NCBI GenBank assembly: GCA_021781455.1
Contig: JAJXWV010000075.1
Span: 1-64,000 of the forward strand
Source of the DNA: Acidobacteriota bacterium
Lineage (GTDB): Bacteria > Acidobacteriota > Thermoanaerobaculia > Gp7-AA8
Length of the DNA stretch: 64,000 bases
Direction of reading: 5' to 3'
Shown here: positions 1 through 64,000 of the stretch, in pieces
How the letters are laid out: every line of letters starts with the position of its first letter
How positions within the stretch are numbered: the first letter of the stretch is position 1
Notes under the pieces: model-generated
Told to the model about the DNA's origin: nothing
Database searches by the model: none
Seen by the model: only the letters and a program-made list of their open reading frames with translations
Position numbers and translations under genes: made by a program

Positions 1-61
1 GCTCATGAGCCATTATAGATCATAATTAGTCATACTAATAAGTTACCTTTCGATTTCTGCA

Positions 62-194
62 CAGCCTCTGAGCCGGCGAAGCACGGCGAAGAGTCTCTTA
101 CCGGGACGATTAGCAGGCTTGAGACTCTTCGCCGCGCTCCGCCGCTTCCGCCCGACCACCCTCCACGCGGCTTCGCCGGCTCCGAGTGACGGGG
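62..194. repeat. Palindromic intergenic element, family R1 (short copy)
   Basis: One of seven copies of a long imperfect palindrome built around GAAGAGTCTCTTACCGGGAC on one side and GAGACTCTTCGCCGCGC on the other. The outer arms are CTGAGCCGGCG and CGCCGGCTCCGAGTGACGG. This copy lacks most of the left outer arm. Other copies lie at 5959-6152, 7600-7772, 12277-12496, 16127-16276, 20338-20545 and 53580-53801. Together with the hairpin at 203-290 it accounts for most of the gene-free first 328 bases. I see no gene there. Confidence 0.85.
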
Positions 195-202
195 AACCCC
201 TG

Positions 203-290
203 GATTTAGGATCTTGGATTGATGATTTATGAACCGAAGAGGGTCGCGGTCGCAGTCTTCGGTTCATAAATCGTCAATCTCAGATCTCAA
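203..290. repeat. Heptad-arm hairpin upstream of the TauE/SafE gene
   Basis: The left arm reads as 7-base units (GATTTAG, GATCTTG, GATTGAT, GATTTAT). Bases 224-240 are a perfect 17-base inverted match of 256-272 around a 15-base loop (GGGTCGCGGTCGCAG). Pairing continues outward with few mismatches to about 205 and 290. It lies about 40 bases upstream of the next start codon, so it would fall in the promoter or leader region. Confidence 0.8.
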
Positions 291-328
291 ATCGGTGAGC
301 GCCGCCCCACTGATACCATCCGCGCCCG

Positions 329-1090
329 ATGCTCCAGTACCTCGTCATCGCCGTGGCTGCGCTCCTGGCCGGCGGCATCAATTCCATCGCCGGCGGCGGC
401 ACCCTCATCAGCTTTCCCGCCCTGGTCTGGATCGGCCGCAGCACCATCGTCGCCAACGCCACCAACACCGTGGCCATCTGGCCCGGCTCCCTGGCCGGCG
501 CACTCGGATTCCGGCACGAACTGAAGAATCTCCCGCGCTGGCTGCTGCTGCTCATCCTCCCGGCGCTCATCGGCGGAATCAGCGGCGCCGTGATCCTGCT
601 GAAGACTCCGGAGCGCACCTTTGCGCACATCGTCCCCTTCCTGATCCTCGGCGCCACGATCCTGCTGGCGGCCCAGGAGGTGATCTCGCGCAAGCTTCGC
701 CTCTTCGTCGAGACGCACGAACGCCCGTCCGCGGCCTGGGTGGTCTTCGCCTTCGTCTTCCAGTTCCTCGTCGGCGTGTACGGCGGCTACTTCGGCGCCG
801 GCATCGGCATCCTCATGCTGGCCGCGTTAGGCCTGATCGGGCTGCGCGACATCCACCAGATGAACGCCCTGAAAAACCTCCTGGCCATCTGCATCAACGG
901 CATCGCCGCGATCTACTTCGCCGTCAACGGGGCCGTCTCCTGGCCGGATGTCCTGATCATGGCCGTCACCTCGATCGCCGGCGGCTACCTCGGCGCGCGC
1001 CTCGCCAAACGCCTCGGCCGCCGCTTCGTGCGCGGCTTCGTGGTCACGGTCGGACTGGTGATGACCGTGGCGCTCTTCTTCAAGTCCTGA
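329..1090 (+). CDS. TauE/SafE family membrane transporter
   Basis: A 253-residue polytopic membrane protein of the sulfite exporter TauE/SafE (former DUF81) family. Members export small sulfur-containing or organic anions; the substrate cannot be read from sequence. Evidence is the N-terminal segment LLAGGINSIAGGGTLISFPAL, typical of the first conserved half, the internal repeat FLVGVYGGYFGAGIGILMLAAL in the second half, and about seven hydrophobic helices. Length is normal for the family. No strong Shine-Dalgarno is visible. The stop codon (AAG TCC TGA) is formed by the first unit of a TGAGTCC heptad arm that begins exactly at the gene end. It appears to be a single-gene unit. Confidence 0.92.
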   Translation: MLQYLVIAVAALLAGGINSIAGGGTLISFPALVWIGRSTIVANATNTVAIWPGSLAGALGFRHELKNLPRWLLLLILPALIGGISGAVILLKTPERTFAHIVPFLILGATILLAAQEVISRKLRLFVETHERPSAAWVVFAFVFQFLVGVYGGYFGAGIGILMLAALGLIGLRDIHQMNALKNLLAICINGIAAIYFAVNGAVSWPDVLIMAVTSIAGGYLGARLAKRLGRRFVRGFVVTVGLVMTVALFFKS

Positions 1091-1375
1091 GTGCTGAGTG
1101 GGAACCGTCATCCCGAGCACTCGAATCGCGCGGGCGCGACACCGGGGAGAAGAAACGTTCGATCGTTCCCCCTCTCCCCGCCGCAGCGGGGAGAGGGCCG
1201 GGGTGAGGGGTCTCGTTCTCGTTCATTAGAAAGACCCCTCATCCGCCTTCGGCACCTTCTCCCCGCTGCGGCGGGGAGAAGGGCAACGAACACAGCAGCC
1301 CGCATAAACACTCGAAGTTTCTTGGATCGTGAGCGAGCAATGACAGACTCAGGACTCAGGACTCAGGACTTCGCG
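1084..1375. repeat. Split TGAGTCC heptad hairpin with a ~230-bp element nested in it
   Basis: Left heptad arm (CCTGAGTGCTGAGT) at 1087-1100 and right arm (three ACTCAGG units) at about 1346-1372 flank an unrelated element at 1117-1345. That element carries TCTCCCCGCCGCAGCGGGG and CTTCTCCCCGCTGCGGCGG palindromes and GTCAT...ATGAC-type ends. Its almost complete reverse-complement copy is at 27588-27826. The arrangement looks like an insertion of one repeat family into the loop of another. No gene is seen here. Confidence 0.8.
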
Positions 1376-1376
1376 C

Positions 1377-3545
1377 TCACTTGCCAATCACCCATCGGGT
1401 GAAGAGATCCACGTTCCGCCGCATCACGTCGATGCGCTGCTTTGGCTCGTTGGGGACGTGGTGCGAGCGCGGATAGGTCACCATCGACACGTCGGTGCCC
1501 ATCTCCTGCAGAACGCGATAGAGCATCACGCCCTGTGAGAGCGGTACGCGGTCGTCGGCTTCCCCCTGCTGGATGAGCACGTGCGCCCTGGTCGGCTTCA
1601 GGGTCCAGAGCGGGCTGTGGGCGCGGAGGACGTCGAACGACACCGGCAGATTCTTCATCGCTTCGAGCTTCGAAGGGTCGGTCGTCGCGGCCGGAGTGGC
1701 GGCGGTCGTCGCGGCGCCTGTCGACTTTGCGACCGCCGGCGGAAAATACGACGGGATGAACTCACGGATGTCGGTCGTGCCGTGGAAGCTCAGCAGATCG
1801 ACGACGGGGGCACCGATGCTGATGGCCTTCAGGCGGTCGCTGTGCCCGACCGCCCACGCAGCCATGAATCCGCCGTAGCTCCAGCCCATGAGCCCGAGGT
1901 GGGCCGGATCGGCAATGCCGTCCGCGATGACCTTGTCGATGCCGGCGTTGATGTCCACCCAGTCCATGCCGCCCCAGTCGTTGCGGTTCGCTTCGCGGAA
2001 CTGCTGTCCGTAGCCGCCGGTGCCGCGCGGATTCGGCCGGAGGACGGCGAAGCCGCGTTGGGCCAGCACCTGCGGCGCGTAGAGGTAGCCGAGGTAGCCG
2101 AGGTACGACTGGCTGAAATGAGAGGCAGGGCCGCCGTGAACGAACGTGAGCAGCGGCACGCGCGTGCCGCTCTTGTAGCCCATGGGAAGCGTGAGCAGGC
2201 CCTCGATCTCCAGGCCGTCCTTCGGATTCTTCCAGCGGATCAGGCGGGTCTCGGCCAGCCGGCGGTCGCGATCGGCGTCGTTGTGATGCGTGAGCTGGCG
2301 CGGGGCAAACGTCTTCGATTCGAGGTCGGCGACATAGAGCTCCGGCGGCGTGGTGAGCGACTGCATCACGAATACGGCGCGGCCGTCCTTCGCGTCGACG
2401 TCCGCTCCTTCGATCACTCCAGCCACATTCGACAGGTCGTGATAACCGCTGCCGTCGCTGTTGACACGGAACAGCTGCGCGGTCGTGTTCAGCGGGCCGT
2501 CGAAGTAGATGGCGCGTGAATCGCTCGACCATGCGAAATTCTCCGGCGTGCGGTTGTAGGCAGCGGAGACGAGACGCGGCGTGCGGGTGGCGCGGTCGAC
2601 GACCCAGATCTGATTTTCCGTCAGCCAGTCGAAGACGCCGCCGCTGCTGATGAACGCCACGGACTTTCCGTCGGGCGAGAACTGCGGCAAAGTGTCGATG
2701 CCGGGACGGACGACCAGCGGCATCATCGACGGGCAGGAGCGGTCGTCGCACCTGCTCTTGGCGTCGACGAGGAAGAGGTCGCTGTGAAAGGAGTCGTCGA
2801 CGCTGTTGCTGGGAACGCGCACCACCGCCAGGCTCTTGCCGTCGGGTGACCAGGCCACGCCGTGCACGGAGAAATCGCAGCAGGTCATGCGCCGGAGGGC
2901 CTTGTCCGCGACGTCGATGATGTAGAGGTGCTGTTGCCGGCGTCCCTCACCGCGGCTGTCGGCTCTCGGCTGCCGGCTCTCGGCCGGGCGTGGTTCGTTC
3001 CCGGATGGTGGGCCCGAGAGCTGAGAGCTGAGAGCTGGGAGCTGTGCGGGTGATGGGAGCACGTGCCAGTCCTCTTTTTCCTTGACGCGCTTCTCTTCTT
3101 CGGCGGTGATCGGATCCAGCATCAGGAACGCGATCGACCTGCCGTCGGGAGACCAGGTGAAGTCGCGGATCGGCGCCGGCTCGCTGGTCAGTCTCCACGG
3201 TTCGCCGCCGGAGGCGTTCATGATCCAGATGGCGTTACGGCCGCCTTCGCGGTCGGAGATAAAGGCCAGCTGCGAGCCGTCCGGCGACCATCGCGGGTGC
3301 GTGTCGGAACCGCTGCTGTACGTCAGCTGGATGTCGTTGCGGCCGTCGACGTCGATCACCCAGAGGTTCGTGTCGTAGGCGCTGCGGGTCATGTCCGCGC
3401 GGGTGACCACGTAGACGATCCGATGGCCGTCGGGCGAGAACTGCGGCGCGCTGATCGAAGGCATCGTGGCGTAATCCTCGATCGACAGCGGCTGCGCGGC
3501 GAGTGCGGTGGCGAGGAGGGCGGCGGCAAAAAACATGGCCGGCAT
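1377..3545 (-). CDS. Secreted S9 family prolyl oligopeptidase-type peptidase with in-frame repeat insertion
   Basis: A 722-residue serine peptidase of the dipeptidyl/acylaminoacyl peptidase family. A signal peptide (about residues 1-17) precedes a TolB/WD40-like beta-propeller with repeated FSPDG/WSPDG motifs, then an alpha/beta-hydrolase domain from about 430. The nucleophile is Ser556 in GWSYGGFMAAW, with Asp664/665 in EADDRVPLSQG and His695/696 in YPRSHHVPNEP. It probably degrades oligopeptides in the periplasm or outside the cell. Residues about 165-202 (Pro/Ser/Arg-rich, AQLPALSSQLSGPP onwards) are encoded by a heptad hairpin at 2941-3053 that keeps the frame and adds a loop to the propeller. 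The ORF begins just after another heptad array. Confidence 0.93.
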   Translation of the reverse strand: MPAMFFAAALLATALAAQPLSIEDYATMPSISAPQFSPDGHRIVYVVTRADMTRSAYDTNLWVIDVDGRNDIQLTYSSGSDTHPRWSPDGSQLAFISDREGGRNAIWIMNASGGEPWRLTSEPAPIRDFTWSPDGRSIAFLMLDPITAEEEKRVKEKEDWHVLPSPAQLPALSSQLSGPPSGNEPRPAESRQPRADSRGEGRRQQHLYIIDVADKALRRMTCCDFSVHGVAWSPDGKSLAVVRVPSNSVDDSFHSDLFLVDAKSRCDDRSCPSMMPLVVRPGIDTLPQFSPDGKSVAFISSGGVFDWLTENQIWVVDRATRTPRLVSAAYNRTPENFAWSSDSRAIYFDGPLNTTAQLFRVNSDGSGYHDLSNVAGVIEGADVDAKDGRAVFVMQSLTTPPELYVADLESKTFAPRQLTHHNDADRDRRLAETRLIRWKNPKDGLEIEGLLTLPMGYKSGTRVPLLTFVHGGPASHFSQSYLGYLGYLYAPQVLAQRGFAVLRPNPRGTGGYGQQFREANRNDWGGMDWVDINAGIDKVIADGIADPAHLGLMGWSYGGFMAAWAVGHSDRLKAISIGAPVVDLLSFHGTTDIREFIPSYFPPAVAKSTGAATTAATPAATTDPSKLEAMKNLPVSFDVLRAHSPLWTLKPTRAHVLIQQGEADDRVPLSQGVMLYRVLQEMGTDVSMVTYPRSHHVPNEPKQRIDVMRRNVDLFTRWVIGK
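2941..3053. repeat. Heptad-arm hairpin inserted in frame within the S9 peptidase gene
   Basis: Plus-strand left arm units are GGCTGTC, GGCTCTC, GGCTGCC, GGCTCTC; right arm units are GAGAGCT, GAGAGCT, GGGAGCT. The loop contains GTTCGTTCCCGG followed by ATGGTGGGCCCGA. The same loop, 21 of 25 positions identical but in the opposite orientation, lies in the E1 gene at 28673-28768, where the arms have a different heptad. No stop codon is introduced in the host frame. Confidence 0.85.
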
Positions 3546-3548
3546 GAT

Positions 3549-3701
3549 AGTCCTGAGTGCTGAGTCCTGAGTCCTGAGTGGGCGAAGTGCTGAGTACTGA
3601 GTGCTGAGTACTGAGTGCTGAGTACTGAGTGCTGAGTACTGAGTGGGATGACCGTCACTTCTGGCGTTTCAGGGCTCAGGACTCAGGACTCAGGACTCAG
3701 G
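3549..3701. repeat. TGAGTCC heptad hairpin between two genes
   Basis: About 14 tandem 7-base units (TGAGTCC, TGAGTGC, TGAGTAC) on the left side face four ACTCAGG units on the right, around a loop GGGATGACCGTCACTTCTGG. The right arm runs into the 3' end of the ABC ATPase gene and provides its last codons and stop (GAG TCC TGA read on the minus strand). The left end lies a few bases from the S9 peptidase start. Confidence 0.85.
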
Positions 3702-4442
3702 TGCCTTCAGGAGCGCTTTTGTCGCGGGGTGCTGGGGGTTCGTGAGCACCTGGCGCGGGGCGCCTTCTTCGACGATCTCCCCGTCGGCGAGGATGATCAC
3801 GCGGGTGGCGAAATCGCGGGCGAAGTCGTCGTCGTGCGTGGTCACGAGCAGCGTGCGGCCTTCGCCGGTCAGTCGTACGAGCGTTTCGCCTAACTCGAAG
3901 CGCCGCGCCGGATCGAGCGCTGCCGTGGGCTCGTCCATCATCAGCAGCGGCGGCTCCATGGCCATGGCCCGGGCGATGGCCACGCGCTGGGCCTCGCCGC
4001 CCGAAAGCTCGCGGGGAAAGGCGTTGCGGCGATGCGCGACGCCGAGCGATTCCAGAAGCTCGAACGCGCGGGCAATGGCCTGCGAGCGATCCGTGCGGGC
4101 CACGTGCAGCGGAGCGAGGATCACGTTCTCCACTGCGGTGAGGTGCTCGAACAGCGACGGCGCCTGGAACACCAGCCCTACTTCGCGGCGCAGATCGCGA
4201 ACCGTCCCTCGCGGCTGGTGATCCCCCGCGCGCAGGACCACGCCGCCCACGTCGATCGAACCGCCGTCGAACGGCTCCAGAGCCGCGATCGCGCGCAGCA
4301 CCGTGGTCTTTCCGCCGCCCGAGAGCCCCATCAGCGCCACCAGCTCGCCGCGCCGCACCGAGAAGCTCACGCCGCGCAGGACCTCGCGGTTGCCGCGCGA
4401 GAGGCGCAGCTCGTCGATCCGCAGCAACCGCTCGCCGTTCAT
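3690..4442 (-). CDS. Polar amino acid ABC transporter ATP-binding protein
   Basis: A 250-residue ATPase of the GlnQ/HisP type that powers the permease encoded directly upstream. Walker A is GLSGGGKTT, the signature is LSGGEAQRVAIARAMA, Walker B is LLMMDEPTAALDP and the H-loop is TTHDDDFA. The start at 4442 overlaps the stop of the upstream binding-protein/permease gene by ATGA, so the two are translationally coupled in one operon. The longer frame reading upstream is a shadow of the permease gene. The last residues (APES) and the stop come from the adjoining TGAGTCC heptad repeat. Confidence 0.93.
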   Translation of the reverse strand: MNGERLLRIDELRLSRGNREVLRGVSFSVRRGELVALMGLSGGGKTTVLRAIAALEPFDGGSIDVGGVVLRAGDHQPRGTVRDLRREVGLVFQAPSLFEHLTAVENVILAPLHVARTDRSQAIARAFELLESLGVAHRRNAFPRELSGGEAQRVAIARAMAMEPPLLMMDEPTAALDPARRFELGETLVRLTGEGRTLLVTTHDDDFARDFATRVIILADGEIVEEGAPRQVLTNPQHPATKALLKAPES

Positions 4443-5914
4443 TGCCCCGGCATTCTCCATTGCGCCTCGAGCCGCCGCGCCAGCCTGGCCAGCGGCAGCG
4501 ACAGCACCAGGTACAGCGCCGCACAAAGCGCTCCCGGAATCACCCAGCTGCCGATGTTGGTGGCGAAGATCGAAGTCTGCTTCGTCAGCTCCACCACCGT
4601 GATCACCGAGACCAGCGACGAGTCCTTCAGCAATGCCACGAAATCGTTGGTCATCGGCGCGAGCGCCAGCCGGAACGCCTGCGGCCCCCGCACCAGCGAG
4701 AAGACCTGCACCTCGGTCAGGCCGAGAGTCCGCGCCGCCTCGAGCTGGCCGCGCGGCACGGCCTCCAGCGCTCCGCGATAAATCTCGCTTTCGTACGCCG
4801 CGTAGTTCAATCCGAGCCCGACCAGCGCGGCGATGAAGGCCGGAAGACGGATCACCGAGGAGAGGCCGTAGTAGAGGACGAACAGCTGCAGCAGCACCGG
4901 CGTGCCGCGGACGATCTCCACGTAGGTGGTCAGCAGAGATCGCGAGAGCGTGCCGCCGTAAACCCGACCGCTGGCGACGAGAATCCCGATCAAAATGGCC
5001 AGCGCCATCGCCGCGCAGGAGAGGATCACGGTCACGACGGAGGCGCGAAGGAGCGCAGGAATGTAACGCACGATGAGCTGCAGCCGCGCCGGTCGCCCTG
5101 CGCTCTGCCCTCTGCCCTCCGCGCTCTTGCCGGTGAGGACAGCATTGAAAAAAGGCTGCTGGTACCCGTCCCAGATCCGCCACTTGCGATAGATCCGCTC
5201 CAGTGTGCCGTCGCGCATCCTTGCCTCGAGAACGGCGTTGATCCGATCGCGCAGCGCGCCGTTGTTCTTCGCCAGGACGCCGATGTAGTGCCCGGTGGAC
5301 ACGGGAACCGGTTGCGTGAATAGCCCCGGCACGCGCCGCATCGAGCGTGCGGCGATGATGTTGTCGAGGAGGACCGCGTCGAGCCGTCCCTCGCGCAGGT
5401 CTTCGTACGGATGCACGTCGTCGTCGTACGAGACCACCACCACGCCGTCTTCACGCTCGGCCTCGAGGAGGCGGTCGTAGGCGATCGTTCCGGAGAGCGT
5501 GCCCACCTTCAGTCCGCGCAGGTCGCGCAGCGATCGGAAGCGATCGCGGTCTTCCGCGCGCACGGTCAGCACTTCGTGGAACTCGAAATACGGCACGGTG
5601 GCCGAATGCGCGGCGCGCCGCGCCGCCGTGTCTTCGACGCCGCTCATCCCGATGTCGAAGTCGCCGCGCTCCACCGACTGGTCGATGGACTGGAAGGCCA
5701 CCTGCACGAACTGCGGCCGCCGCCCCAGGCCGCGGGCGATCTCGTTCGCCACCTCGACGTCGAACCCGCGCATGACGCTCGGGTCGTTCGGGTCTGCCTC
5801 GACGAACGGCGCTCCTCCCTCGGCATCGCCGCCCCAGCGCAGAGGCGGCACGTCCGCGCGCGCATTCGCGGCCAGGGCGAGCAGGGCGAGAAAACCGACG
5901 ACCCAATTCGGCAC
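4439..5914 (-). CDS. Fused periplasmic amino-acid-binding protein and ABC permease
   Basis: A 491-residue fusion. A signal peptide (about 1-21) is followed by a type 2 periplasmic binding domain (about 25-265) with GFDVEVANEIARGLG, FDIGMSG and GVLAKNN segments of the polar amino-acid family. From about 285 comes a HisM/GlnP-type permease domain with several helices and the EAA loop ARTLGLTEVQVFSLVRGPQ. Fusion of binding protein and permease occurs in some Gram-positive and other bacteria; the membrane domain would tether the binding domain. The linker (TGKSAEGRGQSAGRPARLQ) is encoded by a one-armed GCAGAGG heptad array at 5098-5131. The gene overlaps the downstream ATPase by 4 bases. Likely role: uptake of a polar or acidic amino acid. 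Confidence 0.92.
   Translation of the reverse strand: MPNWVVGFLALLALAANARADVPPLRWGGDAEGGAPFVEADPNDPSVMRGFDVEVANEIARGLGRRPQFVQVAFQSIDQSVERGDFDIGMSGVEDTAARRAAHSATVPYFEFHEVLTVRAEDRDRFRSLRDLRGLKVGTLSGTIAYDRLLEAEREDGVVVVSYDDDVHPYEDLREGRLDAVLLDNIIAARSMRRVPGLFTQPVPVSTGHYIGVLAKNNGALRDRINAVLEARMRDGTLERIYRKWRIWDGYQQPFFNAVLTGKSAEGRGQSAGRPARLQLIVRYIPALLRASVVTVILSCAAMALAILIGILVASGRVYGGTLSRSLLTTYVEIVRGTPVLLQLFVLYYGLSSVIRLPAFIAALVGLGLNYAAYESEIYRGALEAVPRGQLEAARTLGLTEVQVFSLVRGPQAFRLALAPMTNDFVALLKDSSLVSVITVVELTKQTSIFATNIGSWVIPGALCAALYLVLSLPLARLARRLEAQWRMPGQ
5098..5131. repeat. Single heptad arm inside the binding-protein/permease linker
   Basis: Minus-strand units GCGGAGG, GCAGAGG, GCAGAGC, GCAGGGC encode the Gly/Arg/Ser-rich linker between the substrate-binding and membrane domains. 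No complementary arm is visible. A related CTGCCCTCTGCGCTCT stretch occurs at 26028-26041. Confidence 0.55.
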
Positions 5915-5958
5915 GGACGCGGTGATGATCGGGGAAGTGCGCGGGGTTGTCTACCGCG

Positions 5959-6152
5959 CGGTGTCATCCTGAGCCGGCGGAACTGCGGGGGTGGTGGTTG
6001 GTGGGAGCAGTGAAGCGCGGCGAAGGATCCCCGCCCGTCAGTCCGGTCGGGTGGTGGAACTGCTGTCTACTCGCGGGGGATCCTTCGCCGCGCTCCGCTT
6101 CCGCGATCGGCGAGGATTCATGAGCTGCTCGACGCTGCGCCGACTCAGGATG
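5959..6152. repeat. Palindromic intergenic element, family R1 (divergent copy)
   Basis: Outer arms CATCCTGAGCCGGCGG and CGACTCAGGATGACA; inner arms GCGCGGCGAAGGATCCCC and GGGGGATCCTTCGCCGCGC. The central GAAGGATCC replaces the GAAGAGTCTC of most copies on both sides, so both arms changed together (compensatory) and the palindrome was kept. It occupies nearly all of the gap 5915-6181. Confidence 0.85.
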
Positions 6153-6181
6153 ACACTCACCTCTGCTACCCTCACGCCGCC

Positions 6182-6937
6182 ATGAACGTCGACCTCCGCC
6201 TCGCTCTCGAGCTCGCCGATGCCGCCGACGTCATCACGCTGCGACACTTCCACTCGGCATCCCTCGGCGTGCGCACGAAGAGCGATCGCACGCCGGTTTC
6301 GGAGGCCGATGAAGCGGTCGAGCGCGTGATCCGCGAGCGGCTGGCGCGGGAGCGACCGGACGATGGGATCGTCGGCGAAGAATTCGGCAGCTCGCCGGGG
6401 AAGCGGCGCTGGATCATCGACCCGATCGACGCCACCAAGAACTACATCCGCGGAATTCCGGTCTTCGCCACGCTGATCGCGCTCGAAGACGAAGGCCGCA
6501 TCACCGCGGGCGTCGTCTCCTCCCCCGCACTTTCGCTCCGCTGGTGGGCGGCGCGGGGCGAGGGTGCGTTCCGCAACGGCGCGCCGATTCGCGTCTCGAA
6601 AGTCCCGACGATCGAAGAGGCGCACCTGTCGTACGACAGCATTACCGACTTCGACAAGCACGGCCTCGGCGTGCGCTTCCTCGCCCTGGCGCGCCGCTGC
6701 ACGCGAACGCGCGGCTTCGGCGACTTCTGGTCGTACATGCTCGTGGCCGAAGGCGCGATCGACATCGCCATCGAGCCCGAGGTCGCCCTATGGGACATGG
6801 CGCCGATCGCGATCATCGTGGAAGAGGCGGGCGGCCGCTTCACCGATCTCCAGGGCCGGCCGCGACCCGACGGCGGCAGCGGAGTGGCCACGAACGGGCT
6901 GCTGCATGGGGATGTGCTGGCCGCGCTGCGTGCGTAG
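6182..6937 (+). CDS. hisN: Inositol monophosphatase-family phosphatase, HisN type
   Basis: A 251-residue Mg-dependent phosphatase. The metal-binding motifs are GEEFG (about 62-66), WIIDPIDATKNY (about 79-90) and WDMAPIAIIVEEAGG near the C terminus. The DPIDATKNYIRGIPVFATLIAL stretch resembles actinobacterial-type histidinol-phosphatase more than generic SuhB. If so it performs the histidinol-phosphate dephosphorylation step of histidine synthesis. No other his genes are nearby, so inositol-phosphatase or related sugar-phosphatase activity remains possible. The start at 6182 follows directly on an R1 repeat; no clear Shine-Dalgarno is visible. Confidence 0.85.
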   Translation: MNVDLRLALELADAADVITLRHFHSASLGVRTKSDRTPVSEADEAVERVIRERLARERPDDGIVGEEFGSSPGKRRWIIDPIDATKNYIRGIPVFATLIALEDEGRITAGVVSSPALSLRWWAARGEGAFRNGAPIRVSKVPTIEEAHLSYDSITDFDKHGLGVRFLALARRCTRTRGFGDFWSYMLVAEGAIDIAIEPEVALWDMAPIAIIVEEAGGRFTDLQGRPRPDGGSGVATNGLLHGDVLAALRA

Positions 6938-6938
6938 C

Positions 6939-7003
6939 TCTTGGCTGTTGGCTCTTGGGACCTTAGACTCTCGCGCCCAAGAGCCAAGAGCCAAGAGCCA
7001 ACA
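6939..7003. repeat. TTGGCTC heptad hairpin
   Basis: Left units CTTGGCTGTTGGCTCTTGG face right units CCAAGAGCCAAGAGCCAA around a loop ACCTTAGACTCTCGCGC. A hairpin with the same arm unit and a similar loop lies between groES and groEL (44966-45047). It ends one base before the first candidate ATG of the next gene. Confidence 0.85.
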
Positions 7004-7588
7004 ATGAACGAGGACGTCATGGTCGTGAACACAGCCGATCTCGCGCCGCACATCCGCGGGCGCGGCTTCGACGTGATCCGCGAAAACAGCGAAGCAATCC
7101 TGGAGCTGATCGCCTCGCGGCATTTCTTCATCCCGCGCGTGCAGGCGGAAGTCTCGCCGCAGTACCGGCAGGTGATTCCGTACGTCGTGATCACGAACGG
7201 CGACGACGTCTTCACGCTGCGGCGGACGAAGAAGCAGAACGAGGCGAGGTTGCACGACAAGATCTCCATCGGCATCGGCGGCCACATCAATCCCGGCCAC
7301 GACCTGATGGCCGGCCTGCTGCAGGAGCTCGGCGAAGAAGTGGCCGTGGAAGAGCCGTACGCACTCGATTTCGCCGGAATTCTCAACGACGAGTCCACCG
7401 AGGTGTCCCGCGTTCACCTCGGGGCGGTCTACGTGCTGCGCGCGCCGAACGCGAACGTGACGGTGCGCGAGACCGAGAAGATGACCGGCTCGTGGGTCGC
7501 GCGTCCCACCCTCGCTGCCATGCGCGAGGCCATGGAGAGCTGGTCGCAGATCGTGTACGAGCAGGTGCTGCACGAACCGTCATCCTGA
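7004..7588 (+). CDS. Nudix-like (MutT-related) predicted phosphoesterase
   Basis: About 190-195 residues, resembling the MutT-related predicted phosphoesterase group (COG4112 type). The stretch RTKKQNEARLHDKISIGIGG, followed by HINPG and LLQELGEEVAVEE, aligns with a Nudix box, but the box is degenerate: the usual Arg before Glu-Leu is Gln and the first Glu is not evident. Catalytic activity is therefore uncertain. The start could be ATG 7004, which directly abuts the repeat, or ATG 7019, which has GAGG five to six bases upstream. The final residues EPSS and the stop are encoded by CCGTCATCCTGA at the edge of the following repeat. Confidence 0.75.
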   Translation: MNEDVMVVNTADLAPHIRGRGFDVIRENSEAILELIASRHFFIPRVQAEVSPQYRQVIPYVVITNGDDVFTLRRTKKQNEARLHDKISIGIGGHINPGHDLMAGLLQELGEEVAVEEPYALDFAGILNDESTEVSRVHLGAVYVLRAPNANVTVRETEKMTGSWVARPTLAAMREAMESWSQIVYEQVLHEPSS

Positions 7589-7599
7589 ACCAGCGAAAC

Positions 7600-7772
7600 C
7601 GCAGCCCCGTCACTCTGAGCCGGCGAAACCGCGGGGGTGGTGGTTGGCGGGAGCGGTGGAGCGCGGCGAAGAGTCTCTTACCGGGACGATCAGTAGGTTT
7701 GAGACTCTTCGCCGCGCTACGCCGCTCCACCCTTCCGCCCTCCACGCGGCTCCGCCGGCTCAGAGTGACGGG
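7600..7772. repeat. Palindromic intergenic element, family R1 (full copy)
   Basis: A clean full-length copy: CCGTCACTCTGAGCCGGCG at the left end and CGCCGGCTCAGAGTGACGG at the right end, with GAAGAGTCTCTTACCGGGAC and GAGACTCTTCGCCGCGC in the middle. It would fold into one long hairpin with small internal loops. Confidence 0.9.
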
Positions 7773-7799
7773 GAGGACACGACGCTTCGCAGGATGACA

Positions 7800-7865
7800 C
7801 AGCTGCACCTCGCAACCTCGTGCACCTCGCAACCTCGTGACCTCGCAACCTCGTGACCTCGTGAC
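7800..7865. repeat. CCTCGCAA/CCTCGTGA octad array
   Basis: A tandem run of 8-base units (CTCGCAAC, CTCGTGAC) on one strand only, just upstream of the next gene. The same unit forms both arms of the hairpin around 8771-8860 and of the one inserted in the E1 gene at 29005-29093. Confidence 0.8.
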
Positions 7866-7886
7866 CATTCCGTCGGACAATTCGAC

Positions 7887-8765
7887 ATGCTCCGCGCACT
7901 GGCAGTCATCTTCGCTCTCGCCGCGACCGGTGCGGCCGCACCGCCGACGTTCGAGGCCATCCTCATCGGGACCGGCTATCCACGACCCGACCCGAACCGC
8001 GCGGGAGCGTGCACCGTCGTCGTTGCCGGTGACGAATGGTTCGCCGTCGACGCCGGACGGGCGGCGACGCTGCGCCTTGCCGCGACGGACCTCAAATACG
8101 AGAAGCTGCGCGCCGTTTTCCTGACGCACCTCCACTCCGATCACACGGCCGGCCTTCCCGACCTCTTCAACACCTCGTGGCAGTTCGGCCGGAAGACGCC
8201 GCTCGAGCTCTACGGCCCGACCGGAACGGACAAGCTCGCGCACGCCATGCTCGAGTTCTTCGAGTACGACATCCACATCCGCCGCGACGTGATGGAGAAG
8301 CATCCTGCGGCGGGTGCGACGATCAGCGTTCATCCCGTTCGCGAGGGTGTCGTCTTCGAAGATGCGAACGTGCGCGTCACGGCCTTCGAAGTCGATCACG
8401 GGCCGGTCAAGCCGGCCTTCGGCTACCGATTCGAGTCGCATGGAAAGACGATCGTGATCTCCGGAGACACGCGGCCGGTCGCAAACCTGGTGAAGTTCGC
8501 CAGGGGAGCCGACGTCCTGATCATGGAGGCCTATCTTCCCGAGCATTTCCTCCGCGTCGACACGCCCGAGGTGGCGAAGAAGCTGATGGGCTATCACAGC
8601 AGCGCCGAAGAAGCGGGAGAAATCGCGGCGCAGGCGGGCGTGAAGACGCTCGCGCTGACGCATCTGATTCCCGGCGACGCCGCGGCGACGTTTCGCGAAC
8701 GGGCAGGAAAAGCGTTCAAGGGAACGCTGATCGTGGGGCGGGGCCTGGAAGTCGTGAAACCATGA
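7887..8765 (+). CDS. Secreted metallo-beta-lactamase-fold hydrolase
   Basis: A 292-residue protein with a signal peptide (about 1-18, ending TGAAA) and an MBL fold related to RNase Z/arylsulfatase-like enzymes. The metal-binding motif THLHSDHTAGLPDLF lies near residues 78-92, the second-shell GDTRP near 195 and LTHLIPG near 259. The export signal argues against an RNA substrate; a periplasmic ester or phosphodiester hydrolase is more likely. The substrate is unknown. No neighbouring gene gives functional context. Confidence 0.88.
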   Translation: MLRALAVIFALAATGAAAPPTFEAILIGTGYPRPDPNRAGACTVVVAGDEWFAVDAGRAATLRLAATDLKYEKLRAVFLTHLHSDHTAGLPDLFNTSWQFGRKTPLELYGPTGTDKLAHAMLEFFEYDIHIRRDVMEKHPAAGATISVHPVREGVVFEDANVRVTAFEVDHGPVKPAFGYRFESHGKTIVISGDTRPVANLVKFARGADVLIMEAYLPEHFLRVDTPEVAKKLMGYHSSAEEAGEIAAQAGVKTLALTHLIPGDAAATFRERAGKAFKGTLIVGRGLEVVKP

Positions 8766-8770
8766 CAGTG

Positions 8771-8860
8771 ATTGCGAGGTTCCGCGGTTCCGCGGTGTCT
8801 GGACGTTTGACCCGCCTCGTAACCTCGTGACCTCGTAACCTCGTAACCTCGTAACCCGTT
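8771..8860. repeat. Octad hairpin (CTCGTAAC)
   Basis: GCGAGGTTCCGCGGTTCCGCGG on the left faces five CTCGTAAC/CTCGTGAC units on the right. The junction GCGAGGTTCCGCGGT with a nearby CCGCCTCGTRACCTCG recurs, reverse-complemented, inside the E1 gene at 29005-29093. The two are therefore copies of one hairpin, not independent tandem arrays. Confidence 0.8.
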
Positions 8861-8874
8861 CGAAAGGAGCAGCG

Positions 8875-9462
8875 ATGCCCCATCAAATCCTCCCCGACCT
8901 GTTCGCGCTGCCGGTGCCGTGGGAAGAGAAGATCATTCGCGCGATCCTGGTCTACATCGGGCTCGTGATCCTGCTGCGTGTGTTCGGCAAACGGGAGCTG
9001 GCGCAGCTCAATCCGTTCGATCTGGTGGTTCTTCTCACGCTGTCGAACACGGTGCAGAACGCCATCATCGGCAACGACAACTCGCTGCTCGGCGGAATGA
9101 TCGGTGCGCTCACGCTGCTGCTCACGAATTACCTCGTGGTGCGCTTCCTCTTCCGCCACCGGCGCCTCGATCAGATCATCGAGGGCAGAGCGTCGGTGCT
9201 GATGCGCGAGGGGAAAGTGCTGAAGAGCGAGCTGGCGAAGGAGCTGCTCAGCATCTCCGAGCTGGAGGTCGTGGCGCGCAGGCAGGGGTTCGAGGGGCTG
9301 CGGGAAGTCGAATCGTGTGTGCTCGAGCCCGGCGGCGCGTTCCTCTTCAGACGGAAGGTGCCGTCGCTCGACGAGCAGAAGCAGAGCGAGCTGATGATGC
9401 GGCTCGATGCAATTCTGTCGGAACTGCACGAGGTGCGCACAAAGATCGAAGGGAAGGCGTGA
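8875..9462 (+). CDS. DUF421/YetF-type membrane protein
   Basis: A 195-residue inner-membrane protein with two to three N-terminal helices and a cytoplasmic domain of the DUF421 family (YetF/YcaP). Typical segments are LLRVFGKRELAQLNPFDLVV, LTLSNTVQNAIIGNDNSLLGG and the C-terminal VVARRQGFEGLREVESCVLEPGG. Family function is not firmly known. The start is supported by AAAGGAG at 8860-8867, eight bases ahead of the ATG. The Shine-Dalgarno lies immediately after the octad repeat. Confidence 0.9.
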   Translation: MPHQILPDLFALPVPWEEKIIRAILVYIGLVILLRVFGKRELAQLNPFDLVVLLTLSNTVQNAIIGNDNSLLGGMIGALTLLLTNYLVVRFLFRHRRLDQIIEGRASVLMREGKVLKSELAKELLSISELEVVARRQGFEGLREVESCVLEPGGAFLFRRKVPSLDEQKQSELMMRLDAILSELHEVRTKIEGKA

Positions 9463-9597
9463 CGGTTGCGCGGTTGCGCGGTTGCAAGGTTGCGAGGTTG
9501 CGCGGTTGCGCGGTATCGCGGTGCCGCGAACGAAGAACACGATCTACCGCTCGAACACCGCGTAACCGCGCAACCGCGCAACCTCGCAACCGGTCGG
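9463..9597. repeat. GCGGTTGC octad hairpin
   Basis: Eight-base units (GCGGTTGC with variants) starting at the stop codon of the DUF421 gene face CGCGCAAC/CTCGCAAC units at 9563-9595. The loop is AACGAAGAACACGATCTACC. A one-armed array with the same unit lies at 21854-21893. Confidence 0.85.
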
Positions 9598-9608
9598 CTG
9601 GGTGACGA

Positions 9609-9884
9609 CTAGCGCTTCGTGACTCCACGGCCGCCGCTGGGGCCCTGCGACTCGTCACCCCCCAGGTTGACTGCGGGACGCTCCTCGACGTGCATGCCGC
9701 CGCCGTAGGTACCGCCTCCGGTCGTGCCGAATACGCCGCCGTCGCCTTCACTGACGCCATATGCGCCCGGCCCGCTGCGTGCGGCCTCGTCGTAGCCTTT
9801 GTCCGTCGGATCGTCCTTGTGGCGCGGGGGCTGTTCGCCTTCCGCGGTGTAGTCGATGTCGTCGTCACTGGTGCGGTTCGCCAT
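9609..9884 (-). CDS. Small glycine-rich hypothetical protein
   Basis: A 91-residue hydrophilic protein starting MANRTSDDDIDYTAEGEQPP, with a Gly-rich C-terminal half (GGVFGTTGGGTYGGGM). No signal peptide or membrane segment is seen. It is acidic and probably disordered. I do not recognise a family. It diverges from the helicase gene with starts only about 10 bases apart, so each gene's promoter must lie inside the other's coding region or be shared. The frame continues upstream only as a shadow of the helicase gene. Support is the plausible composition and the absence of repeats inside it. Confidence 0.55.
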   Translation of the reverse strand: MANRTSDDDIDYTAEGEQPPRHKDDPTDKGYDEAARSGPGAYGVSEGDGGVFGTTGGGTYGGGMHVEERPAVNLGGDESQGPSGGRGVTKR

Positions 9885-9894
9885 AATGCGATCG

Positions 9895-12270
9895 ATGGTG
9901 CAAACGGCGCTCCCGGTCGACCGCTTCGTCGATGAGATCGTGGACCACGTCCGCCGGAAGCGATTCGCGGTCGTCGTGGCGCCTCCCGGATCGGGAAAGA
10001 CCACGCGCATTCCTCCGGCGCTCACGGGGATCGGCCCGACGATGCTGCTGCAGCCGCGGCGGGTAGCCGCCCGCACGCTCACGCGCCGGATTGCGGCCGA
10101 GCACGGCTGGACGATCGGCCGCGAAATCGGCTGGCAGATCCGCTTCGAGCACCGCTACTCGGAACAGACGCGGCTGCTGGTGGCGACCGAGGGCATTCTG
10201 ACAGCGCGGCTGCAGGGAGATCCGCTGCTGAGCGACTTCGCGGTGGTGGTTCTCGACGAGTTCCACGAGCGCAGCATCCACGCCGATCTGGCGCTGGCGC
10301 TGGTCAAGGAAGCGGCGCGCTCGCGCGACGACCTGCGCATCGTGGTGATGTCGGCGACCATGGACGCGGAGGGCGTGGCCTCGTACTTGAGATCGCAGAT
10401 CGCAGATCGCAGATCGCAGGAGAACGACGACGTCCGGATCTTCGACATCGCGGCGGAGCGTCACCCGCTCGAGATCCTCTACCGGCCCGATGTCGGGGTC
10501 GCGCAGGCGGCGCGCGATGCCCTGGCGGTCGCGAAGGGCGATCTCCTCTGCTTCCTTCCCGGAGTGCGGGAGATCGAGCGTGCCCGCGGCGAGCTGGCGA
10601 ACTGCGGAGCGCTCGTGCTGCCGCTGCACGGGACGCTCGAAGTCGACGAACAGGAACGCGCGCTTCGTCCCGCGGATCGGCAGAAGGTCATCCTGGCCAC
10701 CAACGTCGCCGAGACCTCCCTGACCGTCGAAGGGGTGACCGACGTCGTCGACTCCGGCGTGCACAGGATCCTGCGCTACGACGCCGGGACGGCGGTCGAC
10801 CACCTCGTCACCGAGCGCATTTCCCTCGATTCCGCCGACCAGCGCGCCGGCCGCGCCGGCCGTACGGGACCGGGCCGGGCCACGCGGCTGTGGGACGAGC
10901 GCGACATCCTGCGCGCACACCGCGAGGCCGAGGTGCGGCGCGTCGACCTGGCCGCTCCGGTCCTCGACATCATCGCCTGGGGCGGCAATCCGCGGAGCTT
11001 CGACTGGTTCGAGCGGCCGCCGGACGATCGCCTCGAGGCGGCCCTGGATCTGCTGCACATGTTAGGCGCCATCACTGACGAGGGCGGCAGCTCGCAGGAG
11101 GCCGCTCGCCGTAGTGTTCGTGAGAGCCGCGAGCCACGAGCTGCGACCTCACGTCCGATGCTCACTGCACTCGGCGACCAGATCCGCCGCTTTCCGCTCC
11201 ATCCCCGCCTGGCCGGAATGATCATCGAAGCCCGCGGCGCCGACCTCGCCATTGCCATCGCTGCGGCGATCAGCGAGGGCGTGCGCCTGGGGAGCTCGGC
11301 CACCACGCGATCGGACGCATTCGCCATCGCCGACGCCGCCCCCCGGCCGATCGTGGCCGAGCTCACCCGCATCGCCAAAACCATCCTCGGCGACCGCCTC
11401 CGCCGCCGCGCCGGCGAGGAGACGATCCTCCGCGCAATTCTGGCCGCCTATCCCGATCGCGTGGCCCGTCGCCGCGAGCCGAAATCCGACCGCCTGCTGC
11501 TGGCCGGCGGCACGGGAGCCGTCCTGGCGCGGGAGAGCGGCGTGCGCGAGGGCGAGTTCCTCGTCGCCCTCGACGTCGGCGGCGCGGGCGGTGAGGCACT
11601 GGTGCGGATGGCCAGCGCCATCGAGCGCGACTGGCTCACGCCGACGCGGCGCGAAACGATCCACGAGATGGCCGGCGGCCGCGTCCGCGCAGTGGACAGG
11701 CAGTGGTACGGCGCGATCCTTCTCCACGAGCAGAGCGTGAACGCCGATCCTGCCGCGGCCCGCAGACTGCTGGCCCGCGCGATGCGCTCGCAGATCGATC
11801 CCGCGCTGCTGCGGCGCGTGGCCTTCGCCGGTCTCGAAGTCGACTGGGACGCCCTGCTCGAACAGGCGGCCGCGGCGCGCAAGCGCGCGGACGATCCCGA
11901 TCTCATCGCCTTCCTGCCATTCGAGGTCCGCAGGCAACTCGATCGCCTGGCACCTCCGAGCGTGCCGCTGCCGAGCGGCCGCAGCGCGCGGCTCGAGTAT
12001 CGCGAGGACGGCACCATCTTCGCCGCCGTGAAGCTTCAGGAGCTGTTCGGCCTCGCGGATACGCCGCGGGTGGGACCACAGCAGACGCCGGTCACATTCG
12101 AGCTCCTCGCGCCGAACGGCCGTCCCGTTCAGGTCACGCGCGATCTGCGCAGCTTTTGGGACAACACGTACGCCGAGGTGCGGAAGGAACTGCGCGTGCG
12201 GTATCCGAAGCATCCCTGGCCGGAGGATCCCTGGACGGCGACGCCGACGTATCGGACCCGGCGGAGGTGA
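9895..12270 (+). CDS. hrpB: ATP-dependent helicase HrpB with two repeat-encoded insertions
   Basis: About 791 residues, a DEAH-box family helicase. Motif I is APPGSGKTT, motif II is DEFHE, motif III is MSATMD, motif V is TNVAETSLTVEGVTDVVDSG and motif VI is QRAGRAGRTGPG; the C terminus matches the HrpB-specific region. Its RNA or DNA substrate in bacteria is poorly defined. Starts at 9856, 9886 and 9895 are in frame; 9895 gives an N terminus closest to the family. Two inserts are encoded by heptad repeats: [15 protein letters not shown] (10386-10421, GATCGCA units) and a Ser/Arg-rich stretch (about 11085-11160). Both keep the frame and sit between conserved motifs. Confidence 0.92.
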   Translation: MVQTALPVDRFVDEIVDHVRRKRFAVVVAPPGSGKTTRIPPALTGIGPTMLLQPRRVAARTLTRRIAAEHGWTIGREIGWQIRFEHRYSEQTRLLVATEGILTARLQGDPLLSDFAVVVLDEFHERSIHADLALALVKEAARSRDDLRIVVMSATMDAEGVASYLRSQIADRRSQENDDVRIFDIAAERHPLEILYRPDVGVAQAARDALAVAKGDLLCFLPGVREIERARGELANCGALVLPLHGTLEVDEQERALRPADRQKVILATNVAETSLTVEGVTDVVDSGVHRILRYDAGTAVDHLVTERISLDSADQRAGRAGRTGPGRATRLWDERDILRAHREAEVRRVDLAAPVLDIIAWGGNPRSFDWFERPPDDRLEAALDLLHMLGAITDEGGSSQEAARRSVRESREPRAATSRPMLTALGDQIRRFPLHPRLAGMIIEARGADLAIAIAAAISEGVRLGSSATTRSDAFAIADAAPRPIVAELTRIAKTILGDRLRRRAGEETILRAILAAYPDRVARRREPKSDRLLLAGGTGAVLARESGVREGEFLVALDVGGAGGEALVRMASAIERDWLTPTRRETIHEMAGGRVRAVDRQWYGAILLHEQSVNADPAAARRLLARAMRSQIDPALLRRVAFAGLEVDWDALLEQAAAARKRADDPDLIAFLPFEVRRQLDRLAPPSVPLPSGRSARLEYREDGTIFAAVKLQELFGLADTPRVGPQQTPVTFELLAPNGRPVQVTRDLRSFWDNTYAEVRKELRVRYPKHPWPEDPWTATPTYRTRRR
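10386..10421. repeat. GATCGCA heptad array inside hrpB
   Basis: Four to five tandem GATCGCA units with no complementary arm, in frame, encoding [10 protein letters not shown] between helicase motif III and the following strand. The same unit forms intergenic arms at 28014-28088 and 57664-57848. Confidence 0.85.
11085..11160. repeat. Degenerate heptad hairpin inside hrpB
   Basis: Right-arm units CGTGAGA, GCCGCGA, GCCACGA, GCTGCGA follow a weaker partner (CTCGCAGGAGGCCGCTCGCC). The encoded residues, SQEAARRSVRESREPRAATS, are unlike the surrounding helicase sequence. Confidence 0.55.
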
Positions 12271-12276
12271 GGGCCC

Positions 12277-12496
12277 CCGTCATCCTGATCCTGAGCCGGC
12301 GGAACCGCGGGGTGGTGGATGGCAGCAGCGGTGAAGCGCGGCGAAGGATCTCATACCGGGACGATCGATGGGCTGAAGCGGATCGTGCGTGACAGCAGGC
12401 TCACCACGATCGTGCAATCTGGAGACTCTTCGCCGCGCTACGCCGCTCCGCCCGACCGCCCTCCCAGCGGCTCCGTGGGCTCAGAGTGACGGGAGC
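12277..12496. repeat. Palindromic intergenic element, family R1 (long-centre copy)
   Basis: Outer arms CATCCTGATCCTGAGCCGGC and CCGTGGGCTCAGAGTGACGG. The centre contains GATCGTGCAATCTGGAGACTC, also found in the copy at 20338-20545 and reverse-complemented in the copy at 53580-53801. With flanking sequence to 12600, including another short CGGCTCGGAATGACA end, it fills the 330-base gap. No gene is seen there. Confidence 0.85.
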
Positions 12497-12602
12497 CCGC
12501 GGCTACGCCGGCTCGGAATGACACGACCCAGAATCTCGCAACCTGGTTCCTCACCGCGATACAGTGCTGCTGTCCAAACCGGGTTCACACAAAGGAGTGA
12601 AG

Positions 12603-14660
12603 GTGAGAAAAATCACCGTCCTGGCCGCGATCGTGCTCGCGATCGCTGCTGGCGCAAACGCTCAGATGTCACTGCCGACCGACAAAATCGAATCCGAGCT
12701 CGTCGCGAAGTATGGCGAGGCTCAGCGCGCCCGCGCCCATCGCGGCCTCCAGCAGGTGGCCGAGTTCTGGCGGCCGGCCGACGGCGATGCTGCCGCGTTC
12801 GAAGAGTTCGCGCGCACTAATTTCGCCGGCGATCAGCTCACCCTCGACGCGCTCTTCAACCGCATGCAGTTCGCCCTGGAGTCCTTCTACGGCCATGCCA
12901 ACGAGATCGGCCGCGACTGGCGCCAGCAGACCGACCTCGACCTCGGGCCCATCTACCCGTTCGACGAGACGATGGCCGCGTTCGACCCATATGCGCATTT
13001 CGCCGACGACATGTTCGCGGACAAGCTCGCCTTCACCGTGCTTCTCAACTTTCCGCTGACCACGCTCCAGCAGCGGCTGACCGAGGGAGACCACTGGACG
13101 CGGCGCCAGTGGGCCGAGGCGAAGCTCGCCCTGACCTTCGCGCACCGCATTCCTGCCGACGTCAATCAGGCGGTGTCGAAAGCGGGAGCGGAGTCGAGCC
13201 AGTACGTGGCCACGTACAACATCTGGATGCACCACCTTCTCGACGACAAGGGGCGGAGGATCTTCCCGGCGAAGATGCGCCTCCTCGAGCACTGGAACCT
13301 CCGCGACGAGATCAAGGCCGACTACAGCGACGCCACGAACGGCCTGGCCAAACAGCGCATGATCCAGAAGGTGATGGAGCGCATCGTCGACCAGACCATT
13401 CCCGCGGTCGTGGTCGATGATTCGCACGTCGACTGGAATCCGTTCACGAATGCGGTGGCGCCGGCTGCCGTCGACGACTCCGCGCCCGGTCAGGGCCGCC
13501 CCGCGCCCGTCAAGCCGACGAACGCTCCCGAGCCGAGCACGCGCTATGCGATGCTCCTGAAGACCTTCCAGGCTTCACGGCTCGTCGACCCGTACTCCCC
13601 CACCGCGCCGACGCTCATCGCCCGCCGCTTCGACGAGGACCGGCAGATCCCCGAGCCGCGCGTCCGGGCCATGCTCGAGCAGATCGTGTCGTCGCCGCTC
13701 GTTCCGCGCGTGGCCGTGCTGATCGGCAAGCGGTTAGGGCGGAAGCTGGAGCCGTTCGACATCTGGTACAACGGCTTCAGGCCGCGCGGCGAGTACACCG
13801 AGGGGCAATTAGACGAGATCACCAGGAAGCGCTATCCGACGCCGGAGGCCTATCACAAGGACATGGTCCGGCTGTTCACGGAGCTCGGCTTCGCGAAGGA
13901 GAAGGCCCGGTTCCTGGCCGACAACATCGTGGTCGACCCGGCCCGCGGCTCCGGCCACGCATTAGGCGCGGCACGCCGGGCCGACCATCCCCACCTGCGC
14001 ACCCGCGTCGGTGCCGACGGGATGGACTACAAGGGCTACAACATCGCCGTCCACGAGATGGGGCACAACGTCGAGCAGACCTTCTCGCTCGACGAGATCG
14101 ACTATTACATGCTCTCCGGCGTGCCGAACACGGCATTCACGGAGGCGCTGGCGTTCGTCTTTCAGAACAAGGACCTGGAGCTGTTAGGCCTGTCGAAGCC
14201 GTCGCCGGAATCCGAGGCCCTGAAGACGCTCAACGATTTCTGGGGCACCTACGAGATCGCCGGCGTGGCCCTGGTGGACATGGACGTCTGGCACTGGATG
14301 TACGAGCATCCCGATGCCACGCCCGACCAGCTGCGCGATGCCGTGGTGGCGATCTCGAAGAACGTGTGGAACAAGTACTACGCGCCGGTCTTCAACCAGC
14401 GCGACGTCGTGCTGTTAGGCGTCTACGCGCACATGATCGACTCGTTCCTCTACCTGCCCGACTATCCGATCGGGCACATGATCGCCTTCCAGATCGAGCA
14501 GCAGATGCAGAAGGCCGGGAACATCGGCAGCGAGTTCGAGCGGATGGCGAAGTTCGGCAGCGTCACGCCCGATCTCTGGATGAAGCACGCCACCGGCGCG
14601 CCAGTCGGCCCGCAGGCCCTGTTGAGCGCGACGGAGAAGGCGCTGGGAGTCGTGAGGTAG
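12603..14660 (+). CDS. Secreted zinc metallopeptidase, HEMGH gluzincin (M2/M3-like)
   Basis: 685 residues from the GTG start. The start is chosen because AAAGGAG lies seven bases upstream and a signal peptide (about 1-20, ending AGANA) follows. The zinc motif is HEMGH at 484-488, and the likely third ligand is Glu514 in AFTEALAFVFQ, a spacing like M2 and M3 peptidases (compare the HEMGH and FHEA segments of ACE-type enzymes). The first 450 residues are mainly helical with no recognised domain; a Pro/Ala-rich linker lies near 285-310. Probably a periplasmic peptidase of unknown specificity. The family assignment below gluzincin level is inference. Confidence 0.8.
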   Translation: MRKITVLAAIVLAIAAGANAQMSLPTDKIESELVAKYGEAQRARAHRGLQQVAEFWRPADGDAAAFEEFARTNFAGDQLTLDALFNRMQFALESFYGHANEIGRDWRQQTDLDLGPIYPFDETMAAFDPYAHFADDMFADKLAFTVLLNFPLTTLQQRLTEGDHWTRRQWAEAKLALTFAHRIPADVNQAVSKAGAESSQYVATYNIWMHHLLDDKGRRIFPAKMRLLEHWNLRDEIKADYSDATNGLAKQRMIQKVMERIVDQTIPAVVVDDSHVDWNPFTNAVAPAAVDDSAPGQGRPAPVKPTNAPEPSTRYAMLLKTFQASRLVDPYSPTAPTLIARRFDEDRQIPEPRVRAMLEQIVSSPLVPRVAVLIGKRLGRKLEPFDIWYNGFRPRGEYTEGQLDEITRKRYPTPEAYHKDMVRLFTELGFAKEKARFLADNIVVDPARGSGHALGAARRADHPHLRTRVGADGMDYKGYNIAVHEMGHNVEQTFSLDEIDYYMLSGVPNTAFTEALAFVFQNKDLELLGLSKPSPESEALKTLNDFWGTYEIAGVALVDMDVWHWMYEHPDATPDQLRDAVVAISKNVWNKYYAPVFNQRDVVLLGVYAHMIDSFLYLPDYPIGHMIAFQIEQQMQKAGNIGSEFERMAKFGSVTPDLWMKHATGAPVGPQALLSATEKALGVVR

Positions 14661-14825
14661 CGCAGCCCCTCCCCCGCCTTCGGCACCCTCTCCCCGCTGC
14701 GGCGTGGAGAGGGTCAACAAGATCACGTCCTGCGAAGCACCTCGGTCGTTCTCGCGATGCAGTCAGCCGTGGCCCTTCTCCCCGCCGCAGCGGGGAGAAG
14801 GTGGCCGAAGGCCGGATGAGGGCCG
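14661..14825. repeat. CCCCGC palindromic element
   Basis: Two inverted modules, GCCTTCGGCACCCTCTCCCC with GCTGCGGCGTGGAGAGGG, and CTTCTCCCCGCCGCAGCGG with GGGGAGAAGGTGGCCGAAGG, form a composite palindrome between convergent genes. It is related to, but not a full copy of, the element at 1117-1345. It may act as a transcription barrier for the two converging genes. Confidence 0.75.
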
Positions 14826-14836
14826 GGCGATCCGAC

Positions 14837-15451
14837 CTATTTCGAACCCGTCGCCGCAGCCGGCTCGGGCTTCTTCACGGCCTCGAGGTTGATGGAGATT
14901 TCGACGTTGTCGCCGACGAGGAAGCCGCCGTTGTCGAGGGCCTGATTCCAGTTGATGCCGTAGTCCTTGCGGTTCAGCGTGGTCTCGAGGCTGAAGCCCG
15001 CGCGCTGGTTGCCCCAGGGATCTTTCTCGATGCCGAGGAGCTCGACCGGGAGGGTGACGCGCCTGGTCACGCCGTGCATGGTCAGATCGCCGGCCACCTC
15101 GTACACGTTCTTCTTTGTCGAAGGCTTGATGGACACCGACTTGAAGGTGATTTCGGGATTCTTCGCGACATCGAAGAAGTCGGCGCTGCGGAGGTGCTTG
15201 TCGCGGTCGGCCACGCCGGTGTCGATGGAGGCGGCCTTTATCGTGAACTCCACCTTTCCCTCGGCGGGTTTCTGCGGGTCGACGCTGATCGTGCCGCCGA
15301 AGTCGTCGAACTTGCCGCTCACCTTGCTCATCATGTGGCGGACCTTGAACGTCGCTTCGGAATGGACCTTGTCGATGACGAAGGTATCGGCGAAAAGGGG
15401 CGCTGCCACGAGGGCAAACGCGCCAATGGCTGCAAAACGCTTGAAACTCAT
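14837..15451 (-). CDS. YceI family periplasmic lipid-binding protein
   Basis: A 204-residue protein with a signal peptide (about 1-21) and the YceI beta-barrel: FVIDKVHSEATFKVRHMMSK, VSGKFDDFGGTISVD, RDKHLRSADFFDVAKNPEITF and the LTMHGVTRRVTLPVE motif. Members bind isoprenoid-like lipids in the periplasm. AAAGGAG at 15455-15461 supports the start. It lies 15 bases downstream of the MarR gene on the same strand, so the two form an operon and YceI is probably under MarR control. Confidence 0.93.
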   Translation of the reverse strand: MSFKRFAAIGAFALVAAPLFADTFVIDKVHSEATFKVRHMMSKVSGKFDDFGGTISVDPQKPAEGKVEFTIKAASIDTGVADRDKHLRSADFFDVAKNPEITFKSVSIKPSTKKNVYEVAGDLTMHGVTRRVTLPVELLGIEKDPWGNQRAGFSLETTLNRKDYGINWNQALDNGGFLVGDNVEISINLEAVKKPEPAAATGSK

Positions 15452-15466
15452 GAAATCTCCTTTGTT

Positions 15467-16012
15467 CTAACGTCTGAGGCTGGCGCCGGCGGATTGCCGG
15501 CGCGGTCGGGATGACTGATTGGCGGCGCGCTGAGTGGCGAGGCAGGAGTGGAGGCCCTGGCGGGCGCGGTCGAGAAGCGAGAGGAGCTGCTCGAGCTCGC
15601 GCTTGCCGAGAGAGGCGAAGGCTTCGTCTCCGGCGGCCAGGACCGGCTTGTCGATGGAGGCCAGCAGCAGCAGGCCTTCCTTCGTAATGACGCAGAAGAC
15701 CTGGCGGCGATCGGTCTGGCATCGCAGCCGCGAGACGAGCTGCTTGGCTTCCAGACGGTCGATGAGGCGAGTGATGCCGGGAGTCTCCTCGATCATGCGC
15801 TCGGCGATGTCGAGCGTGGGCAGGCCTTTCGGGCCGGCGCCACGGAGGATGCGCAGGACGTTGTACTGCTGGGTGGTGAGGTCGCTGCGCTCCAGGACGG
15901 CGGCGATGTTGCGGCGGACGAGGTCGGCCGTGCGCATGAGGGCCACGGTGGCCTCGGCGGCCTTGTCGGCGAAGGGCTTGCCCTGCCTGATTTCCCTCTG
16001 AATGCTTGTCAC
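15467..16012 (-). CDS. MarR family transcriptional regulator
   Basis: 181 residues with a winged-helix DNA-binding domain: RRNIAAVLERSDLTTQQYNVLRIL, MIEETPGITRLIDRLEAKQLVSR, and the wing RCQTDRRQVFCVITKEG. The C terminus is Arg-rich. It uses a GTG start at 16012. Upstream is a promoter-like sequence overlapping a palindrome (16019-16047), consistent with autoregulation. The YceI gene follows in the same operon, suggesting control by a lipophilic or stress ligand. Confidence 0.9.
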   Translation of the reverse strand: MTSIQREIRQGKPFADKAAEATVALMRTADLVRRNIAAVLERSDLTTQQYNVLRILRGAGPKGLPTLDIAERMIEETPGITRLIDRLEAKQLVSRLRCQTDRRQVFCVITKEGLLLLASIDKPVLAAGDEAFASLGKRELEQLLSLLDRARQGLHSCLATQRAANQSSRPRRQSAGASLRR

Positions 16013-16018
16013 GTGAAT

Positions 16019-16047
16019 AGATTAATGCTCATTAGTTGATATGTCAA
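16019..16047 (-). promoter_or_regulatory. Predicted promoter and operator of the marR-yceI operon
   Basis: Read on the minus strand: a perfect -35 TTGACA (16042-16047), a 17-base spacer and a weak -10 TAATCT (16019-16024). The -35 lies within TTGATATGTCAA (16036-16047), a near-perfect palindrome of MarR-operator size. Transcription would begin at or within a few bases of the GTG start, so the message may be leaderless. Confidence 0.6.
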
Positions 16048-16061
16048 GTATTCCCGCCCCG

Positions 16062-16115
16062 TGTAGGGCAGGCTTTCCAGCCTGCCCCCCTTGGCGGAAT
16101 GGGAGCCCGCCCACA
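16062..16115. repeat. GGCTTTCCAGCC palindrome
   Basis: GTGTAGGGCAGGCTTTCCAGC followed by CTGCC; the same module occurs at 25963-26024, 32862-32969 and, with GGCTTCCAGCC, at 38797-38915. It may be a terminator or mobile palindrome. Confidence 0.7.
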
Positions 16116-16126
16116 CGCGCGGGTGG

Positions 16127-16276
16127 GTGGAGCGGTGGAGCGCGGCGAGCCTGCTGTCACGCGCAATCACCTGACAATCGTCCCGGTAAGAGACTCTTCG
16201 CCGCGCTCCGCCGCACCGCCCAACCACCTTCCCTGCGGCTCCGCCGGCTCAGAGTCAGAGTGACGGGAGCGCCTCT
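16127..16276. repeat. Palindromic intergenic element, family R1
   Basis: This copy is inverted in its centre: GTCCCGGTAAGAGACTCTTCG is on the right side. Its right end, GGCTCAGAGTGACGG, provides the last residues and stop codon (CCG TCA CTC TGA on the minus strand) of the flavoprotein gene that ends at 16285. Confidence 0.85.
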
Positions 16277-16284
16277 CCGCCGGC

Positions 16285-17724
16285 TCAGAGTGACGGCGGC
16301 ACGACTTTGCCGGCTGCGCTCATCCCGGCCAGCCTTCCGCTGGCCCACGCCCACTGGAAGTTGTAGCCCCCGATGCGGCCGTCGACGTCGAGGATCTCGC
16401 CGCAGAGATGCGCACCCGGACAGAGTCGCGACTCCATCGTCCCCACGTCGATCTCGTCGAGCGGCACGCCGCCGGCCGTCACTTCCGCGTAGTCGAAGCC
16501 GCGGTCGCGGACGACCGGCAAGGGCAGCTCCACGAAGACCCTGACCAGCCGGCGGCGCTCCTCTCTGGTCAATTTCACCAGCGCCGTCGTGGCGTCGAGG
16601 TCGACCGAGCGTGCCAGCGCCTCGACGATCCGCGCGGCGAGCATCCCGCGCAGAGCGCTTCCGATCGTGGCGCGCGGCTTCCGCTGCGCCTCGTCGATCA
16701 GCAGCGCCTCGAGCGACTCGAAGGATTGCTCCGGAATGACGTTCGCCACCAGCACCGGCGTTCCGCCCGCCGCTCCCTCGGCGATCCAGTGGCGGCTCAT
16801 GTCGAGGACCACCGGACCGCTGACGCCGAAGTGGGTGAACAGCAGCGAGCCGCGCTCGCGTCGAAGAACGCGCCCGCTCTCCGAACGGACGGAGAGCTCC
16901 GCGTCGGCGCTGGTGCCGCGCAGCCCGGTCAGCCAGTGATCCCTGGGAAAAACGAGCGGGACAAGGGCGGGAAGCGTCGGAACGATCATGTGGCCGAGGA
17001 TGGTTGCGAGCTCGTAGCCGAAGCCGTCGCTGCCCGTTTTGGCCACGCTGCGGCCGCCGGTGGCGAGGACGATGCGGGCCGCGGAGATCGTGCCGTGCTC
17101 GGTGCGCACGAGGAAGGGGGCTTCGTCCTGTTTTCTGCCGGTGACGCGCCCTCGCCTTCCCTTCGCGCTGGCCTGCTCGACCTGCGCAACAGCTCCGACG
17201 GCACTCCCGGTGCGCTGCGCGGCCTTGATCCCCTCGACGCGCCAGCCGCAGCGGACCACGGCGCCGGCATCGCGCGCCGCGTCGAGCAGGGCATCGAGAA
17301 CGGTGCGCGCCTGGTTCGTAACCGGAAAGAGCTTTCCCGTCGGTTCGCGCTTGAGCATCACGCCGAGGGACTCGAAAAACGCGATCGTCGCTTCGACGTC
17401 GAACGTGCGGAGCACCTTGGCGATGGCGTTGCGGTTGCCGTTGAAGTCGGCGGCGCCGACCTCGTCGTGAGTGACGTTGCAGCGGCCGCCGCCGGAGATG
17501 AGGATCTTCGCCCCGATCTTCTTCGCGCCGTCGAGGGCTATGGCACGCGCGCCGGCGCGGGCCGCGAAGATCGCCGCCATCAGCCCGGCCGCGCCCGCAC
17601 CGATGACCGCGACGTCGTACGGGCGGTCGTCGTCAGAGTCTAAATGTTGAATGTTCAATGTCGAATGCTGAAGGTTCGTAGCGCAGCATTCAACATTCAA
17701 CGTTGAACATTCAACATTGAACAT
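16285..17724 (-). CDS. BaiN/HI0933-type FAD-dependent oxidoreductase
   Basis: About 450-480 residues. An FAD-binding GAGAAGLMAAIFAARAGA motif, ISGGGRCNVTH, PTGKLFPVTNQARTVLDAL, LATGGRS and the C-terminal CGEILDVDGRIGGYNFQWAW identify the HI0933 (aminoacetone oxidase-like, BaiN-related) flavoproteins, whose physiological substrate is unclear. No normal start codon lies between the conserved core and the repeat at 17642-17733. Translation must begin inside the repeat, either at ATG 17724 or at an in-repeat TTG about five codons before the core. The C-terminal PPSL and the stop come from an R1 repeat, so both ends of the ORF are repeat-derived. Confidence 0.88.
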   Translation of the reverse strand: MFNVECSTLNVECCATNLQHSTLNIQHLDSDDDRPYDVAVIGAGAAGLMAAIFAARAGARAIALDGAKKIGAKILISGGGRCNVTHDEVGAADFNGNRNAIAKVLRTFDVEATIAFFESLGVMLKREPTGKLFPVTNQARTVLDALLDAARDAGAVVRCGWRVEGIKAAQRTGSAVGAVAQVEQASAKGRRGRVTGRKQDEAPFLVRTEHGTISAARIVLATGGRSVAKTGSDGFGYELATILGHMIVPTLPALVPLVFPRDHWLTGLRGTSADAELSVRSESGRVLRRERGSLLFTHFGVSGPVVLDMSRHWIAEGAAGGTPVLVANVIPEQSFESLEALLIDEAQRKPRATIGSALRGMLAARIVEALARSVDLDATTALVKLTREERRRLVRVFVELPLPVVRDRGFDYAEVTAGGVPLDEIDVGTMESRLCPGAHLCGEILDVDGRIGGYNFQWAWASGRLAGMSAAGKVVPPSL

Positions 17725-17733
17725 TCGGAATCC
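17642..17733. repeat. TTCAACAT octad hairpin at the flavoprotein gene start
   Basis: Left units ATGTTGAATGTTCAATG face right units CATTCAACATTCAACG and TTGAACATTCAACATTG around a loop GAAGGTTCGTAGCG. On the minus strand it is open in the frame of the flavoprotein gene and contains its only candidate start codons. Confidence 0.85.
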
Positions 17734-17797
17734 CGGCCCGTGACCATTCCGTCACGCCAATTCAACATTCGCCAATCACCTATTACCATTGGCGCCC

Positions 17798-20311
17798 ATG
17801 TTCCGCAGAACTGCCGCCCTGACAGCCCTGATCGCCCTCTTTCTCGTCTGCCCGTCCTTCGCGGCGCTCACCGAGAAGCCGGAAGACGCCGCGCAGATCC
17901 AGCTCGCGCTGAAGAAGCTGAACGTCCTCGGCAGCGCCCTCTACGTCGCCGCCCATCCCGACGACGAGAACACGGCCATGCTGGCCTGGCTCTCCAACGG
18001 CCGGCTCTATCGCGCCGGATATCTGGCCATGACCCGCGGCGACGGCGGCCAGAACCTTCTCGGCGACGAGAAAGGGCCGCTCCTCGGTGTGATCCGGACC
18101 CAGGAGCTGCTGGCCGCCCGCCGCATCGACGGCGCGGAGCAGTACTTCACCCGCGCCATCGACTTCGGCTACTCGAAAGGGCCCGGCGAGACGCTGGCCA
18201 TCTGGGGACACGACACGATCCTGGCCGACGTCGTCTGGATCATCCGCAAGTTCCAGCCGGACGTGATCGTCACCCGCTTCCCGACCACCGGCGAGGGCGG
18301 CCACGGCCACCACACGGCATCGGCAATCCTCGCCGGCGAAGCGTTCACCGCGGCGGCGGACCCGACGAAGTTTCCCGAGCAGCTCCACTACGTGAACGTC
18401 TGGCAGCCGCGCCGCCTCTTCTGGAACCGTTTCTCCTTCCGCCCCCTCGATCCGAACGATCCCTCCCTCGCGAAGTCGCTGCGCGTCGATCTCGGTGCCT
18501 ACAACCCGCTCCTCGGCCGCTCGTACACGGAGATCGCCGCCGAGAGCCGCAGCCAGCACAAGAGCCAGGGCTTCGGCTCGGCGGAGCGCCGCGGCACGTT
18601 CATCAACTACTTCAACCAGCTGGCCGGCGACCCGGCCACCACGGATATGTTCGAAGGCATCGACACGAGCTGGTCGCGCCTCCCCGGCGGCGACGCAGTC
18701 GGGAAGATCCTGCAGCAGGCATCGGACACGTTCGATCCGGAAGATCCGTCGAAGTCGATTCCCCTGCTTCTTCAGGCCCACGATGCGATGCAGAAGCTCG
18801 GGGCCTCGACGGCACTCGATCCCCGCCAGAACGCGTGGATGCCGGTCAAGATGCATGAGCTCGACGAGGTCATCCGCGCCTGCTCCGGAGTGGCCATCGA
18901 CGTGAGCGCCGCTGATTCCTCGGTCAATCCCGGCGGCGAGCTTCCGGTCAGCGTCACGGTCGTGAACCGCTCCGATTATCCGTGGACTCTGTCCGCCGTC
19001 GCCGGCATGTACGTGAATCCGGGAAAGGCAATTGGCGCGAAGCTGGCCAACAACGTTCCGGTCAAGGTCGAGGTCAATCTCAAGGTGCCGGACGACATGC
19101 CGTACTCGCAACCGTACTGGCTCGTCGACCCTCCGACGAAAGGAGCGTGGACGGTCCGGAACCAGCAGCTCATCGGCCTGCCGGAGAATCCGGTGCAGCT
19201 GCCGATCAACATCGCGCTCGACGATAACCAGATGCACACGATCGTCTACACGATGCCGGCGGTTTATCGCTGGACCGATCCGGTCCGCGGCGAGCAGGTG
19301 CGGAAGGTCGACGTCGTTCCTGACGTGACCGAGAACCTCGCCTCGAACGTCTACATCTTCCCCGAAGCGAAACCGAAGCCGGTCACGATCGCCCTGCACG
19401 ACTACGACGCGGCGGTCGCGGTCAACGTGCGTCTTCTCCTGCCGAAAGGCTGGAGCGCCACTCCGGAGAGCATGCCGGTGAAGTTCGAAAAGAAAGGCGA
19501 CGAGGCGCGGGCCACGTTTTCGGTGACGCCTCCGGCGGGCCGCTCGATCGACCAGCTCGCAGCCCAGGTCGAGCTGCCCAACGGCAAGAAGATCAGCCTC
19601 GGCGTCGTCGACATCAACTATCCGCACATTCCGGCGCAGCGCGTCTTCGGCGATGCGAACGCGAAGATCGTACGCGAAGACATCAAGAAGCGCGGCACGA
19701 GCATCGGCTACGTCATGGGATCGGGCGACGACGTGCCCGAGGCGCTGCGGCAGATCGGATACGAAGTGACGATGCTGACCGATGCCGACCTCGAGCGCGG
19801 CGACCTGTCGAAGTACGACGCCATCGTCACCGGCGTGCGGGCGTACAACACCCGCAAGATCCTGAAGATCGCCCAGCCGAAGCTCCTCGATTACGCGAAG
19901 GACGGCGGCACGCTGGTCGTGCAGTACAACACGCTCGACGAGCTGCTCATCCCCTCGCCCGGCCCATACCCGTTCAGGATCACGCACGACCGCGTGACCG
20001 TGGAAGAGGCGCCGGTGAAATTCCTCGCGCCGGACAACCCGCTCCTCAACACGCCAAACAAGATCACGGAAGACGATTTCAAGGACTGGGTCCAGGAGCG
20101 CGGGCTGTACTTCACGACGAACTGGGATCCGAAATACACGGCGGTCCTGTCGTCACACGATCCGGGGGAGCCCGATCGCGATGGCGGCGAGCTCTATACC
20201 CGCTACGGCAAGGGGGTGTTCATCTACACGAGCTACGACTGGTTCCGCCAGCTACCCGCCGGGGTTCCGGGCGCGTACAAGCTGTTCGCGAACATGGTGT
20301 CGGCGAGGTAG
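17798..20311 (+). CDS. Secreted PIG-L/LmbE deacetylase with C-terminal beta and GATase-like domains
   Basis: 837 residues. A signal peptide (about 1-22) supports ATG 17798 over the TTG nine bases upstream. The N-terminal PIG-L domain has AHPDDE (His53-Glu57) and the second zinc site GGHGHHTAS. Around 365-480 there is a domain with NPGGELPVSVTVVNRSDYPW resembling NEW3/CARDB-type modules. The C-terminal part (about 640-830, YEVTMLTDADLERGDLSKYD) resembles a ThuA/GATase1-like fold. The family is common in Acidobacteriota and Bacteroidota and is thought to de-N-acetylate glycans, but the substrate is unknown. Intergenic spacing suggests a single-gene unit. Confidence 0.88.
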   Translation: MFRRTAALTALIALFLVCPSFAALTEKPEDAAQIQLALKKLNVLGSALYVAAHPDDENTAMLAWLSNGRLYRAGYLAMTRGDGGQNLLGDEKGPLLGVIRTQELLAARRIDGAEQYFTRAIDFGYSKGPGETLAIWGHDTILADVVWIIRKFQPDVIVTRFPTTGEGGHGHHTASAILAGEAFTAAADPTKFPEQLHYVNVWQPRRLFWNRFSFRPLDPNDPSLAKSLRVDLGAYNPLLGRSYTEIAAESRSQHKSQGFGSAERRGTFINYFNQLAGDPATTDMFEGIDTSWSRLPGGDAVGKILQQASDTFDPEDPSKSIPLLLQAHDAMQKLGASTALDPRQNAWMPVKMHELDEVIRACSGVAIDVSAADSSVNPGGELPVSVTVVNRSDYPWTLSAVAGMYVNPGKAIGAKLANNVPVKVEVNLKVPDDMPYSQPYWLVDPPTKGAWTVRNQQLIGLPENPVQLPINIALDDNQMHTIVYTMPAVYRWTDPVRGEQVRKVDVVPDVTENLASNVYIFPEAKPKPVTIALHDYDAAVAVNVRLLLPKGWSATPESMPVKFEKKGDEARATFSVTPPAGRSIDQLAAQVELPNGKKISLGVVDINYPHIPAQRVFGDANAKIVREDIKKRGTSIGYVMGSGDDVPEALRQIGYEVTMLTDADLERGDLSKYDAIVTGVRAYNTRKILKIAQPKLLDYAKDGGTLVVQYNTLDELLIPSPGPYPFRITHDRVTVEEAPVKFLAPDNPLLNTPNKITEDDFKDWVQERGLYFTTNWDPKYTAVLSSHDPGEPDRDGGELYTRYGKGVFIYTSYDWFRQLPAGVPGAYKLFANMVSAR

Positions 20312-20337
20312 GGCGCAGGAGAAGATCGCAGATCGCC

Positions 20338-20545
20338 CCCCGTCACTCTGAGCCGGCGTAACCGCGGGGGCGGTGGATGGGTGGGAGCGGTGGAGCGCGG
20401 CGAAGAGTCTCTTACCGGGACGATGAGCCGGCTCGAGCGGAGTGACGGCGGGCTCACCGCGATCGTGCAATCTGGAGACTCTTCGCCGCGCTGCGCCGCT
20501 CCCCCCCACCGCCAGCCCGCGGCTCCGCCGGCTCAGAGTGACGGT
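20338..20545. repeat. Palindromic intergenic element, family R1 (long-centre copy)
   Basis: CCGTCACTCTGAGCCGGCG and CGCCGGCTCAGAGTGACGG ends; centre with GAAGAGTCTCTTACCGGGAC, GATCGTGCAATCTGGAGAC. It is preceded by a short GATCGCAGATCGCC unit at 20326 and followed by CCTGCGATCTGCCATCTGCG up to 20655, so an R1 copy appears to sit within the loop of a GATCGCA hairpin. It lies between convergent genes in a gap of 344 bases with no gene. Confidence 0.85.
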
Positions 20546-20655
20546 GGGGCGTCATTTGTTTTCCTCCAATGAAAAAGGAGCAGGTCCGAACCGGACGCGC
20601 CGCCTTTTCTGATGCTTGCAGTTCCTCCAGCCACCTGCGATCTGCCATCTGCGAT

Positions 20656-21522
20656 CTATTTCGACCACTCGCCGATCGAGGCGTTGATCTCGCCGGCGAG
20701 CTCCTTGTCCTTGTCGGTCGTCAGCTTGAGCGCCTGCTGGGCGGTCTGGATCGCGGCGGCGCGGTCGCCGGCCTTGGCCTGCATGCGAGCCTTGAGGTAG
20801 AGGTTCGATGGGGTCGCTTTCGCTTTGATCGAGGCGTCGACCCACTTCGCAGCGTCCTCGTTCAGGCCGGCGTTGAACGCGAAATTCGCGGCGCGGTTGG
20901 CGGTCTGCCAGTCGCCGGCAGCGGCTTTGGCCACGGCGTCGCGGGCGTTGGCCATCACCTTCGCCGTCGTGTTCGTGTTCACGGTGAACGGAACGGCCAG
21001 GTTCTCCCAGCGCAGCTGCACGGTGGCCGTGTCGGTGCTGACGTTCGGGAACTCGTACGTCAGCCACTCGGTGAATGGCACCTTCTGCGGAGTGGCGGCG
21101 ACCTTCAGTGCGTCTTTCGTCGCGTCATAGCTGTAGGCTCCCCACTGCTTGGCGACGGTGTTGAAGATGAGAGTCCAGTCGCCCTGCGTCGGGATGGCGA
21201 AGAAGGCGTACGTGCCCTTCGGGAGAGTGTGGCCGTTGACTGTGACGTCGTCGCTGAACGAGATCGTGGTGGCCTCGTTGGCGCCGGTGCGCCACGGCTG
21301 GCCGTAAGGCACGAGCGCGCCCCAGATCTGACGTCCCTTCACGCCGGGGCGGTGATAGGTGATGGTGATGTCGGTCAGCCCGACTGTCTGGCTGACCGAG
21401 GCCGCCTGACTGACGGCGGGATATCGCACCTGCGGAGCGGGAGCGGCCGCCGGGGCCGCCATCTGCGCCGCCAGCGGCAGTGCCACGATGGCGACGAGTG
21501 CGAAGAACAGAGCTTTGCGCAT
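20656..21522 (-). CDS. DUF2911 domain-containing secreted protein
   Basis: 288 residues. The start at 21522 is backed by AAAGGAG five to six bases upstream and by a signal peptide (about 1-18). The DUF2911 core is easily seen: ITITYHRPGVKGRQIWGALV, PYGQPWRTGANEATTISFS, LPKGTYAFFAIPTQGDWTLI and QWGAYSYDATKDALKV. After about residue 190 there is a helical, TPR-like tail (ANRAANFAFNAGLNEDAAKW, LYLKARMQAKAGDRAAAIQT). Family function is unknown; it is frequent in Acidobacteriota and Bacteroidota. The stop codon lies in TAGATCGCAGAT, the edge of a heptad array. Confidence 0.92.
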   Translation of the reverse strand: MRKALFFALVAIVALPLAAQMAAPAAAPAPQVRYPAVSQAASVSQTVGLTDITITYHRPGVKGRQIWGALVPYGQPWRTGANEATTISFSDDVTVNGHTLPKGTYAFFAIPTQGDWTLIFNTVAKQWGAYSYDATKDALKVAATPQKVPFTEWLTYEFPNVSTDTATVQLRWENLAVPFTVNTNTTAKVMANARDAVAKAAAGDWQTANRAANFAFNAGLNEDAAKWVDASIKAKATPSNLYLKARMQAKAGDRAAAIQTAQQALKLTTDKDKELAGEINASIGEWSK

Positions 21523-21568
21523 GGATTCTCCTTTCCGATTTCGAACCGCCGGATCGTAGCAGAAGTGC

Positions 21569-21690
21569 AGACTGCAGACCGCAGACCGCAGACCGCAGAC
21601 CGCAGACCACAGACCACAGACCACAGACCGCAGACCGCGGAAGCGGCACGATCGGGCTGCGGCCCGCGGTCCGTCGTCTGCGGTCTCTCC
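21569..21690. repeat. GACCGCA heptad hairpin upstream of the DUF2911 gene
   Basis: About ten 7-base units (GACCGCA and GACCACA) on the left, a short complementary right arm GTCTGCGGTCTC, and a loop with GCGGCACGATCGGGCTGCGG. A longer copy with the same unit and a similar GCGGCACG-containing loop lies at 51658-51838. The remaining sequence to 21924 holds an octad array (21854-21893) and about 160 bases (21691-21853) in which I see no gene. Confidence 0.85.
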
Positions 21691-21853
21691 TCACTGCCAG
21701 AGGAACCAGCGTCCGTCGAGCAGCGTCTTCTGCCCGCAGCCGTCGGCGGCGAAGCCGGAGAAGGGGCGATCATAACGGGTTGCGCGGTCGCCTCGTCTCT
21801 TCTTTGAACGTTCAAGGCGGAACATTCCAGATTCGGCATAACCACACGGCCAT

Positions 21854-21893
21854 ACACCGCGTAACCGCGTAACCGCGCAACCGCGTAACCCCT
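21854..21893. repeat. CCGCGTAA octad array
   Basis: Four tandem 8-base units CCGCGTAA/CCGCGCAA without a visible partner arm, the same unit as the hairpin at 9463-9597. It ends about 30 bases before the next start codon. Confidence 0.75.
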
Positions 21894-21924
21894 CCCACCC
21901 GCCCACCCGCGCTACCATTACAGA

Positions 21925-22500
21925 ATGCCCGTCGCCCTCGCGATCCTCCTCGGCGTCGGCCTCGCAGCATCTGCCGGGCTCAATGCCTTCGTGCCCCTGC
22001 TCTTCCTCTCCGCGGCCGCGCATTTTCACCTCGCCGGCATCGCCCTCGGCGAGCACTTCTCCTGGCTCGCCTCCGAGACCGCGCTCCTGGTGCTGCTCAT
22101 CGCCACTCTCGTCGAGCTGATCGCCGACAAGTTCCCGGCTGCCGATCACGCGCTGCACATGGTCGGCATGGTGATCCGTCCGCTGGCCGGGGCGCTTGCG
22201 GCGGCTTCCGTCTTCACCAGGTCCGATCCGGTGATCGCCGGAGTGGTGGCGATCATGGTGGCCGCGCCGACCTCGCTGGCGGTCAACAGCGCCAAGGCGG
22301 CCACGCGGGTGGCTTCGACGGTGTCGACCTTCGGATGCGCGAATCCGATCCTCTCACTGATCGAGGACTTCATCTCACTGGCCGTCGCCGCGATCTCGAT
22401 CTTCGCGCCGCTTCTCGTTCCCGTCGTGCTGGCCGTCTTCGTGCTGGCGCTCGTCGCGATCACCCGCCGGCTGCGCCGGACAGCTCCCGCGCCACCGTAG
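21925..22500 (+). CDS. DUF4126 family membrane protein
   Basis: A 191-residue integral membrane protein with about five hydrophobic segments. LGVGLAASAGLNAFVPLLFL at the N terminus, ELIADKFPAADHALH, IRPLAGALAAASVF and TRVASTVSTFGCANPILSLIEDF are characteristic of DUF4126. Function is unknown. It begins just after an octad repeat, with no clear Shine-Dalgarno. Confidence 0.88.
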   Translation: MPVALAILLGVGLAASAGLNAFVPLLFLSAAAHFHLAGIALGEHFSWLASETALLVLLIATLVELIADKFPAADHALHMVGMVIRPLAGALAAASVFTRSDPVIAGVVAIMVAAPTSLAVNSAKAATRVASTVSTFGCANPILSLIEDFISLAVAAISIFAPLLVPVVLAVFVLALVAITRRLRRTAPAPP

Positions 22501-22522
22501 GGACGCGCAGCCGCGCGCCCGC

Positions 22523-22551
22523 TCAGGACTCACGACTCACGACTCAGGTCG
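22523..22551. repeat. ACTCAGG heptad arm
   Basis: Units GCTCAGGACTCACGACTCACG and ACTCAGG between convergent genes. On the minus strand it supplies the stop (CCG ACC TGA) of the 5'-nucleotidase gene. A short GGGACGCGCAGCCGCGCGCCC palindrome precedes it. Confidence 0.75.
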
Positions 22552-24304
22552 GTGGCGGCGCGTTCAGCACGCTGATCCTGCCGTCGAGCTTCGGTGCGAG
22601 CGGCTGCGGCATCCGGCGGAGACCCTCGATCAACACGTCGCGCATCATGCGTGACTGATCGACGCTGAGGCGCGCGGGCGGAATCGTCTGCGTGACGGGG
22701 AGCAGCCCATCGCCGCCGTTGGCCAGGAAGTCCGGCATGGCCACGCGGTAGAGCGCCGCAGGATCGAGCGGCGTGCCGTCGCTCTTCGTGATCGAGACCA
22801 CGGGATCGCCTGCGCGTTTCGCGGCGTCGGCAACGAAGCGCAGGCCGCTCACCTGCAGGATCCCGCGATCACCCTTCACGCTCAGCCCGATGAGGTCCGC
22901 GATCTGCGCGCCGGTCATGGTGACGATGGCCGGGTAGTTGTCGAACGGGCTCACTTCGAAAATCTGCTCGAAGGTGAGGTCGCCCGCGGGCAGCGGCGAG
23001 CGCAGGCCGCCCGGATTCATGACCGCGAAGTCCGCACCGGTGGCGATGCGCGTGGCATCGGCGGTGAGGTCGCCGAGGGTTGATTCGCGCTCGAAGCCAT
23101 TGGTGAAGGTTCCGCTGGTTCGGATGCCGACGAGCTCGGCACGCTTGGCGGCGACGCGCTCGAGGTAGGGCTGGATGACGGCGGTGATGCGGGCATCGGC
23201 GTGGATCACCTCGCCCTCGTACACGCGGGGCACGAACTCGACCGCCGCCGGCGCGTGGCGCGGGTCGCACTCCTCGGTGCCCCTGAAAACATCCGTACAG
23301 ACCATCGTGGGCGGCCGAATCCGGCTGCGAGCGGCAACGGCCCGATGGGCCGAGGGATCGACCCAGAGATCGATTGTCGAGAACGCTTCGCCGTACGGGA
23401 GCGCCTGCGCTGCCGGAACTCCGTTCACGAGCTCGCGCATCTGCTGGTGCGTATGCCCGGCGAAGTAGGCGTCGATGGTTCCGCGCGGCAGGGCCTCCAG
23501 GAAGCGCATGGCCTCCTGTTTCTCATCGCAGCTGGCGACGTCGTTCACGTCGACGAGGTCCGTGCAGCGGCCTCCCATGTGGGCGATGACCACGATCGCG
23601 TCGGCTCCGGCGGCGCGGGCCTCCTGCGCGGCGCGCTCGGCGGCCGGAACCGGATCGGTGAATGCCAGGGTGGCCACGTTCGAGGCCACGGTCGTGTTGG
23701 GCGTATCGGGCGTGGACAGACCGACGATGCCGAGCTTCACGCCGCCGACATCGGTGATGATCCACGGCTTGGCCCATGACGGCGTGCGCCCGGTGGCCTT
23801 CTCGACCATGTTCGCGGAGAGGAAGGGAAAGCTGGCCAGGCGGGCGTTGCGCTTCAGGGCGCCTAACGGGTCCTCTCCCGGCGTGCGCACCACCGAGTCG
23901 GGCCCGACCGGACCGTAGTCGAACTCGTGGTTGCCCACCGCGGATGCCGTGTAGCCGATGGCGTTGTAGGCCCGCACGACCGGCTCGCCTTCGAACAGGT
24001 TCGACTCCAGCGTCCCCTGGAAGAGATCGCCGGAATCGACGACCACGACGTGTCCGGGATTCGCCGCGCGCAGGGCGTCGAGGTATCCCGCCAGGACGTC
24101 CACTCCCCCATAGCGGATGCGCAGCGGGGTGTTCTTGACGGCCTCAGTGTGTCCGTCGAACCAGCCGTGGACGTCGGTCGTGCCGACGATGACGATGTGC
24201 ACGGGCGCACTGGCCGAGGCAGCCGGAGCGGTGACCGGCGGCACGGCCGTCGTGCAGGCGAAGGCGAAGGCGAGGAACAGAAGGAGGCTGGCGGTGCGTT
24301 TCAT
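22544..24304 (-). CDS. Lipoprotein 5'-nucleotidase/metallophosphatase (UshA-like)
   Basis: 586 residues. The signal ends FAFACTT, a plausible lipobox, so it is probably membrane-anchored in the periplasm. The metallophosphatase domain (about 35-310) has GTTDVHGWFDGH, DSGDLFQGT, AVGNHEFDYG, VIAHMGG and FAGHTHQQ. The 5'-nucleotidase C-terminal substrate domain (about 370-560) has ADATRIATGADFAVMNPGGLRSPL and FEVSPFDNYPAIVTM. It hydrolyses nucleotides or UDP-sugars for phosphate and nucleoside salvage. Gene organisation suggests independent transcription. Confidence 0.93.
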   Translation of the reverse strand: MKRTASLLLFLAFAFACTTAVPPVTAPAASASAPVHIVIVGTTDVHGWFDGHTEAVKNTPLRIRYGGVDVLAGYLDALRAANPGHVVVVDSGDLFQGTLESNLFEGEPVVRAYNAIGYTASAVGNHEFDYGPVGPDSVVRTPGEDPLGALKRNARLASFPFLSANMVEKATGRTPSWAKPWIITDVGGVKLGIVGLSTPDTPNTTVASNVATLAFTDPVPAAERAAQEARAAGADAIVVIAHMGGRCTDLVDVNDVASCDEKQEAMRFLEALPRGTIDAYFAGHTHQQMRELVNGVPAAQALPYGEAFSTIDLWVDPSAHRAVAARSRIRPPTMVCTDVFRGTEECDPRHAPAAVEFVPRVYEGEVIHADARITAVIQPYLERVAAKRAELVGIRTSGTFTNGFERESTLGDLTADATRIATGADFAVMNPGGLRSPLPAGDLTFEQIFEVSPFDNYPAIVTMTGAQIADLIGLSVKGDRGILQVSGLRFVADAAKRAGDPVVSITKSDGTPLDPAALYRVAMPDFLANGGDGLLPVTQTIPPARLSVDQSRMMRDVLIEGLRRMPQPLAPKLDGRISVLNAPPPT

Positions 24305-24318
24305 GCGGCGGAGATCAT

Positions 24319-24398
24319 AAGTCCTGAGTGCTGAGTCCTGAGTCCTGAGGCGCAGGAGCGATCCACTCCGGGACTCGGCATTCAGGACTCAGGACTCG
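24319..24398. repeat. TGAGTCC heptad hairpin between divergent genes
   Basis: Left arm CCTGAGTGCTGAGTCCTGAG, loop GCGCAGGAGCGATCCACTCCGG, right arm ATTCAGGACTCAGGACTCG. The right arm ends at the ATG of the DUF2784 gene; the left end is 14 bases from the 5'-nucleotidase start. Any promoters of these divergent genes must overlap the hairpin. Confidence 0.85.
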
Positions 24399-24755
24399 AT
24401 GCGCATGCTTTACCATGCCGCCGCCACTGCCGTTGCGGTGATCCATTTTGCGTTCATCGCCTTCGTCGTTCTCGGAGGATTTCTCGTCCTGCGGTGGCGA
24501 TGGGTCGCGTGGCTGCACATCCCGGCGGCGGTATGGGGCACCCTGATCGAGCTCGCCGGCTGGTATTGTCCTCTGACGAAAGTGGAGAACGCCCTTCTTC
24601 ACAAGGCTGGCGAGGCCGGATACAGCGACGGCTTCGTGGCCCATTACATCTTTTCGCTGATTTATCCTTCGGGATTGACGCGCGGGCTGGAGATCGCCAT
24701 CGGGCTGGTCGTGCTCGCCGTGAACGTGGGTGCGTACGTGAGAGTGCTTCGTTGA
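24399..24755 (+). CDS. DUF2784 family membrane protein
   Basis: 118 residues with three to four hydrophobic helices. The pattern VIHFAFIAFVVLGGFLVLRW, WGTLIELAGWYCPLTKVENA and FVAHYIFSLIYPSGL is typical of DUF2784, of unknown function. The stop codon overlaps the proposed TTG start of the DEAD-box helicase gene (TTGA), which suggests coupled translation. Confidence 0.9.
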   Translation: MRMLYHAAATAVAVIHFAFIAFVVLGGFLVLRWRWVAWLHIPAAVWGTLIELAGWYCPLTKVENALLHKAGEAGYSDGFVAHYIFSLIYPSGLTRGLEIAIGLVVLAVNVGAYVRVLR

Positions 24756-25957
24756 AATTCGCAGGTGGAATCCCCCAGCATCCGGTCGACACGACCGACA
24801 AATCGTTCGAGGCCCTCGGCCTCGGCAAGACCATCGTCGACGCCATCACCAGGGTCGGCTTCGAGAATCCCACTCCCATCCAGGCGGCCGTCATTCCGAT
24901 CGCGCTGAGCGGGCGCGACGTCATCGGCCTGGCGCAGACCGGCTCCGGAAAGACGGCGGCCTTCGTCCTGCCGATCGCCGAGCGGCTCACCCACGGCAAG
25001 GGCGTGCGCGCCCTGATCCTGGCCCCGACCCGCGAGATCGCCATGCAGACCAAGGCTTTCCTCGACCTGTTCGGCGCCGACCACGGCCTCTCCACCGCCT
25101 GCCTCATCGGCGGCGTGAAGATGAGCCCGCAGACCGACGCGTTGCGAAGGGAGCCCGACGTCCTCGTGACCACGCCCGGCCGCCTTCTCGATCACGCCAA
25201 CCGCCGTCACGTGAAGCTCGACGGGATCGAAGTGCTCGTTCTCGACGAAGCCGACCACATGCTCGACCTCGGATTCCTGCCGCAGGTCCGCGACATCCTC
25301 CGCCGCCTGCCGCGCGAACGGCAGACCATGATGTTCTCCGCCACGATGCCCGACTCCATCGAGATGATCGCCTCCGAGTTCATGCACGATCCGTTGAGGA
25401 TCGACATCACGCCCGCAGGCGGCGCGGCGGAGGGAATCAGCCACCGCCTCTACGTGGTGAAAGCCGAGGACAAGCGCAAAGCGCTGCGCGAACTGCTGCT
25501 CGAAGAGCTGGGGTCGACGCTCGTCTTTGCACGCCGGAAGATCGACGCCGACTGGCTCTTCCACGTCCTGGAGCGCGAAGGGCATCCGGTCACGCGGATC
25601 CACTCCGATCTCTCCCAGGGCCGGCGCGTCCAGGCGCTGCAGAGCTTCCGGGAAGGGGAGCATCGCATCCTCGTGGCCACCGACATCGCCGGCCGCGGCA
25701 TCGACGTGCCGGGTATCCGTCACGTCATCAACTTCGACATCCCGGAGAACGCCGACGATTACGTCCATCGCGCCGGCCGCACCGCACGTGGTGCCGCAAA
25801 GGGCATCGTCTCGACGATCGCCACCTGGCAGGACCTCGGGATGGTCCGTCAGATCGAGGAAATCCTCGGCGAAAAGATCGCCCGCTGCGCGGTCGCCGGC
25901 GTCGAGCCATGGGAAGAGCTGGAGAAGAAGCCCAGCCGCGCGCGACGGCGGCTCTAA
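24752..25957 (+). CDS. DEAD-box RNA helicase (RhlE-like)
   Basis: 401 residues from a TTG start overlapping the preceding stop; no ATG or GTG fits between the upstream gene and the Q-motif. Helicase motifs: FEALGLGKTIVDAI and GFENPTPIQ (Q motif), AQTGSGKTAAF (I), APTREIAMQ (Ia), VLDEADHMLDLGF (II, DEAD), FSATMP (III), LVATDIAGRGIDVPG (V) and HRAGRTARG (VI). The C-terminal extension is short and basic (KKPSRARRRL), as in RhlE-like proteins acting in ribosome assembly or RNA turnover. The longer frame starting at 24494 overlaps the membrane-protein gene and is rejected. Confidence 0.9.
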   Translation: MKFAGGIPQHPVDTTDKSFEALGLGKTIVDAITRVGFENPTPIQAAVIPIALSGRDVIGLAQTGSGKTAAFVLPIAERLTHGKGVRALILAPTREIAMQTKAFLDLFGADHGLSTACLIGGVKMSPQTDALRREPDVLVTTPGRLLDHANRRHVKLDGIEVLVLDEADHMLDLGFLPQVRDILRRLPRERQTMMFSATMPDSIEMIASEFMHDPLRIDITPAGGAAEGISHRLYVVKAEDKRKALRELLLEELGSTLVFARRKIDADWLFHVLEREGHPVTRIHSDLSQGRRVQALQSFREGEHRILVATDIAGRGIDVPGIRHVINFDIPENADDYVHRAGRTARGAAKGIVSTIATWQDLGMVRQIEEILGEKIARCAVAGVEPWEELEKKPSRARRRL

Positions 25958-25962
25958 ACCCT

Positions 25963-26024
25963 CGTGTGGGGCGGGCTTTCCAGCCCGCCCAAGGGGGCAG
26001 GCTGGAAAGCCTGCCCTACACCGA
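25963..26024. repeat. GGCTTTCCAGCC double palindrome
   Basis: GGGCGGGCTTTCCAGCCCGCC followed by the inverse-oriented GGCAGGCTGGAAAGCCTGCC, ending CTACACC. It lies between convergent genes and could terminate both. Confidence 0.8.
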
Positions 26025-26042
26025 CTGCCCTCTGCGCTCTCG

Positions 26043-27206
26043 TCACACCTGTTCCGCGCGCCGCGTGTCGTACATGGCCTGGTCGGCCAGGCGGATCGCT
26101 TCGTCGAGGGAGCGCTTCGCGCCGAATTCAGCGGCACCCCAGGAAACGTGGAACCGCAGTTCCGGCTGCTCCGAGGAGATGTGCGCAACGATCCCGTCGT
26201 GCAGTGGCGCCAGCCGCTGGGACACGACCGTCATCGTGGAGTTCGGAATGATGGCCACGAACTCATCCCCGCCCCAGCGGAAGAGGAGGTCGTCGGCGCG
26301 GATCAACTGGCGGACGTTGTTGGCCGTCGCACGGATGACGATGTCGCCTGCGGCGTGACCGATGTCGTCGTTGACCTGCTTCAGATTGCAGACGTCGATC
26401 ATGACCACGACGCCGTTGAGGACTCCGTCCGTGGCGATCTCGTCACCCCGCTGCATCGAGTAGAACGCGTGACGGTTCAACGCCTCGGTCAGAGGATCGG
26501 TGTGCAGCTTGACCTCGAGATGGCTGCGCGCGTCGTCGACTCGCGAGAGCACTTCGTTGAGCTCGCGATTGGCTTCCTCGGCCGAAGTCAGGACCATGCC
26601 GAACCCGAGGAGCACCGCCAGCAGAAGGTCGATCAGCGACGAGTAGCCGAGAATCGGGATGCCAGCCACGTGCTCGTCGAAAAAGTACAGCGGAACGTAT
26701 GCGGCGAAGAGCAATGCCTGAAAGAGCAGGGCGATGCGCATCGTCCACCATCCGGTGCCTCGACGGTTCGCTGCCATCGACGACAGGACTCGATACGACA
26801 GCGCTAGAGCCACAGACACGATGGCTGCCTGTGGTACGAAAAGATTGTTGAAGGTCGGCGCGAAATGCGTCATGGCCAGCGCCAGCACGACAGCCAGAGG
26901 CACCGTGTAGAAGGCGTGCCGGAAAACGAGGCGCGTCCCGGTCGCCAGCTCGCGACAGCCGCCCCACAACAGGAGCAGGTACGTCCATTCCAGGATCAGG
27001 TACACCGGCCAGGCCACGATCGTCTGCGTGTGGACGTACAGCCAGACTGCCGACAGCGAGAAGAAGAGAGCAAACCAGCCGAAGGCCCAGCGCATCGCAT
27101 ACGTGCGGCCGAAGATCCGGCCGAGTTGCGCGAGCATCACCCCCAGCAGCAACGTGCCGATCGCCTGGGCGGTGACCGACATCGGCGAAAGATCGAGAGT
27201 GCCCAT
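26043..27206 (-). CDS. Membrane-bound diguanylate cyclase (GGDEF)
   Basis: About 387 residues from the ATG at 27206; upstream in-frame ATGs at 27242 and 27317 are also possible. The N-terminal half has about six to seven membrane helices with no known sensor motif. A short linker (SAEEANRELNEVLSRVDDARS) is followed by the GGDEF domain: DPLTEALNRHAFYSM, RWGGDEFVAI with an intact active site, and an RADD inhibitory-site motif five residues upstream. It therefore looks catalytically competent and product-inhibited, making c-di-GMP in response to a membrane signal. A second c-di-GMP protein lies at 48031-49710. Confidence 0.9.
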   Translation of the reverse strand: MGTLDLSPMSVTAQAIGTLLLGVMLAQLGRIFGRTYAMRWAFGWFALFFSLSAVWLYVHTQTIVAWPVYLILEWTYLLLLWGGCRELATGTRLVFRHAFYTVPLAVVLALAMTHFAPTFNNLFVPQAAIVSVALALSYRVLSSMAANRRGTGWWTMRIALLFQALLFAAYVPLYFFDEHVAGIPILGYSSLIDLLLAVLLGFGMVLTSAEEANRELNEVLSRVDDARSHLEVKLHTDPLTEALNRHAFYSMQRGDEIATDGVLNGVVVMIDVCNLKQVNDDIGHAAGDIVIRATANNVRQLIRADDLLFRWGGDEFVAIIPNSTMTVVSQRLAPLHDGIVAHISSEQPELRFHVSWGAAEFGAKRSLDEAIRLADQAMYDTRRAEQV

Positions 27207-27373
27207 TGTCCGCAGCCCCGCTGCTACCCCCCTCACTCCCATCATGCGATGGCTGATGTGAGCACAGAGTGCAACGACCGTCACGCAAACGTCAATGCAC
27301 GTACCGAAATCCGACACGGAGGATTCGCGGCAACGGAACGCGTGATCACCGGAGTGGCGTTCGCTTCGAAAGG

Positions 27374-27396
27374 CCGGTTGAAAACGTTTTCACCGG
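27374..27396. promoter_or_regulatory. LacI/GalR-type operator-like palindrome
   Basis: TGAAAACGTTTTCA (27379-27392) is a perfect 14-base palindrome with the central CG of LacI-family operators and fits the Gram-positive cre consensus. It is extended by CCGGT and ACCGG on the two sides. It lies 170 bases upstream of the diguanylate cyclase start and in front of the repeat block that cuts off the YheT-like remnant. No LacI-family gene is in the window. Confidence 0.5.
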
Positions 27397-27474
27397 TCGG
27401 GAGCCGCCTAATGTCGGGTCCTAACAGGATCGCACCTAAACCCAATGAGACAAATATCGGGTGCAGGACGCTTG

Positions 27475-27592
27475 TCATTCCGAGCGTTAGCGAGGAATCT
27501 GGGGGAATGGGCGGCGGACGGATCCAGCCACAGGCAATCGCAGTACCAATCGCGCGCCACCCGCCCGCCCAGATTCCTCGCTAACGCTTCCA
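27475..27592. repeat. GCGTTAGCGAGGAATCT inverted pair
   Basis: GTCATTCCGAGCGTTAGCGAG and GAATCTGGG at 27475-27506 are mirrored by CCCAGATTCC and TCGCTAACGCTTCC at 27568-27592, around about 60 bases. A miniature version (TCATTCGGAGCGCAGCGAGG then CGGAATGA) occurs at 33466-33494. Confidence 0.75.
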
Positions 27593-27826
27593 AGAAACTC
27601 CCAGTGTTTATGCGGCTCGCGTGTTCGTTGCCCTTCTCCCCGCCGCAGCGGGGAGAAGGTGCCGAAGGCAGATGAGGGGTCTCCTTTTGAACCAGAACGA
27701 GACCCCTCACCCCGGCCCTCTCCCCGCTGCGGCGGGGAGAGGGGGAACGATCGAACGTTTCTTCTCTCCGGTGTCGCGTCTCCGGTGTCGCGCCTGCGCG
27801 ATTCGAGTGCTCGGAATGACAGGATC
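27588..27826. repeat. ~230-bp element, inverted copy of 1117-1345
   Basis: The reverse complement matches 1117-1345 almost throughout, including AAGAAACGTTCGATCGTTCC, GAGGGCCGGGGTGAGGGGTC, the two CCCCGC palindromes and AACGAACAC...GCATAAACACT with AGTTTCTTGGA. This copy has a local duplication of GACACCGGAGA. It abuts the surviving tail of the YheT-like gene. Confidence 0.9.
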
Positions 27827-27841
27827 GCCCTTCGATTTTTG

Positions 27842-28048
27842 TCCGCGGCGTCCAGCGCCGTCGAGATCCGCACGACGAGGTTCGGCGGCCACACCGGCTT
27901 CGTGGCCGGACGGGTGCCGTGGCGCTGCACGTACTGGGCGGAAGAGATGATCGTGGATTGGCTCATCGGGCGCGGGATTCCGGGTTACGCCGCTGAGGAG
28001 TCGCGAATCAGAGCGCAGATGGCAGATCGCAGATCGCAGGTGGGCTGA
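27842..28048 (+). pseudogene. C-terminal remnant of a YheT-like alpha/beta hydrolase
   Basis: The plus-strand frame ending at TGA 28046-28048 reads TTRFGGHTGFVAG, then PWRCTYWAEEMIVDWL. This matches the end of the YheT/COG0429 alpha/beta-hydrolase family, where GGHxGF carries the catalytic His and a W-x-E-x-x-I-x-x-WL segment closes the protein. The nucleophile Ser and everything else upstream are missing, replaced by the ~230-bp repeat. The last residues (QMADRRSQVG) and the stop are from a heptad array. It is most simply a gene truncated by repeat-mediated rearrangement. Confidence 0.6.
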
Positions 28049-28088
28049 AAAGACCGACCCGCGATCTGCGATCTGCGATCTGCGCTCC
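28014..28088. repeat. GATCGCA heptad hairpin
   Basis: Left units GCAGATGGCAGATCGCAGATC, loop GGTGGGCTGAAAAGACCGACC, right units GCGATCTGCGATCTGCGATC. It ends about 20 bases before the E1 fusion start. Confidence 0.85.
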
Positions 28089-28111
28089 GCCACTTTGGAT
28101 ATCATCGCGCC

Positions 28112-30784
28112 ATGTCCACGACCGAGAGTCCCGCGCGAACGAAGCCGGCGCTCCTGGCGCGATTCGCGTCGTTCGTCGCCGAGCGGCATCCCTTCGCGCT
28201 CCGTCCTGCGGTGACGGCGCTGGACATGGCCATCGGCGGTCGCGGCGCCGACGAGCGCGACCCCGTCTCCATCGACGGCCTGCGCGATCCGCTCCGCCGG
28301 CTGCTCATGCAGACGCTCTCCGACTTTCTCGCTCCCGACGCCTCCGCTGCGGAGAAGCTTTTCGACGTGCCGGAAACCACGCCGGGCGTGCCGGTCGGCA
28401 AGCGGCTGCAGCAGGCCGTCAGCGAGGTCATCGACTCCTGCGACGGCTTCCTTCGCCGCGAAGCGATCGCCGCGTCGCTCACGCCCGACGAAAAGCGCGA
28501 AATCCTCCGCGGCATGATCCTTACCCGCGCCACCGACAACCGCCTCAAGCAGTTCTTCACCGCCGGCGAAGTCCGCTACGGCAGTGCCTCCTTCCAGGGC
28601 AAGGGCTTTCGCTCGTTAGGTCAGGAAGCGATCTACGCCGCCGTCATACGCTTGCGCCGGGGCGCCGCATACGAGGTGTCGGGGGGCGGGTCTCAGGTGT
28701 CGGGCCCACCACCAGCGAATGAACAGGCGCCCCCCGACACCCGGCACCCGACACCCGACACCCGTACGTGGGATGGCGACGTCATCTCCCCGATGATCCG
28801 CGACCTCGGCGCGGTCATCGGCATGCACGATGCGCCCGAGACCATCCGCATGGTCCTCAACGCGCAGATGGCGAAAGCCGGCGAGCCGATGAATGGCAAG
28901 GACCTCCACGTCGGCGACTGGTCGCACGGCATCTTTCCGGCCATGGCTCCGTTAGGCGCGCCCGCACTGACCATCGCCGGGATGGCCATGGCCTTCAGGA
29001 TGGAGGGTCACGAGGTCACGAGGTCACGAGGTCACGAGGCGGACGGGACCGCGGAACCTCGCAACCACGCCACCTCGCAACCCGGCCTTCGCGTCGCGGT
29101 CTCCTTCGCCGGCGAAGGCGCCACCTCTCTCGGCGAGTGGAACGAGGCCGTCAATACCTGCGCGGCGCACAAGCTGCCGGCGATCTTCTGCGTTCAGAAC
29201 AACCAGACCGCGCTGTCGACGCCGGCCCGCGAGCAGTCGGCCGTCCGCGTCTTCGCGGAGAAGGGCGCCGCCTTCGGGATTCCCGCGATCACGATCGACG
29301 GGACCGATCCGGAAGCGATCGCCTCCGCGTTCGCCTGGGCTGTCGAGCGCGCCCGCGCCGGCCTCGGTCCGGCGTTGATCGAGCTCGTGGCCATGCGCAT
29401 GTGCGGTCATGCCCATCACGACGACATGCTCTACCTCGGCAAGGACCCCCAGCCGTCGTGGACGTATCCGCAGCTCGTCGAAGGCGGCTATGCCAATCAG
29501 GACCTGTACGACTACTGGTCGCATCGTGATCCGATCGCCGGCTACGCCGCGAAGCTCGCCGCCGACGGAGTCATCGCGCCGGGCGATCTGGAGAAGCTGA
29601 TCCGCGAGGCGGAGGAGATCGTGGAGCGCGAAGCGCGAGCGGTCATCGAGGCCGCGTGGCCGGATCCTTCTCTCGCCGGCACGGGAGTGCTCGCCGACGA
29701 GCCGCGGCGAGCTCACGTGGAGGTCCTCGACGAAGAGTGGCGGCAAGGGAGCTCGAAGAACGCCGGGCTGCCGCCGGTGGAAGAGGCGCCGCCGTTCGAT
29801 CCGAAGGGAAGGACGTTCCTCGACGCGATCATGCTCGGCGTCGGCGACGCGCTGCGAAGCGATCCGCGCGTCTTCGTCTACGGCGAAGACGTCGGCGGAA
29901 AGTACGGCAACGCCTTCCTGCTGCTGAAGCCGCTGCTGAAGGAGTTCGGCGATCGCATCATCAACTCGGTGCTCTCCGAGGCGGCAACGATCGGCGTTTG
30001 CGCTGGAGCGGCCCTGGAGGGATTTCGTCCCATCGGGGAGATCCAGTTCAACGACTTCATCGCCACGGGATTCAACCAGCTCGTCAACAACGCGGCGAAG
30101 ATCCGCTACCGCTGGGGCGGCTCGGTGCCGATGGTGCTGCGCATGCCCTGGGGCGGCCTGCGGCACGCCGGGCCGTATCACTCGCAGAATACCGAGGCCT
30201 GGTTCTATCGGACGCCGGGGCTGAAGATCGTCGTGCCGTCGACGCCGCACGATGCGCGGGCGCTGATGGCCGCAGCGGTCGCCGATCCCGATCCGGTGAT
30301 GTACTTCGAGCACATCAACCTCTATCGCGATCCGCGGATCCGGCAGCTTCTCGGCGATGAAGCCCCGCAGCCGCTTCCGATCGGCAAGGCTGCGCTGCGA
30401 CGGAGCGGCGGCGACCTGGCCATCGTCTCGTACGGCGCGTACGTGCACGTGGGCATGCGCGTGGCGGAGCGGCTCGCGGCGGAGGGCGTGCAGGCGGCGG
30501 TGCTCGACCTGCGCTCGCTGGCTCCGCTCGATCGACAGACTCTGCTCGCGGTCGCCCGGCACTGCAATCGCGTTCTGGTGATCGAAGAAGACACGCGCAC
30601 GGGATCGGTCGGCGAGTCGCTTGCGGCGATCATCCAGGAAGAAGCCTTCGAGTACCTCGACGCGCCGGTACGGATCCTCGGCTCGCTCGACACGCCGGTC
30701 CCCTACTCGCCGCCGCTGGAAGAGGAGTTCCTGGCCGGTGAAGAGCGGATCCTGAATGCGGCGCGGCTGCTGATGCGCTACTGA
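28112..30784 (+). CDS. 2-oxoacid dehydrogenase E1, alpha-beta fusion, with two repeat-encoded insertions
   Basis: 890 residues. About 135-580 is an E1-alpha-like thiamine-diphosphate domain; GEGATSLGEWNEAVN matches the GDGATSEG...N cofactor motif and FCVQNNQTALST follows. About 580-890 is E1-beta (GEDVGGKYGNAFLLLKPLL, ALEGFRPIGEIQFNDFI, RMPWGGLRHAGPYHSQ). Such fusions decarboxylate branched-chain or related 2-oxoacids for a lipoyl E2; no E2 or E3 gene is nearby. Two stretches foreign to the family, about residues 188-219 (GGGSQVSGPPPANEQAPPD...) and 298-327 (EVTRSRGHEADGTAEPRN...), are encoded by hairpin repeats that keep the frame. They sit in the alpha domain, the second just before the cofactor motif, so activity needs testing. 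Confidence 0.88.
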   Translation: MSTTESPARTKPALLARFASFVAERHPFALRPAVTALDMAIGGRGADERDPVSIDGLRDPLRRLLMQTLSDFLAPDASAAEKLFDVPETTPGVPVGKRLQQAVSEVIDSCDGFLRREAIAASLTPDEKREILRGMILTRATDNRLKQFFTAGEVRYGSASFQGKGFRSLGQEAIYAAVIRLRRGAAYEVSGGGSQVSGPPPANEQAPPDTRHPTPDTRTWDGDVISPMIRDLGAVIGMHDAPETIRMVLNAQMAKAGEPMNGKDLHVGDWSHGIFPAMAPLGAPALTIAGMAMAFRMEGHEVTRSRGHEADGTAEPRNHATSQPGLRVAVSFAGEGATSLGEWNEAVNTCAAHKLPAIFCVQNNQTALSTPAREQSAVRVFAEKGAAFGIPAITIDGTDPEAIASAFAWAVERARAGLGPALIELVAMRMCGHAHHDDMLYLGKDPQPSWTYPQLVEGGYANQDLYDYWSHRDPIAGYAAKLAADGVIAPGDLEKLIREAEEIVEREARAVIEAAWPDPSLAGTGVLADEPRRAHVEVLDEEWRQGSSKNAGLPPVEEAPPFDPKGRTFLDAIMLGVGDALRSDPRVFVYGEDVGGKYGNAFLLLKPLLKEFGDRIINSVLSEAATIGVCAGAALEGFRPIGEIQFNDFIATGFNQLVNNAAKIRYRWGGSVPMVLRMPWGGLRHAGPYHSQNTEAWFYRTPGLKIVVPSTPHDARALMAAAVADPDPVMYFEHINLYRDPRIRQLLGDEAPQPLPIGKAALRRSGGDLAIVSYGAYVHVGMRVAERLAAEGVQAAVLDLRSLAPLDRQTLLAVARHCNRVLVIEEDTRTGSVGESLAAIIQEEAFEYLDAPVRILGSLDTPVPYSPPLEEEFLAGEERILNAARLLMRY
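28673..28768. repeat. Heptad hairpin inserted in frame in the E1 gene (first)
   Basis: Left units GGTGTCG, GGGGGCG, GGTCTCA, GGTGTCG; right units CGACACC, CGGCACC, CGACACC, CGACACC. The loop CCCACCACCAGCGAATGAAC is the reverse complement (21 of 25 positions) of the loop in the S9 peptidase insertion, although the arms differ. Confidence 0.88.
29005..29093. repeat. Octad hairpin inserted in frame in the E1 gene (second)
   Basis: Left units GAGGTCAC repeated about four times; right units AACCTCGC, AACCACGC, CACCTCGC. The central part, CGAGGCGGACGGGACCGCGG, matches the junction of the intergenic hairpin at 8771-8860 in reverse complement. Confidence 0.85.
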
Positions 30785-30818
30785 CGTTCGAGAGCGTCAG
30801 CATCCGCGCGCCAGATGT

Positions 30819-31031
30819 TCAACGCCGGCGGCGGACAAGGCGTTCAACATCTCGGCGAAGTCGCGGTTCATCAGAACTCCCGCTCTTGAAAGCCCACGCG
30901 GAGAGGGTCACGTCCCAGACGAGGGCAATCCGTTCATCAGGCGTGAGGTGCGCATAATCGTCCCGCGGCTCATGGCCGATGCGGTACACCCGCTCCCGCC
31001 ATTCAGAACGCTTCAGCAGGGTGTGGATCAT
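30819..31031 (-). CDS. Small hypothetical protein downstream of vapBC
   Basis: About 70 residues (MIHTLLKRSEWRERVYRIGH...). The stretch HLTPDERIALVWDVTLSAWAF and the ending DEPRLRRDVERLVRRRR resemble a recurrent small-protein family (TPEER...W..T..AWAFKG...EPRL.R...R..R), often found near toxin-antitoxin or nucleotidyltransferase genes. The role is unknown. It follows vapC by 32 bases on the same strand and may belong to the operon. Its stop lies in the arm of an imperfect hairpin (AGATGTTCAACGCC with GGCGTTCAACATCT, 30813-30852), a possible terminator without a T-tract. Confidence 0.6.
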   Translation of the reverse strand: MIHTLLKRSEWRERVYRIGHEPRDDYAHLTPDERIALVWDVTLSAWAFKSGSSDEPRLRRDVERLVRRRR

Positions 31032-31063
31032 AAAGCGGCAACCGCGGGCAACTGGCGGCATCG

Positions 31064-31435
31064 TCAGACCAGCGACAGGCCGGGGATATCGACAAAATCG
31101 CTGGTATTCAAGGTCCACAGTGCCCCGTCGCGGACGATGGCAGTCGCGGCGATGGCGAGATCGATTTCGCGACCGCGTGCGCGACGGACGGCCTTGTACA
31201 ACTGGGCTGCACGCGCGGCCTCGACAGGACCGAACGGAACCGCACGCTCGCGAGGCAGCAGCGCTTCCTGGTCCATCAGCTGTTCGGTCGTGCGCGGGCC
31301 GCGGAGCCATTCGTACAAAACGAGAGTCGGGATGGCGAGGATCTGTCCAGAAGCGACCAGTTCCTCGAGGCGATCGAACGACCGGCGAGGCTCGCACAAG
31401 CTGTCGATCAGGGCCGACGTGTCGACGACGATCAT
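31064..31435 (-). CDS. vapC: VapC-type PIN-domain toxin
   Basis: 123 residues with a complete PIN active site: Asp5 in VVDTSALID, Glu42 in YEWLRG, Asp92 in GREIDLAIAATA and Asp113 in LNTSDFVDIPGL. VapC toxins are metal-dependent RNases that cut tRNA or rRNA. The start overlaps the stop of the upstream antitoxin gene by ATGA, the usual antitoxin-first layout. All acidic residues are present, so the toxin appears intact. Confidence 0.92.
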   Translation of the reverse strand: MIVVDTSALIDSLCEPRRSFDRLEELVASGQILAIPTLVLYEWLRGPRTTEQLMDQEALLPRERAVPFGPVEAARAAQLYKAVRRARGREIDLAIAATAIVRDGALWTLNTSDFVDIPGLSLV

Positions 31436-31713
31436 CCGTGCCGACGGCCCCCACGCCTGCGGGCGGTGCGGATTTCGGCGATCTCGCGGTCGACGCGCCC
31501 CGCCGCTTTTCTTCGGACGGGCCGCTCCCGAATGTCGGACAGCACCTTCAGCATTCGCAGCCGCTCCGCCTCGCTGAGCTTTCCGATGCGCTGGTGATAC
31601 TCCGCGATGGCCTCGCGCACGATCTCGCTCTTGGCTTTGTTCGTTCTCTCGGCGGCATCATCGAGACGACGAACCGTGAGGTCATCGACCGTGAACGTGA
31701 CCTTTCTTGCCAT
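31432..31713 (-). CDS. vapB: Ribbon-helix-helix VapB-type antitoxin
   Basis: 93 residues. The N terminus, KVTFTVDDLTVRRLDDAAER, then KSEIVREAIAEYHQR, is a ribbon-helix-helix (CopG/Arc) DNA-binding domain. The longer basic C-terminal part (ERLRMLKVLSDIRERPVRRK...) probably binds and blocks the toxin encoded next, with which it overlaps by four bases. An inverted repeat immediately upstream is a good autoregulatory site. Confidence 0.88.
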   Translation of the reverse strand: MARKVTFTVDDLTVRRLDDAAERTNKAKSEIVREAIAEYHQRIGKLSEAERLRMLKVLSDIRERPVRRKAAGRVDREIAEIRTARRRGGRRHG

Positions 31714-31720
31714 ACTCAGG

Positions 31721-31736
31721 GAATACTACCATATTC
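31721..31736 (-). promoter_or_regulatory. Predicted operator of the vapBC operon
   Basis: GAATA-CTACCA-TATTC: a perfect 5-base inverted repeat around six bases, ending eight bases before the vapB ATG, in a locally AT-rich stretch. The minus-strand TAGTAT inside it could be the -10, so binding of the RHH antitoxin would block transcription. Confidence 0.55.
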
Positions 31737-31847
31737 GTTCGTCAGCGAAGCGCTCACCAACCAGACGAGGCCATCTGAATCCTCGTTGAATCAGGCGCGG
31801 GGCATGCTGGTGCGACGCTGGCTCCGGAGCGGGGCGAAGGCGGCACC

Positions 31848-32813
31848 CTATCGGCCGCGATAGGCGTTCCGCACGAACGCCGCATCCTCGGCCGACAGCG
31901 GGTCGCCGGCCTTTGCGGCAGCTTCGGCCTGGGCCGGGTTGCGCTGACCTAACAAAACAGTCGCAGTCGCATTGCCGCTCAGCAGCGCTCCGGTGAGTGC
32001 CTCCAGGACCGGCTCGGCGTGCCACGCGAACCGCGTCCGCACTTCGGCGGCCGCCTGCTGCATCCGGGCGATGGCCTTCGCGTCTTCGAACTCCGGGATG
32101 CCGCTGCGAAAGTCGCCCTTCGGGAAGTGCTGCGGCTCGGCGTACTTGCCGAGGAGCAGTCCGTGCTTCAGAGGCGAGAAGAAGGCCACACCGAGGTCGT
32201 GCGCGTCGACCCATTTCTTCAATCCGCTCGACTCGTAGTCGTCGTCGAGGATGTTCCGGTACGGCTGCACCACGTCGGGGTCGACGCGGTCGATGAACTT
32301 CATGATCCGCGACGCGTTCCAGTCCGAGAGGCCGATGAAGCGAACCTTCCCCTCGTCGCGCAGCTTTCGCATGGTCGCCAGCGCTCCCTCGAAGTATTCG
32401 TCGTGCTCGCCGAACATGCAGTGGTGGAAGTAGTAGAGGTCGAGGACGTCGGTCTTCATCAGCCGGAGCGAGCGCTCGCATTGCTCGCGCATGAACTTCG
32501 GGTCGTACCAGTGATTCGACGGCCCCTTGATCCAGCCGAATTTCGACGCGACGAAGATCTCCTGGCGCGGGACCTCGTCCCACATCTTCCCGATCAGTTC
32601 CTCGGCATGTCCGTCGCCGTATGCATCGGCCGTATCCCAGTGCGTGATGCCGCTGCGGTACGCGGTGAGCAACGCCTCCCTCGCCAGATGGTCGTCGTTG
32701 CCGCTCCAGCCGACAGACTCCCCTTCGCTCACGCGCGGGCCGCCGTGCCCCCACGTCCCAAGGCTGACGGTCGGGATCTGAACGTCGGTTCTTCCGAAGC
32801 GAATCTTCTTCAT
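31848..32813 (-). CDS. Aldo/keto reductase
   Basis: A 321-residue NAD(P)H-dependent oxidoreductase with the AKR barrel. Conserved residues: Asp and Tyr in WDTADAYGDGHAEELIG, Lys in VASKFGW, His in DLYYFHHCMFG; also GKVRFIGLSDWNASRI and VLLGQRNPAQ near the C terminus. It is closest in style to AKR families acting on sugar or small carbonyl substrates; specificity is unknown. It ends in RNAYRGR just before a 134-base gap to vapB. Confidence 0.92.
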   Translation of the reverse strand: MKKIRFGRTDVQIPTVSLGTWGHGGPRVSEGESVGWSGNDDHLAREALLTAYRSGITHWDTADAYGDGHAEELIGKMWDEVPRQEIFVASKFGWIKGPSNHWYDPKFMREQCERSLRLMKTDVLDLYYFHHCMFGEHDEYFEGALATMRKLRDEGKVRFIGLSDWNASRIMKFIDRVDPDVVQPYRNILDDDYESSGLKKWVDAHDLGVAFFSPLKHGLLLGKYAEPQHFPKGDFRSGIPEFEDAKAIARMQQAAAEVRTRFAWHAEPVLEALTGALLSGNATATVLLGQRNPAQAEAAAKAGDPLSAEDAAFVRNAYRGR

Positions 32814-32861
32814 GGCGGCGGATTATAGGAAGGACTGCGGGCGTCCCCCCTGTCCTCTTGC

Positions 32862-32969
32862 CCGTGTAGGACAGGCTTTCCAGCCTGTCCTCTTTTCCAT
32901 TGTTCGGACAAGACTCCAATGGGGACAGCCTGGAAAGCCTGTCCTACACCGGGCCGGTCGGGACGCGGT
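32862..32969. repeat. GGCTTTCCAGCC double palindrome
   Basis: GTGTAGGACAGGCTTTCCAGC and CTGTCC face GGACAGCCTGGAAAGCCTGTC and CTACACC about 35 bases later, forming one long hairpin between divergent genes. Same family as 16062-16115 and 25963-26024. Confidence 0.85.
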
Positions 32970-33021
32970 GGCGACAGGCGGGCGAGACGCCCGCAGTCCA
33001 ATCTGAGATGATCAACAGCCT

Positions 33022-33429
33022 ATGGCCTGCATCTTCTGCGAACAGAAATGGCCCGGCGACCTCGTCTTCGAAGATGACACCGTCTGGGTCGTGCTCCACG
33101 AGGACTGGGCGGTGCGCGGCCACGCGATCGTCATCCCGAAAACGCACGCCCTGAACCTCTCGGATCTCGACCCGCGCGCGGGCATGCGCTACTCCGCAGC
33201 GTACCGGCGCGCCGAGATCATCCTGCTGCGCGAAACGCAGGCGGAACGCGCAATCATGCTGAAGCTCGGCATCATTACCCCGCACCTGCATCTGCACATC
33301 TTCCCGGTCTCGGCGACGCAGGACCGCGCGTCCGTCATGGCCATGATCGACGGCCGGACTCACGAGCCGCGGGACGAAGCATTCGTGAAGCAGATTCGCG
33401 AGGCGATGGACAATTTCCGCGAGATCTGA
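33022..33429 (+). CDS. HIT family hydrolase
   Basis: 135 residues. The histidine triad is HLHLHIF (His88, His90, His92). The N terminus has CIFCEQKWPGDLVFEDD, with a Cys pair that may bind zinc, and the conserved GHAIVIPKTHALNLSDL. HIT proteins hydrolyse nucleotidyl phosphoramidates or dinucleoside polyphosphates. It appears to be a single-gene unit. Confidence 0.93.
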   Translation: MACIFCEQKWPGDLVFEDDTVWVVLHEDWAVRGHAIVIPKTHALNLSDLDPRAGMRYSAAYRRAEIILLRETQAERAIMLKLGIITPHLHLHIFPVSATQDRASVMAMIDGRTHEPRDEAFVKQIREAMDNFREI

Positions 33430-33530
33430 GGAGCGGCGATCGGGTCATTGCGACCCGATGAGCGGGTCATTCGGAGCGCAGCGAGGCGGAATGACACGCT
33501 CGCTGCGCCGCGCCGGAATTCGCAATCTCC

Positions 33531-33567
33531 TTGACACCCGCCCTTTCACTGAATGACGATTCATTCA
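33531..33567 (+). promoter_or_regulatory. Promoter and FadR-type operator
   Basis: A perfect -35 TTGACA at 33531-33536 is followed by TGAATGACGATTCATTCA (33550-33567), a 7-base perfect inverted repeat around four bases, ending five bases before the regulator ATG. It has the length, half-sites and spacer of the Bacillus subtilis FadR (YsiA) box as I remember it (TGAATGA, four bases, TCATTCA). Its position over the expected -10 implies autorepression. Confidence 0.75.
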
Positions 33568-33571
33568 CCTC

Positions 33572-34189
33572 ATGCCTCGACGACCCGCTCCTCCCCCTCA
33601 CGACATCGGAAGCTTCCGCGGTACGACCAAACGCGAGCGCATCCTCCGCGCTGCCGTCGATGTCTTCGCACAAAACGGTTACTTCAACGCCAAAGTGACC
33701 GAGATCGCCAAGGCCGCAGGCGTCGCCGACGGCACGATCTACCTCTATTTCGACGGCAAGGAAGACGTCCTCATCACCATCTTCCGCGAGTACACGCGCG
33801 GCTATCTCGAGCAGCTGGAGAAGAAACTGGCCGGCATCAACCGCCCCGAAGATCGCATCCGCGTGGCCATCGGGCACCACCTGGAGACCCTCGGACGCGA
33901 TCGCGCGCTGGCAGTGGTCTCGCAGGTCGAGCTGCGGCATAGTCTGAAGTTCATGAGCCTCCTCTCCCAGCAGGAGGTCGCGGACTATCTGAACATGCTG
34001 AGAAAGATCGTCGAGCATGGACAGTCCGAAGGAGTCTTCCGCCGGAACCTGCATCCGCAGTTCGTCGCGAAATCGGTCTTCGGCATCCTCGACGAGATGG
34101 TGACGTCGTGGATTCTTTCCGAGAAAGAGTACGAGCTCGCCGAACAGGCCGATCAGGTCGCCGACCTGGTGCTGGCCGGATTGCTGTAG
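33572..34189 (+). CDS. fadR: TetR-family regulator, FadR (YsiA)-like
   Basis: 205 residues. The helix-turn-helix, KRERILRAAVDVFAQNGYFN then IAKAAGVADGTIYLYFDGKED, resembles B. subtilis FadR, as do SQVELRHS and the C-terminal VFGILDEMVTSWILSEKEYEL. That protein represses fatty-acid beta-oxidation genes and releases DNA on binding long-chain acyl-CoA. The matching palindrome just upstream strengthens the assignment. No fad genes lie next to it, so it presumably acts on targets elsewhere. The downstream PAP2 gene overlaps it. Confidence 0.85.
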   Translation: MPRRPAPPPHDIGSFRGTTKRERILRAAVDVFAQNGYFNAKVTEIAKAAGVADGTIYLYFDGKEDVLITIFREYTRGYLEQLEKKLAGINRPEDRIRVAIGHHLETLGRDRALAVVSQVELRHSLKFMSLLSQQEVADYLNMLRKIVEHGQSEGVFRRNLHPQFVAKSVFGILDEMVTSWILSEKEYELAEQADQVADLVLAGLL

Positions 34190-34968
34190 CGCTCTTCGCG
34201 CTGTCGTTGACTGCGGGAGCGGCGAGGGCCGCGGATCCTCCGCCGCTGCAGCGGGCTGTCGATGCCGCCAAACCATTCGCCAAGCAGGTCCTCTTTGACG
34301 CAAAGGACATCTTTCCCGCGCCGGTCCTCCGCTGGCACAAGCACGAGTGGACGCGCTTCGGCGAAGGCGTGGCGATCGTCCTGGGCGCCTACGCCGCCGA
34401 CAACCAGATCGTGAAGTTCGTCTCGCGGCAGCAGAACCCAACGCTCGATCACTACCTGAGCGGAGTCACGCATCTCGGCGGCGGTTACGGCCTCGACCTG
34501 GCGGCGTTGCTCGCCGTCAGCGGCTACGCCACGCGCGACGAACGGATGATGGACGCCGGCCTCGACGCGCTGGAATCGTCGGTATTCGCGGCGGGCGTCG
34601 TCACTCCCGTGATCAAGCGGGTGGCCGGGCGGGCACGGCCGATCTACAACCTCGGCAAACATTCCTTCCACCCGGGCAACAGCGGATACCAGTCGTTCCC
34701 GTCGGGCCACGCCACCAACGCGTTCGCCATCTACAGCGCCATCGCCTCCCGGTACGACGACAACGCATACGTTCCGGCCATCGCCTACACGATCGCCACG
34801 AGCGTGGCCATCGCGCGGGTCCACGACCGGGTGCACTTCGCCTCGGACGTGATCGCCGGCGGCCTGATCGGCCATGCCATCGCCAAATCGATCGTGGCCA
34901 ACCACCGCAAGGCGCACGTCGCGCTGATTCCGACCGGCAACGGCTTCGTGGCGGACATCCGGTTCTGA
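34108..34968 (+). CDS. Secreted PAP2-family phosphatase
   Basis: 286 residues if begun at GTG 34108; no later start precedes the signal peptide (IAVALFALSLTAGAARA), so the gene overlaps the fadR-like gene by about 80 bases in another frame. The acid phosphatase motifs are KRVAGRARP, YQSFPSGHATNAF and ARVHDRVHFASDVIAGGLIG. It is probably periplasmic and may act on lipid phosphates such as undecaprenyl or phosphatidate phosphates. Co-transcription with an acyl-CoA-responsive regulator would fit a lipid role (inference). Confidence 0.85.
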   Translation: MDSFRERVRARRTGRSGRRPGAGRIAVALFALSLTAGAARAADPPPLQRAVDAAKPFAKQVLFDAKDIFPAPVLRWHKHEWTRFGEGVAIVLGAYAADNQIVKFVSRQQNPTLDHYLSGVTHLGGGYGLDLAALLAVSGYATRDERMMDAGLDALESSVFAAGVVTPVIKRVAGRARPIYNLGKHSFHPGNSGYQSFPSGHATNAFAIYSAIASRYDDNAYVPAIAYTIATSVAIARVHDRVHFASDVIAGGLIGHAIAKSIVANHRKAHVALIPTGNGFVADIRF

Positions 34969-34979
34969 GCGGGAGCCTT

Positions 34980-35326
34980 CTTCACCACAGAGGACACAGA
35001 GGCCTCAGTGCTACTAAACCTCCAAATTCTCCGCGGCGCGAAGAGATTCTGTCGGGCGCTGCGCGCCCTCAACGCTGATGAACCAGCGAGTTCGGCGGCC
35101 TGACGGCCGCCGCTAAATTGTTTCGGCGGTTACGCCGCCTGTTGTTGCCCTGACCGAAGAGTCGGCCACGGTCAAAGTCGGCGAAGCCGGCGACATCATT
35201 TAGCGGCGGCCGTCAGGCCGCCGAACCGGGACACGCATTGCATGATTGAGGGCGCGTAGCGTCCGACAGCATTTCGGTTGCGGCGAGTGCAGCGAGCCTG
35301 CGCTGTGCCTCTGTGGTGAAGAAACT
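34980..35326. repeat. Composite palindromic element with CACCACAGAGG ends
   Basis: TTCACCACAGAGGACACAGAGG on the left and GCCTCTGTGGTGAAGAA on the right are terminal inverted repeats about 340 bases apart. Inside are nested palindromes: GCGGCCTGACGGCCGCCGC with GCGGCGGCCGTCAGGCCGCC, and GGGCGCTGCGCGCCC. The GGCGGCCGTCAGGCCGCC module recurs at 63343-63505. It fills the 459-base gap 34969-35427; no gene is seen. Confidence 0.8.
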
Positions 35327-35427
35327 CAGACGGTCGTCCGGCGCTCAGTATCCTCTGCCTCCAGGGATGGCGGATGGGACATACAATCCGCGGGCTGCAG
35401 CAGGCGATCCGCAACACTGAGCTCGAG

Positions 35428-38400
35428 ATGGAAAAATTCACGCGCCGCGACTGGCTCCTGATCGCGATCTGCATCGCCGTCTTCGCGGTGTCGCTGGCCG
35501 TTGCCCTGACATGGTTCTCGCGCGCGTTTCCGGAAGCTTCGATCGACTTCCGCTACGACCGCACCGCCTCGCGCGCTCTCGCCGAGCGCGTGCTCCAGGG
35601 CGAGCACATCACCGTCGGCTCTCTTCGGCACAGCGCCGTTTTCGACGCCGACGACCAGGCCAAGACGTTCCTCGAGCGCACGCTCGGCCTCGCCAAAGCG
35701 TCGACGATCATGCGCCGCCAGGTCCACCTCTGGTACTGGCACCACCGCTGGTTCCGGCCGCTGCAGGAAGAGGAGTACAGCGTCGACGTGGCGCCGACCG
35801 GCGAGATCGTGTCGTTCAGCCACAGGATCCCGGAGGCGCGGGCCATCGCCACGCCGAGCGTCACGGTGGCTCGTGCGATCGCCGAGTCGTTCCTGGCGCG
35901 CAACGGCATCGCGTTGAATTCGCTCCGCCTCGTCGCCCAGAGCGAGCGCAACCTGCCGCACCGCGTGCAGAGGATCTTCACCTGGGAGTCGACGTCGGTC
36001 CGCCCGGCGGGTGCGCCTTACCGCTACGGCGTCACCGTGGACGGGGATATCGTCAGCGGCTTCAGCCAGCACCTGCGCGTTCCCGACCAGTGGCAACGCA
36101 GCTATCGCGAGCTGCGGTCGAAGAACGAGCTCGCCGGCAACGTCGACATCATCTTCCTTCTGGTCACGATCATCGCTGCCCTGGCTGTGTTCGTCGTTCG
36201 CCTGAGGCGTGGCGACATCCGCGTGCGTTTCCTGCTCGCAGTCGGCATCGTGAGCATCATCCTGGTCACGGCCGTGTCGTTGAACTCGTTTCCCTCCGTG
36301 ATCGCCGGGTACGACACCACCGTCTCGTATCCCGCCTTCCTGGCACAGTTCGCCGTCCGTTCCCTGTTAGGCGCGATCGGCACGGCCATGCTACTGATCG
36401 TGCTGGCCGGCGCCGGCGAGGTCCTCTACCGCGAAAGTGCCCCCCGGCAACTGGCCATCCCGCGGATCTGGACGCCGCGGGCTCTGGGCTCGAAGCGCGT
36501 CTTCCGCTCCTTCGTCATCGCCTACGCGCTGGTGGCATTCTTCCTCGCCTATCAGGTCGTCTTCTACCTCGTGGCCGACCACTTCGGCGCCTGGGCGCCC
36601 GCCGACATTCCCTACGACGACATCCTCAACAGCGCCTTGCCGTGGGCGGCCGTTCTCTTCGCCGGATTCTTCCCGGCCATGTCGGAAGAGTTCATGTCGC
36701 GCGCGTTTTCCATTCCATTCTTCAGCCGCGTGCTGCGCTCGCGCGTGGCTGCCATCGTGGTGGCAGGATTCATCTGGGGCTTCGGCCACGCCACGTATCC
36801 GAACCAGCCCTTCTACATCCGCGGCGTGGAGGTGGGGATCGCCGGCGTGATGATCGGCTTCCTCTTCCAGGCATTCGGGCTGCTGCCGCTGCTGATCTGG
36901 CACTACACCGTCGACGCGTTTTACACGGCCATGCTGCTGTTCCGCTCCGGCAACGCGTACTACATCGCCTCCGCGGCCGCGGCGTCGTTCATCTTCGTCA
37001 TCCCCATGCTGATCTCGATCGCGCTCTACCTGAAGCGCGGCGGCTTCATCCCCGACGACGAGCTGACGAACGCCACGATGCCCGTCGCTCCCCCGCCGCC
37101 GCACGTGGCGCCCCCCGCGGCCGCGGAGCTGCCGGCGGCACGGCCGCTGACGCGCCCGGCGGTCATCGCCTGCGTCGTGGCCGTGGTGGCCGCCGCCGCT
37201 CTCGTGGCGACGAATCCCTCTTCGCCCGACGACGCCGTCGACTATCGAATTACCAGGGCGCAGGCGAAGGAGATCGCCGCGAGCCATCTCCGGACCGTGG
37301 CCGGCGTGCCGATGAAGGCGCCCGCGCCGCCTTACTCGCGCGTCATCGCCACTGCGGTCGACGCATTCCGCAACTGGGATCGGCAATCGCCTCGCGAAGA
37401 CGGCGGCGGGCCGGGAGGATTCGACTCCACGGCCGCGGAGTACATGCTCCGCCACGGCCTGTCGATGGACGGCCTGGTCTCGGTCTTCAAGTCGAAGATC
37501 GAAGCCGCCACGTGGACCGTCCGCTTCTTCACGCCGATGAAGAAGGAGGAGATGTTCGTGGAGGTCGACCCGCGAACGTCGCGCGCCATCGGCCGGCACA
37601 AATACCAGGCCGAGGCGAATCCCGGGCCGCGGCTGGAGCAGGCGCAGGCGCTGCCGATCGCCGTAGCTGCGTTCAAGCCTTACGGGCTCGATCCGGCGGC
37701 ATTCGAGCTGAAGGAGGCGCTGAATTTCCAACAGCCGAACCGCCGTGACTGGCTCTTCCACTTCCAGGAGCGGAAGGCGATCGCCGGGGAAGCCTTCCGC
37801 CGCGTGAGCGTGCGGGTGGACGGTGCCGAGGTCACGCAGTTCACGACCACGGTGAAGATTCCGGACGCCGTGTACCGCGAGGCCTCGGAGCAGACGCTGC
37901 GCAACGTCGTCCTGATCGTGCTCAAGATCGCCGGCTCGCTGACCGGCCTGACGCTGCTTGTGACCGGATTCGTCATGGCCGCTGTCAGGCGCCGTCCGCA
38001 CTGGCGGCGAGCGCTCCGATGGATGCTGGCCCTGGCCGTCATCCCGATCCTGGATGCCTTCGCCGGCTACGAAGACGCGCTGTTCGGCTACCAGACGTCG
38101 GTCCGCTGGGACACATTCCTGGCGGGCCTGGCCGTGGACGTTTTCCGCAGCGTCGGACTGAAGATCGGGATCCTCTTTCTTGCCGTGGCCGTGATCGATG
38201 CTGCGTACCCGTGGATCTTCGGAGTGTTTTCGCGCGAGGGACGGTCGCGCTTCGGCCGCAGCGCGGTCGTCGCCGCAGTGACCGTGTTAGGCGTAATCGC
38301 CGCCCTGCGCACCATCATGCAGCTCGCTGCGGACCGCTTTCCGTCGACCGCCAGCGTCTCCATCGACATCCCGAACGCCGTGTCCGTCACGTTCCCCGCC

Positions 38401-38847
38401 CTGCTGGCCATTGCCGATGCCCTCTTCAACACGATCGTCGGCAGCGCCGTCATCGCCTCGTTCGCGGTGGCCCTTGGCCTGATGCGAAAGCGCGCCTGGC
38501 TCAGCGAAGGGCTGATCATCGCCATCATCTTCTGCGCCGCGCTCGACCCGTCAGCCACCGCCGCGCGAACACCGCTGATGCTGGCCCGCGCGGCCGTGCT
38601 GGCCATCGCGGCGTGGACGACGATCCGCTATCTGCTGCGCGACAACCTCCTCGCCTGGCCCGTCACGATCTTCATCGCGGCCATGCTCAACGGCATCGTG
38701 GGCATGGCCGGCAACGACCGCCCTGACCTCCTGGCCAACGCCGGGGTCGTGGGAGTCGTGCTCGTCGCCGCCATCGTCTGGCTGGTCATGCCGCGCGGTG
38801 CCGGCTTCCAGCCGGCCGGTCGTCGGGCTTCCAGCCCGACGACTTAA
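35428..38847 (+). CDS. Large CPBP-family membrane metalloprotease with duplicated extracytoplasmic domains
   Basis: 1139 residues from ATG 35428; an in-frame start 54 bases upstream is also possible. One N-terminal helix precedes a soluble domain (about 40-230), then a helix bundle with the CPBP (Abi/CAAX protease) motifs: Glu420-Glu421 and Arg425 in SEEFMSRAF, His454 in GFGHATYP, His492/Asp496 in WHYTVDAF. A second soluble domain (about 575-830, ITRAQAKEIAASHLRTVAG) resembles the first, and another helix bundle lacks these motifs, suggesting an internal duplication. Its function is probably intramembrane proteolysis or signalling. The last 17 residues (GAGFQPAGRRASSPTT) are encoded by the GGCTTCCAGCC repeat. 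Confidence 0.82.
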   Translation: MEKFTRRDWLLIAICIAVFAVSLAVALTWFSRAFPEASIDFRYDRTASRALAERVLQGEHITVGSLRHSAVFDADDQAKTFLERTLGLAKASTIMRRQVHLWYWHHRWFRPLQEEEYSVDVAPTGEIVSFSHRIPEARAIATPSVTVARAIAESFLARNGIALNSLRLVAQSERNLPHRVQRIFTWESTSVRPAGAPYRYGVTVDGDIVSGFSQHLRVPDQWQRSYRELRSKNELAGNVDIIFLLVTIIAALAVFVVRLRRGDIRVRFLLAVGIVSIILVTAVSLNSFPSVIAGYDTTVSYPAFLAQFAVRSLLGAIGTAMLLIVLAGAGEVLYRESAPRQLAIPRIWTPRALGSKRVFRSFVIAYALVAFFLAYQVVFYLVADHFGAWAPADIPYDDILNSALPWAAVLFAGFFPAMSEEFMSRAFSIPFFSRVLRSRVAAIVVAGFIWGFGHATYPNQPFYIRGVEVGIAGVMIGFLFQAFGLLPLLIWHYTVDAFYTAMLLFRSGNAYYIASAAAASFIFVIPMLISIALYLKRGGFIPDDELTNATMPVAPPPPHVAPPAAAELPAARPLTRPAVIACVVAVVAAAALVATNPSSPDDAVDYRITRAQAKEIAASHLRTVAGVPMKAPAPPYSRVIATAVDAFRNWDRQSPREDGGGPGGFDSTAAEYMLRHGLSMDGLVSVFKSKIEAATWTVRFFTPMKKEEMFVEVDPRTSRAIGRHKYQAEANPGPRLEQAQALPIAVAAFKPYGLDPAAFELKEALNFQQPNRRDWLFHFQERKAIAGEAFRRVSVRVDGAEVTQFTTTVKIPDAVYREASEQTLRNVVLIVLKIAGSLTGLTLLVTGFVMAAVRRRPHWRRALRWMLALAVIPILDAFAGYEDALFGYQTSVRWDTFLAGLAVDVFRSVGLKIGILFLAVAVIDAAYPWIFGVFSREGRSRFGRSAVVAAVTVLGVIAALRTIMQLAADRFPSTASVSIDIPNAVSVTFPALLAIADALFNTIVGSAVIASFAVALGLMRKRAWLSEGLIIAIIFCAALDPSATAARTPLMLARAAVLAIAAWTTIRYLLRDNLLAWPVTIFIAAMLNGIVGMAGNDRPDLLANAGVVGVVLVAAIVWLVMPRGAGFQPAGRRASSPTT

Positions 38848-38915
38848 CGATCGCGCGAACAGCGGCCGGGCAAGATGCCCGTCCGCCGGCCGGCTGGAAG
38901 CCGGCACCCCGCCTC
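38797..38915. repeat. GGCTTCCAGCC double palindrome
   Basis: GTGCCGGCTTCCAGCCGGCC and CGTCGGGCTTCCAGCCCGACG, then GCCGGCTGGAAGCCGGCACCCC. The first modules code for the C terminus of the CPBP protein; the last lies between convergent genes. Confidence 0.8.
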
Positions 38916-38922
38916 GAGACCC

Positions 38923-39366
38923 TCACCTCCGCAGCCGCGACTCCTCGACCATCAGACAGCGATCCTGCACGACCTTGATCCCCGCCTTCGCCAGCGTCTC
39001 TGCCGCTTCGTCGTTGCGGATGCCCAGCTGGAGCCACACCGCCTTCGGCTTCACCGCCAGGATCTCCTCGAGGTGCTGCGGGATGTCGGTGGGACGGCGG
39101 AAGACGTCGACCATGTCGATCGGCCGTCCGATCTCGGTGAGTTTCCGGAAGACGGGCTTGCCGAGGATCTTCGTGACGTCGGGGTAGTAGACGGGAACGG
39201 GAATGACCTCGAAGCCGGCAGCGGCCATGTGCGCGGGCACGTAGTGGGCTGCCTGGTCGGCGTGCGACTCGGGCTTGATGCCGAGGACTGCAATGGTCTT
39301 GGTACTGCGGATGAGCTGCTCGATCCCGTCAGCGTCCGTGATCAGGTTGGCCTGCCAGTCAGCCAT
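38923..39366 (-). CDS. CoA-binding domain protein (YccU-like)
   Basis: 147 residues with a Rossmann CoA_binding_2 fold: TKTIAVLGIKPESHADQAAHYVP, HMAAAGFEVIPVPVYYPDVTKILGK, DMVDVFRRPTDIPQHLEEIL, AVWLQLGIRNDEAAETLAKAGIKVVQDRC. The start at 39366 is chosen because AGGGAG lies about seven bases upstream; the longer upstream frame has no similarity. Members bind CoA; the cellular role is not well defined. Confidence 0.92.
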   Translation of the reverse strand: MADWQANLITDADGIEQLIRSTKTIAVLGIKPESHADQAAHYVPAHMAAAGFEVIPVPVYYPDVTKILGKPVFRKLTEIGRPIDMVDVFRRPTDIPQHLEEILAVKPKAVWLQLGIRNDEAAETLAKAGIKVVQDRCLMVEESRLRR

Positions 39367-39605
39367 TCGAATTCTCCCTTGCGTCGAGTCTGCGAAAGCG
39401 TATACCACACGTACGGCATGGGTTCCGGTCACCGAAGGCGCGTCCCACCGCTCCAGCATTCGAGACGGGAACGGCCGTTCACCGCGTGATCCGACCGTAT
39501 GTGACGCGCGGAGACTGACTCCGACTTGCGCCGTAACGTCACCTGAGGCTGCGACAAAGGTCGTGGCGCTCTTGACGATGCTGCAGTACGGTGCCGCGCT
39601 CAGAC

Positions 39606-41225
39606 ATGAAGCGGCTTCTCGTACTCTGCGCGCTCTTCGCATTCGCCAACACCGCTGTCGGGCAGACCGCCGGCCGGTACATCGTCGGCACGCGCCATCC
39701 GTCGCTGCAGGGCGCACGAGAAATCCTGACCAACGAGCTCGAGCCGCGCAGCTTCCGCACAGCCGTTCCGTTCGAGTCGATCGACGGCTTCGCGGTCGAC
39801 CTCCTTCCCGATGAAGTGACACGGCTCCGGCATTCGCCGAATGTCCGTTATGTCGAGCTCGATCAGGACGTCCACGCCCTGGCCGACACCATCGTCCCCG
39901 GAACCGAGACCATCCCGTTCGGCGTGACGATGATCAACGCGCCCGCGGTCTGGCAGTACAGCAAGGGCGGCGGGGTGATGAGCGGCATGCCGACCGTTCA
40001 TATCGCCATCATCGACACCGGCATCGCCTATCAGCACCCCGAGCTCGTGTCCGCGTTCCGGGGCGGCTGGAATGAAATCACGCAGCAGCCGGACCCGCTG
40101 GACGACAATGGACACGGCACCCACGTCGCCGGAACGATCGCCGCGGCCCAGGACGGATCGGGAGTCGTCGGTGTCGCGCCTCAGGCCGACATCTATTCGA
40201 TCAAGGTCCTCGATTCCTGCGGGAGCGGCCAGCTGTCGCGGATCGTCCAGGCCATCGACTGGGTGCTCAACGCCAAGAAAGTGATCGGCGGCAACTGGAT
40301 CATGAGTCTTTCGCCCGGCTCCGACCAGCCATCTCAGGCCGAGACCGAGGCCTTTCAACGCGCCGCCGACGGCGGGATCCTCGCGTTCGCGGCCTCCGGA
40401 AACAACTACAGCGACAACCCGGTCGACGGGCTCGCATTCCCCGCCGCGCTTCCGACGGTCGTCTCCGTCGGTGCTGTCGACTCGGCGGGGCAGATCGCAT
40501 ACTTCTCGCAACGCGGAAGGGATCTGAAAATTGTGGCGCCTGGGATGGAAACGCTGTCGACAGCCTTTGGCGAAAAGGTAACGACCAGCGACGGTCGAGT
40601 TATGTTCGGTACGCTCGGCGAGGCCGAGAAGCTCTGCTTACCGAGCCCTTCGATCGTGAGCCTGCCCTTTGTCTTCTGCAATCTTGGTGGTCCCTCCGAT
40701 TACCCGCCATCTGTGCGAGGCAAGATCGCTCTCGTCGAGCGGGGTACGTTCACATTCTTCGAGAAAGCCGAGTACGCAAAGCTCGCAGGAGCGGCCGCCG
40801 TTGTCGTTTACAACAACACCAGCGGGATTTTCGTGGCTTCTTTGGGTACTCCGGTCTCTGCGAATTCGATTGCCCCATTCGTGTTGATCTCTCAGCAGGA
40901 TGGCACGGCCCTGAGATCAACTCCAGACGCGCTCGTAACCCTTTCATTCGGTTGCCCCGGGCACTTACTCATGCAGGGAACGTCCATGGCTACGCCGCAT
41001 GCCGCCGCCGCAGCTGCTCTGCTCTGGTCCATGGCACCTGACGCGACGGCCAGCCAGATCGAGAACGCGATGCTGAACACAGCCCGCGATCTCGGAGCGC
41101 CCGGCTATGACACGACGTACGGCTTCGGCCTGGTCGACGTGCTCGCCGCAGCGAGGGTCGTCGCGCCGCAATTCTTCGCCGCGCACGCGCCCACCGGCCG
41201 TCCCTTCCCTCGGCGCGGCCACTAA
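39606..41225 (+). CDS. Secreted subtilisin-like S8 peptidase with PA-domain insert (first of a tandem pair)
   Basis: 539 residues: signal peptide (about 1-19), an I9-type propeptide (RYIVGTRHPSLQGAR...VRYVELDQDV), then the subtilase domain with Asp137 (IIDTGIAYQHP), His170 (GHGTHVAGT) and Ser460 (GTSMATPH). A PA domain (about 330-430, IALVERGTFTFFEKAEYAKL) is inserted before the Ser motif. The C terminus is PTGRPFPRRGH, almost the same as that of the next gene. The insert region (about 40510-40990) is visibly less GC-rich and uses codons such as TTA before non-Gly residues, unlike the rest. Probably a secreted degradative protease. Confidence 0.93.
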   Translation: MKRLLVLCALFAFANTAVGQTAGRYIVGTRHPSLQGAREILTNELEPRSFRTAVPFESIDGFAVDLLPDEVTRLRHSPNVRYVELDQDVHALADTIVPGTETIPFGVTMINAPAVWQYSKGGGVMSGMPTVHIAIIDTGIAYQHPELVSAFRGGWNEITQQPDPLDDNGHGTHVAGTIAAAQDGSGVVGVAPQADIYSIKVLDSCGSGQLSRIVQAIDWVLNAKKVIGGNWIMSLSPGSDQPSQAETEAFQRAADGGILAFAASGNNYSDNPVDGLAFPAALPTVVSVGAVDSAGQIAYFSQRGRDLKIVAPGMETLSTAFGEKVTTSDGRVMFGTLGEAEKLCLPSPSIVSLPFVFCNLGGPSDYPPSVRGKIALVERGTFTFFEKAEYAKLAGAAAVVVYNNTSGIFVASLGTPVSANSIAPFVLISQQDGTALRSTPDALVTLSFGCPGHLLMQGTSMATPHAAAAAALLWSMAPDATASQIENAMLNTARDLGAPGYDTTYGFGLVDVLAAARVVAPQFFAAHAPTGRPFPRRGH

Positions 41226-41380
41226 CCCGTTTCGCCCTCCCTGAGCCACGGTCGCGTCCGCTTTCTTCCACGAAGCCAGTGGCGGGCGGTGTAACGACAA
41301 TTTCGTATTTCGATTGACCCCTCTCGGAATTTGCGCCGGGGCAGAAAACCTTCTGCACAGAAACGCAACGAGGGAGCCAA

Positions 41381-43216
41381 ATGCAGCGAGCCATTGCCGT
41401 TCTTGCGGTCGCATTCCTTGCGGTGTCTGCCTTCGCCCAACAGCAGACTCATCGGTTCGTGGTCGGAGTCCGCGCCCAGCGTGACCATCACGCTCTCGTC
41501 AAAGAAGCCATCGACCTCGATGCACCGGCGCTGGCCTCGCGCAGTTTCCAGGACTTCAGCCACATCGACCAGTTCGCGGCCGACCTGACCGACGACGAGG
41601 CCGCGGTGCTCCGGGAACGGAGCGACGTCCGTTTCGTCGAGCCGGTCATGACCGTCCACGCCTATGAGACGCCGGCCGTTCGCGCGCCATTCAAGGCCGT
41701 CCCGCAATTCCGCGATCCGAACGTGCAGACCATCCCCTACGGCATCACGATGGTCCACGCGCCGGATACCTGGGTGGCCGACCACGGTGACAACGTCAAC
41801 GTGGCCATCATCGACACAGGGATCGACTACACGCATCCCGACCTGAAGGACGAGTACGCCGGCGGCTACAACGCAATCTGCGCTTCCGACATCAATTGTG
41901 TAAACACCGCGAAAGTCACTGATCCCCTCGACGACAACGGGCACGGAACGCACGTGGCCGGGATCGTCGCCGCCGAGGACAACTCCATCGGTGTGGTCGG
42001 AGTGGCCCCGCACGCGCGAATCTGGTCCATCAAGGTCCTCGACAGCTCCGGCAGCGGAAGTACCGCGGACATCTCCGCGGGCATCGACTGGGTCGTGGCC
42101 AAGAAGGCCGCGATCGGGGGCAACTGGATCATCAACATGTCGCTGGGAATCTGCGCAGATCCCACGAACACCCAGTGTGCGTCGACGCCCCCGCTGTCGA
42201 TGCAGAGCGCCTGTCAAAGGGCCTCCGACGCCGGAGTGCTGATCTTCGCTGCCTCCGGAAACGACTCCGCCGCCGGCGCACCGGCTCCGGTCGGCTATCC
42301 GGCCGCGTTCTCGAGCGTCATGGCGGTCGGTGCCGTCGATTCGACACAGACGATTGCCGACTTCTCGAATCAGGGGCCGGAGCTGGCTGTCGTCGCCCCG
42401 GGTGTGGATGTGCTTTCGACCTATCCGGTGGGCCAGGGCGTGAACTCCTACGCACAGAAGTCCTCGACGGTGTACAACGCGGACGGGCTGGCCGGCTCGA
42501 AACAGGGCACTGTGACCGGCCGCTTCGTCTACTGCGGAATCGGTGCGAGCGCCTCCGACTTTCCTGCTGCCGTGAAGGGAAACATCGCCCTGATCGAGCG
42601 CGGCACGGAAACGTTCAATACGAAGACGAAGAACGCCGTGGCCGCGGGCGCATCGGCCGTCATCATCTACAACTGCTCCGTGGCCGCATCGCCGAGCACC
42701 TGCGGCAACGACGATTTCAGCGGCGGGTGGACGCTGATCGGGAAGGTCGATTCCACCGGCCAGGCAAACCGCGGCTGCTCGGATCCGACCAGCCCGGTGT
42801 TCAGCACCTGCAAGGACGATCCCGCCGATCTGGCCTATCCGTGGCCGGTGACGATCCGCCTGGACAACGCCGACGGCCTGGCCTTCCGTTCGGACTCGAA
42901 TGCCACGGTCACGGCGGCGAATCTCGCGGACGACTACGCGACGCTGAGCGGAACCTCGATGGCCACTCCCCATGCGGTGGGCGTGGCCGCGCTGGTCTGG
43001 TCCGCGGCGCCGACCGCCACGGCCAGCCAGGTGCGGCAGACCATCGTCTCGACCGCTCACGATCTGGGAGTCCCGGGGCAGGATCCGGTCTACGGGTTCG
43101 GCCTGGTGGACGCGCTCGCCGCGACCAAGTCGATTGCGCCGCAGATCTTCGGCTCCGGCGCCACACCGCCGAAGGCGCCGCCGACCGGCCGACCGTACCT
43201 GAAGCGCGGGCACTGA
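41381..43216 (+). CDS. Secreted subtilisin-like S8 peptidase with PA-domain insert (second of a tandem pair)
   Basis: 611 residues, a paralogue of the preceding gene in the same order: signal peptide (about 1-19), I9 propeptide (THRFVVGVRAQ...DVRFVEPVM), catalytic Asp145 (IIDTGIDYTHP), His188 (GHGTHVAGI) and Ser526 (GTSMATPH), PA domain (GNIALIERGTETFNTKTKNA). It has more Cys residues than its neighbour (CASDINC, CSVAASPSTC, CSDPTSPVFSTC), suggesting disulfides in an extracellular form. It ends PPTGRPYLKRGH. The 155-base gap between the genes allows a separate promoter. Confidence 0.94.
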   Translation: MQRAIAVLAVAFLAVSAFAQQQTHRFVVGVRAQRDHHALVKEAIDLDAPALASRSFQDFSHIDQFAADLTDDEAAVLRERSDVRFVEPVMTVHAYETPAVRAPFKAVPQFRDPNVQTIPYGITMVHAPDTWVADHGDNVNVAIIDTGIDYTHPDLKDEYAGGYNAICASDINCVNTAKVTDPLDDNGHGTHVAGIVAAEDNSIGVVGVAPHARIWSIKVLDSSGSGSTADISAGIDWVVAKKAAIGGNWIINMSLGICADPTNTQCASTPPLSMQSACQRASDAGVLIFAASGNDSAAGAPAPVGYPAAFSSVMAVGAVDSTQTIADFSNQGPELAVVAPGVDVLSTYPVGQGVNSYAQKSSTVYNADGLAGSKQGTVTGRFVYCGIGASASDFPAAVKGNIALIERGTETFNTKTKNAVAAGASAVIIYNCSVAASPSTCGNDDFSGGWTLIGKVDSTGQANRGCSDPTSPVFSTCKDDPADLAYPWPVTIRLDNADGLAFRSDSNATVTAANLADDYATLSGTSMATPHAVGVAALVWSAAPTATASQVRQTIVSTAHDLGVPGQDPVYGFGLVDALAATKSIAPQIFGSGATPPKAPPTGRPYLKRGH

Positions 43217-43240
43217 GCAGGCGTTAGGCGGGCATAATCA

Positions 43241-43370
43241 GGAGTGCGGACGTCCTCGTCCGCATCCGCCGGACGTCTCGTCCGGCGGTGATACATCCGG
43301 ACACGGCGAAGCGATCGGACGAGGACGTCCGATCGCCGCCGACGGGACGTCCGCACTCCGAGTGACGCTT
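43241..43370. repeat. GGACGTCCTCGTCC palindrome cluster
   Basis: GAGTGCGGACGTCCTCGTCCG on the left, GACGGGACGTCCGCACTCCG on the right, with GCCGGACGTCTCGTCCGGC and GATCGGACGAGGACGTCCGATC inside. A cruciform-like intergenic element; no gene. Confidence 0.8.
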
Positions 43371-43431
43371 CGCCGGTCGAGAATGACACTCTCACCGTCC
43401 GGCACTCGTCACTTCGTTATCATCGCCCGCC

Positions 43432-44394
43432 ATGAAGCTCGTCGTCGTAGCACCGGAGTCGTTCCAGGATCTCGCTCTTCTTCGGCGGCTGGAGTCGCGT
43501 GACCTCGCCATCGTCGTCTCCGAATCGACGGAAGTCCTGAAACGGGCCATCGCCGATGCCGATGCCATTGCGCTCGCGCCCCGTCACGGGCGGCTCCTGC
43601 GCGAGCTGTGGCCCCGCGCCTCCAAGCTCCGCTGGGTGCACACCCTCGGCGCAGGCGTGGACACGCTGCTCTTCGACGAGGTCGCGCACAGCGGCGTGAT
43701 CGTCACCAACTCCCGCGGCCTTTTTGCCGACGCGCTGGCCGAGTTCGTCATCGCGGCGATGCTGTGGTTTGCGAAAGATCTGCGCCGCCTCGCCGACAAT
43801 CAGCGCCAGCACCGATGGGAGCCGTACACGGTGCAGCGGCTGGAGGGACTCACCGTCGGGATCATCGGCTACGGAGGGATCGGACGCGCCGTTGCGCGCC
43901 GGTCGCACGCTCTCGGCATGCACGTCATCGCCACGCGCCGGCGCAGCGAGCTGGCCAGCGGCGACGCCATCGTGAGCCGCATGTACGAGGCTCGCGAGAT
44001 CGACGCGCTCGTCGCCGAGTCGTCCTACCTCGTGCTCTCCACGCCGCTGACCGCATCGACGTATCGCCTGATGAACGCCAACAGGTTGTCGCTGATGCGC
44101 AGCGACTCGGTCCTGATCAACGTCAGCCGCGGCGAAGTGGTCGACGAACGAGTTCTGGTCGGACTCCTGCGCGATCATCGGATTCGCGGCGCGGCTCTCG
44201 ACGTCTTCGAGAGCGAGCCGCTGCCCCAGTACGACCCGCTGTGGGCGCAGGACAACGTTCTGATCTCGCCCCACAGCGCCGACCACACCGGCGACTCCCA
44301 CGCCCGCTCGATGGCGTTCTTCCTCGAGCAGCTGGACCGTTTCCAGCGAGGCGAGCCGCTCGAGAGTGTCGTCGACAAGCAGGAGCGGTACTGA
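43432..44394 (+). CDS. D-2-hydroxyacid dehydrogenase family protein
   Basis: 320 residues. The NAD-binding motif is VGIIGYGGIGRAVARRS; catalytic residues are Arg in NVSRGEVVDE, Glu in DVFESEPLP and His in ISPHSADHTGDS. The substrate-binding N-terminal part is short and ends LRWVHTLGAGVDTLLF. It oxidises or reduces a 2-hydroxy/2-oxo acid; the substrate is unknown. It is flanked by palindromic repeats on both sides and seems to be a single-gene unit. Confidence 0.92.
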   Translation: MKLVVVAPESFQDLALLRRLESRDLAIVVSESTEVLKRAIADADAIALAPRHGRLLRELWPRASKLRWVHTLGAGVDTLLFDEVAHSGVIVTNSRGLFADALAEFVIAAMLWFAKDLRRLADNQRQHRWEPYTVQRLEGLTVGIIGYGGIGRAVARRSHALGMHVIATRRRSELASGDAIVSRMYEAREIDALVAESSYLVLSTPLTASTYRLMNANRLSLMRSDSVLINVSRGEVVDERVLVGLLRDHRIRGAALDVFESEPLPQYDPLWAQDNVLISPHSADHTGDSHARSMAFFLEQLDRFQRGEPLESVVDKQERY

Positions 44395-44399
44395 GCCGA

Positions 44400-44484
44400 C
44401 GCAGGGACGCGCAGCAGCGCGTCCGCAACCCTGCTCACTTCCTGCCGACCACAGCTGCGGACGCGCTGCTGCGCGTCCCTACGC
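44400..44484. repeat. GGGACGCGCAGCAGCGCGTCC palindrome
   Basis: GCAGGGACGCGCAGCAGCGC on the left and GCGGACGCGCTGCTGCGCG on the right are inverted copies about 40 bases apart. It ends six bases before the groES -35 box. Confidence 0.8.
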
Positions 44485-44490
44485 TCCCCC

Positions 44491-44545
44491 TTGACAGAAT
44501 AATCCGTCGCACCTATTGTTAGCACTCACAAAGCCTGAGTGCCAG
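44491..44545 (+). promoter_or_regulatory. groESL promoter with CIRCE operator
   Basis: -35 TTGACA (44491-44496), a 17-base spacer, -10 TATTGT (44514-44519), then the CIRCE inverted repeat TTAGCACTC (44519-44527), nine bases, GAGTGCCAG (44537-44545), which differs from the consensus GAGTGCTAA at two positions. This predicts HrcA repression of the chaperonin operon; hrcA itself is not in the window. Confidence 0.92.
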
Positions 44546-44629
44546 CCACTCGGCTCCTTCAGAGCACCTTATCGGCGGGCCCACCCGCTCGTAAACTCAA
44601 GAAAACACACCCGAAAGGAGAAGTCACGA

Positions 44630-44941
44630 ATGGCAACATCAACGGCAGTAAGCCTCAAGATCCGCCCGCTTTACGACCGCATCGTCGTCCGGCGCCTCGA
44701 CGTCAAGGAGCAGGTGCGAGGCGGCATCATCATTCCCGACACGGCGAAGGAAAAGCCCCAGGAGGCCGAAGTCATCGCGGTCGGCGACGGCAAGTACGAC
44801 GACAACGGCAAGAGGATCAAGCTCGACGTCAAGAAGGGCGACAAGATCCTGATCGGCAAGTACTCGGGAACGGACATCAAGCTCGAGGACATCGAATACA
44901 CGATCCTTCGCGAGGACGAAGTTCTCGCCATCGTCGAGTAG
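44630..44941 (+). CDS. groES: Co-chaperonin GroES
   Basis: 103 residues, the heptameric lid of the GroEL chamber. Recognised by LKIRPLYDRIVVRRLDVKEQ, the mobile loop GGIIIPDTAKEKPQEAEVIA, VGDGKYDDNG and KYSGTDIKLEDIEYTILRED. The start is supported by AAAGGAG nine bases upstream (44614-44620). It is the first gene of the groES-groEL operon behind the CIRCE promoter. Confidence 0.97.
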   Translation: MATSTAVSLKIRPLYDRIVVRRLDVKEQVRGGIIIPDTAKEKPQEAEVIAVGDGKYDDNGKRIKLDVKKGDKILIGKYSGTDIKLEDIEYTILREDEVLAIVE

Positions 44942-44965
44942 GCGCGCGCACAACCCGGCTCCGCC

Positions 44966-46701
<1,736 letters not shown>

Positions 46702-46746
46702 GACCCAGGCATTCCTGCCTGCGCCGCAAGGACAATTTGCCACAAG

Positions 46747-46780
46747 AAGGGCGAGTCGAAAGACTCGCCCTTCACTTTTT
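46747..46780 (+). terminator. Rho-independent terminator of the groESL operon
   Basis: A perfect 11-base stem AAGGGCGAGTC / GACTCGCCCTT with a GAAA loop, followed by CACTTTTT. It lies 45 bases after the groEL stop and also marks the 3' end of the convergent small gene. Confidence 0.93.
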
Positions 46781-47043
46781 CTCAGGCATGAGCACGGAGG
46801 CCAGCCGATCGCTTGCAAAGACCAGGCGCATGATTCCGTCGCTGGTCTTGTAGACCCAGATATCGGTGGGCGTTCCCTTGATGACCTGCGAAGGCGCTCC
46901 GAGAACATTCAGAACCTCGCGCCTCGTCAGTCCCGGCCGCAGTCCGGCTGAGGCTTGCCATACTCGATGCGCAGCGCCGCAGGCTGTGCGAACAGCGGAA
47001 CACAAACGGTCGCGGTAAGGATCGCGTCGACAAGGATTCGCAT
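46772..47043 (-). pseudogene. Small secreted BamE/SmpA-like protein, frameshifted
   Basis: The N-terminal frame starts at ATG 47043 with GAGGAGG seven bases upstream and a signal peptide (MRILVDAILTATVCVPLFAQ), but stops at 46927 after 38 codons. The adjacent frame continues with GLTRREVLNVLGAPSQVIKG then TDIWVYKTSDGIMRLVFASDR, similar to BamE/SmpA-type domains (GLTxxEVxxxLGxP). A single-base slip near 46935-46950 would join them. So this is a recent pseudogene or a sequencing error in a periplasmic protein. The second frame alone lacks a good start. Confidence 0.6.
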
Positions 47044-47415
47044 GCTGGTGCCTCCTCGGACAGTGAGTCGCGCGCCAGTCCTCAATCTAGGTCCCCCCTC
47101 TCGACAGCAACGGCGTTCAATTCCGACAGTGACGAGGGCTGCCGATCCAGAGTTCTCGACGAAAGGCCTGAGGACTCCCTTCGCTTTTAGGCGACCGTGC
47201 GGAAGCGCTGACCGCCTGGAGCTGCCGAGGCCGAGGCATATTCGTCGAGGGAAGCATGTGGACGTCTGCAAACGGCGTGTTTTCAAGATCTTCTTTGCTT
47301 CCGGCATCAACATTGCTGGCCACGCGAAGCAGACCAGCGGAGATCTCGACAAGGACGGCGTAATCCGTCCTTTTTCTTTTTGCGCCATCGCGCCAGGGAT
47401 CGGAGGAGGGCTTCG
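47044..47415. other. Gene-poor 372-base gap with a terminator
   Basis: No coding sequence with family support. It ends with a rho-independent terminator on the plus strand (47351-47381) although no plus-strand gene lies upstream before groEL, whose own terminator is 570 bases earlier. An unidentified small RNA upstream of the terminator is possible; I could not match it to tmRNA, SRP, RNase P or 6S. Confidence 0.4.
47351..47381 (+). terminator. Rho-independent terminator without an obvious gene
   Basis: Stem AAGGACGG / CCGTCCTT (47351-47358 and 47365-47372) with loop CGTAAT, followed by TTTCTTTTT. It is oriented for plus-strand transcription and lies 35 bases before the ATG of the following small gene. 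Confidence 0.8.
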
Positions 47416-47688
47416 ATGCGACAGTGGACGATGAAACTTCCGCGGGAGCTGCGGCACGGAGGCACTACCTACCGAATCGAGGTGATCGGCGTCGAGCGCA
47501 GTGACCGGACATGGGAAGGACGGCTCCGGTTCAGCGACGGTGACGAGAAGTCGGTCACGACCGGCGAAGAGACGAGCCAGCCGAATCGCGACGCACTCGA
47601 GTACTGGGCCACCGGCCTGGAAGTCGTCTATCTCGAGGGAGCTCTGCAGCGCGCCATCGACGCAGCGAATCGAGGAGGCTCGTCATGA
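47416..47688 (+). CDS. Hypothetical protein, first gene of a two-gene unit
   Basis: 90 residues (MRQWTMKLPRELRHGGTTYR...). The start is supported by GGAGGAGGG six bases upstream, so the longer upstream frame is rejected. No signal or membrane segment; the middle, GTTYRIEVIGVERSDRTWEG then RLRFSDGDEK, looks like a small beta-rich domain. Not recognised. Its stop overlaps the start of the next gene by ATGA. Confidence 0.7.
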   Translation: MRQWTMKLPRELRHGGTTYRIEVIGVERSDRTWEGRLRFSDGDEKSVTTGEETSQPNRDALEYWATGLEVVYLEGALQRAIDAANRGGSS

Positions 47689-47951
47689 GACTCGAGCCGA
47701 TGGAGCTGTACGTGCTGGACTGCTTTCGAAGACGGGGCAAGGTTTCCCTGCGCCTCGACGAAATCGTCGCTGGCTGCACCGTCACACGCCGCAATGCCCT
47801 GACCCTGGCGCTGCTCCAGCTTTCCGACGATCAACACCTCGTGACACGACGAAAGGCGCGCGGAGGCGACATCATCGAGCTCACCGAAGAGGGAAAGCAC
47901 TACGTCGCGCTGGCCGGCGACGAAGCCCGTGATCACATGGAGCGCGGCTGA
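47685..47951 (+). CDS. Hypothetical winged-helix-like protein
   Basis: 88 residues. MELYVLDCFRRRGKVSLRLD, ALTLALLQLSDDQHLVTRRK and GGDIIELTEEGKHYVAL have the pattern of a winged-helix domain (LT.EGK at the end, as in many such regulators). It is translationally coupled to the preceding gene, so the pair may be a small regulatory unit; no partner or target is evident. Confidence 0.65.
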   Translation: MRLEPMELYVLDCFRRRGKVSLRLDEIVAGCTVTRRNALTLALLQLSDDQHLVTRRKARGGDIIELTEEGKHYVALAGDEARDHMERG

Positions 47952-47970
47952 ACGCAGTGCGCTGAAAACA

Positions 47971-48002
47971 AAACGGGCGAGCCCTGGTGGGCTCGCCCGT
48001 TT
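47971..48002. terminator. Bidirectional terminator between convergent genes
   Basis: A perfect 14-base stem AAACGGGCGAGCCC / GGGCTCGCCCGTTT with a TGGT loop. T-runs follow on the plus strand and A-runs precede it (AAAACAAAAC), so it can work for both the 47.7 kb unit and the GGDEF/EAL gene. Confidence 0.92.
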
Positions 48003-48030
48003 CGTTTGGTGGACCCAAATGCGCTAGCTC

Positions 48031-49710
48031 TCAATGCTGCATGCGCAGCACGTCTGCAAGCGCGGGAGCGGGCATGGGCGCTCCGAAAAAGAATCCCTGC
48101 ATGTCGGCGCAGCGGCGGTCGAGGAGGTACGACAGCTGCGCCTTGGTCTCGACGCCCTCGGCAACGATGCCGAGATCGAGGCCTTTGGCCATCATGATCA
48201 TGGCCCGGACGATGGCGGCGTCATCCGAGCGGTCGGTGACGTGGTGCACGAAGTTGGGGGCGATCTTCACCGAGTCGATCGGCATTTCTTTGAGGCGCAC
48301 GAATGATCCGCCGCCGGTGCCGAAGTCGTCGATGGTGAGGCGGACGCCGATGTCCTTGAGCGAGCGCATCAGATCGACGGCGCGATCATTGGAGTTCAGC
48401 GTGCCCTCGGCGATCTCCAGCTCCACCGAGCGCGGGCTGAGATGCTGACTGGCGATGGCTTCGTCGACGCTGCGCACGAACGGTTCCCCGACGGCGAGCT
48501 GGCGCGCGGAAATGTTGATAGCCACGCGCACGTCGCGAAGCCCTTCGTGCTGCCACTGCTTGGCCTGACGGCATGCTTCGCCGATGACCCAGGTTCCGAT
48601 TCGCTCGGCCAGGCCGCCCTCTTCGGCGGCTTCAAGGAATGCATTCGGACCGAGGACGCCGAGCTGCGGATGGCGCCAGCGCAGGAGGGCCTCGATGCAG
48701 TCGATGCGGCCGGTCTGCACGTTGACTTCGGGATGGTAGTAGAGCTCGAGCTCGTTGCGGTCGAGCGCCGAGCGGACGCTCGCGGCGATGGCGGCGCGCT
48801 GCAGGGCGCGGGCATTCAGCTCCGGCTCGTGGAACTGGTAGCGTCCACGTCCGCGCTCTTTCGCGCTCAGCATCGCAGCCGCCGCAGCCCGGATCAGGTT
48901 CTCCGCATCGGTGCCGTCTTCCGGCAGCACGGCGATACCGATGCTGGCGTGCATCTCGATCTCCCGTCCCTCGATGACGAACGGGTGGGACAGCGCGTTG
49001 AGCACGCGCTGCGAGGCGATGGCAGCGTCGGTCCCGCTCTTCACCTTGGCCAGGAGGATCATGAATTCGTCTTCACCATAGCGGGCCAGCGAGTCTTCTT
49101 CACGCACGCAGGCGCTCAGGCGATCGGCCACGGCCTTCAGCACTCGATCGCCGAATCCACGGCCAAACGAGGCGTTGATCACCTCGAAACGGTCGAGGTC
49201 GAGAAGCAGCACGGCCATCGGAGTGCCGCGCCGGCGCGCCTGCGCCAGGGCCACTTCGGTGCGGTCGACGAACAGCATGCGGTTGGGCAGCTGGGTGAGC
49301 GTGTCGTGGTAGGCCTGGAACTCGAACCGCTCCACGGCGACGCGCTGTTCGGTGATGTCGAACATCGCCCCTTCGAGAACCGGGGTGTGGTCCGGGTCTT
49401 CGACCAGTTTCAGGTTCTGCATGACCCACACGACGCGTCCATCTTTACCGCGCATGGCTACCTCGATGCTGGAAACGATCCCCAGATCGCGCAGGGCCGC
49501 CGTCACTGTGTGGAAGTCCGAGGCGTTGGTGTAGTCGAACAGCCCATGGGACAGGAGTTCCTGGCGGGAACCGAAGCCGAGCATCCGTGCGCAGGCTTCA
49601 TTGCAGTCCAGCAGCCGTCCGTCCATGGCCTGACGAAAGGTGGCCACGAGCTCTAACGGTGCGAATGGGGAGTAGTTGCTCATACAAGTCTGGCAGTACA
49701 CGTTTGCCAT
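48031..49710 (-). CDS. PAS-GGDEF-EAL c-di-GMP signalling protein
   Basis: 559 residues, no membrane segment. A PAS domain (about 15-125, GRLLDCNEACARMLGF...GAMFDITEQR) is followed by GGDEF (about 135-295) and EAL (about 305-555). The cyclase motif is YGEDEF rather than GGDEF, so the cyclase is probably inactive or regulatory. The EAL domain keeps the residues I expect for catalysis: EALLRW, INISARQL, EIAE, IDDFGTG, Lys in VKIA, AEGVET and QGFFF. It is therefore more likely a phosphodiesterase. The N terminus carries CQTC. It lies 79 bases downstream of a response-regulator gene on the same strand and may belong to that operon. Confidence 0.92.
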   Translation of the reverse strand: MANVYCQTCMSNYSPFAPLELVATFRQAMDGRLLDCNEACARMLGFGSRQELLSHGLFDYTNASDFHTVTAALRDLGIVSSIEVAMRGKDGRVVWVMQNLKLVEDPDHTPVLEGAMFDITEQRVAVERFEFQAYHDTLTQLPNRMLFVDRTEVALAQARRRGTPMAVLLLDLDRFEVINASFGRGFGDRVLKAVADRLSACVREEDSLARYGEDEFMILLAKVKSGTDAAIASQRVLNALSHPFVIEGREIEMHASIGIAVLPEDGTDAENLIRAAAAAMLSAKERGRGRYQFHEPELNARALQRAAIAASVRSALDRNELELYYHPEVNVQTGRIDCIEALLRWRHPQLGVLGPNAFLEAAEEGGLAERIGTWVIGEACRQAKQWQHEGLRDVRVAINISARQLAVGEPFVRSVDEAIASQHLSPRSVELEIAEGTLNSNDRAVDLMRSLKDIGVRLTIDDFGTGGGSFVRLKEMPIDSVKIAPNFVHHVTDRSDDAAIVRAMIMMAKGLDLGIVAEGVETKAQLSYLLDRRCADMQGFFFGAPMPAPALADVLRMQH

Positions 49711-49789
49711 ACTTCACGCTAAGTGCACGGGGGGAACTTTGCTATCGATCGATGGTTAAGGGGGGGTCTACCGAAGGATAGACGCGGCT

Positions 49790-50422
49790 CTACACCATTC
49801 CGCGCTCGTAGGCGTACATGGTGAGCTCGACCCGGCCGTGGACCCCGAGCTTTTCATAGATGGCGTGGAGGTGGGACTTGACCGTTCCTTCCCCGATGTC
49901 CAGGCGGTTGGCGATCTCCTTGTTCCGCATCCCCACGGCGACCATCTTCACGATCTCCGCTTCGCGCGGCGAAAGAGACTCGACCACTTTCACCGATTCC
50001 TGCTTCTGCAGCACCCGGTCGAGGGCCCGGTTGACCAGGGCCGGCTCGAGCGAGCGCTCCCCGGCGTGCACACGGCGGACGCAGTGCACGAGCTTGACCG
50101 CCGCCGCCTCCTTCAGTACCAGGCCGCAGACGCCGAGTTGAACTGCCTCCACCACCTCGTCGTCTTCCATGGAAGCGGTGAGGAGGACGACGCGTGTGGC
50201 CAGGCTTTCCGCGCGCAATGTGCGCATCACGGAGAGACCGTCTCCTTCGGGCATGCGCAAGTCGAGAACCAGGACGTCGGGCTTGAACCTCCGAGCGGCG
50301 TCGATGGCCTCCCGGCCGCTGGTGCAGGTGGCGATGACATCGAAATCGCGCTCTCGCCGGAACAGTTGTTCCAGGCCCTCGAGAATGATGCGATGGTCGT
50401 CGGCCAGAACGATGCGAATCAT
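49790..50422 (-). CDS. NarL/LuxR-family response regulator
   Basis: 210 residues. Receiver domain with LADDH and the phosphoacceptor Asp54 in VLVLDLRMPEGDG, Lys near 104 in GLVLKEA. C-terminal LuxR HTH: LSPREAEIVKMVAVGMRNKE then IANRLDIGEGTVKSHLHAIY. The ATG follows the kinase stop with no gap (TAAATG), so it is translated with its cognate kinase. It regulates unknown promoters, possibly including the adjacent GGDEF/EAL gene. Confidence 0.95.
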   Translation of the reverse strand: MIRIVLADDHRIILEGLEQLFRRERDFDVIATCTSGREAIDAARRFKPDVLVLDLRMPEGDGLSVMRTLRAESLATRVVLLTASMEDDEVVEAVQLGVCGLVLKEAAAVKLVHCVRRVHAGERSLEPALVNRALDRVLQKQESVKVVESLSPREAEIVKMVAVGMRNKEIANRLDIGEGTVKSHLHAIYEKLGVHGRVELTMYAYERGMV

Positions 50423-51592
50423 TTATGTCCCCGACCAGCCGAGGGGAATGGAGATCTCAATGCGCGCTCCATTCTCGCCCGAATCCACGTTGAGGTCTCC
50501 GTTGAGTGCCGCCACGCGCTGCGCCAGCACGAACGGGCCGCCGGCACCGCCGCGGATCTCCTCGAGAGTGCGCCGGCCGTGGAAGGGGAAACCCGAGCCG
50601 TTGTCCACCACCTCGATGCGCATTCTGCCTTCGGCCGTGGTCAGAGTGACGTCCACTTCCGTGGCGGCGCCGTGCTTGGCAGAATTCGTGACCGCCTCCT
50701 GGATCAGGCGCAGGGTCTCCTGTCCGAGGAACGCCGCAACGAGCGGATCGACACGCTCGCCGTTGAAGGAGACTTTCACGCTCCACTGAGCCTCGAAGCG
50801 ACTGCGCCATTCCTCCAGGCGTTCCCGGAAATCGAACTTCATCTCCGTGCGGCGGCGTGGCCCGAGGTTTTCCACGTAGGCTCTCAGCTCGCGCTGGTCG
50901 GACATGATGTTGGCCTGCGCTTCCGTGAGCATGGCATGGGCACGCTCAGGATGCTGGGTCAGGATCTCGTGCACGGTCTCCAGCTGCAGGACGATGCCGG
51001 TGAAGGACTGCAGCAGACCGTCGTGGAGGTCGCGGGCCACGCGCATGCGCTCCTCCGCCACGGCGGCCTGCTTTTCGGATTCCACGCGGGCCGCGCATTC
51101 GAATTGCCTGGCGATCAGAAGCCCCAGCACGTCTCCGACCAGAAGTAGCTCCTGAGAGTGATGCTCCGGGTCGAGGAGGTAGATGCGGCCGTCGATGATG
51201 TCACCGTGCACCGGCAGGGAGAGCACGGCTTTCATCTCGCAGGTGCTGCGCAGCTCGGGATCGATCAACGCAGGAGCGCCGTCGAATCGGCGGCCGTCCG
51301 AGGTGATGGCTGCACCGCCCACCGCCTGATAGAAACTGTGGTTCTCCACGGCAGGATCGACGAGAGGTTCGTAACGGCCGGCCTGTTCCTCGACACAGTT
51401 GAACGTTTCGCCCGACAAGCGTCCAACAATGCGCCACGGCTCCTCGGCTTCTTCCCAGACCATCACCGCGTTCCGGCAACCGTAAAGCGAGCTACACGAC
51501 TGCAGCGCGTCTCGGGCGACGTCACGCGGCTGCGGCCGGAACTCGCGCGGCCAGTTGCGCAGAATCGAGCTGATCTCTTCGGCGGTAAGCAT
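50423..51592 (-). CDS. Cytoplasmic GAF-type sensor histidine kinase
   Basis: 389 residues, no membrane segments. About 20-165 is a GAF-like sensor region (LYGCRNAVMVWEEAEEPWRI, LSLPVHGDIIDGRIYLLDPE). The HisKA_3 box is ERMRVARDLHDGLLQSFTGI with His190 as phosphoacceptor. The ATPase domain has IQEAVTNSAKHG (N box), VVDNGSGFPF (G1) and LNVDSGENGARIEISIPLG. This is the NarX/DegS-like class that pairs with LuxR-type regulators, here encoded directly downstream. The signal is unknown and presumably cytosolic. Confidence 0.94.
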   Translation of the reverse strand: MLTAEEISSILRNWPREFRPQPRDVARDALQSCSSLYGCRNAVMVWEEAEEPWRIVGRLSGETFNCVEEQAGRYEPLVDPAVENHSFYQAVGGAAITSDGRRFDGAPALIDPELRSTCEMKAVLSLPVHGDIIDGRIYLLDPEHHSQELLLVGDVLGLLIARQFECAARVESEKQAAVAEERMRVARDLHDGLLQSFTGIVLQLETVHEILTQHPERAHAMLTEAQANIMSDQRELRAYVENLGPRRRTEMKFDFRERLEEWRSRFEAQWSVKVSFNGERVDPLVAAFLGQETLRLIQEAVTNSAKHGAATEVDVTLTTAEGRMRIEVVDNGSGFPFHGRRTLEEIRGGAGGPFVLAQRVAALNGDLNVDSGENGARIEISIPLGWSGT

Positions 51593-51657
51593 TGTGGAGC
51601 GCCCGGGGCGCCTGGAACCGGCGCCATGTTAGCGCCGGAAGAGCGGAAGTACGAGTG

Positions 51658-51838
51658 ATGGACCGCAGACCGTAGACGACAGACCACAGACCACAGACCG
51701 CAGACCACAGACCGCAGACCACAGACCACAGACCACAGACCGCAGACTGCGGACCGCTGTTCGGGTGTGGTCAGAGCAGATCGCGACCTAACGTGCGTGA
51801 CAGCGGCGGCACGCTCCGTCTGCGGTCTGCGGTCTTCG
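51658..51838. repeat. GACCGCA heptad hairpin (longest copy)
   Basis: About 13 left units of GACCGCA/GACCACA (51662-51752), a loop of about 60 bases that includes GACAGCGGCGGCACGCTC, and right units GTCTGCGGTCTGCGGTC. It shares unit and part of the loop with 21569-21690. It fills most of the 307-base gap between the kinase and VWFA genes, which diverge; no gene is present. Confidence 0.87.
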
Positions 51839-51899
51839 CTCCCCGTCCGTTCTCCACTCTGCTACCCTGACGCGGTCAAATCGTCCTCAGGACACCACC

Positions 51900-53561
51900 A
51901 TGAAATCCGCTTTCCTCCTGGCACTCCTCACCGCCATGGCCCTGCCATTGCCCGCCCAGCAGAAGCTCGTCGAATCGATTGAAGTCCGCGTGGTCAACAT
52001 CGACGTGGTCGTCACCGATCGAGCCGGCAATCCGGTCACGGGCCTGACCAAAGACGATTTCCAGCTGTTCGAGAACGGACGGCCGCAGACGATCACGAAT
52101 CTGTATGAGGTCCGGCCGGAGACCACGATCGCGGCACCCGCACCAGCTGCGGCAGCCACTGCGGCGCAGCCCACGCTACCGCCACCCGCCGAAATGCGCA
52201 TCCGGCGCTTCGTCATCTTCATCGACAACTATTCGCTGCATCCGTTCAAGCGAAACCAGATCTTCAAATCGCTGAACAAATTCGTGGACGAGCAGATGCG
52301 CCCGGAAGACGAGGCGGAGATCGTCCTCTGGTCGCAATCGCTGAAGATCATCACGCCGTTCACCACCGACAGGAAGGCGCTGAAGGCCGGCATTGCTCAG
52401 CTGTCGGAGCACAGCAACTCCGGCATGTCCATCGACAACGAGGCCGACCAGGTCAGACGGCGATGCCAGGAGTGGCTCGACGTGGCCCGTGACGGCAAAC
52501 TCTTGACGATGCCGCAGGCATACGACATGTGCAAATCCGAGGTCAGCGCACATGCCGATCGCGTGTGGATGATCTCGAAAACACTTCTCGAAGCCATGCG
52601 TCTGACCATGACGACTCTCTCCGGCCTGGAAGGAAAGAAGGTCATGATCTTCGCCGGAGCTCACCTGCCCGAGCAGCCCGGACGCGAGCTCTACATGTAC
52701 ATGGTCCAGCTTTTCAGCCCGTTCCTCAGGAACATCAACCCGACGCAGGGATTCATCACCGATCGCTCGCAGACGTTCTCGATCGAACGGCTGGCGCGCC
52801 AGGCCAACGCCGACGGCGTGACCATGTACATGATCGATGCGGCCGACTCGCGCGACACGAAGAGTGCCGAAGAAGGCCGAATGATCGAGGGTGACGAGTC
52901 CTTCATGAAGTTCACGAACACGGCCACGGCTTACCTCACCCTGGCCCGGGTCACCGGCGGAATCTCCGTGACCAATACCTCGAACTTCGACGTCGCCTTC
53001 AACACGGTGGCCCACGACCTCAACTCCTACTACTCCCTCGGCTACAAGCCCACTGACGACAAGCCGGGGGATCACAGAGTGGTGGTAAAGACGAAGAATT
53101 CTGCCTACTCGGTGCGGTCGCGCACGACCTACGCGCCGAAGACGGCCGAGGAGCAGATCAACGATCGGGTCGTGGCGAACATCTACCACTCCGGCATGAA
53201 CAGCGACTGGCCGATCACATTGAAGACCGGCACGCCGATCGCAAACGGAGAGCGCTTCGAGATCCCCATCGAAATCTCGCTGCCGCCAACGGTCACGCTG
53301 CTTCCGCAGGGCGAGGAGCTCGTGGGCGGCTTCAACGTCTACATCGCGGTCGGCAGCGACAACGGGGCGATGTCGAAGGTGACTAGGAGCGCACAACCCA
53401 TCCGCATCCCGAAATCGGCAGAGGCGGGGCTGCGCAGCAAACCGATGTCGTTTACGGCCACGATCCTCGTGCGTCCCGGCGAGAGCACGTTGTCGGTCGC
53501 CGCGGTGGACCAGATCAGCAACACTGCGGGACTGGCGCGGACGCACCTCTCAGCAAAGTAA
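51900..53561 (+). CDS. Secreted VWFA-related protein of the acidobacterial type
   Basis: 553 residues. Signal peptide (about 1-19, ending LPAQ), then the short N-terminal domain VRVVNIDVVVTDRAGNPVTG, LTKDDFQLFENGRPQ typical of the acidobacterial VWFA family (TIGR03436-like). The Pro/Ala-rich linker (78-98) leads to a VWA-like fold (RRFVIFIDNYSLHPFKRNQI...EIVLWSQSLKIITPF...GKKVMIFAGAHLP). The C-terminal part (YYSLGYKP, then beta-rich) is also typical. MIDAS residues are not canonical (DNYSL rather than DxSxS). Role unknown; secreted. The presence of this family is the strongest taxonomic pointer in the window. Confidence 0.9.
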   Translation: MKSAFLLALLTAMALPLPAQQKLVESIEVRVVNIDVVVTDRAGNPVTGLTKDDFQLFENGRPQTITNLYEVRPETTIAAPAPAAAATAAQPTLPPPAEMRIRRFVIFIDNYSLHPFKRNQIFKSLNKFVDEQMRPEDEAEIVLWSQSLKIITPFTTDRKALKAGIAQLSEHSNSGMSIDNEADQVRRRCQEWLDVARDGKLLTMPQAYDMCKSEVSAHADRVWMISKTLLEAMRLTMTTLSGLEGKKVMIFAGAHLPEQPGRELYMYMVQLFSPFLRNINPTQGFITDRSQTFSIERLARQANADGVTMYMIDAADSRDTKSAEEGRMIEGDESFMKFTNTATAYLTLARVTGGISVTNTSNFDVAFNTVAHDLNSYYSLGYKPTDDKPGDHRVVVKTKNSAYSVRSRTTYAPKTAEEQINDRVVANIYHSGMNSDWPITLKTGTPIANGERFEIPIEISLPPTVTLLPQGEELVGGFNVYIAVGSDNGAMSKVTRSAQPIRIPKSAEAGLRSKPMSFTATILVRPGESTLSVAAVDQISNTAGLARTHLSAK

Positions 53562-53579
53562 AAACATCGGTCGCGTTCT

Positions 53580-53801
53580 CCCGTCACTCCGAGCCGGCGG
53601 AGCCGCACGGTGGGCGGGTGGTGGTGCGGCGCAGTGCGGCGAAGAGTCTCCGGATTGCACGATCGCGGTGAGTCGGCTGCCATCGCTCCGAGAATGTGAT
53701 CAAGGGCAAGACTCCATGAGGTGCGCATTTTGAGACTCTTCGCCGCGCTACGCCGCTCCACCCGCCCGCCTCCCCCGCGGCTCCGCCGGCTCAGAGTGAC
53801 G
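53580..53801. repeat. Palindromic intergenic element, family R1 (long-centre copy)
   Basis: CCGTCACTCCGAGCCGGCGG and CGCCGGCTCAGAGTGACGG ends; inner GAAGAGTCTC and GAGACTCTTCGCCGCGC; centre GGATTGCACGATCGCGGTGAG shared with 12277-12496 and 20338-20545 in inverse orientation. Its right end encodes the last residues (PPSL) and stop of the MFS transporter gene. Confidence 0.87.
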
Positions 53802-55062
53802 GGGGCCGCAAGCTCGACGTCCCCTCCACGCGCGCGCCCCGCCAGGCTGCGTAGCTCCAGATCACGCCGCTCAGCAGGATGGCTACCGGGACCATCAGAA
53901 AGGCCCGCCCGAGTGACGTCCTGTCGGAGACGAAACCGATCAGCGGAGGCGAGGGGACATCGCCGAGAAGATGCATCACGAAGATCGACAGGGCGACGGC
54001 GGTGGCCCGTTCGGTCGGCGCAACCACGTTCACGATCGCCGAGTTCACCGGACCCGTCGACGCGAACACCAGCACCTCGGCGATCACGATCGCGGCGAAG
54101 TAGATCCGCTTGTCCGGACTGGTGAACGCCACCAGGGCAACAGGTGCGGCCAGAAGGCTGGAGATTCCACACACCCAAAGGTACGACTGCCGCGACCAGC
54201 GCAGCGCGTAGTCGCTGAGCCATCCTCCCAGAAACGTGCCGGTGAAACCGGTAAGAAGAACGATCGCGCCGAAGCTCACGGTGGCGTCGTGGCGCGGCAG
54301 GCCGCGGACGCGCTCGAGAAAGGCAGGGGTCCAGATGGCCAGGCCGCCGAGGGCGAAGGTGTAGGCGGCATAGCCGAGAACGGCCAGGATGTACTGGACG
54401 TTGTGGAGGAGATCGGAGTACGCACCGATCATCGTCTTGCGTGTGGGGGCGTGCTGGATCGCGGAGTCGTCGTGCTGTCCGCGGGGGACTTCGCGCACCG
54501 CCAGGACGAGCAGCGCCAGCAGGAGGCCGGGAGCTCCGGCGACCCAGAATGCGGCCCGCCACCCGAAGTGCTGGTCGACCAGACCACCGACGACGTATCC
54601 GGCGGCCGAGCCGACCGGAATCGCGGCGAAGAAGATGGCGAAGACGCGCCCGCGCTTCTCCAGTGGAAAGTGATCGGCCAGAAGCGCCGGCGCGATCGTG
54701 GCGTAGGCCGCCTCGCCCACCCCGACCAGGCTGCGCGCAGCGAACAGCGAGCCGAAGCCCCGGGCGAATCCTGCCAACGAGGTGGCAATGCTCCAGATGG
54801 CCACGCCGAGGGCGATCAGGGGAGGGCGCCTCTTGCGGTCGCCTAACGCACCGAAGAGCGGCGACGTCACCATGTAGACGAGGATGAAACCGGTGGCCAG
54901 CACGCCCAGCTGCGTGTCGCTGAAGTGCATGTCACGCTTGACCGACTCCAGCACCGCCGAGAGCACCCAGCGGTCGAGGTAGTTGAAGAGGTTGATGAAC
55001 GTGAGCACCGCCAGCGCATACGCCGCGGCACGCCGCGCGGACAACGGCTCGGCATCGGTCAT
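53791..55062 (-). CDS. MFS transporter, spinster-like
   Basis: 423 residues from the ATG at 55062, chosen because the membrane region begins soon after (LAVLTFINLFNYLDRWVLSAV); the longer frame adds a non-hydrophobic tail with no support. Twelve helices with the MFS motif GALGDRKRRPPLIALG between helices 2 and 3, and ARSLVGVGEAAYATIAPALLADHF, typical of spinster/sugar-phosphate-like members. Substrate unknown. The C-terminal SSLRPPSL and stop come from an R1 repeat. Confidence 0.9.
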   Translation of the reverse strand: MTDAEPLSARRAAAYALAVLTFINLFNYLDRWVLSAVLESVKRDMHFSDTQLGVLATGFILVYMVTSPLFGALGDRKRRPPLIALGVAIWSIATSLAGFARGFGSLFAARSLVGVGEAAYATIAPALLADHFPLEKRGRVFAIFFAAIPVGSAAGYVVGGLVDQHFGWRAAFWVAGAPGLLLALLVLAVREVPRGQHDDSAIQHAPTRKTMIGAYSDLLHNVQYILAVLGYAAYTFALGGLAIWTPAFLERVRGLPRHDATVSFGAIVLLTGFTGTFLGGWLSDYALRWSRQSYLWVCGISSLLAAPVALVAFTSPDKRIYFAAIVIAEVLVFASTGPVNSAIVNVVAPTERATAVALSIFVMHLLGDVPSPPLIGFVSDRTSLGRAFLMVPVAILLSGVIWSYAAWRGARVEGTSSLRPPSL

Positions 55063-55197
55063 CGAAAGTGAGTGTATCCGACGCGGAACTGTGACGAGCA
55101 CAGCGGAACGGCCTCTCACCGGTAAACAAAGTCTCCACCGAACCGTACGTCGATTCGACAGGAAGGCATCCATCGACGAGCGGCATCGACGGTTATC

Positions 55198-57663
55198 ATG
55201 TCGGCATCCATGAAGCGAGTCGCCCCTTTCATCGCCTGCCTCATCGGTGTCACGGCGATCGTGCTGCTGCTGCCGCGCTTCAACGTCGCGCAGCCGGCGG
55301 GCATCCGGCTCACCCGTGGCGAGGCCATGGCCATCGCCGATACCGCGGCGAAGCAGCTGGGAATCCCCGTCGACAAGTCATGGCCGATCCTGACCTGGGC
55401 CGGTTCACCTCTGCTCGAGAAGGAGCTGGCGAAGAATCCGGAGCTGCGGCGCCGCGCGAACTCCGACCCGGTGATCGGGCCCCGCCTGGGTGGGTACAAA
55501 CGAACGTATTTCCGCCACGGCGTGACGAAGTTCTCGCCGTACGGACAGGTGGTCGTCGACGAAGACAACGGCCACGTGCTGATGGCGCGCCTCGAACACC
55601 TCGACGAAGAAACGGGCGCGAGGCCGACGGAGGCTCAGCTGCGGCCGCGGGCCGACGCATTCATCCGGTCGCGACAGCTGCCGGGCGCGGCCTCGCCTCA
55701 GTTCGAGTCTGCCAAGTCGAACCCGCTGCGATCGCGCACCGACTGGACGTTTCGCTATCGCGTCCCGTCGAAGTTCCCGACGGGCAATGTCGTGCCGTAC
55801 CTTCACGTCTACTTCGCCGGCGACCAGTTCGCGGGATGGGGCCTGGTCGAGGAGTACGCCGACGGGCGGATGTACAGCGGCGAGACCGATGTCATTACGG
55901 TTCTGACGCGGCTGGCGACCTACTACGCGCTGCTGCTGATCCTGCTGATCATCTTCCTGAAGAAGTACCACGCCGGGGAAGTCGGCGTGGGAACGGGCGC
56001 GATTCTTTTCGGAGCGGTCGTGGTGGCGTCGCTCGTCATCGACTTCATGATCGGCCCTTCGGCGACTGAGGGCACGGGGCTGGGCAGCCTCGATGCGCAG
56101 ACGACCGCTGCCGCGGACATGGCCTTCAAGTTTCTCCTGTTCGACATTCCGCTGGCCGTGGTCGTCTTCTTCGCCTGGTCTGTCGGCGAGAGCTATGCGC
56201 GGGAGCGCTGGGGCGAGCGCCTGGCATCGTTCGATTCGATCCTCCGCCGCGACGTGGTGAACGCCACCGTCGGCCGGTCGGTCCTGAATGGATTCCTTCT
56301 CTCGCCGGCGGTCGCTGCGGCATCGTTCGCGCTCGCGCTCATTCCTCTGGCGCTCGGTTCCGCGCACGTGGACGAGGGCTTCGGCACCGATGCCGTGATT
56401 GTGTTCGGCGGCCCGGCAGCGCTCCTCCTCTTTGCGATCCTCGACGCGATCGCCTTCCCCGTTTTGTTCATGTTCCTCCTGGCGTGGAGCCACTCCCGCC
56501 GCGCGCTCATTTTCGGAGCCGTGGCAACGATCGTCGTCGGCGCGGTGTGCGGCGTCTGCGTCGCACCGATCACGCCCGGCCTGCAGCGCATGCTGTTCGG
56601 ATTCGGCGGGGCTGCCGCGGTCGTCGCGGTCTTTCTGGCGTACGACGTGCTCGCTGCGACGTTCGCCCTGTTCGGGGCGACGGTCATCGGACTGGCGGCC
56701 CCTCTGCTTTCCGTCGCGCGCGGCCACGAGCTGACGAGCGTCGCCACTGTGCTGGGTGTGCCGGTGGCAATCTGCATTGCCGTGGCACTCGTCGCGCTGC
56801 TCACCCGGCGCGAAGTGGTCTACACCTACGAAGACCTCGCGCCGCACGTCAAACGGATCGTGGAACGCGAACGGGTGAAGGCCGAGATCGACGCCGCCAA
56901 CCGCATTCAGTCCGCGCTGCTGCCGCTCGAGGCGCCGATGCTCAACGGGGCGTCCGTCTCATCGCATTACCGCGCCGCCACCGAGATCGGCGGCGACTAC
57001 TTCGATTTCCTTCTCCAGCCTAACGGCGAGGTGGGGATCGCATTCGGCGACGTCTCGGGACACGGGCTGACCAGCGGCATCGTCATGGCCATGGCCAAGT
57101 CCGCGCTGCTCGTCCAGGCCGGCTACGACTCTTCACCGGCCGCGGTGCTGCGCGTGCTCAACGAGGTGGTGATGAAGACCGCGCCGCGGCGAATCCTCAT
57201 GACCTTCTTCTTCGGGCTGCTCGATCCGCAGTCGCAGACGCTGCGCTTCTCCTCGGCCGGCCACCTCGATCCGTACGTCTACCGCGCCACCACCAAGCGG
57301 CTGGAGGCGCTGTCGTCGTGGGGCTTCCCGCTCGGCGTACGCCGCCGCGATCCCTTCCGCGAGCACTCCGTCGAGTTCGGCGGGGGCGACCGGCTGATCC
57401 TCTACAGCGATGGATTGATCGAGGCGCTCGACGACGACGGCGAGCCGTTCGGCTTCGACCGTTTCGAGCGAACCATCGTCGAGAACGGCCACGCCTCCGC
57501 CGAGGAGATCAAGAAAGCGCTGCTGGCGTCGATCCGCAAGTTCACGCGGAACCGGCCGCCGGAAGACGACCAGACGCTGGTGGTGGTGTCCTTCGATGGC
57601 GGCGCGCCCGCGCTGCTGACCGCGCCCGTGTTCGCCGCCGCGGTGAGCGAGAGCGTGAATTGA
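55198..57663 (+). CDS. Membrane SpoIIE-family PP2C serine phosphatase
   Basis: 821 residues (or 817 from ATG 55210). One N-terminal helix, an extracytoplasmic domain (about 35-230, GIRLTRGEAMAIADTAAKQL...), a helix bundle (about 235-545) containing GESYARERWGERLASFDSIL, a coiled segment (RIVERERVKAEIDAANRIQS), and a PP2C domain (about 570-800): TEIGGDYFDF, FGDVSGHG, FFFGLLDPQS, LYSDGLIEA, PPEDDQTLVV, with the metal-binding Asp residues present. It probably dephosphorylates an anti-sigma antagonist in a partner-switch pathway; no such genes are adjacent. The sensor part resembles the soluble domains of the CPBP protein at 35428-38847. Confidence 0.9.
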   Translation: MSASMKRVAPFIACLIGVTAIVLLLPRFNVAQPAGIRLTRGEAMAIADTAAKQLGIPVDKSWPILTWAGSPLLEKELAKNPELRRRANSDPVIGPRLGGYKRTYFRHGVTKFSPYGQVVVDEDNGHVLMARLEHLDEETGARPTEAQLRPRADAFIRSRQLPGAASPQFESAKSNPLRSRTDWTFRYRVPSKFPTGNVVPYLHVYFAGDQFAGWGLVEEYADGRMYSGETDVITVLTRLATYYALLLILLIIFLKKYHAGEVGVGTGAILFGAVVVASLVIDFMIGPSATEGTGLGSLDAQTTAAADMAFKFLLFDIPLAVVVFFAWSVGESYARERWGERLASFDSILRRDVVNATVGRSVLNGFLLSPAVAAASFALALIPLALGSAHVDEGFGTDAVIVFGGPAALLLFAILDAIAFPVLFMFLLAWSHSRRALIFGAVATIVVGAVCGVCVAPITPGLQRMLFGFGGAAAVVAVFLAYDVLAATFALFGATVIGLAAPLLSVARGHELTSVATVLGVPVAICIAVALVALLTRREVVYTYEDLAPHVKRIVERERVKAEIDAANRIQSALLPLEAPMLNGASVSSHYRAATEIGGDYFDFLLQPNGEVGIAFGDVSGHGLTSGIVMAMAKSALLVQAGYDSSPAAVLRVLNEVVMKTAPRRILMTFFFGLLDPQSQTLRFSSAGHLDPYVYRATTKRLEALSSWGFPLGVRRRDPFREHSVEFGGGDRLILYSDGLIEALDDDGEPFGFDRFERTIVENGHASAEEIKKALLASIRKFTRNRPPEDDQTLVVVSFDGGAPALLTAPVFAAAVSESVN

Positions 57664-57848
57664 GCCAGATCGCAGATCGCAGATCGCAGATCGCAGATCG
57701 CAGGCAGACTCGTTGAAGGCCGAGTGCTGACGTTTCTGTGATTACAATCCAGCGCACTGCTCACTATCCCACGTGCCCGTAAATCCCCGCGCCGCCTCGG
57801 CCTGCGATCTGCGATCTGCGACCTGCGATCTGCCACCTGCGATCTGGA
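57664..57848. repeat. GATCGCA heptad hairpin with a long loop
   Basis: Five GATCGCA units (57666-57703), a loop of about 95 bases without recognisable motifs, then CTGCGATCTGCGATCTGCG, ACCTGCGATCTG units (57801-57847). It begins directly after the SpoIIE-gene stop and ends 18 bases before the EttA start. Confidence 0.85.
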
Positions 57849-57865
57849 CTAATATTCGCCCTCCT

Positions 57866-59542
<1,677 letters not shown>

Positions 59543-60039
59543 CGCGGCTGACGATCGCGTTCGGTTTTCCGGTCGAAGCGCTCGGATGGCTGAATCCGCT
59601 CTGTCGGATCAACACCCAACAACCAATTTCGGAATCTGTGCACCTCAACCGCGGCGGTGCTGGCGCCCAGCGATTGCATTGGCGACGACAATTGCAGAAC
59701 CCTCCTAAGTTTCTGGCGTTAAATCACATCTTGCCGTGATGAATAGCCCCCATGGGCACGGTGACATCGCGCACCAAACCCGCCGGAAATTTGAATCCGA
59801 CCCTGCACCACCCACCCCACCTTTCCACGCCAAGTCATAGGCATCGATGGACTTGCCGGACGCTCACGCTCCGGTCAGTAAAATGCATAGGTCGTTGTCG
59901 GTCCTTTACCTAAATGTAACCAGACGTTGCCCGGCCCGGGGCCTCGATCTGGAGCAGCACCCCAGATAACCCGAACGCGTCCGTGACGCGCTCGACTCTC
60001 ACGAATCCTCAATCGAATTGAGGCCAGGAGGAATTCAGG
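59543..60039 (+). promoter_or_regulatory. Long leader region of the TonB-dependent receptor gene
   Basis: 497 bases without a gene and, unlike most gaps here, without heptad repeats. Near the end are GCGTCCGTGACGC (small hairpin) and CCTCAAT-CGA-ATTGAGG (60007-60023, perfect 7-base stem), then AGGAGG (60026-60031) and the ATG at 60040. A TACCTAAATGTAAC stretch (59909-59922) resembles TACCTAAGTCATTAC at 63647-63661 and may be a shared control site. No certain -10/-35 pair was found. Confidence 0.45.
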
Positions 60040-63000
60040 ATGCGAGTTGGAAACCGACTAATCCCCCTTATTTTCTTGCTGTTGCTGTTCTCGGCCCTGT
60101 CAGCGTCCGCGCAGATCATGGGCAACCTTGCCGGCACCGTCACGAGCGACAAAGCGCCGCTTCCGGGCGTCACCGTGACGATTTCTTCGCAGTCGATGCA
60201 GGGCACCCGAACCGGAATGACGGACGTCAACGGGAACTACAGCTTCGCGTCCATTCCACCGGGCACCTACCGGATCCGATTCGAAATGCAGGGTCTGCAG
60301 ACCGTGACGCGTCCCTCTGTGGCGGTTCCCGTCGGCAGCACCGCGCGCGCCGATGCGGACTTGAAAGTCTCCAGAGTGACCGAGGCCATCACGATCACGG
60401 CCGCAGCGCCGGCCGTGCTCGAGACCACTGAGGTCCAGACAAACCTGCAGCAGAACGTCATCAACAAGCTGCCGACCGGGCGCACACCCCAGGGCGTTGC
60501 GCTCCTCGCGCCGGGCGTCACCTCGGGCGGTCCTCGCCAGGCCATGGTCATGGCGGGCGCAACGGCCGACCAGAATCTCGTGATGGTCGACGGCGCCGTC
60601 ATCCAGGAGAATCTCCGCGGCCAGCAGCAGCCGCTCTTCATCGAGGACGCGATCCAGGAGACGACGATCATGACCGGCGGGATCTCCGCCGAGTACGGCC
60701 GCTTCATGGGCGGCGTCGTGAACTCGATCTCCAAGTCCGGAGGCAACGACTTCCACGGCAGCTACCGCGACAACTTCAGCAATCCCGCCTGGACACAGCC
60801 GAGCAAATTCGGTGAGCCACGCGCCCGCCGCATCTGGGGCCAGGTCCATGAGGCCACCCTCGGCGGCCGCATCATCCAGGACCGGCTGTGGTTCTTCGGC
60901 GCAGCTCGTAAGACGAAGGCCACCACGACCCGCAGCTTCGCTCAGCCCGGAACGGGACCCTACCAGACCTTCGGCGTGCTCAACGACGAGAAGCGCTATG
61001 AAGGAAAGCTGACCGGACAGATCACTCCGAAGTACTCGTTGATGGCCACCGGCCTGAAGACGAAAGCGCTGTCGACGAACAACTGTCAGTTGGGCTGCCT
61101 CGATCCGTCGACGATCGATCCCAGCGTGCAGAACCCGTACGACATCTACTCGGCGCACTTCAACGGTGTCATCACCAACAACTGGTTGATCGAGTCGTTG
61201 TACTCGCGCAAGACCTTCCTCTTCGTCGGCTATGGCGGCGTGGGGAAGGACCCGGCGACCAATTCGCCGATGGGTGTCTACAACACCTCCGGGACGAGCC
61301 GCCTCGGCTTCACCAACTCGCCGTACTTCTGCGGCGACTGCGGAGACGAGTCGCGCAACAACAACTCCTGGAACCTGAAGAGCAACTATTACTTGTCGAC
61401 CAAGGCGCTCGGCTCGCACAACATCGTGGCGGGGTTTGAGCGTTGGGCGGAGAATCGCTACTCCAACAACTACCAGTCGCCGACGAACTTCGTGATGTAC
61501 ACGTACGCGACCGCCTCGAGCCTGCAGCGGCAGGCCGATGGCACGCCGCTCGTGACCGTTCGTGGCAGCACCCCCGGTAGCAATACCTGGATTGACTACT
61601 TCCCGGTCCTGACGCCGTCGCTCGGGTCGAACCTCCGCACCCGATCGGGATTCGTCAACGACAAGTGGGATTTCAACAGCCACTGGAGCTTCCAGATCGG
61701 CGGCCGCTACGACAAGAACGACTCGTTCGACTCGCTGCACAGGCCGACGGCCAACGACGCCTACTTCAGCCCGCGCCTCGGAGCCAATTACGACATCCGC
61801 GGCGACGGCCGGTTCCGCCTGACCGCCGGATACAACACCTACGTCGGGCGCCTCGCGGAAGGCATCAACGGACTGGGCTCGCCGGCTGGAAATCCGGCCA
61901 CATTCATCTACGAGTATCGCGGACCGGACTTCGCTTCAGTCCCCGTCCCCCAGGCCGCGCAGATCATCATGAACTGGTTCATCGGCAACGGCGGGCCCAG
62001 CGCGGCGAACAATCACCTCTGCGGCCCGAATGACGACACCTCGGTGTGCATCCTTCAGCAGAGCGTTCCGGGCGCACAGACGCAGATCCTCGGCTCGCTC
62101 AAGTCGCCGCACGTCAACGAGTGGACCGTCGGCGGCGGCATGCAGCTCGGCCGCGGGTATATTCGCGCCGACTACCTCAACCGCAACTGGAAGGATTTCT
62201 ACGTCACCGAGACGAACCTCCATACCGGGACGGTCGTGATCAACGGAAACACCGTCACGCGGAATCTGATCTCGAATTCGAGCGACCTCACCCGGACGTA
62301 CAAAGGCCTCATGACCCAGTTCCAGTATCAATTCCCGCACAACCTCAACTTCGGCGGGAACTGGACCTACTCGCAGCTGCGAGGCAATGCGGTCCAGGAA
62401 AACGTCGGCAACGGTCCGACCACCGATGGCGGCTGGATCCTGACGTATCCGGAGTACCAGGGATTCGCGCAGAACAAGCCGGTCGGAAAGCTCGATGCCG
62501 ACCAGCCTCACAAGGTCCGCGCGTGGCTTTCCTACGACCTCCACACGCCCGTCGGCAATCTGAACTTCGGTGCGATCCAGCGCTATGAGTCCGGATTCCC
62601 GTATTCCGCGGTTGGCTCGGTCGACGACCGCTACAGCGCGAACTTCTACGGCACCGGCAAGGCCGGCGGCATCCAGAACCCCGGCTACGCCTCGGGCATC
62701 CCCACCAGCGTGACGTACTTCTTCTCCGACCGCGGCGCATTCCGGACCAAGGCCATGCGCGCTACGGACCTGTCGGCCACGTATTCCTACGGCATCAGGG
62801 GCGCCGAGCTCTACACGACCGGCTACGTCACGAACATCTTCAACGCGCAGTCGGTCACCTATCTCTCCTCAGACGGCGGCGCCTCGACCGTCAACACCAC
62901 GATCCGCACGGCGCTGACCAGCCGGTCGGGCCTGTTGCGCTTCAACCCGTTCGTCGACAAGCCCGTCCAGTGCCCGACCGCGGACACGGCGGCGCAGTGC

Positions 63001-63111
63001 ACGGCTCTCGGCGCGAACTGGCAGATTCCGACGACGTTCGGTACGCCGACCTCGAAGGACGCCTACCAGACGCCTCGCACCTACAGCCTGGCGGTCGGTC
63101 TGCGGTTCTAG
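60040..63111 (+). CDS. Oar-like TonB-dependent outer-membrane receptor
   Basis: 1023 residues. Signal peptide (about 1-24, ending SASA), then a carboxypeptidase-regulatory/CNA-B-like domain (about 27-115, LAGTVTSDKAPLPGVTVTIS, GTRTGMTDVNGNYSFASIPPGTYRIRFEMQG), a plug domain (about 120-230, VLETTEVQTNLQQNVINKLPTGRTPQGVALLAPGV, ISAEYGRFMGGVVNSISKSGGND) and a long beta-barrel ending in SLAVGLRF with the terminal Phe expected for BAM recognition. AGGAGG lies nine bases before the ATG. Such receptors are abundant in Acidobacteriota and import oligosaccharides, peptides or metal complexes; the ligand is unknown. Confidence 0.93.
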   Translation: MRVGNRLIPLIFLLLLFSALSASAQIMGNLAGTVTSDKAPLPGVTVTISSQSMQGTRTGMTDVNGNYSFASIPPGTYRIRFEMQGLQTVTRPSVAVPVGSTARADADLKVSRVTEAITITAAAPAVLETTEVQTNLQQNVINKLPTGRTPQGVALLAPGVTSGGPRQAMVMAGATADQNLVMVDGAVIQENLRGQQQPLFIEDAIQETTIMTGGISAEYGRFMGGVVNSISKSGGNDFHGSYRDNFSNPAWTQPSKFGEPRARRIWGQVHEATLGGRIIQDRLWFFGAARKTKATTTRSFAQPGTGPYQTFGVLNDEKRYEGKLTGQITPKYSLMATGLKTKALSTNNCQLGCLDPSTIDPSVQNPYDIYSAHFNGVITNNWLIESLYSRKTFLFVGYGGVGKDPATNSPMGVYNTSGTSRLGFTNSPYFCGDCGDESRNNNSWNLKSNYYLSTKALGSHNIVAGFERWAENRYSNNYQSPTNFVMYTYATASSLQRQADGTPLVTVRGSTPGSNTWIDYFPVLTPSLGSNLRTRSGFVNDKWDFNSHWSFQIGGRYDKNDSFDSLHRPTANDAYFSPRLGANYDIRGDGRFRLTAGYNTYVGRLAEGINGLGSPAGNPATFIYEYRGPDFASVPVPQAAQIIMNWFIGNGGPSAANNHLCGPNDDTSVCILQQSVPGAQTQILGSLKSPHVNEWTVGGGMQLGRGYIRADYLNRNWKDFYVTETNLHTGTVVINGNTVTRNLISNSSDLTRTYKGLMTQFQYQFPHNLNFGGNWTYSQLRGNAVQENVGNGPTTDGGWILTYPEYQGFAQNKPVGKLDADQPHKVRAWLSYDLHTPVGNLNFGAIQRYESGFPYSAVGSVDDRYSANFYGTGKAGGIQNPGYASGIPTSVTYFFSDRGAFRTKAMRATDLSATYSYGIRGAELYTTGYVTNIFNAQSVTYLSSDGGASTVNTTIRTALTSRSGLLRFNPFVDKPVQCPTADTAAQCTALGANWQIPTTFGTPTSKDAYQTPRTYSLAVGLRF

Positions 63112-63136
63112 TCTCTCGCTCCACTCATAGACCAGC

Positions 63137-63170
63137 GAACGCCCCGGCTCCGGCCGGGGCGTTCCTGTTT
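63137..63170 (+). terminator. Terminator after the TonB-dependent receptor gene
   Basis: A perfect 12-base stem GAACGCCCCGGC / GCCGGGGCGTTC with loop TCCG, followed by CTGTTT, 26 bases after the stop codon. The T-run is short but the stem is very stable. Confidence 0.8.
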
Positions 63171-63182
63171 AGGCGAACATCG

Positions 63183-63570
63183 GAGAGCGGGTCTCCAGAC
63201 CCGCAGCCGGCCGCGGTCCCCGCGGCCGGCTGACAAGCGTGGCGAACGAATCCGCGCGTCGTCACGCGCCGCGCAATCAGGTTCGCTTTTTAGTCGCCCG
63301 CGGGGACCGCTGGCGATAGGCGGCGGAGCCGCCGAAAGAACTTAGCGGCGGCCGTCAGGCCGCCGTCCGATCGCCGCAACCCGGCGTCCGAGCGCGCGTA
63401 GCGTGCGACAGAGCCTCGTGCCACCAGCATTCTGTCGGGCACTCCGTGCCCTCGTACGCTGACGCGATCGCTTGCTTCGGCGGCCTCGCGGCCGCCGCTA
63501 AATTCTGACGGCGGCTACGCCGCCTTTCGACCGCGGGCGACTGCGGGTCGGAGACCCGCTCTCCGCAGCG
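63183..63570. repeat. Large composite palindrome
   Basis: GAGAGCGGGTCTCCAGACCCGC at the left and GCGGGTCGGAGACCCGCTCTCC at the right are inverted copies about 360 bases apart. Nested inside are GCCGCGGTCCCCGCGGC, the GGCGGCCGTCAGGCCGCC module shared with 34980-35326, and GGGCACTCCGTGCCC. Except for these repeats nothing is recognised between 63171 and 63600. Confidence 0.8.
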
Positions 63571-64000
63571 CCCCCAATTCGGATTTCCGGGCGGATTGCG
63601 CCGGACAATTGAATCCGGACCATCCTAGTCCGCTTTAAAGACCATACCTAAGTCATTACGCTGCAGTGTGTTTACATCTGCATGTAACATCGGTCACATA
63701 TCTGCAGTGATCCCCGCCAGTTCCACACAAATTGCGAGGTGCGCGGGGTTGAACATCTCTCGGCCAGCGAACGTGTATCCAGTCGGTCTGCTTCGGCGAC
63801 TGTCGCGGGAGGCCCGTCTGCGCACGGCCGAATCGTTCCTGGCCCGCCTCTTCGTGGCAGCGGGCAAATCGGACGAGAGCCGTCACCGCCGGGCTCTGTC
63901 CGCATCCAACGTCCAGTTCCAAACGGAATCGGCCCTGAGTGATGCCGCGCGTGACGGCATGCGCGCAGGGCGGCAGCGCATGAACGTGCGCTGAGGTCGC
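63571..64000. other. Unassigned end of the window
   Basis: Locally less GC-rich (TTTAAAGACCATACCTAAG, GTGTTTACATCTGCATGTAAC), consistent with a promoter or leader of a gene beyond 64000. CTGCAGTG occurs twice (63661 and 63704). Open frames exist on both strands (for example 63668-63994 on the plus strand), but none has a Shine-Dalgarno, a recognisable domain or convincing composition, so no gene is called. Confidence 0.4.

Follow-up and report, generated by a model that had tools for sequence, protein, structure and literature searches.

How does a gene begin when every start codon open to its reading frame lies within or against a hairpin of short repeated words? The question is raised by a flavoprotein gene in the 64,000-nucleotide stretch of DNA analysed here (the window), which is part of contig C47 of the draft genome G000 (4.88 Mb, 90 contigs). 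The reading that we favour, with a probability of about 0.72, is that the hairpin was gained at or over the native start of the gene and that ATG 17724 is most likely the codon now used, with 27 hairpin-coded residues before the Rossmann fold.

The flavoprotein gene and its start

The predicted product scored 380.3 bits against TIGR00275, well above the curated cut-off of 183.8, and 247.9 against PF03486 (cut-off of 50), placing it in the TIGR00275 family. The GxGxxG FAD motif is present with its invariant glycines, and the gene is intact, retaining the invariant residues of the family in a 14-member alignment. Coordinates of the gene, its hairpin and neighbouring features are collected in Table 1.

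Table 1. Features at the flavoprotein locus and word hairpins elsewhere in the window
Feature	Position	Strand	Remark
Flavoprotein gene, HI0933-like / TIGR00275	16285..17724	-	likely start ATG 17722-17724; repeat would code residues 1-27
GTCACTCTGAG copy	16284..16294	-	supplies the flavoprotein stop codon (TGA)
Non-word inverted repeat just downstream of flavoprotein gene	16124..16222	.	
Left arm of AATGTTG-word hairpin (3' arm in flavoprotein mRNA)	17643..17672	.	contains in-frame TTG 17656-17658
Hairpin loop, 16 nt	17673..17688	.	
Right arm (5' arm in flavoprotein mRNA)	17689..17718	.	in-frame TTG 17698-17700; word array extends to 17726
ATG, sole in-frame ATG upstream of FAD core	17722..17724	-	just 5' of stem
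Additional single TTCAACATT, between hairpin and PIG-L gene	17761..17769	+	
PIG-L-domain gene, divergent from flavoprotein	17798..20311	+	ATG 17798; alternative TTG 17789
AGTCCTG-word hairpin	3552..3701	.	same class as flavoprotein hairpin
GCTCTTG-word hairpin	6937..6998	.	same class; occupies whole spacer
GGTTGCG octad-word hairpin	9488..9591	.	same class
GCAGACC-word hairpin	21576..21686	.	same class
AGTCCTG-word hairpin, divergent genes either side	24320..24396	.	same class
GCAGATC-word hairpin	28011..28087	.	same class
GCAGATC-word hairpin	57672..57833	.	same class

The two hairpin arms are 30 nt each and 90% complementary, and the window holds four copies of TTCAACATT, where 0.06 would be expected. 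As RNA, the 92-nt hairpin folds with -38 kcal/mol (z -6.5), a stability that none of 200 shuffles equalled. Upstream of the FAD core, the only in-frame starts are ATG 17724, TTG 17700 and TTG 17658; above the ATG, the frame runs for nine codons to a stop without a further start. The peptide that the hairpin would code includes the LNIQHLDSDDDR region. An earlier note on this DNA had placed the core five to six codons after the repeat, a distance that we correct to nine: the repeat is followed by TTA GAC TCT GAC GAC GAC CGC CCG TAC (LDSDDDRPY) and then by GAC GTC GCG GTC ATC, the beginning of DVAVIGAG. Codon reading bore out its further point that ATG, GTG and TTG are absent from this interval, and extended it to CTG and ATT, which are likewise missing from all nine codons.

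The same observation bears on the possibility that the hairpin is left untranslated and that an unusual codon downstream of it serves for initiation, perhaps as in the relative G009. There, the orthologue (L033, upstream of 1522) runs in frame from the upstream stop to the core without an ATG, GTG or TTG, and its only in-frame CTG, a possible start, lies six nt past AGAGGTG; an AAAGTC octad repeat stands just upstream. In G000, TTA 17643 lies close to the aligned position, which would favour such initiation, but TTA is not known to be an efficient start. The hairpin frame of the flavoprotein is moreover open, whereas most frames of AATGTTG hairpins are closed: among 11 such hairpins in G000, 8 of the 66 strand-frames were open from end to end, and 5 of the 66 combined an open frame with an ATG within the first six codons. 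Since so few of these frames are open, that at the flavoprotein is unlikely to be accidental, and we regard initiation beyond the hairpin as quite unlikely. Over all 120 word hairpins sampled, 265 of 720 frames were open.

The earlier note had also put all in-frame starts inside the hairpin and proposed that, in the RNA, the start codon is concealed by the stem. For the two TTGs, both statements hold: they lie in the arms, and in a 230-nt fold they were buried, with P(unpaired) of 0.00-0.05. ATG 17724, on the other hand, sits at the lip, outside the main stem, which begins about 6 nt downstream; the bases of its AUG gave P(unpaired) of 0.70, 0.70 and 0.14, so that it is mostly unpaired. The fold thus predicts a stem that would hinder initiation at ATG 17724 without burying the AUG itself. 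No clear Shine-Dalgarno site precedes this ATG, but of the 646 genes called in G000, only 194 have a Shine-Dalgarno 4-mer upstream.

A very stable fold at a gene start might also be a regulatory RNA, selected for low or conditional flavoprotein synthesis, for example by obstructing ribosome entry. The mostly unpaired AUG speaks against this, as does an Rfam search at gathering score, which gave no match across the window; an intrinsic terminator (GC-rich stem plus T run) was not found in 17500-17900. The distribution and turnover of related hairpins, given below, bear on the same question, and taken together we consider a regulatory role rather unlikely.

That the start of this ORF is an artefact of annotation or assembly, with the true start out of frame, is most improbable in our judgement. 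The genome is a draft in 90 contigs, and a frameshift in the assembly near the flavoprotein start is conceivable; however, no ATG, GTG or TTG was seen by eye in any frame between the repeat and the core, and comparable cases exist at other loci.

The stop codon also falls within a dispersed repeat, whose 13-mer GTCACTCTGAGCC has 325 matches genome-wide (at most one mismatch) against 2 for the reversed control. The earlier description of the ORF as repeat-bounded at both ends is therefore literally true, but the two ends belong to two different dispersed families, and contact of this kind is common, with 38 of 678 called stops in the G000 sample lying in or at hairpin arms. Among 54 copies of GTCACTCTGAG, the TGA forms the called stop of three genes. 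Within the window, hairpins not built of words and copies of the dispersed repeat GTCACTCTGAGCC were seen at 7605-7773, 16124-16294, 20378-20508 and 53620-53762; both also occur genome-wide.

Flavoprotein orthologues and probable displacement of the start

For comparison of N termini, a flavoprotein search was made that took in 40 genomes, G000 included, of which 25 gave matches. Among relatives with a match, the divergent PIG-L neighbour is kept in G002, G009 and G016, where the distance from the PIG-L ATG to the flavoprotein core (IGAG motif) is 61, 77 and 88 nt, respectively, compared with about 193 nt in G000. Several orthologues start only three to five residues before the core (G012, MIY-DVAV; G002, MSRC-DVAV; G006, MEQV-DIAI; G016, MQCDC-DIAI), and in other relatives the nearest canonical start is 7-15 residues upstream of it, G009 having none. 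Because the three relatives that keep the PIG-L neighbour have shorter spacers, it seems that the G000 lineage gained the hairpin on its own and that the start was shifted by this gain. The earlier suggestion that the hairpin may have replaced the native start region agrees with both the spacers and the orthologue starts near the core: the hairpin supplies the start and has probably displaced the native one.

Hairpins of other words stand before the same gene elsewhere, as read by eye: the congener G001 has one made of a GAGCCC hexad, further upstream than in G000, and G006 has one made of a CTTCTGC heptad. The PIG-L neighbour was not found in the G001 stretch examined, and no exact empty site was seen.

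From these comparisons, we propose that a hairpin of the TTCAACA word arose in the spacer and either overran or adjoined the native flavoprotein start. Cells that kept a frame open from the ATG at the stem edge would have stayed viable, and the resulting repeat-coded extension would precede the Rossmann fold, where additional residues may be tolerable. Similar capture may have occurred at other genes, some of which would start in the loop and be translated through the 3' arm.

Word hairpins as a genome-wide class

Inverted repeats were listed with arms of at least 20 nt, identity of at least 80% and a loop of at most 150 nt, and were taken as word hairpins when their two arms had matching periodicities of 6-9 nt. 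The G000 sample consisted of the window and 20 slices (464 kb), then 20 further slices (400 kb), for a total of 864 kb; samples were picked by coordinate, and genes were called using a simple home-made codon-usage caller. In a word hairpin, a 7-nt (sometimes 8- or 9-nt) word is repeated about three to six times and followed by an unrelated loop and the reverse-complement array, the loops being unrelated from site to site. About a fifth of G000 spacers of at least 30 bp carried one (108/487, made up of 56/256 and 52/231), as did 37 of 161 in the congener G001 (317 kb). The more distant G009, G011 and G016 gave 10/67, 13/91 and 4/70, and the class-level control G028 gave 0/47. In 80 loci from bacteria of other groups (547,759 bp), one of 23 hairpins was a word hairpin.

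Across 111 G000 elements, the words included AGT[CGA]CTG (38), GGTTNCG[CA] (20), GCT[CG]TTG (9), AATTGA[AG] (8) and CAGACCG (7), followed by GCAGATC (6), GGTCACC (5), AGCGGGT (4) and AATGTTG (3), the word of the flavoprotein hairpin. Arms matched their own partner only slightly better than the arms of other elements, with identities of 0.951 versus 0.920 for AGTNCTG (38 elements) and 0.917 versus 0.874 for GGTTNCGM (20), in a comparison where partners were preselected at 80% identity and other arms were register-optimised. The two values were within 0.03 in four smaller families, and AATTGAR, in which two words are mixed, gave 0.971 versus 0.866. Given how both sides were chosen, so small an advantage of the partner arm is at most a hint against a regulatory stem and no proof of selection for pairing.

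Word hairpins were depleted in convergent spacers. In G000 they occupied 5 of 85 convergent spacers versus 103 of 402 others (p 0.003 and 0.005 per sample; pooled, 2e-5), and in G001 1 of 25 versus 36 of 136 (p 0.017), giving 6/110 versus 139/538 for the two genomes combined. Non-word hairpins in G000 had the opposite preference (40/85 convergent versus 64/402 other spacers). Because convergent spacers are avoided, word hairpins in these two genomes go with the 5' ends of genes, as a regulatory role would have it. Outside the genus, small samples gave no support for such a bias (convergent versus other spacers, G009 4/16 versus 6/51; G016 1/6 versus 3/64; G011 3/17 versus 10/74). Flanking stops lay at a median of 8 nt from a word hairpin (95 cases), and flanking starts at a median of 37 nt (134 cases).

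The class turns over fast between related species. Orthologous spacers of G000 and G001 were compared after dropping five pairs in which both spacers were below 30 nt; in the 22 remaining, a hairpin was present in both genomes in 4, in G000 only in 2, in G001 only in 3 and in neither in 13 (Fisher 0.054), a result that does no more than suggest that a spacer occupied in one congener tends to be occupied in the other. Even where the hairpin was shared, the words differed in two of the four spacers: AATTGAG in G000 versus CAGTTACT in G001, and AGTCCTG versus AGTTGATC and GGTGGTCG. Individual words are also patchy. With at most one mismatch, TTCAACATTSAACATT was present in 13 of 60 genomes, with 57 hits in G000, 0 in G001, 218 in G003, 404 in G012 and 364 in G017. 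The TTCAACA word ranged from 0 to 404 hits within one family (G003, G012, G014 and G017 versus G001, G002 and G004). That words, presence and position vary between congeners, and among the flavoprotein relatives, is a further point against a regulatory element conserved by selection.

The many words, unrelated loops and rapid turnover would fit an origin of these hairpins as functionless mutational by-products, formed by slippage and template switching where cruciforms arise in negatively supercoiled spacers, and tolerated by the genes around them; the depletion in convergent spacers, where positive supercoiling is expected, points the same way within this genus. Local slippage alone does not explain why one word is met at numerous sites and in more than one genus, a sharing that asks for copying, and the orientation bias was not seen in the small samples of G009, G011 and G016. 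We hold such an origin to be a serious possibility, although somewhat short of even odds; since it concerns how hairpins arise, it is compatible with the capture of the flavoprotein start.

When the 120 word hairpins were viewed on both strands (240 views), the first arm had stops in at least two frames and the second had none in 105, the reverse held in 13, and in 78 both arms were free of stops. These views are non-independent and a few words dominate them, so the polarity is an observation and not a test. It enters a broader proposal, which we put forward tentatively and on balance doubt: a lineage-wide, multi-word palindromic spacer system may repeatedly capture gene boundaries, in that many elements would end one gene in a first arm with stops in all frames and, from a start in the loop or arm, begin the next through a stop-free second arm with a repeat-coded N terminus, with words swapped between sister species while the hairpin tends to stay.

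Other probable captured starts and comparison with known repeats

A called start in or at a hairpin arm was found for 5 of 678 called genes, in every case at a word hairpin, but three of the five (L174, L185 and L217) proved to have an ATG outside it. In a scan of 114 facing gene-hairpin pairs, 81 frames entered the hairpin, and an in-frame start lay inside it in 44. On reading the N termini, 5 of the 114 were judged to lack a usable start outside the hairpin: the window flavoprotein, an FtsX/MacB-like permease (L172:5590), NadC (L173:6517), an aldolase/racemase-like protein (L203:11061) and L171:16755, the last a weaker case with a methyltransferase match below the Pfam cut-off. A further gene, the solute-binding lipoprotein L145:2526, was found via separate TTCAACA loci. 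In L145 and in the NadC, permease and aldolase-like genes, the loop contains the ATG and the protein's frame continues through the 3' arm; for NadC and the permease, translation appears to start in the loop and to include this arm. L174:11189, L217:1737, L185:17073 and L154:1625 were rejected as start-in-hairpin genes, an ATG being present outside the hairpin in each, and L216:2649 and L204:6941 are candidates only (signal peptides, TTG starts).

NadC of G000, with MASPTPDPRPPTPK in its predicted N-terminal part, begins to match TIGR00078 at residue 20, and the match of the aldolase-like protein to its own model begins at residue 17. NadC matches were obtained in 17 of 18 family genomes, G000 included, and homology begins at query residue 6-16 in the 16 relatives. 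The NadC motif was found in 12 of 17 loci, those of G000 and of 11 relatives; in each of these relatives a canonical start lies shortly upstream of the core, and the 220 nt above NadC contain no word hairpin. The permease reads MRRPFLNSQFSILNSLFPVLTALILRP in G000 and MTFPVLTALILRP in G001, where a hairpin built from another word immediately precedes it. The loop starts at L173:6460-6580 and L203:10990-11110 share ATGGCATCC (M-A-S) despite different genes and words.

RNA folds at the loop starts were very stable for L203 (z -8.3) and L172 (z -9.1), whereas the stretches folded at L173 and L145 did no better than shuffles, so display of a start in a loop is not uniform at the RNA level. For genes in tandem, a ribosome that terminates within the 5' arm might unfold the hairpin and initiate again at the loop; at L172, the upstream frame appears to end in a hairpin arm. 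This terminate-and-restart route is inapplicable to the flavoprotein because its gene is divergent from its neighbour.

Parts of this picture are already published, namely inverted heptamer arrays in Xanthomonas and repeats beside starts in Beggiatoaceae, and multi-word start-codon capture looks new. Among the papers listed by searches of an open-access library, none described multi-word spacer hairpins that capture start codons in its title or abstract opening, which is weak evidence of novelty. If the reading is true, intergenic repeats are not passive filler but redraw the beginnings and ends of proteins, differently in sister species, and automated start calls in such genomes are either wrong or hide repeat-coded N termini. 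The hairpins would then offer a natural set for studying the survival of genes whose native start is lost, initiation by ribosomes at or within stems of high stability, and the spread of short words in the absence of any evident element.

A close likeness is to the GGGAATC / GGGGA(T/C)T arrays of Xanthomonas and Nostoc, tandem heptamers that are mostly intergenic, with 70 inverted pairs in Xcc and 75 in Xac; they accompany different genes in the two Xanthomonas species and lie closer to the 5' neighbouring ORF (PMC4692102). The G000 elements are likewise tandem 7-nt units, intergenic and arranged in inverted pairs, but they use AATGTTG, AGTNCTG, GCTSTTG, CAGACCG and other words instead of the G-rich, quadruplex-forming GGGAATC/GGGGAYT unit. 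One word type is described for Xanthomonas/Nostoc, compared with at least nine word families and start-codon capture in G000, and the section on inverted arrays holds no description of translated arms (PMC4692102).

In marine Beggiatoaceae, TAACTGA repeats stand just upstream of start codons in a setting of few Shine-Dalgarno sites, and some overlap stop codons or code the end of a protein (PMC4679880). The account given of these repeats is of direct copies of one word with a single inverted case and no hairpin class (PMC4679880), unlike the TTCAACA word and inverted arms at the flavoprotein. The CAGTTACT-type octad word of G001 (L241, L252, L258) contains TAACTGA, the Beggiatoaceae/cyanobacterial heptamer, on the opposite strand. 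A parallel for word exchange is the P6b stem-loop of the Nostoc trnL intron, a stem of 7-nt motifs in which two motif classes interchange at one site; it is a single intron stem, whereas the G000 elements occupy dispersed spacers and gene starts (PMC4476775). Rickettsia palindromic elements are translated in frame as part of proteins, but are described as families of about 150 bp with conserved peptides, many of them within ORFs, and that description includes no tandem-word stems (PMC10969869). In G000, loops and reading frames vary by site, so no conserved peptide results, and in-frame translation of the arms is probable at several genes.

REP and REPIN sequences, the subject of PMC3733652 and PMC3116915, are also dispersed intergenic hairpins, but consist of short conserved palindromes associated with a RAYT (Y1) transposase, whereas the G000 arms are word arrays with unrelated loops. 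G000 has 14 Y1_Tnp (RAYT-like) matches; a word hairpin was near one of the four loci inspected, so that adjacency was not consistent among these four. Some G000 Y1 transposases (e.g. L296-L299) sit between short palindromes of their own.

Follow-up and report, generated by a model that had tools for sequence, protein, structure and literature searches.

The inverted heptad arrays in a fused E1 gene and in an S9 peptidase gene of this genome are part of a class with about 400 elements in half of the genome, and the part shared within this class is the arms and not the loops. The two genic copies are probably (about 0.58) members of one small hairpin lineage whose arm unit has changed in concert. 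The window, i.e. the whole stretch of 64,000 nucleotides that was analysed, comes from a soil bacterium of the Thermoanaerobaculia, Acidobacteriota, an assignment based on the nearest named E1 relatives.

The first element (insert A, 28673-28768, plus strand) is located in the gene of a fused 2-oxoacid dehydrogenase E1 alpha/beta (28112-30784, plus strand; PF00676, PF02779 and PF02780). On the same strand, its left arm (28675-28704) consists of GGTGTCG/GGTCTCA units, one of them degenerate, and its right arm (28733-28764) of CGACACC units with CGGCACC as the second unit. The loop between them (28705-28732, CCCACCACCAGCGAATGAACAGGCG...) is common to the S9 element only. A DNA-level comparison with relatives shows that orthologues differ in length at this place. 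From GQEAIY to DVISPMIRDLG there are 192 nt in the window, 111 nt in a relative of the same genus (L070) and in four other relatives, and 114 nt in three others. Insert A is a true in-frame insertion with a net gain of 81 bp (27 codons), and the relatives compared at the DNA level, the one of the same genus included, have an empty site here. BLAST with the E1 insert gave no discrimination, the matches being dominated by the arm repeats. Two other acidobacterial E1 genes (L091 and L086) carry unrelated repeat-encoded inserts at this site, of the FAKATADKA type and as a 10-residue repeat.

The second element (2950-3045, minus strand) has GGCTCTC/GAGAGCT arms and lies in the S9 peptidase gene (1377-3545, minus strand). 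The insert spans 2941-3053 on the reverse strand and is in frame and stop-free; its loop (2984-3015, minus strand) is given by the reverse complement GCCCACCATCCGGGAACGAACCACGCCCGG. This element is below the array threshold and was picked up by the superfamily scan instead. S9 paralogues with about 34% identity are without a matching segment, in a region too divergent to prove insertion.

A comparison of E1 TCGGGCCCACCACCAGCGAATGAAC with the S9 reverse complement TCGGGCCCACCATCCGGGAACGAAC shows four differences in 25 positions. The two sequences are thus present as originally described and the reported match of 21/25 is correct, with five of the 25 bases belonging to the arms. These first five matched bases (TCGGG) are the inner arm ends in both elements, so that the loop proper agrees at 16/20. 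If the comparison begins at the loop the identity is 17/25, while the best value against any other loop in such an anchored comparison is 14/25. The likeness runs on without gaps through the loop and the right arm, and the whole inserts give a near gap-free alignment across about 100 columns. The right arms read CGACACC CGGCACC CGACACC CGACACC in E1 and CGAGAGC CGGCAGC CGAGAGC CGACAGC in S9. From this alignment it follows that the two units differ by G/C at fixed heptad positions, as a paired swap at two positions (GGGTGTC versus GGCTCTC), and the left arms hold the complementary change (CAGGTGTCGGG versus CAGCTCTCGGG). The variant repeat CGGCA.. is the second right-arm repeat in both elements, with the same variant base. 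The two loops are equal in length (30 nt), and both inserts have the same orientation and the same reading frame, which stop codons in the other frames may force.

The original prediction regarded the loop as the conserved core of a modular element, suggested a search for further core copies with mismatches, and held that their absence would count against it. This search found no further convincing core copies. In the whole 4.88-Mb genome the core pattern matches E1 with no mismatch, S9 with two, and nine sites with three; a reversed-pattern control gave five matches, near the nine, and only E1 and S9 exceed the background. In 2.63 Mb scanned with a 23-base core there is one other match, with four mismatches and in a region without arrays, and no further armed copy. 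Among 18 family genomes the pattern is found in E1, in S9 and, with two mismatches, at one site in another genus; 17 family genomes contain no further convincing copy. A comparison of all loops for shared 6-mers gave only arm-like words and weak signals.

The class to which the two hairpins belong was surveyed in 2.63 Mb (54%) of the 4.88-Mb genome. At the looser score 703 period-7 arrays are observed, of which 513 have an inverted mate within 220 bp. Inverted mates are also found for 130 of 202 arrays of period 8, 27 of 101 of period 9, 6 of 23 of period 10 and 1 of 82 of period 12, and for none of periods 5, 6 and 11 in the same 2.63 Mb. A first-order Markov control yields zero arrays at the stricter score. 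After merging there are 397 polarised inverted arrays with 7- to 9-base units, a median length of 83 bp and a median loop of 21 bp. They comprise 79 consensus units, with about a dozen unit families dominating; most units have no GGG tract, such as ACTCAGG, AAAATTG and AGATCGC. Polarity is fixed, the same unit strand forming the left arm in every large family (e.g. 62/62, 46/46, 21/21 and 20/20). The arms start and end at fixed unit phases and measure about 7k+2 or 7k+3 for heptads and 8k+3 for octads; four units are the commonest arm size. The order of units is mirrored between the arms slightly above the shuffled expectation (0.848 versus 0.832), a significant but tiny difference to which end units may contribute. 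Within one unit family the loops are mostly unrelated. Thus the arms define the families and the loops vary, the opposite of the proposed conserved loop. The prediction of a real element, on the other hand, is supported: the two hairpins fall into a large class of polarised inverted repeats with delimited arms, and a relative of the same genus lacks the E1 copy. The unit CTGAGTC is abundant in the present genus; four other genera of the family also have it and seven do not. For this pattern search the reversed-unit control gives no information, since reversing this unit merely produces a rotation of it. A 9-base array (ATCGGTCCC) occurs near a Y1 transposase gene (L272, 2024-2043), and the 9-base family ACCGATGGG is fully paired elsewhere.

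According to a codon-usage gene model, 351 of the 397 elements are intergenic. They comprise 252 co-directional, 65 divergent and 34 convergent cases, proportions near those of the available intergenic regions. In co-directional gaps the elements lie at a median of 7 bp past a stop and 25 bp ahead of the next start. A terminator role was considered and rejected, since the elements are distributed over gene orientations as these occur and are not in excess between convergent genes. Only eight elements are in frame and open inside genes by a flank-based test, E1 among them and several being uncertain calls, compared with about 41% of random positions being genic.

Other arrays are present at the E1 locus. 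A second inverted array within the gene (insert B, 29004-29075, plus strand) is built of an octad (GGTCACGA). In relatives this site holds other sequences: three species of one other genus have heptads of the GGGAGTC type, a third genus has GCCAACA/GCCGTTC-type repeats, and the relative of the same genus has a G-rich stretch that is degenerate. This one protein-loop site (compared in L070-L073 and L080) hence carries 7- or 8-base arrays differing by genus, and arrays arrive repeatedly, or change repeatedly, there. Upstream of the gene lies an inverted array of AGATCGC heptads (28014-28084, plus strand), and the same-genus L070, of which 151 bp ahead of E1 could be read, shows no such array there.

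A dispersed palindrome family follows the same rule more cleanly. This family, TATGAACCGA...TCGGTTCATA, has 18 matches, including one at window position 228 (183-317). Its arms consist of ordered, non-identical, heptad-spaced units whose order is conserved, and an inner position covaries between the arms as T-A or G-C. The arms are kept and the loops are variable. Longer MITE-like palindromes without heptad arms (GAGCCGGCG...GACTCTTCGCCGCGCT...CGCCGGCTC) are located at 70-182, 5961-6156, 7605-7773, 20340-20544 and 53591-53792, and a second palindrome family of about 113 bp (CCCTCTCCCCGCCGCAGCGGGGAG...) at 1170-1282, 14689-14801 and 27632-27743.

The origin of the E1/S9 pair has to be judged against chance. 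We compared every pair among 160 loops, starting at the inner end of the arm, with Markov-shuffled loops as the control. About 0.9 pairs at 17/25 or better are expected from shuffling, and therefore the E1/S9 pair is not exceptional genome-wide; within the window the match has p of about 0.003, estimated by proportion over a few dozen pairs. The match moderately exceeds chance, and the equal loop length, the variant repeat of the right arm and the common frame add support to a common origin. So do arms with mixed units and three further hairpins of the superfamily GG[GC]T[GC]T[CT], to which both arm units belong, with GGGCCCACC at the inner arm end (C27:105721, C46:6085 and C27:111435). We thus favour the reading that each gene received one copy of the hairpin, both copies with like orientation and frame, and that the arms would later have drifted to different units with complementarity kept. 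Such a concerted drift could be explained by slippage together with copying between repeats and between arms, which would homogenise the unit. The arms would be the family-defining part and the loop passive, and genic elements would survive only where the site tolerates a change in length and the insert keeps the frame and has no stop codon. The absence of other core copies means that this lineage would be tiny. Most family members have differing loops, so copying of whole elements would not be general and the E1/S9 pair would be the exception.

The main rival to this single lineage is coincidence, to which we give about one chance in three. Here arms of the related type GG[GC]T[GC]T[CT] would have been inserted twice independently, and the loops would be alike by chance, helped by a semi-conserved extension of the inner arm (GGG then CCCACC). 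CCCACC stands at the loop start of other superfamily members whose remaining loop differs. The number of pairs expected among all loops and the lack of a third core copy are consistent with coincidence as well. However, it leaves the equal loop length, the variant repeat at the same place, the gap-free alignment and the shared orientation and frame to chance, and the p-value within the window speaks against it.

A modular element with a conserved functional core and exchangeable heptad arms, as first proposed from the 21/25 match despite different arm units, is for the most part refuted, no further cores having been found, and now seems very improbable, as the core exists in two copies only, the E1 and S9 arms are related units and not different modules, loops vary in every large family, and the only family in which an inner part is conserved (TATGAACCGA..TCGGTTCATA, 18 copies) keeps its paired arms and unit order while its loop varies. 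The idea of a replaceable arm unit holds insofar as a compensated G/C swap separates the arms of E1 from those of S9, but both fall into one superfamily and mixed arms exist: the element at C46:6085 combines E1-type and S9-type units. With one superfamily and mixed-unit arms, the difference looks like gradual concerted change and not like an exchange of modules, in line with the single-lineage reading.

How the elements spread and form is a separate matter that concerns the whole class and not the E1/S9 match, and the likelihoods given for it are not to be summed with those above. We tentatively propose that a bacterial process may write arrays into intergenic DNA at hundreds of places. These arrays would be short and delimited, have many different units of 7-9 bases, and always form convergent pairs with unrelated filler between them. 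The unit would shift between genera and drift in concert on both arms, and genic copies such as E1 and S9 would be rare survivors. It appears rather unlikely that the elements spread in the manner of REP/BIME, as palindromes mobilised by a tyrosine HUH transposase of the Y1/RAYT type. The elements are dispersed, intergenic and hairpin-forming, and 14 Y1_Tnp genes are present in the genome. However, the copies do not carry their loop, the unit order of the arms is not faithfully copied, and at the ten Y1 loci read there is no clear cognate heptad array beyond background density. None of these ten Y1 transposase genes is adjoined by an array family of its own, arrays near the ten loci being no more than scattered.

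Still less probable is a mechanism in which repeats are added at two DNA ends, each arm being made on its own but both from one short template, and the arms are then joined into a convergent pair of one unit around a filler loop. Absolute polarity, unrelated loops, a weakly mirrored unit order and quantised arms that start and end in a fixed phase are all predicted by such a mechanism, and DRT10-type systems make 9-nt repeats in E. coli (PMC12632851). However, the 79 consensus units would require many templates, and a loop common to E1 and S9 is unexpected. No DRT10-type system or DRT10-like protein was found in the genome, where the one RVT_1 protein detected resembles RT-Cas1 by eye. This protein of 1115 aa (L195, 5054-8401, minus strand) has a long C-terminal extension that is Cas1-like by eye and is apparently a CRISPR RT-Cas1 fusion.

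The nearest published class is the GGGAATC heptad repeats of Xanthomonas, which the present class resembles in architecture. Those repeats are dispersed, mostly intergenic near the preceding stop codon, with four units preferred (PMC4692102); two arrays often lie close together, always convergent, giving 70-75 pairs per genome (PMC4692102). The period-7 arrays described here likewise have four units most commonly, and paired arrays are always convergent with fixed polarity. In Xanthomonas, however, there is one G-rich, quadruplex-forming unit, whereas at least a dozen large unit families are found here, most without G-runs, together with 8- and 9-base families. Most period-7 arrays here are paired (513/703), and unlike the single Xanthomonas unit, many units coexist in one genome and other units are found in sister genera.

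Similarities with other systems are more limited. Rickettsia palindromic elements are also palindromic insertions kept in frame in protein genes, as at E1 site A, but their whole sequences and peptides are conserved, whereas neither loop, element sequence nor peptide is conserved across copies here, and nearly half of them are genic, compared with about 2% in-frame genic elements (8/397) here (PMC10969869). REP/BIME elements share the intergenic location, the high copy number, the frequent pairs in opposite orientation and the several families per genome, but REPs have no heptad arrays (PMC3733652). They are defined by GTAG or CGTC tags, the GTAG types with RAYT association (PMC3733652). In the present class the arm ends are defined by unit phase. 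The TAACTGA repeats of Beggiatoaceae likewise form short sets of heptad arrays in intergenic DNA close to genes; unlike the present class they are almost exclusively direct (one indirect), just upstream of start codons and of a single unit (PMC4679880). Borg tandem repeats, in the part of the source consulted, are likewise fast-evolving arrays flanked by partial repeats, and genic ones keep the frame, but they are head-to-tail with longer units, genic units are divisible by three, and that part describes no inverted mates (PMC9879509).

The E1/S9 match itself matters little; what is striking is the class behind it. Half a genome contains about 400 inverted arrays that are polarised and quantised in length, and a dozen unit families follow one architecture. 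In-frame hairpins are tolerated in an enzyme gene, as E1 shows. The occurrence of many units in one genome and of other units in sister genera makes the formation of these elements testable by comparison.

Follow-up and report, generated by a model that had tools for sequence, protein, structure and literature searches.

In-frame palindromic inserts with heptad and octad arms in a fused E1 dehydrogenase gene of an Acidobacteriota bacterium

Results

The E1 gene and its product

The window, which is the whole 64,000-nucleotide stretch of DNA analysed here, belongs to a genome of 4.88 Mb (G000). An open reading frame on the forward strand at 28112..30784 is open over 890 codons, and the encoded 890-residue protein matched the domains E1_dh, Transket_pyr and Transketolase_C. 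The product is a fused alpha-beta E1 component of a 2-oxoacid dehydrogenase. An AlphaFold2 model, limited in quality by a shallow alignment of 20 sequences, had a mean pLDDT of 76.5 and matched solved structures of beta chains with Z scores up to 38 and of alpha chains with Z scores up to 33.5. The thiamine-diphosphate motif region (GEGATSLGEW...QNNQ) is encoded on the same strand at 29111..29206. The same fusion is present in named relatives, which are metagenome-assembled genomes of Thermoanaerobaculia / Acidobacteriota. No second close copy was found in G000 among the matches listed, the others being partial and at most 36% identical.

Comparison with the same-genus genome G001 gave dN/dS values of 0.18, 0.08, 0.21 and 0.11 for four stretches outside the inserts described below, values that describe the whole branch between the two species and not the period after insertion alone. 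With dN/dS at 0.08-0.21, the gene looks functional; it is intact and under purifying selection in the codons that flank the inserts.

Two repeat-encoded inserts interrupt the alpha domain

The original prediction of two repeat-encoded hairpins that keep the frame and introduce no stop was borne out by the open 890-codon frame and by single-strand folding, in which both inserts folded better than all 200 shuffles (z -3.8 for insert 1, z -3.1 for insert 2). Insert 1 comprises codons 189-218 (V189-R218; 28676..28765, forward strand), as delimited by orthologue and nucleotide alignments and the dN/dS comparison. Its left arm consists of GGTGTCGGG-type heptads (28675..28704) and its right arm of CCCGACA heptads (28733..28762, the array extending to 28764); the arms are 83% complementary, are spaced 28 nt apart and were located by inverted-repeat and array searches. 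GGG runs are present in the insert. It is missing in every family orthologue aligned, and in the nucleotide alignment 106 nt at this site correspond to 25 nt in G001, a net difference of 81 nt or 27 codons.

Insert 2 comprises codons 298-326 (E298-G326; 29003..29089, forward strand) and was delimited by orthologue alignments. Arms made of heptads had been proposed for both inserts, which holds for insert 1; insert 2 is octad-armed. Its left arm (29006..29039) has 4.2 copies of GGTCACGA at period 8, including four perfect octads, and its right arm (about 29055..29083), recognised by a partner score of 9.5 and by the fold, is made of degraded ACCTCGCA octads.

At neither site do repeat-free homologues have loops of similar length, the observation that would have spoken against insertion. 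In protein alignments the segment from R182 to D223 at site 1 has 42 residues here and 4-16 in family orthologues, and the segment from A292 to V328 at site 2 has 37 residues here against exactly 12 in about 60 orthologues that lack insert 2. Inserts at the same codons in independently assembled genomes of other species make misassembly unlikely.

Both inserts coincide with low-confidence stretches of the model (residues 184-218 and 302-324), the inserts themselves having pLDDT below 50. As had been anticipated, insert 2 lies just ahead of the GEG thiamine-diphosphate motif, whose coding region is directly 3' of it, and connects a helix (285-305) with a strand (329-333) in the model. In the known fold of this family, that strand starts on the side of the sheet facing away from the cofactor, which would account for the tolerance of insert 2.

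Different repeats occupy these loops in relatives

Site 2 is not peculiar to this genome: longer inserts are present there in six related genomes, and in five of the six they are repeat-encoded, mostly by other repeat families. The description of the inserts as foreign to the family is therefore right for their sequence and wrong for site 2, where related species also have repeat-encoded inserts. The site is occupied by a worn palindrome of GGTCGGG/GGGCGTC-like heptads in G001, by GGGNGTC heptads in three genomes of genus g5 and by GCCAACA heptads in G015; the longer loop of G006 shows no clear repeats. In an E1 tree computed with the insert columns left out, the g1 and g5 genomes formed one clade with support of 92/86, just below the program's mark for strong support, and G015 and G006 fell elsewhere. 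The simplest reading of these sequences is one insertion that predates the g1-g5 split, with at least one separate insertion. If there was a single ancestral insertion, the octads in the window would have replaced heptads in place, or the insert would have been lost and followed by a new insertion. At site 1, two distant Acidobacteriota loci (L112 and L117) have the inserts SAKASAERWDG and FAKATADKA, derived from other repeat families; these are independent inserts.

A class of palindromes with period-7 or period-8 arms is dispersed through the genome

Elements were surveyed in 787 kb of G000. The sample was not random, being made up of the window, further stretches and the neighbourhoods of Y1 transposase genes, and its gene calls beyond the window, made within this analysis, are imperfect. 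The survey recovered 102 elements with arrays of period 7 or 8, of which 65 have an inverted partner and 37 are a single array only. In a paired element a loop is flanked by two arrays, inverted relative to each other, whose unit is 7 or 8 nt long; the median arm is 31 nt and the median loop 22 nt. Both E1 inserts are of this class. Period 7 accounts for 48 of the 65 paired elements and period 8 for 17. Counted by array, period 7 occurred 79 times and period 8 occurred 23 times, against 0-3 for most periods that are neither multiples nor neighbours of these; the double units, periods 14 and 15, also occur, and the remaining periods are rare. The window alone contains 21 period-7/8 arrays, whereas 20 second-order Markov resamplings yielded none.

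The elements are strongly biased to intergenic DNA, where 73 were placed against 9.7 expected at random. Genes contain no more than 12 of them, where 78 were expected, and this figure includes one gene-call error or more. Three intergenic palindromes of the window, none assigned to a strand, illustrate the class: one of CAGATCG heptads just upstream of the E1 gene (28011..28087; fold z -11.0), an octad palindrome (GGTTGCGC) at 9463..9592, found by inverted-repeat search and G001 alignment in an interval of 416 nt that measures 74 nt in G001, and another of CAGATCG heptads at 57666..57839, found by array and inverted-repeat searches. A gene at 7887-8765 is flanked on both sides by octad arrays and is absent from G001, in which the region 7848-8856 has a counterpart of 119 nt against about 1.3 kb here. 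A different dispersed palindrome, the inverted repeat GTGTAGGACAGGCTTTCCAGCCTGTCC, occurs at 32861-32952 and 26000-26021, 6.9 kb apart.

The commonest words are CTGAGTN, the octads GGTYNCGM, CAGATCG, CAGACCR, CCAAGAG and TAGCGGG. Word expansion is lineage-specific, with near-equal counts on the two strands. With overlapping hits counted, CTGAGTN was matched 1179 times in G000, 359 times in G001 and never in g5. For GGGNGTC the counts were 9 in G000 and 196-294 in the genomes of g5, and for the octads 644 in G000 and none in many genera. Words that bear a stop (CTGAGTN) were never found inside genes, a result that is partly circular, as a frame must be open to be called, and that is given no separate weight here. 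Several elements have an identical order of unit variants. Arms matched their own partner better than the arms of other elements with the same word in 43 of 59 cases (Wilcoxon p 4e-5), a modest effect (mean match 0.798 vs 0.761). No loops common to several elements were found, apart from a few repeat-like hits from nested arrays. The dinucleotide TA was somewhat more frequent at element boundaries than in random intergenic DNA and had no fixed position. A role in transcription termination was also considered and rejected, as convergent gene pairs have the fewest elements between them (0.48 per kb, vs 1.02 for co-directional pairs).

In-frame copies occur in other conserved genes

In-frame inserts were also found in DnaE2 (two, at residues about 178-211 and 1071-1104), in ImuB (one clear insert at about residues 120-155 and a second variable stretch) and in RecJ (one octad palindrome at residues about 343-368; L088:18618-20000). 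The window itself has an in-frame CAGATCG array without a clear partner at 10390..10419 (forward strand) in the HrpB helicase gene (9895-12270), identified by array search and orthologue comparison. At the DnaE2, ImuB, RecJ and HrpB sites the loop is free of an insert in several relatives and is filled differently in others: in G008 (L195) the RecJ loop has an octad palindrome that is nearly perfect and uses another word, and DnaE2 of G001 has a GGTCACGA octad palindrome. The E1 gene is one case of a general pattern of in-frame palindromes in loops that relatives fill differently.

The imuB-dnaE2 mutagenesis cassette (L076:7612-14123, G000 C13) contains at least four repeat arrays, at least three of them as in-frame inserts, and a Y1 transposase-like gene sits between imuB and dnaE2. 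HrpB of G001 (L242) has an in-frame insert of another class, PLPAGEGGRTPERSEGARPGEG, whose source is a GC-rich palindrome that contains no heptads. The window has an inverted repeat similar to it, CTCCCCGC, at 27625-27750.

Discussion

Origin of the inserts

The inserts are very probably the result of small non-autonomous palindromes that multiply in the genome and survive within genes only where the frame is kept, no stop is introduced and a surface loop is hit, the insert then being translated and tolerated. An element of this kind would consist of a unit of 7 or 8 nt repeated three to five times, a loop of about 10-70 nt not shared with other elements, and an inverted array. Palindromes would land chiefly between genes, with selection purging insertions that break a gene; a copy within a gene would have to add a multiple of three bases, be free of stop codons and lie in a surface loop, as is the case at both E1 sites. 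The insert DNA would be read as ordinary codons, so that E1 would gain two disordered peptides of about 27-30 residues, which are probably made and kept. As hairpin repeats of this kind are scattered genome-wide and different ones occupy the same loop in relatives, such loops look like places where small genomic parasites can land safely.

No mobilising enzyme was found for the elements, and no target-site duplication of the kind that marks a MITE was seen above chance; flanking repeats of at least 5 nt had a frequency of 1.5%, against 1.2% in shuffled pairs, and element boundaries are fuzzy. Movement of the elements as units is thus something that we infer. The palindromes may spread as units or via template switching between palindromes; arms would be copied or replaced by template switching and would lengthen or shorten by slippage at period 7-8. 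Further points against mobile palindromes are the unshared loops, which set the elements apart from ordinary mobile elements, and the degraded right arm of insert 2.

In a different origin, a short inverted repeat present by chance in a tolerant loop would have been enlarged in place by replication slippage at period 7 or 8, with no mobile unit involved. Loops unrelated among elements, the failure to see a target-site duplication at the fuzzy boundaries and the 37 of 102 elements that are single arrays would all fit birth in place, and the heptanucleotide is the commonest long repeat unit in many genomes, for which slippage has been proposed (Mrazek 2007, as described in PMC4679880). Slippage alone, however, does not produce inverted arms, and arm variants mirror one another beyond expectation. 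The same few words moreover occur at dozens to hundreds of places per genome while being nearly absent in related genera, and the order of unit variants is common to several elements, all of which makes birth in place unlikely. Mobilisation of REP/REPIN-type elements by a Y1 (RAYT) transposase is very unlikely. The genome has 14 Y1_Tnp matches and the elements are hairpins in intergenic space, but neither gene neighbourhood, tag motifs nor a cross-genome correlation supports this origin: an element lies within 2 kb of only 3 of the 14 Y1 genes, GTAG and CGTC were found at 8 and 4 of 65 boundaries against backgrounds of 5% and 21%, and Y1 gene number did not correlate with element density (rho 0.08, 20 genomes, density in relatives being taken from one small sample of up to 20 kb each).

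The remaining alternatives concern the fate of the inserts. E1 site 2 is filled in every one of the five genomes of g1 and g5, a single clade (92/86), and this might suggest that in-gene hairpins are selected, for example because they slow translation or supply a regulatory disordered loop. Sequence, unit and length vary freely among the g1 and g5 species, however, many family members have no insert, and the strong depletion within genes points to harm or neutrality, so that a selected role is improbable. Removal from the RNA or the protein in the manner of an intron or intein, which had been raised as a question, found no support and is hardly credible. The segments are predicted to form RNA hairpins; an Rfam scan nevertheless gave no family above the cut-off, only microRNA families far below it. 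At about 30 residues the inserts are far below intein size, they are modelled as disordered loops in an otherwise ordinary E1 fold, and they preserve the frame, which splicing would make unnecessary. The same class is present at many intergenic sites, and variable loop lengths at one site across species are typical of tolerance.

A bolder possibility can be put forward tentatively: that the class, mobile or self-copying, is defined by its 7/8-nt period and not by its sequence, and that one word may give way to another at a given site. The ancestor of the clade apparently had a GGGNGTC-type heptad palindrome at E1 site 2, kept in g5 and worn in G001, and a GGTCACGA octad palindrome would have taken its place at the same codons in the species of the window.

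Relation to known repeats

Rickettsia palindromic elements are small stem-loop palindromes found between genes and in frame in conserved protein genes (Ogata et al. 2000, cited in PMC2229807), and for a guanylate kinase that bears one, translation and activity have been reported, along with a changed affinity (PMC2229807). The parallel drawn in the original prediction stands, in another phylum: the inserts in E1 and other conserved genes are in-frame palindromes of a dispersed repeat and are absent from orthologues, the relatives here being Thermoanaerobaculia / Acidobacteriota. The Rickettsia families are described as 105-146 bp long with shared sequence; here the arms are built of tandem 7/8-mers in many different words, around loops that elements do not share. 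The class behaves as the Rickettsia elements do without belonging to them.

Heptad-armed inverted repeats had been thought new, but are not new as such according to reports on Xanthomonas (PMC4692102) and Geobacter metallireducens (PMC2700814). The GGGNATC repeats of Xanthomonas and Nostoc are tandem heptads with an intergenic excess, with about 70-75 close inverted pairs per Xanthomonas genome (70 and 75 reported), and the g5 word GGGNGTC is very similar to them (PMC4692102). As with other heptad repeats of the STRR, GGGNATC or LSSR type, the arrays here are tandem, prefer a 7-nt unit and are mostly intergenic, with a period-8 group in addition. The GGGNATC system is described as one G-rich word with a proposed quadruplex role, mostly in single arrays and under-represented in coding regions, and its available text reports no recurrent in-frame use of one protein loop (PMC4692102); CTGAGTN, the commonest word here, is not G-rich in this sense and has no run of three G, though insert 1 does have GGG runs. 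Geobacter metallireducens has four or five tandem heptads with paired opposite-strand sites, one family also lying within genes; these were proposed as regulator sites or RNA elements with one consensus per class, unlike the many words seen here (PMC2700814). The TAACTGA heptads of Beggiatoaceae are dispersed intergenically with few inside ORFs, and are almost all direct, with one inverted case, unlike the inverted arms described here (PMC4679880). Borg tandem repeats are likewise translated into new disordered protein regions, but their in-ORF units are direct and all multiples of three (PMC9879509), against inverted units of 7 or 8 nt here. REP/REPIN sequences with RAYT are also short dispersed palindromes (PMC3116915, PMC3733652); their GTAG/CGTC signature and link to RAYT genes were not seen here. 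No report of such elements in Acidobacteriota was found in the literature searched, coverage of which was incomplete.

Implications

The fixed period of 7-8 nt across many unrelated words raises a mechanistic question. For annotation, these elements are a warning that repeat-encoded peptides may be common to unrelated proteins of one genome. Dispersed palindromes that enter conserved enzymes, known mainly from Rickettsia, are now seen in Acidobacteriota, in genes of central metabolism and DNA repair to which they add disordered loops. Since related species have different repeats in a given loop, each set of orthologues amounts to a natural experiment in insertion tolerance.
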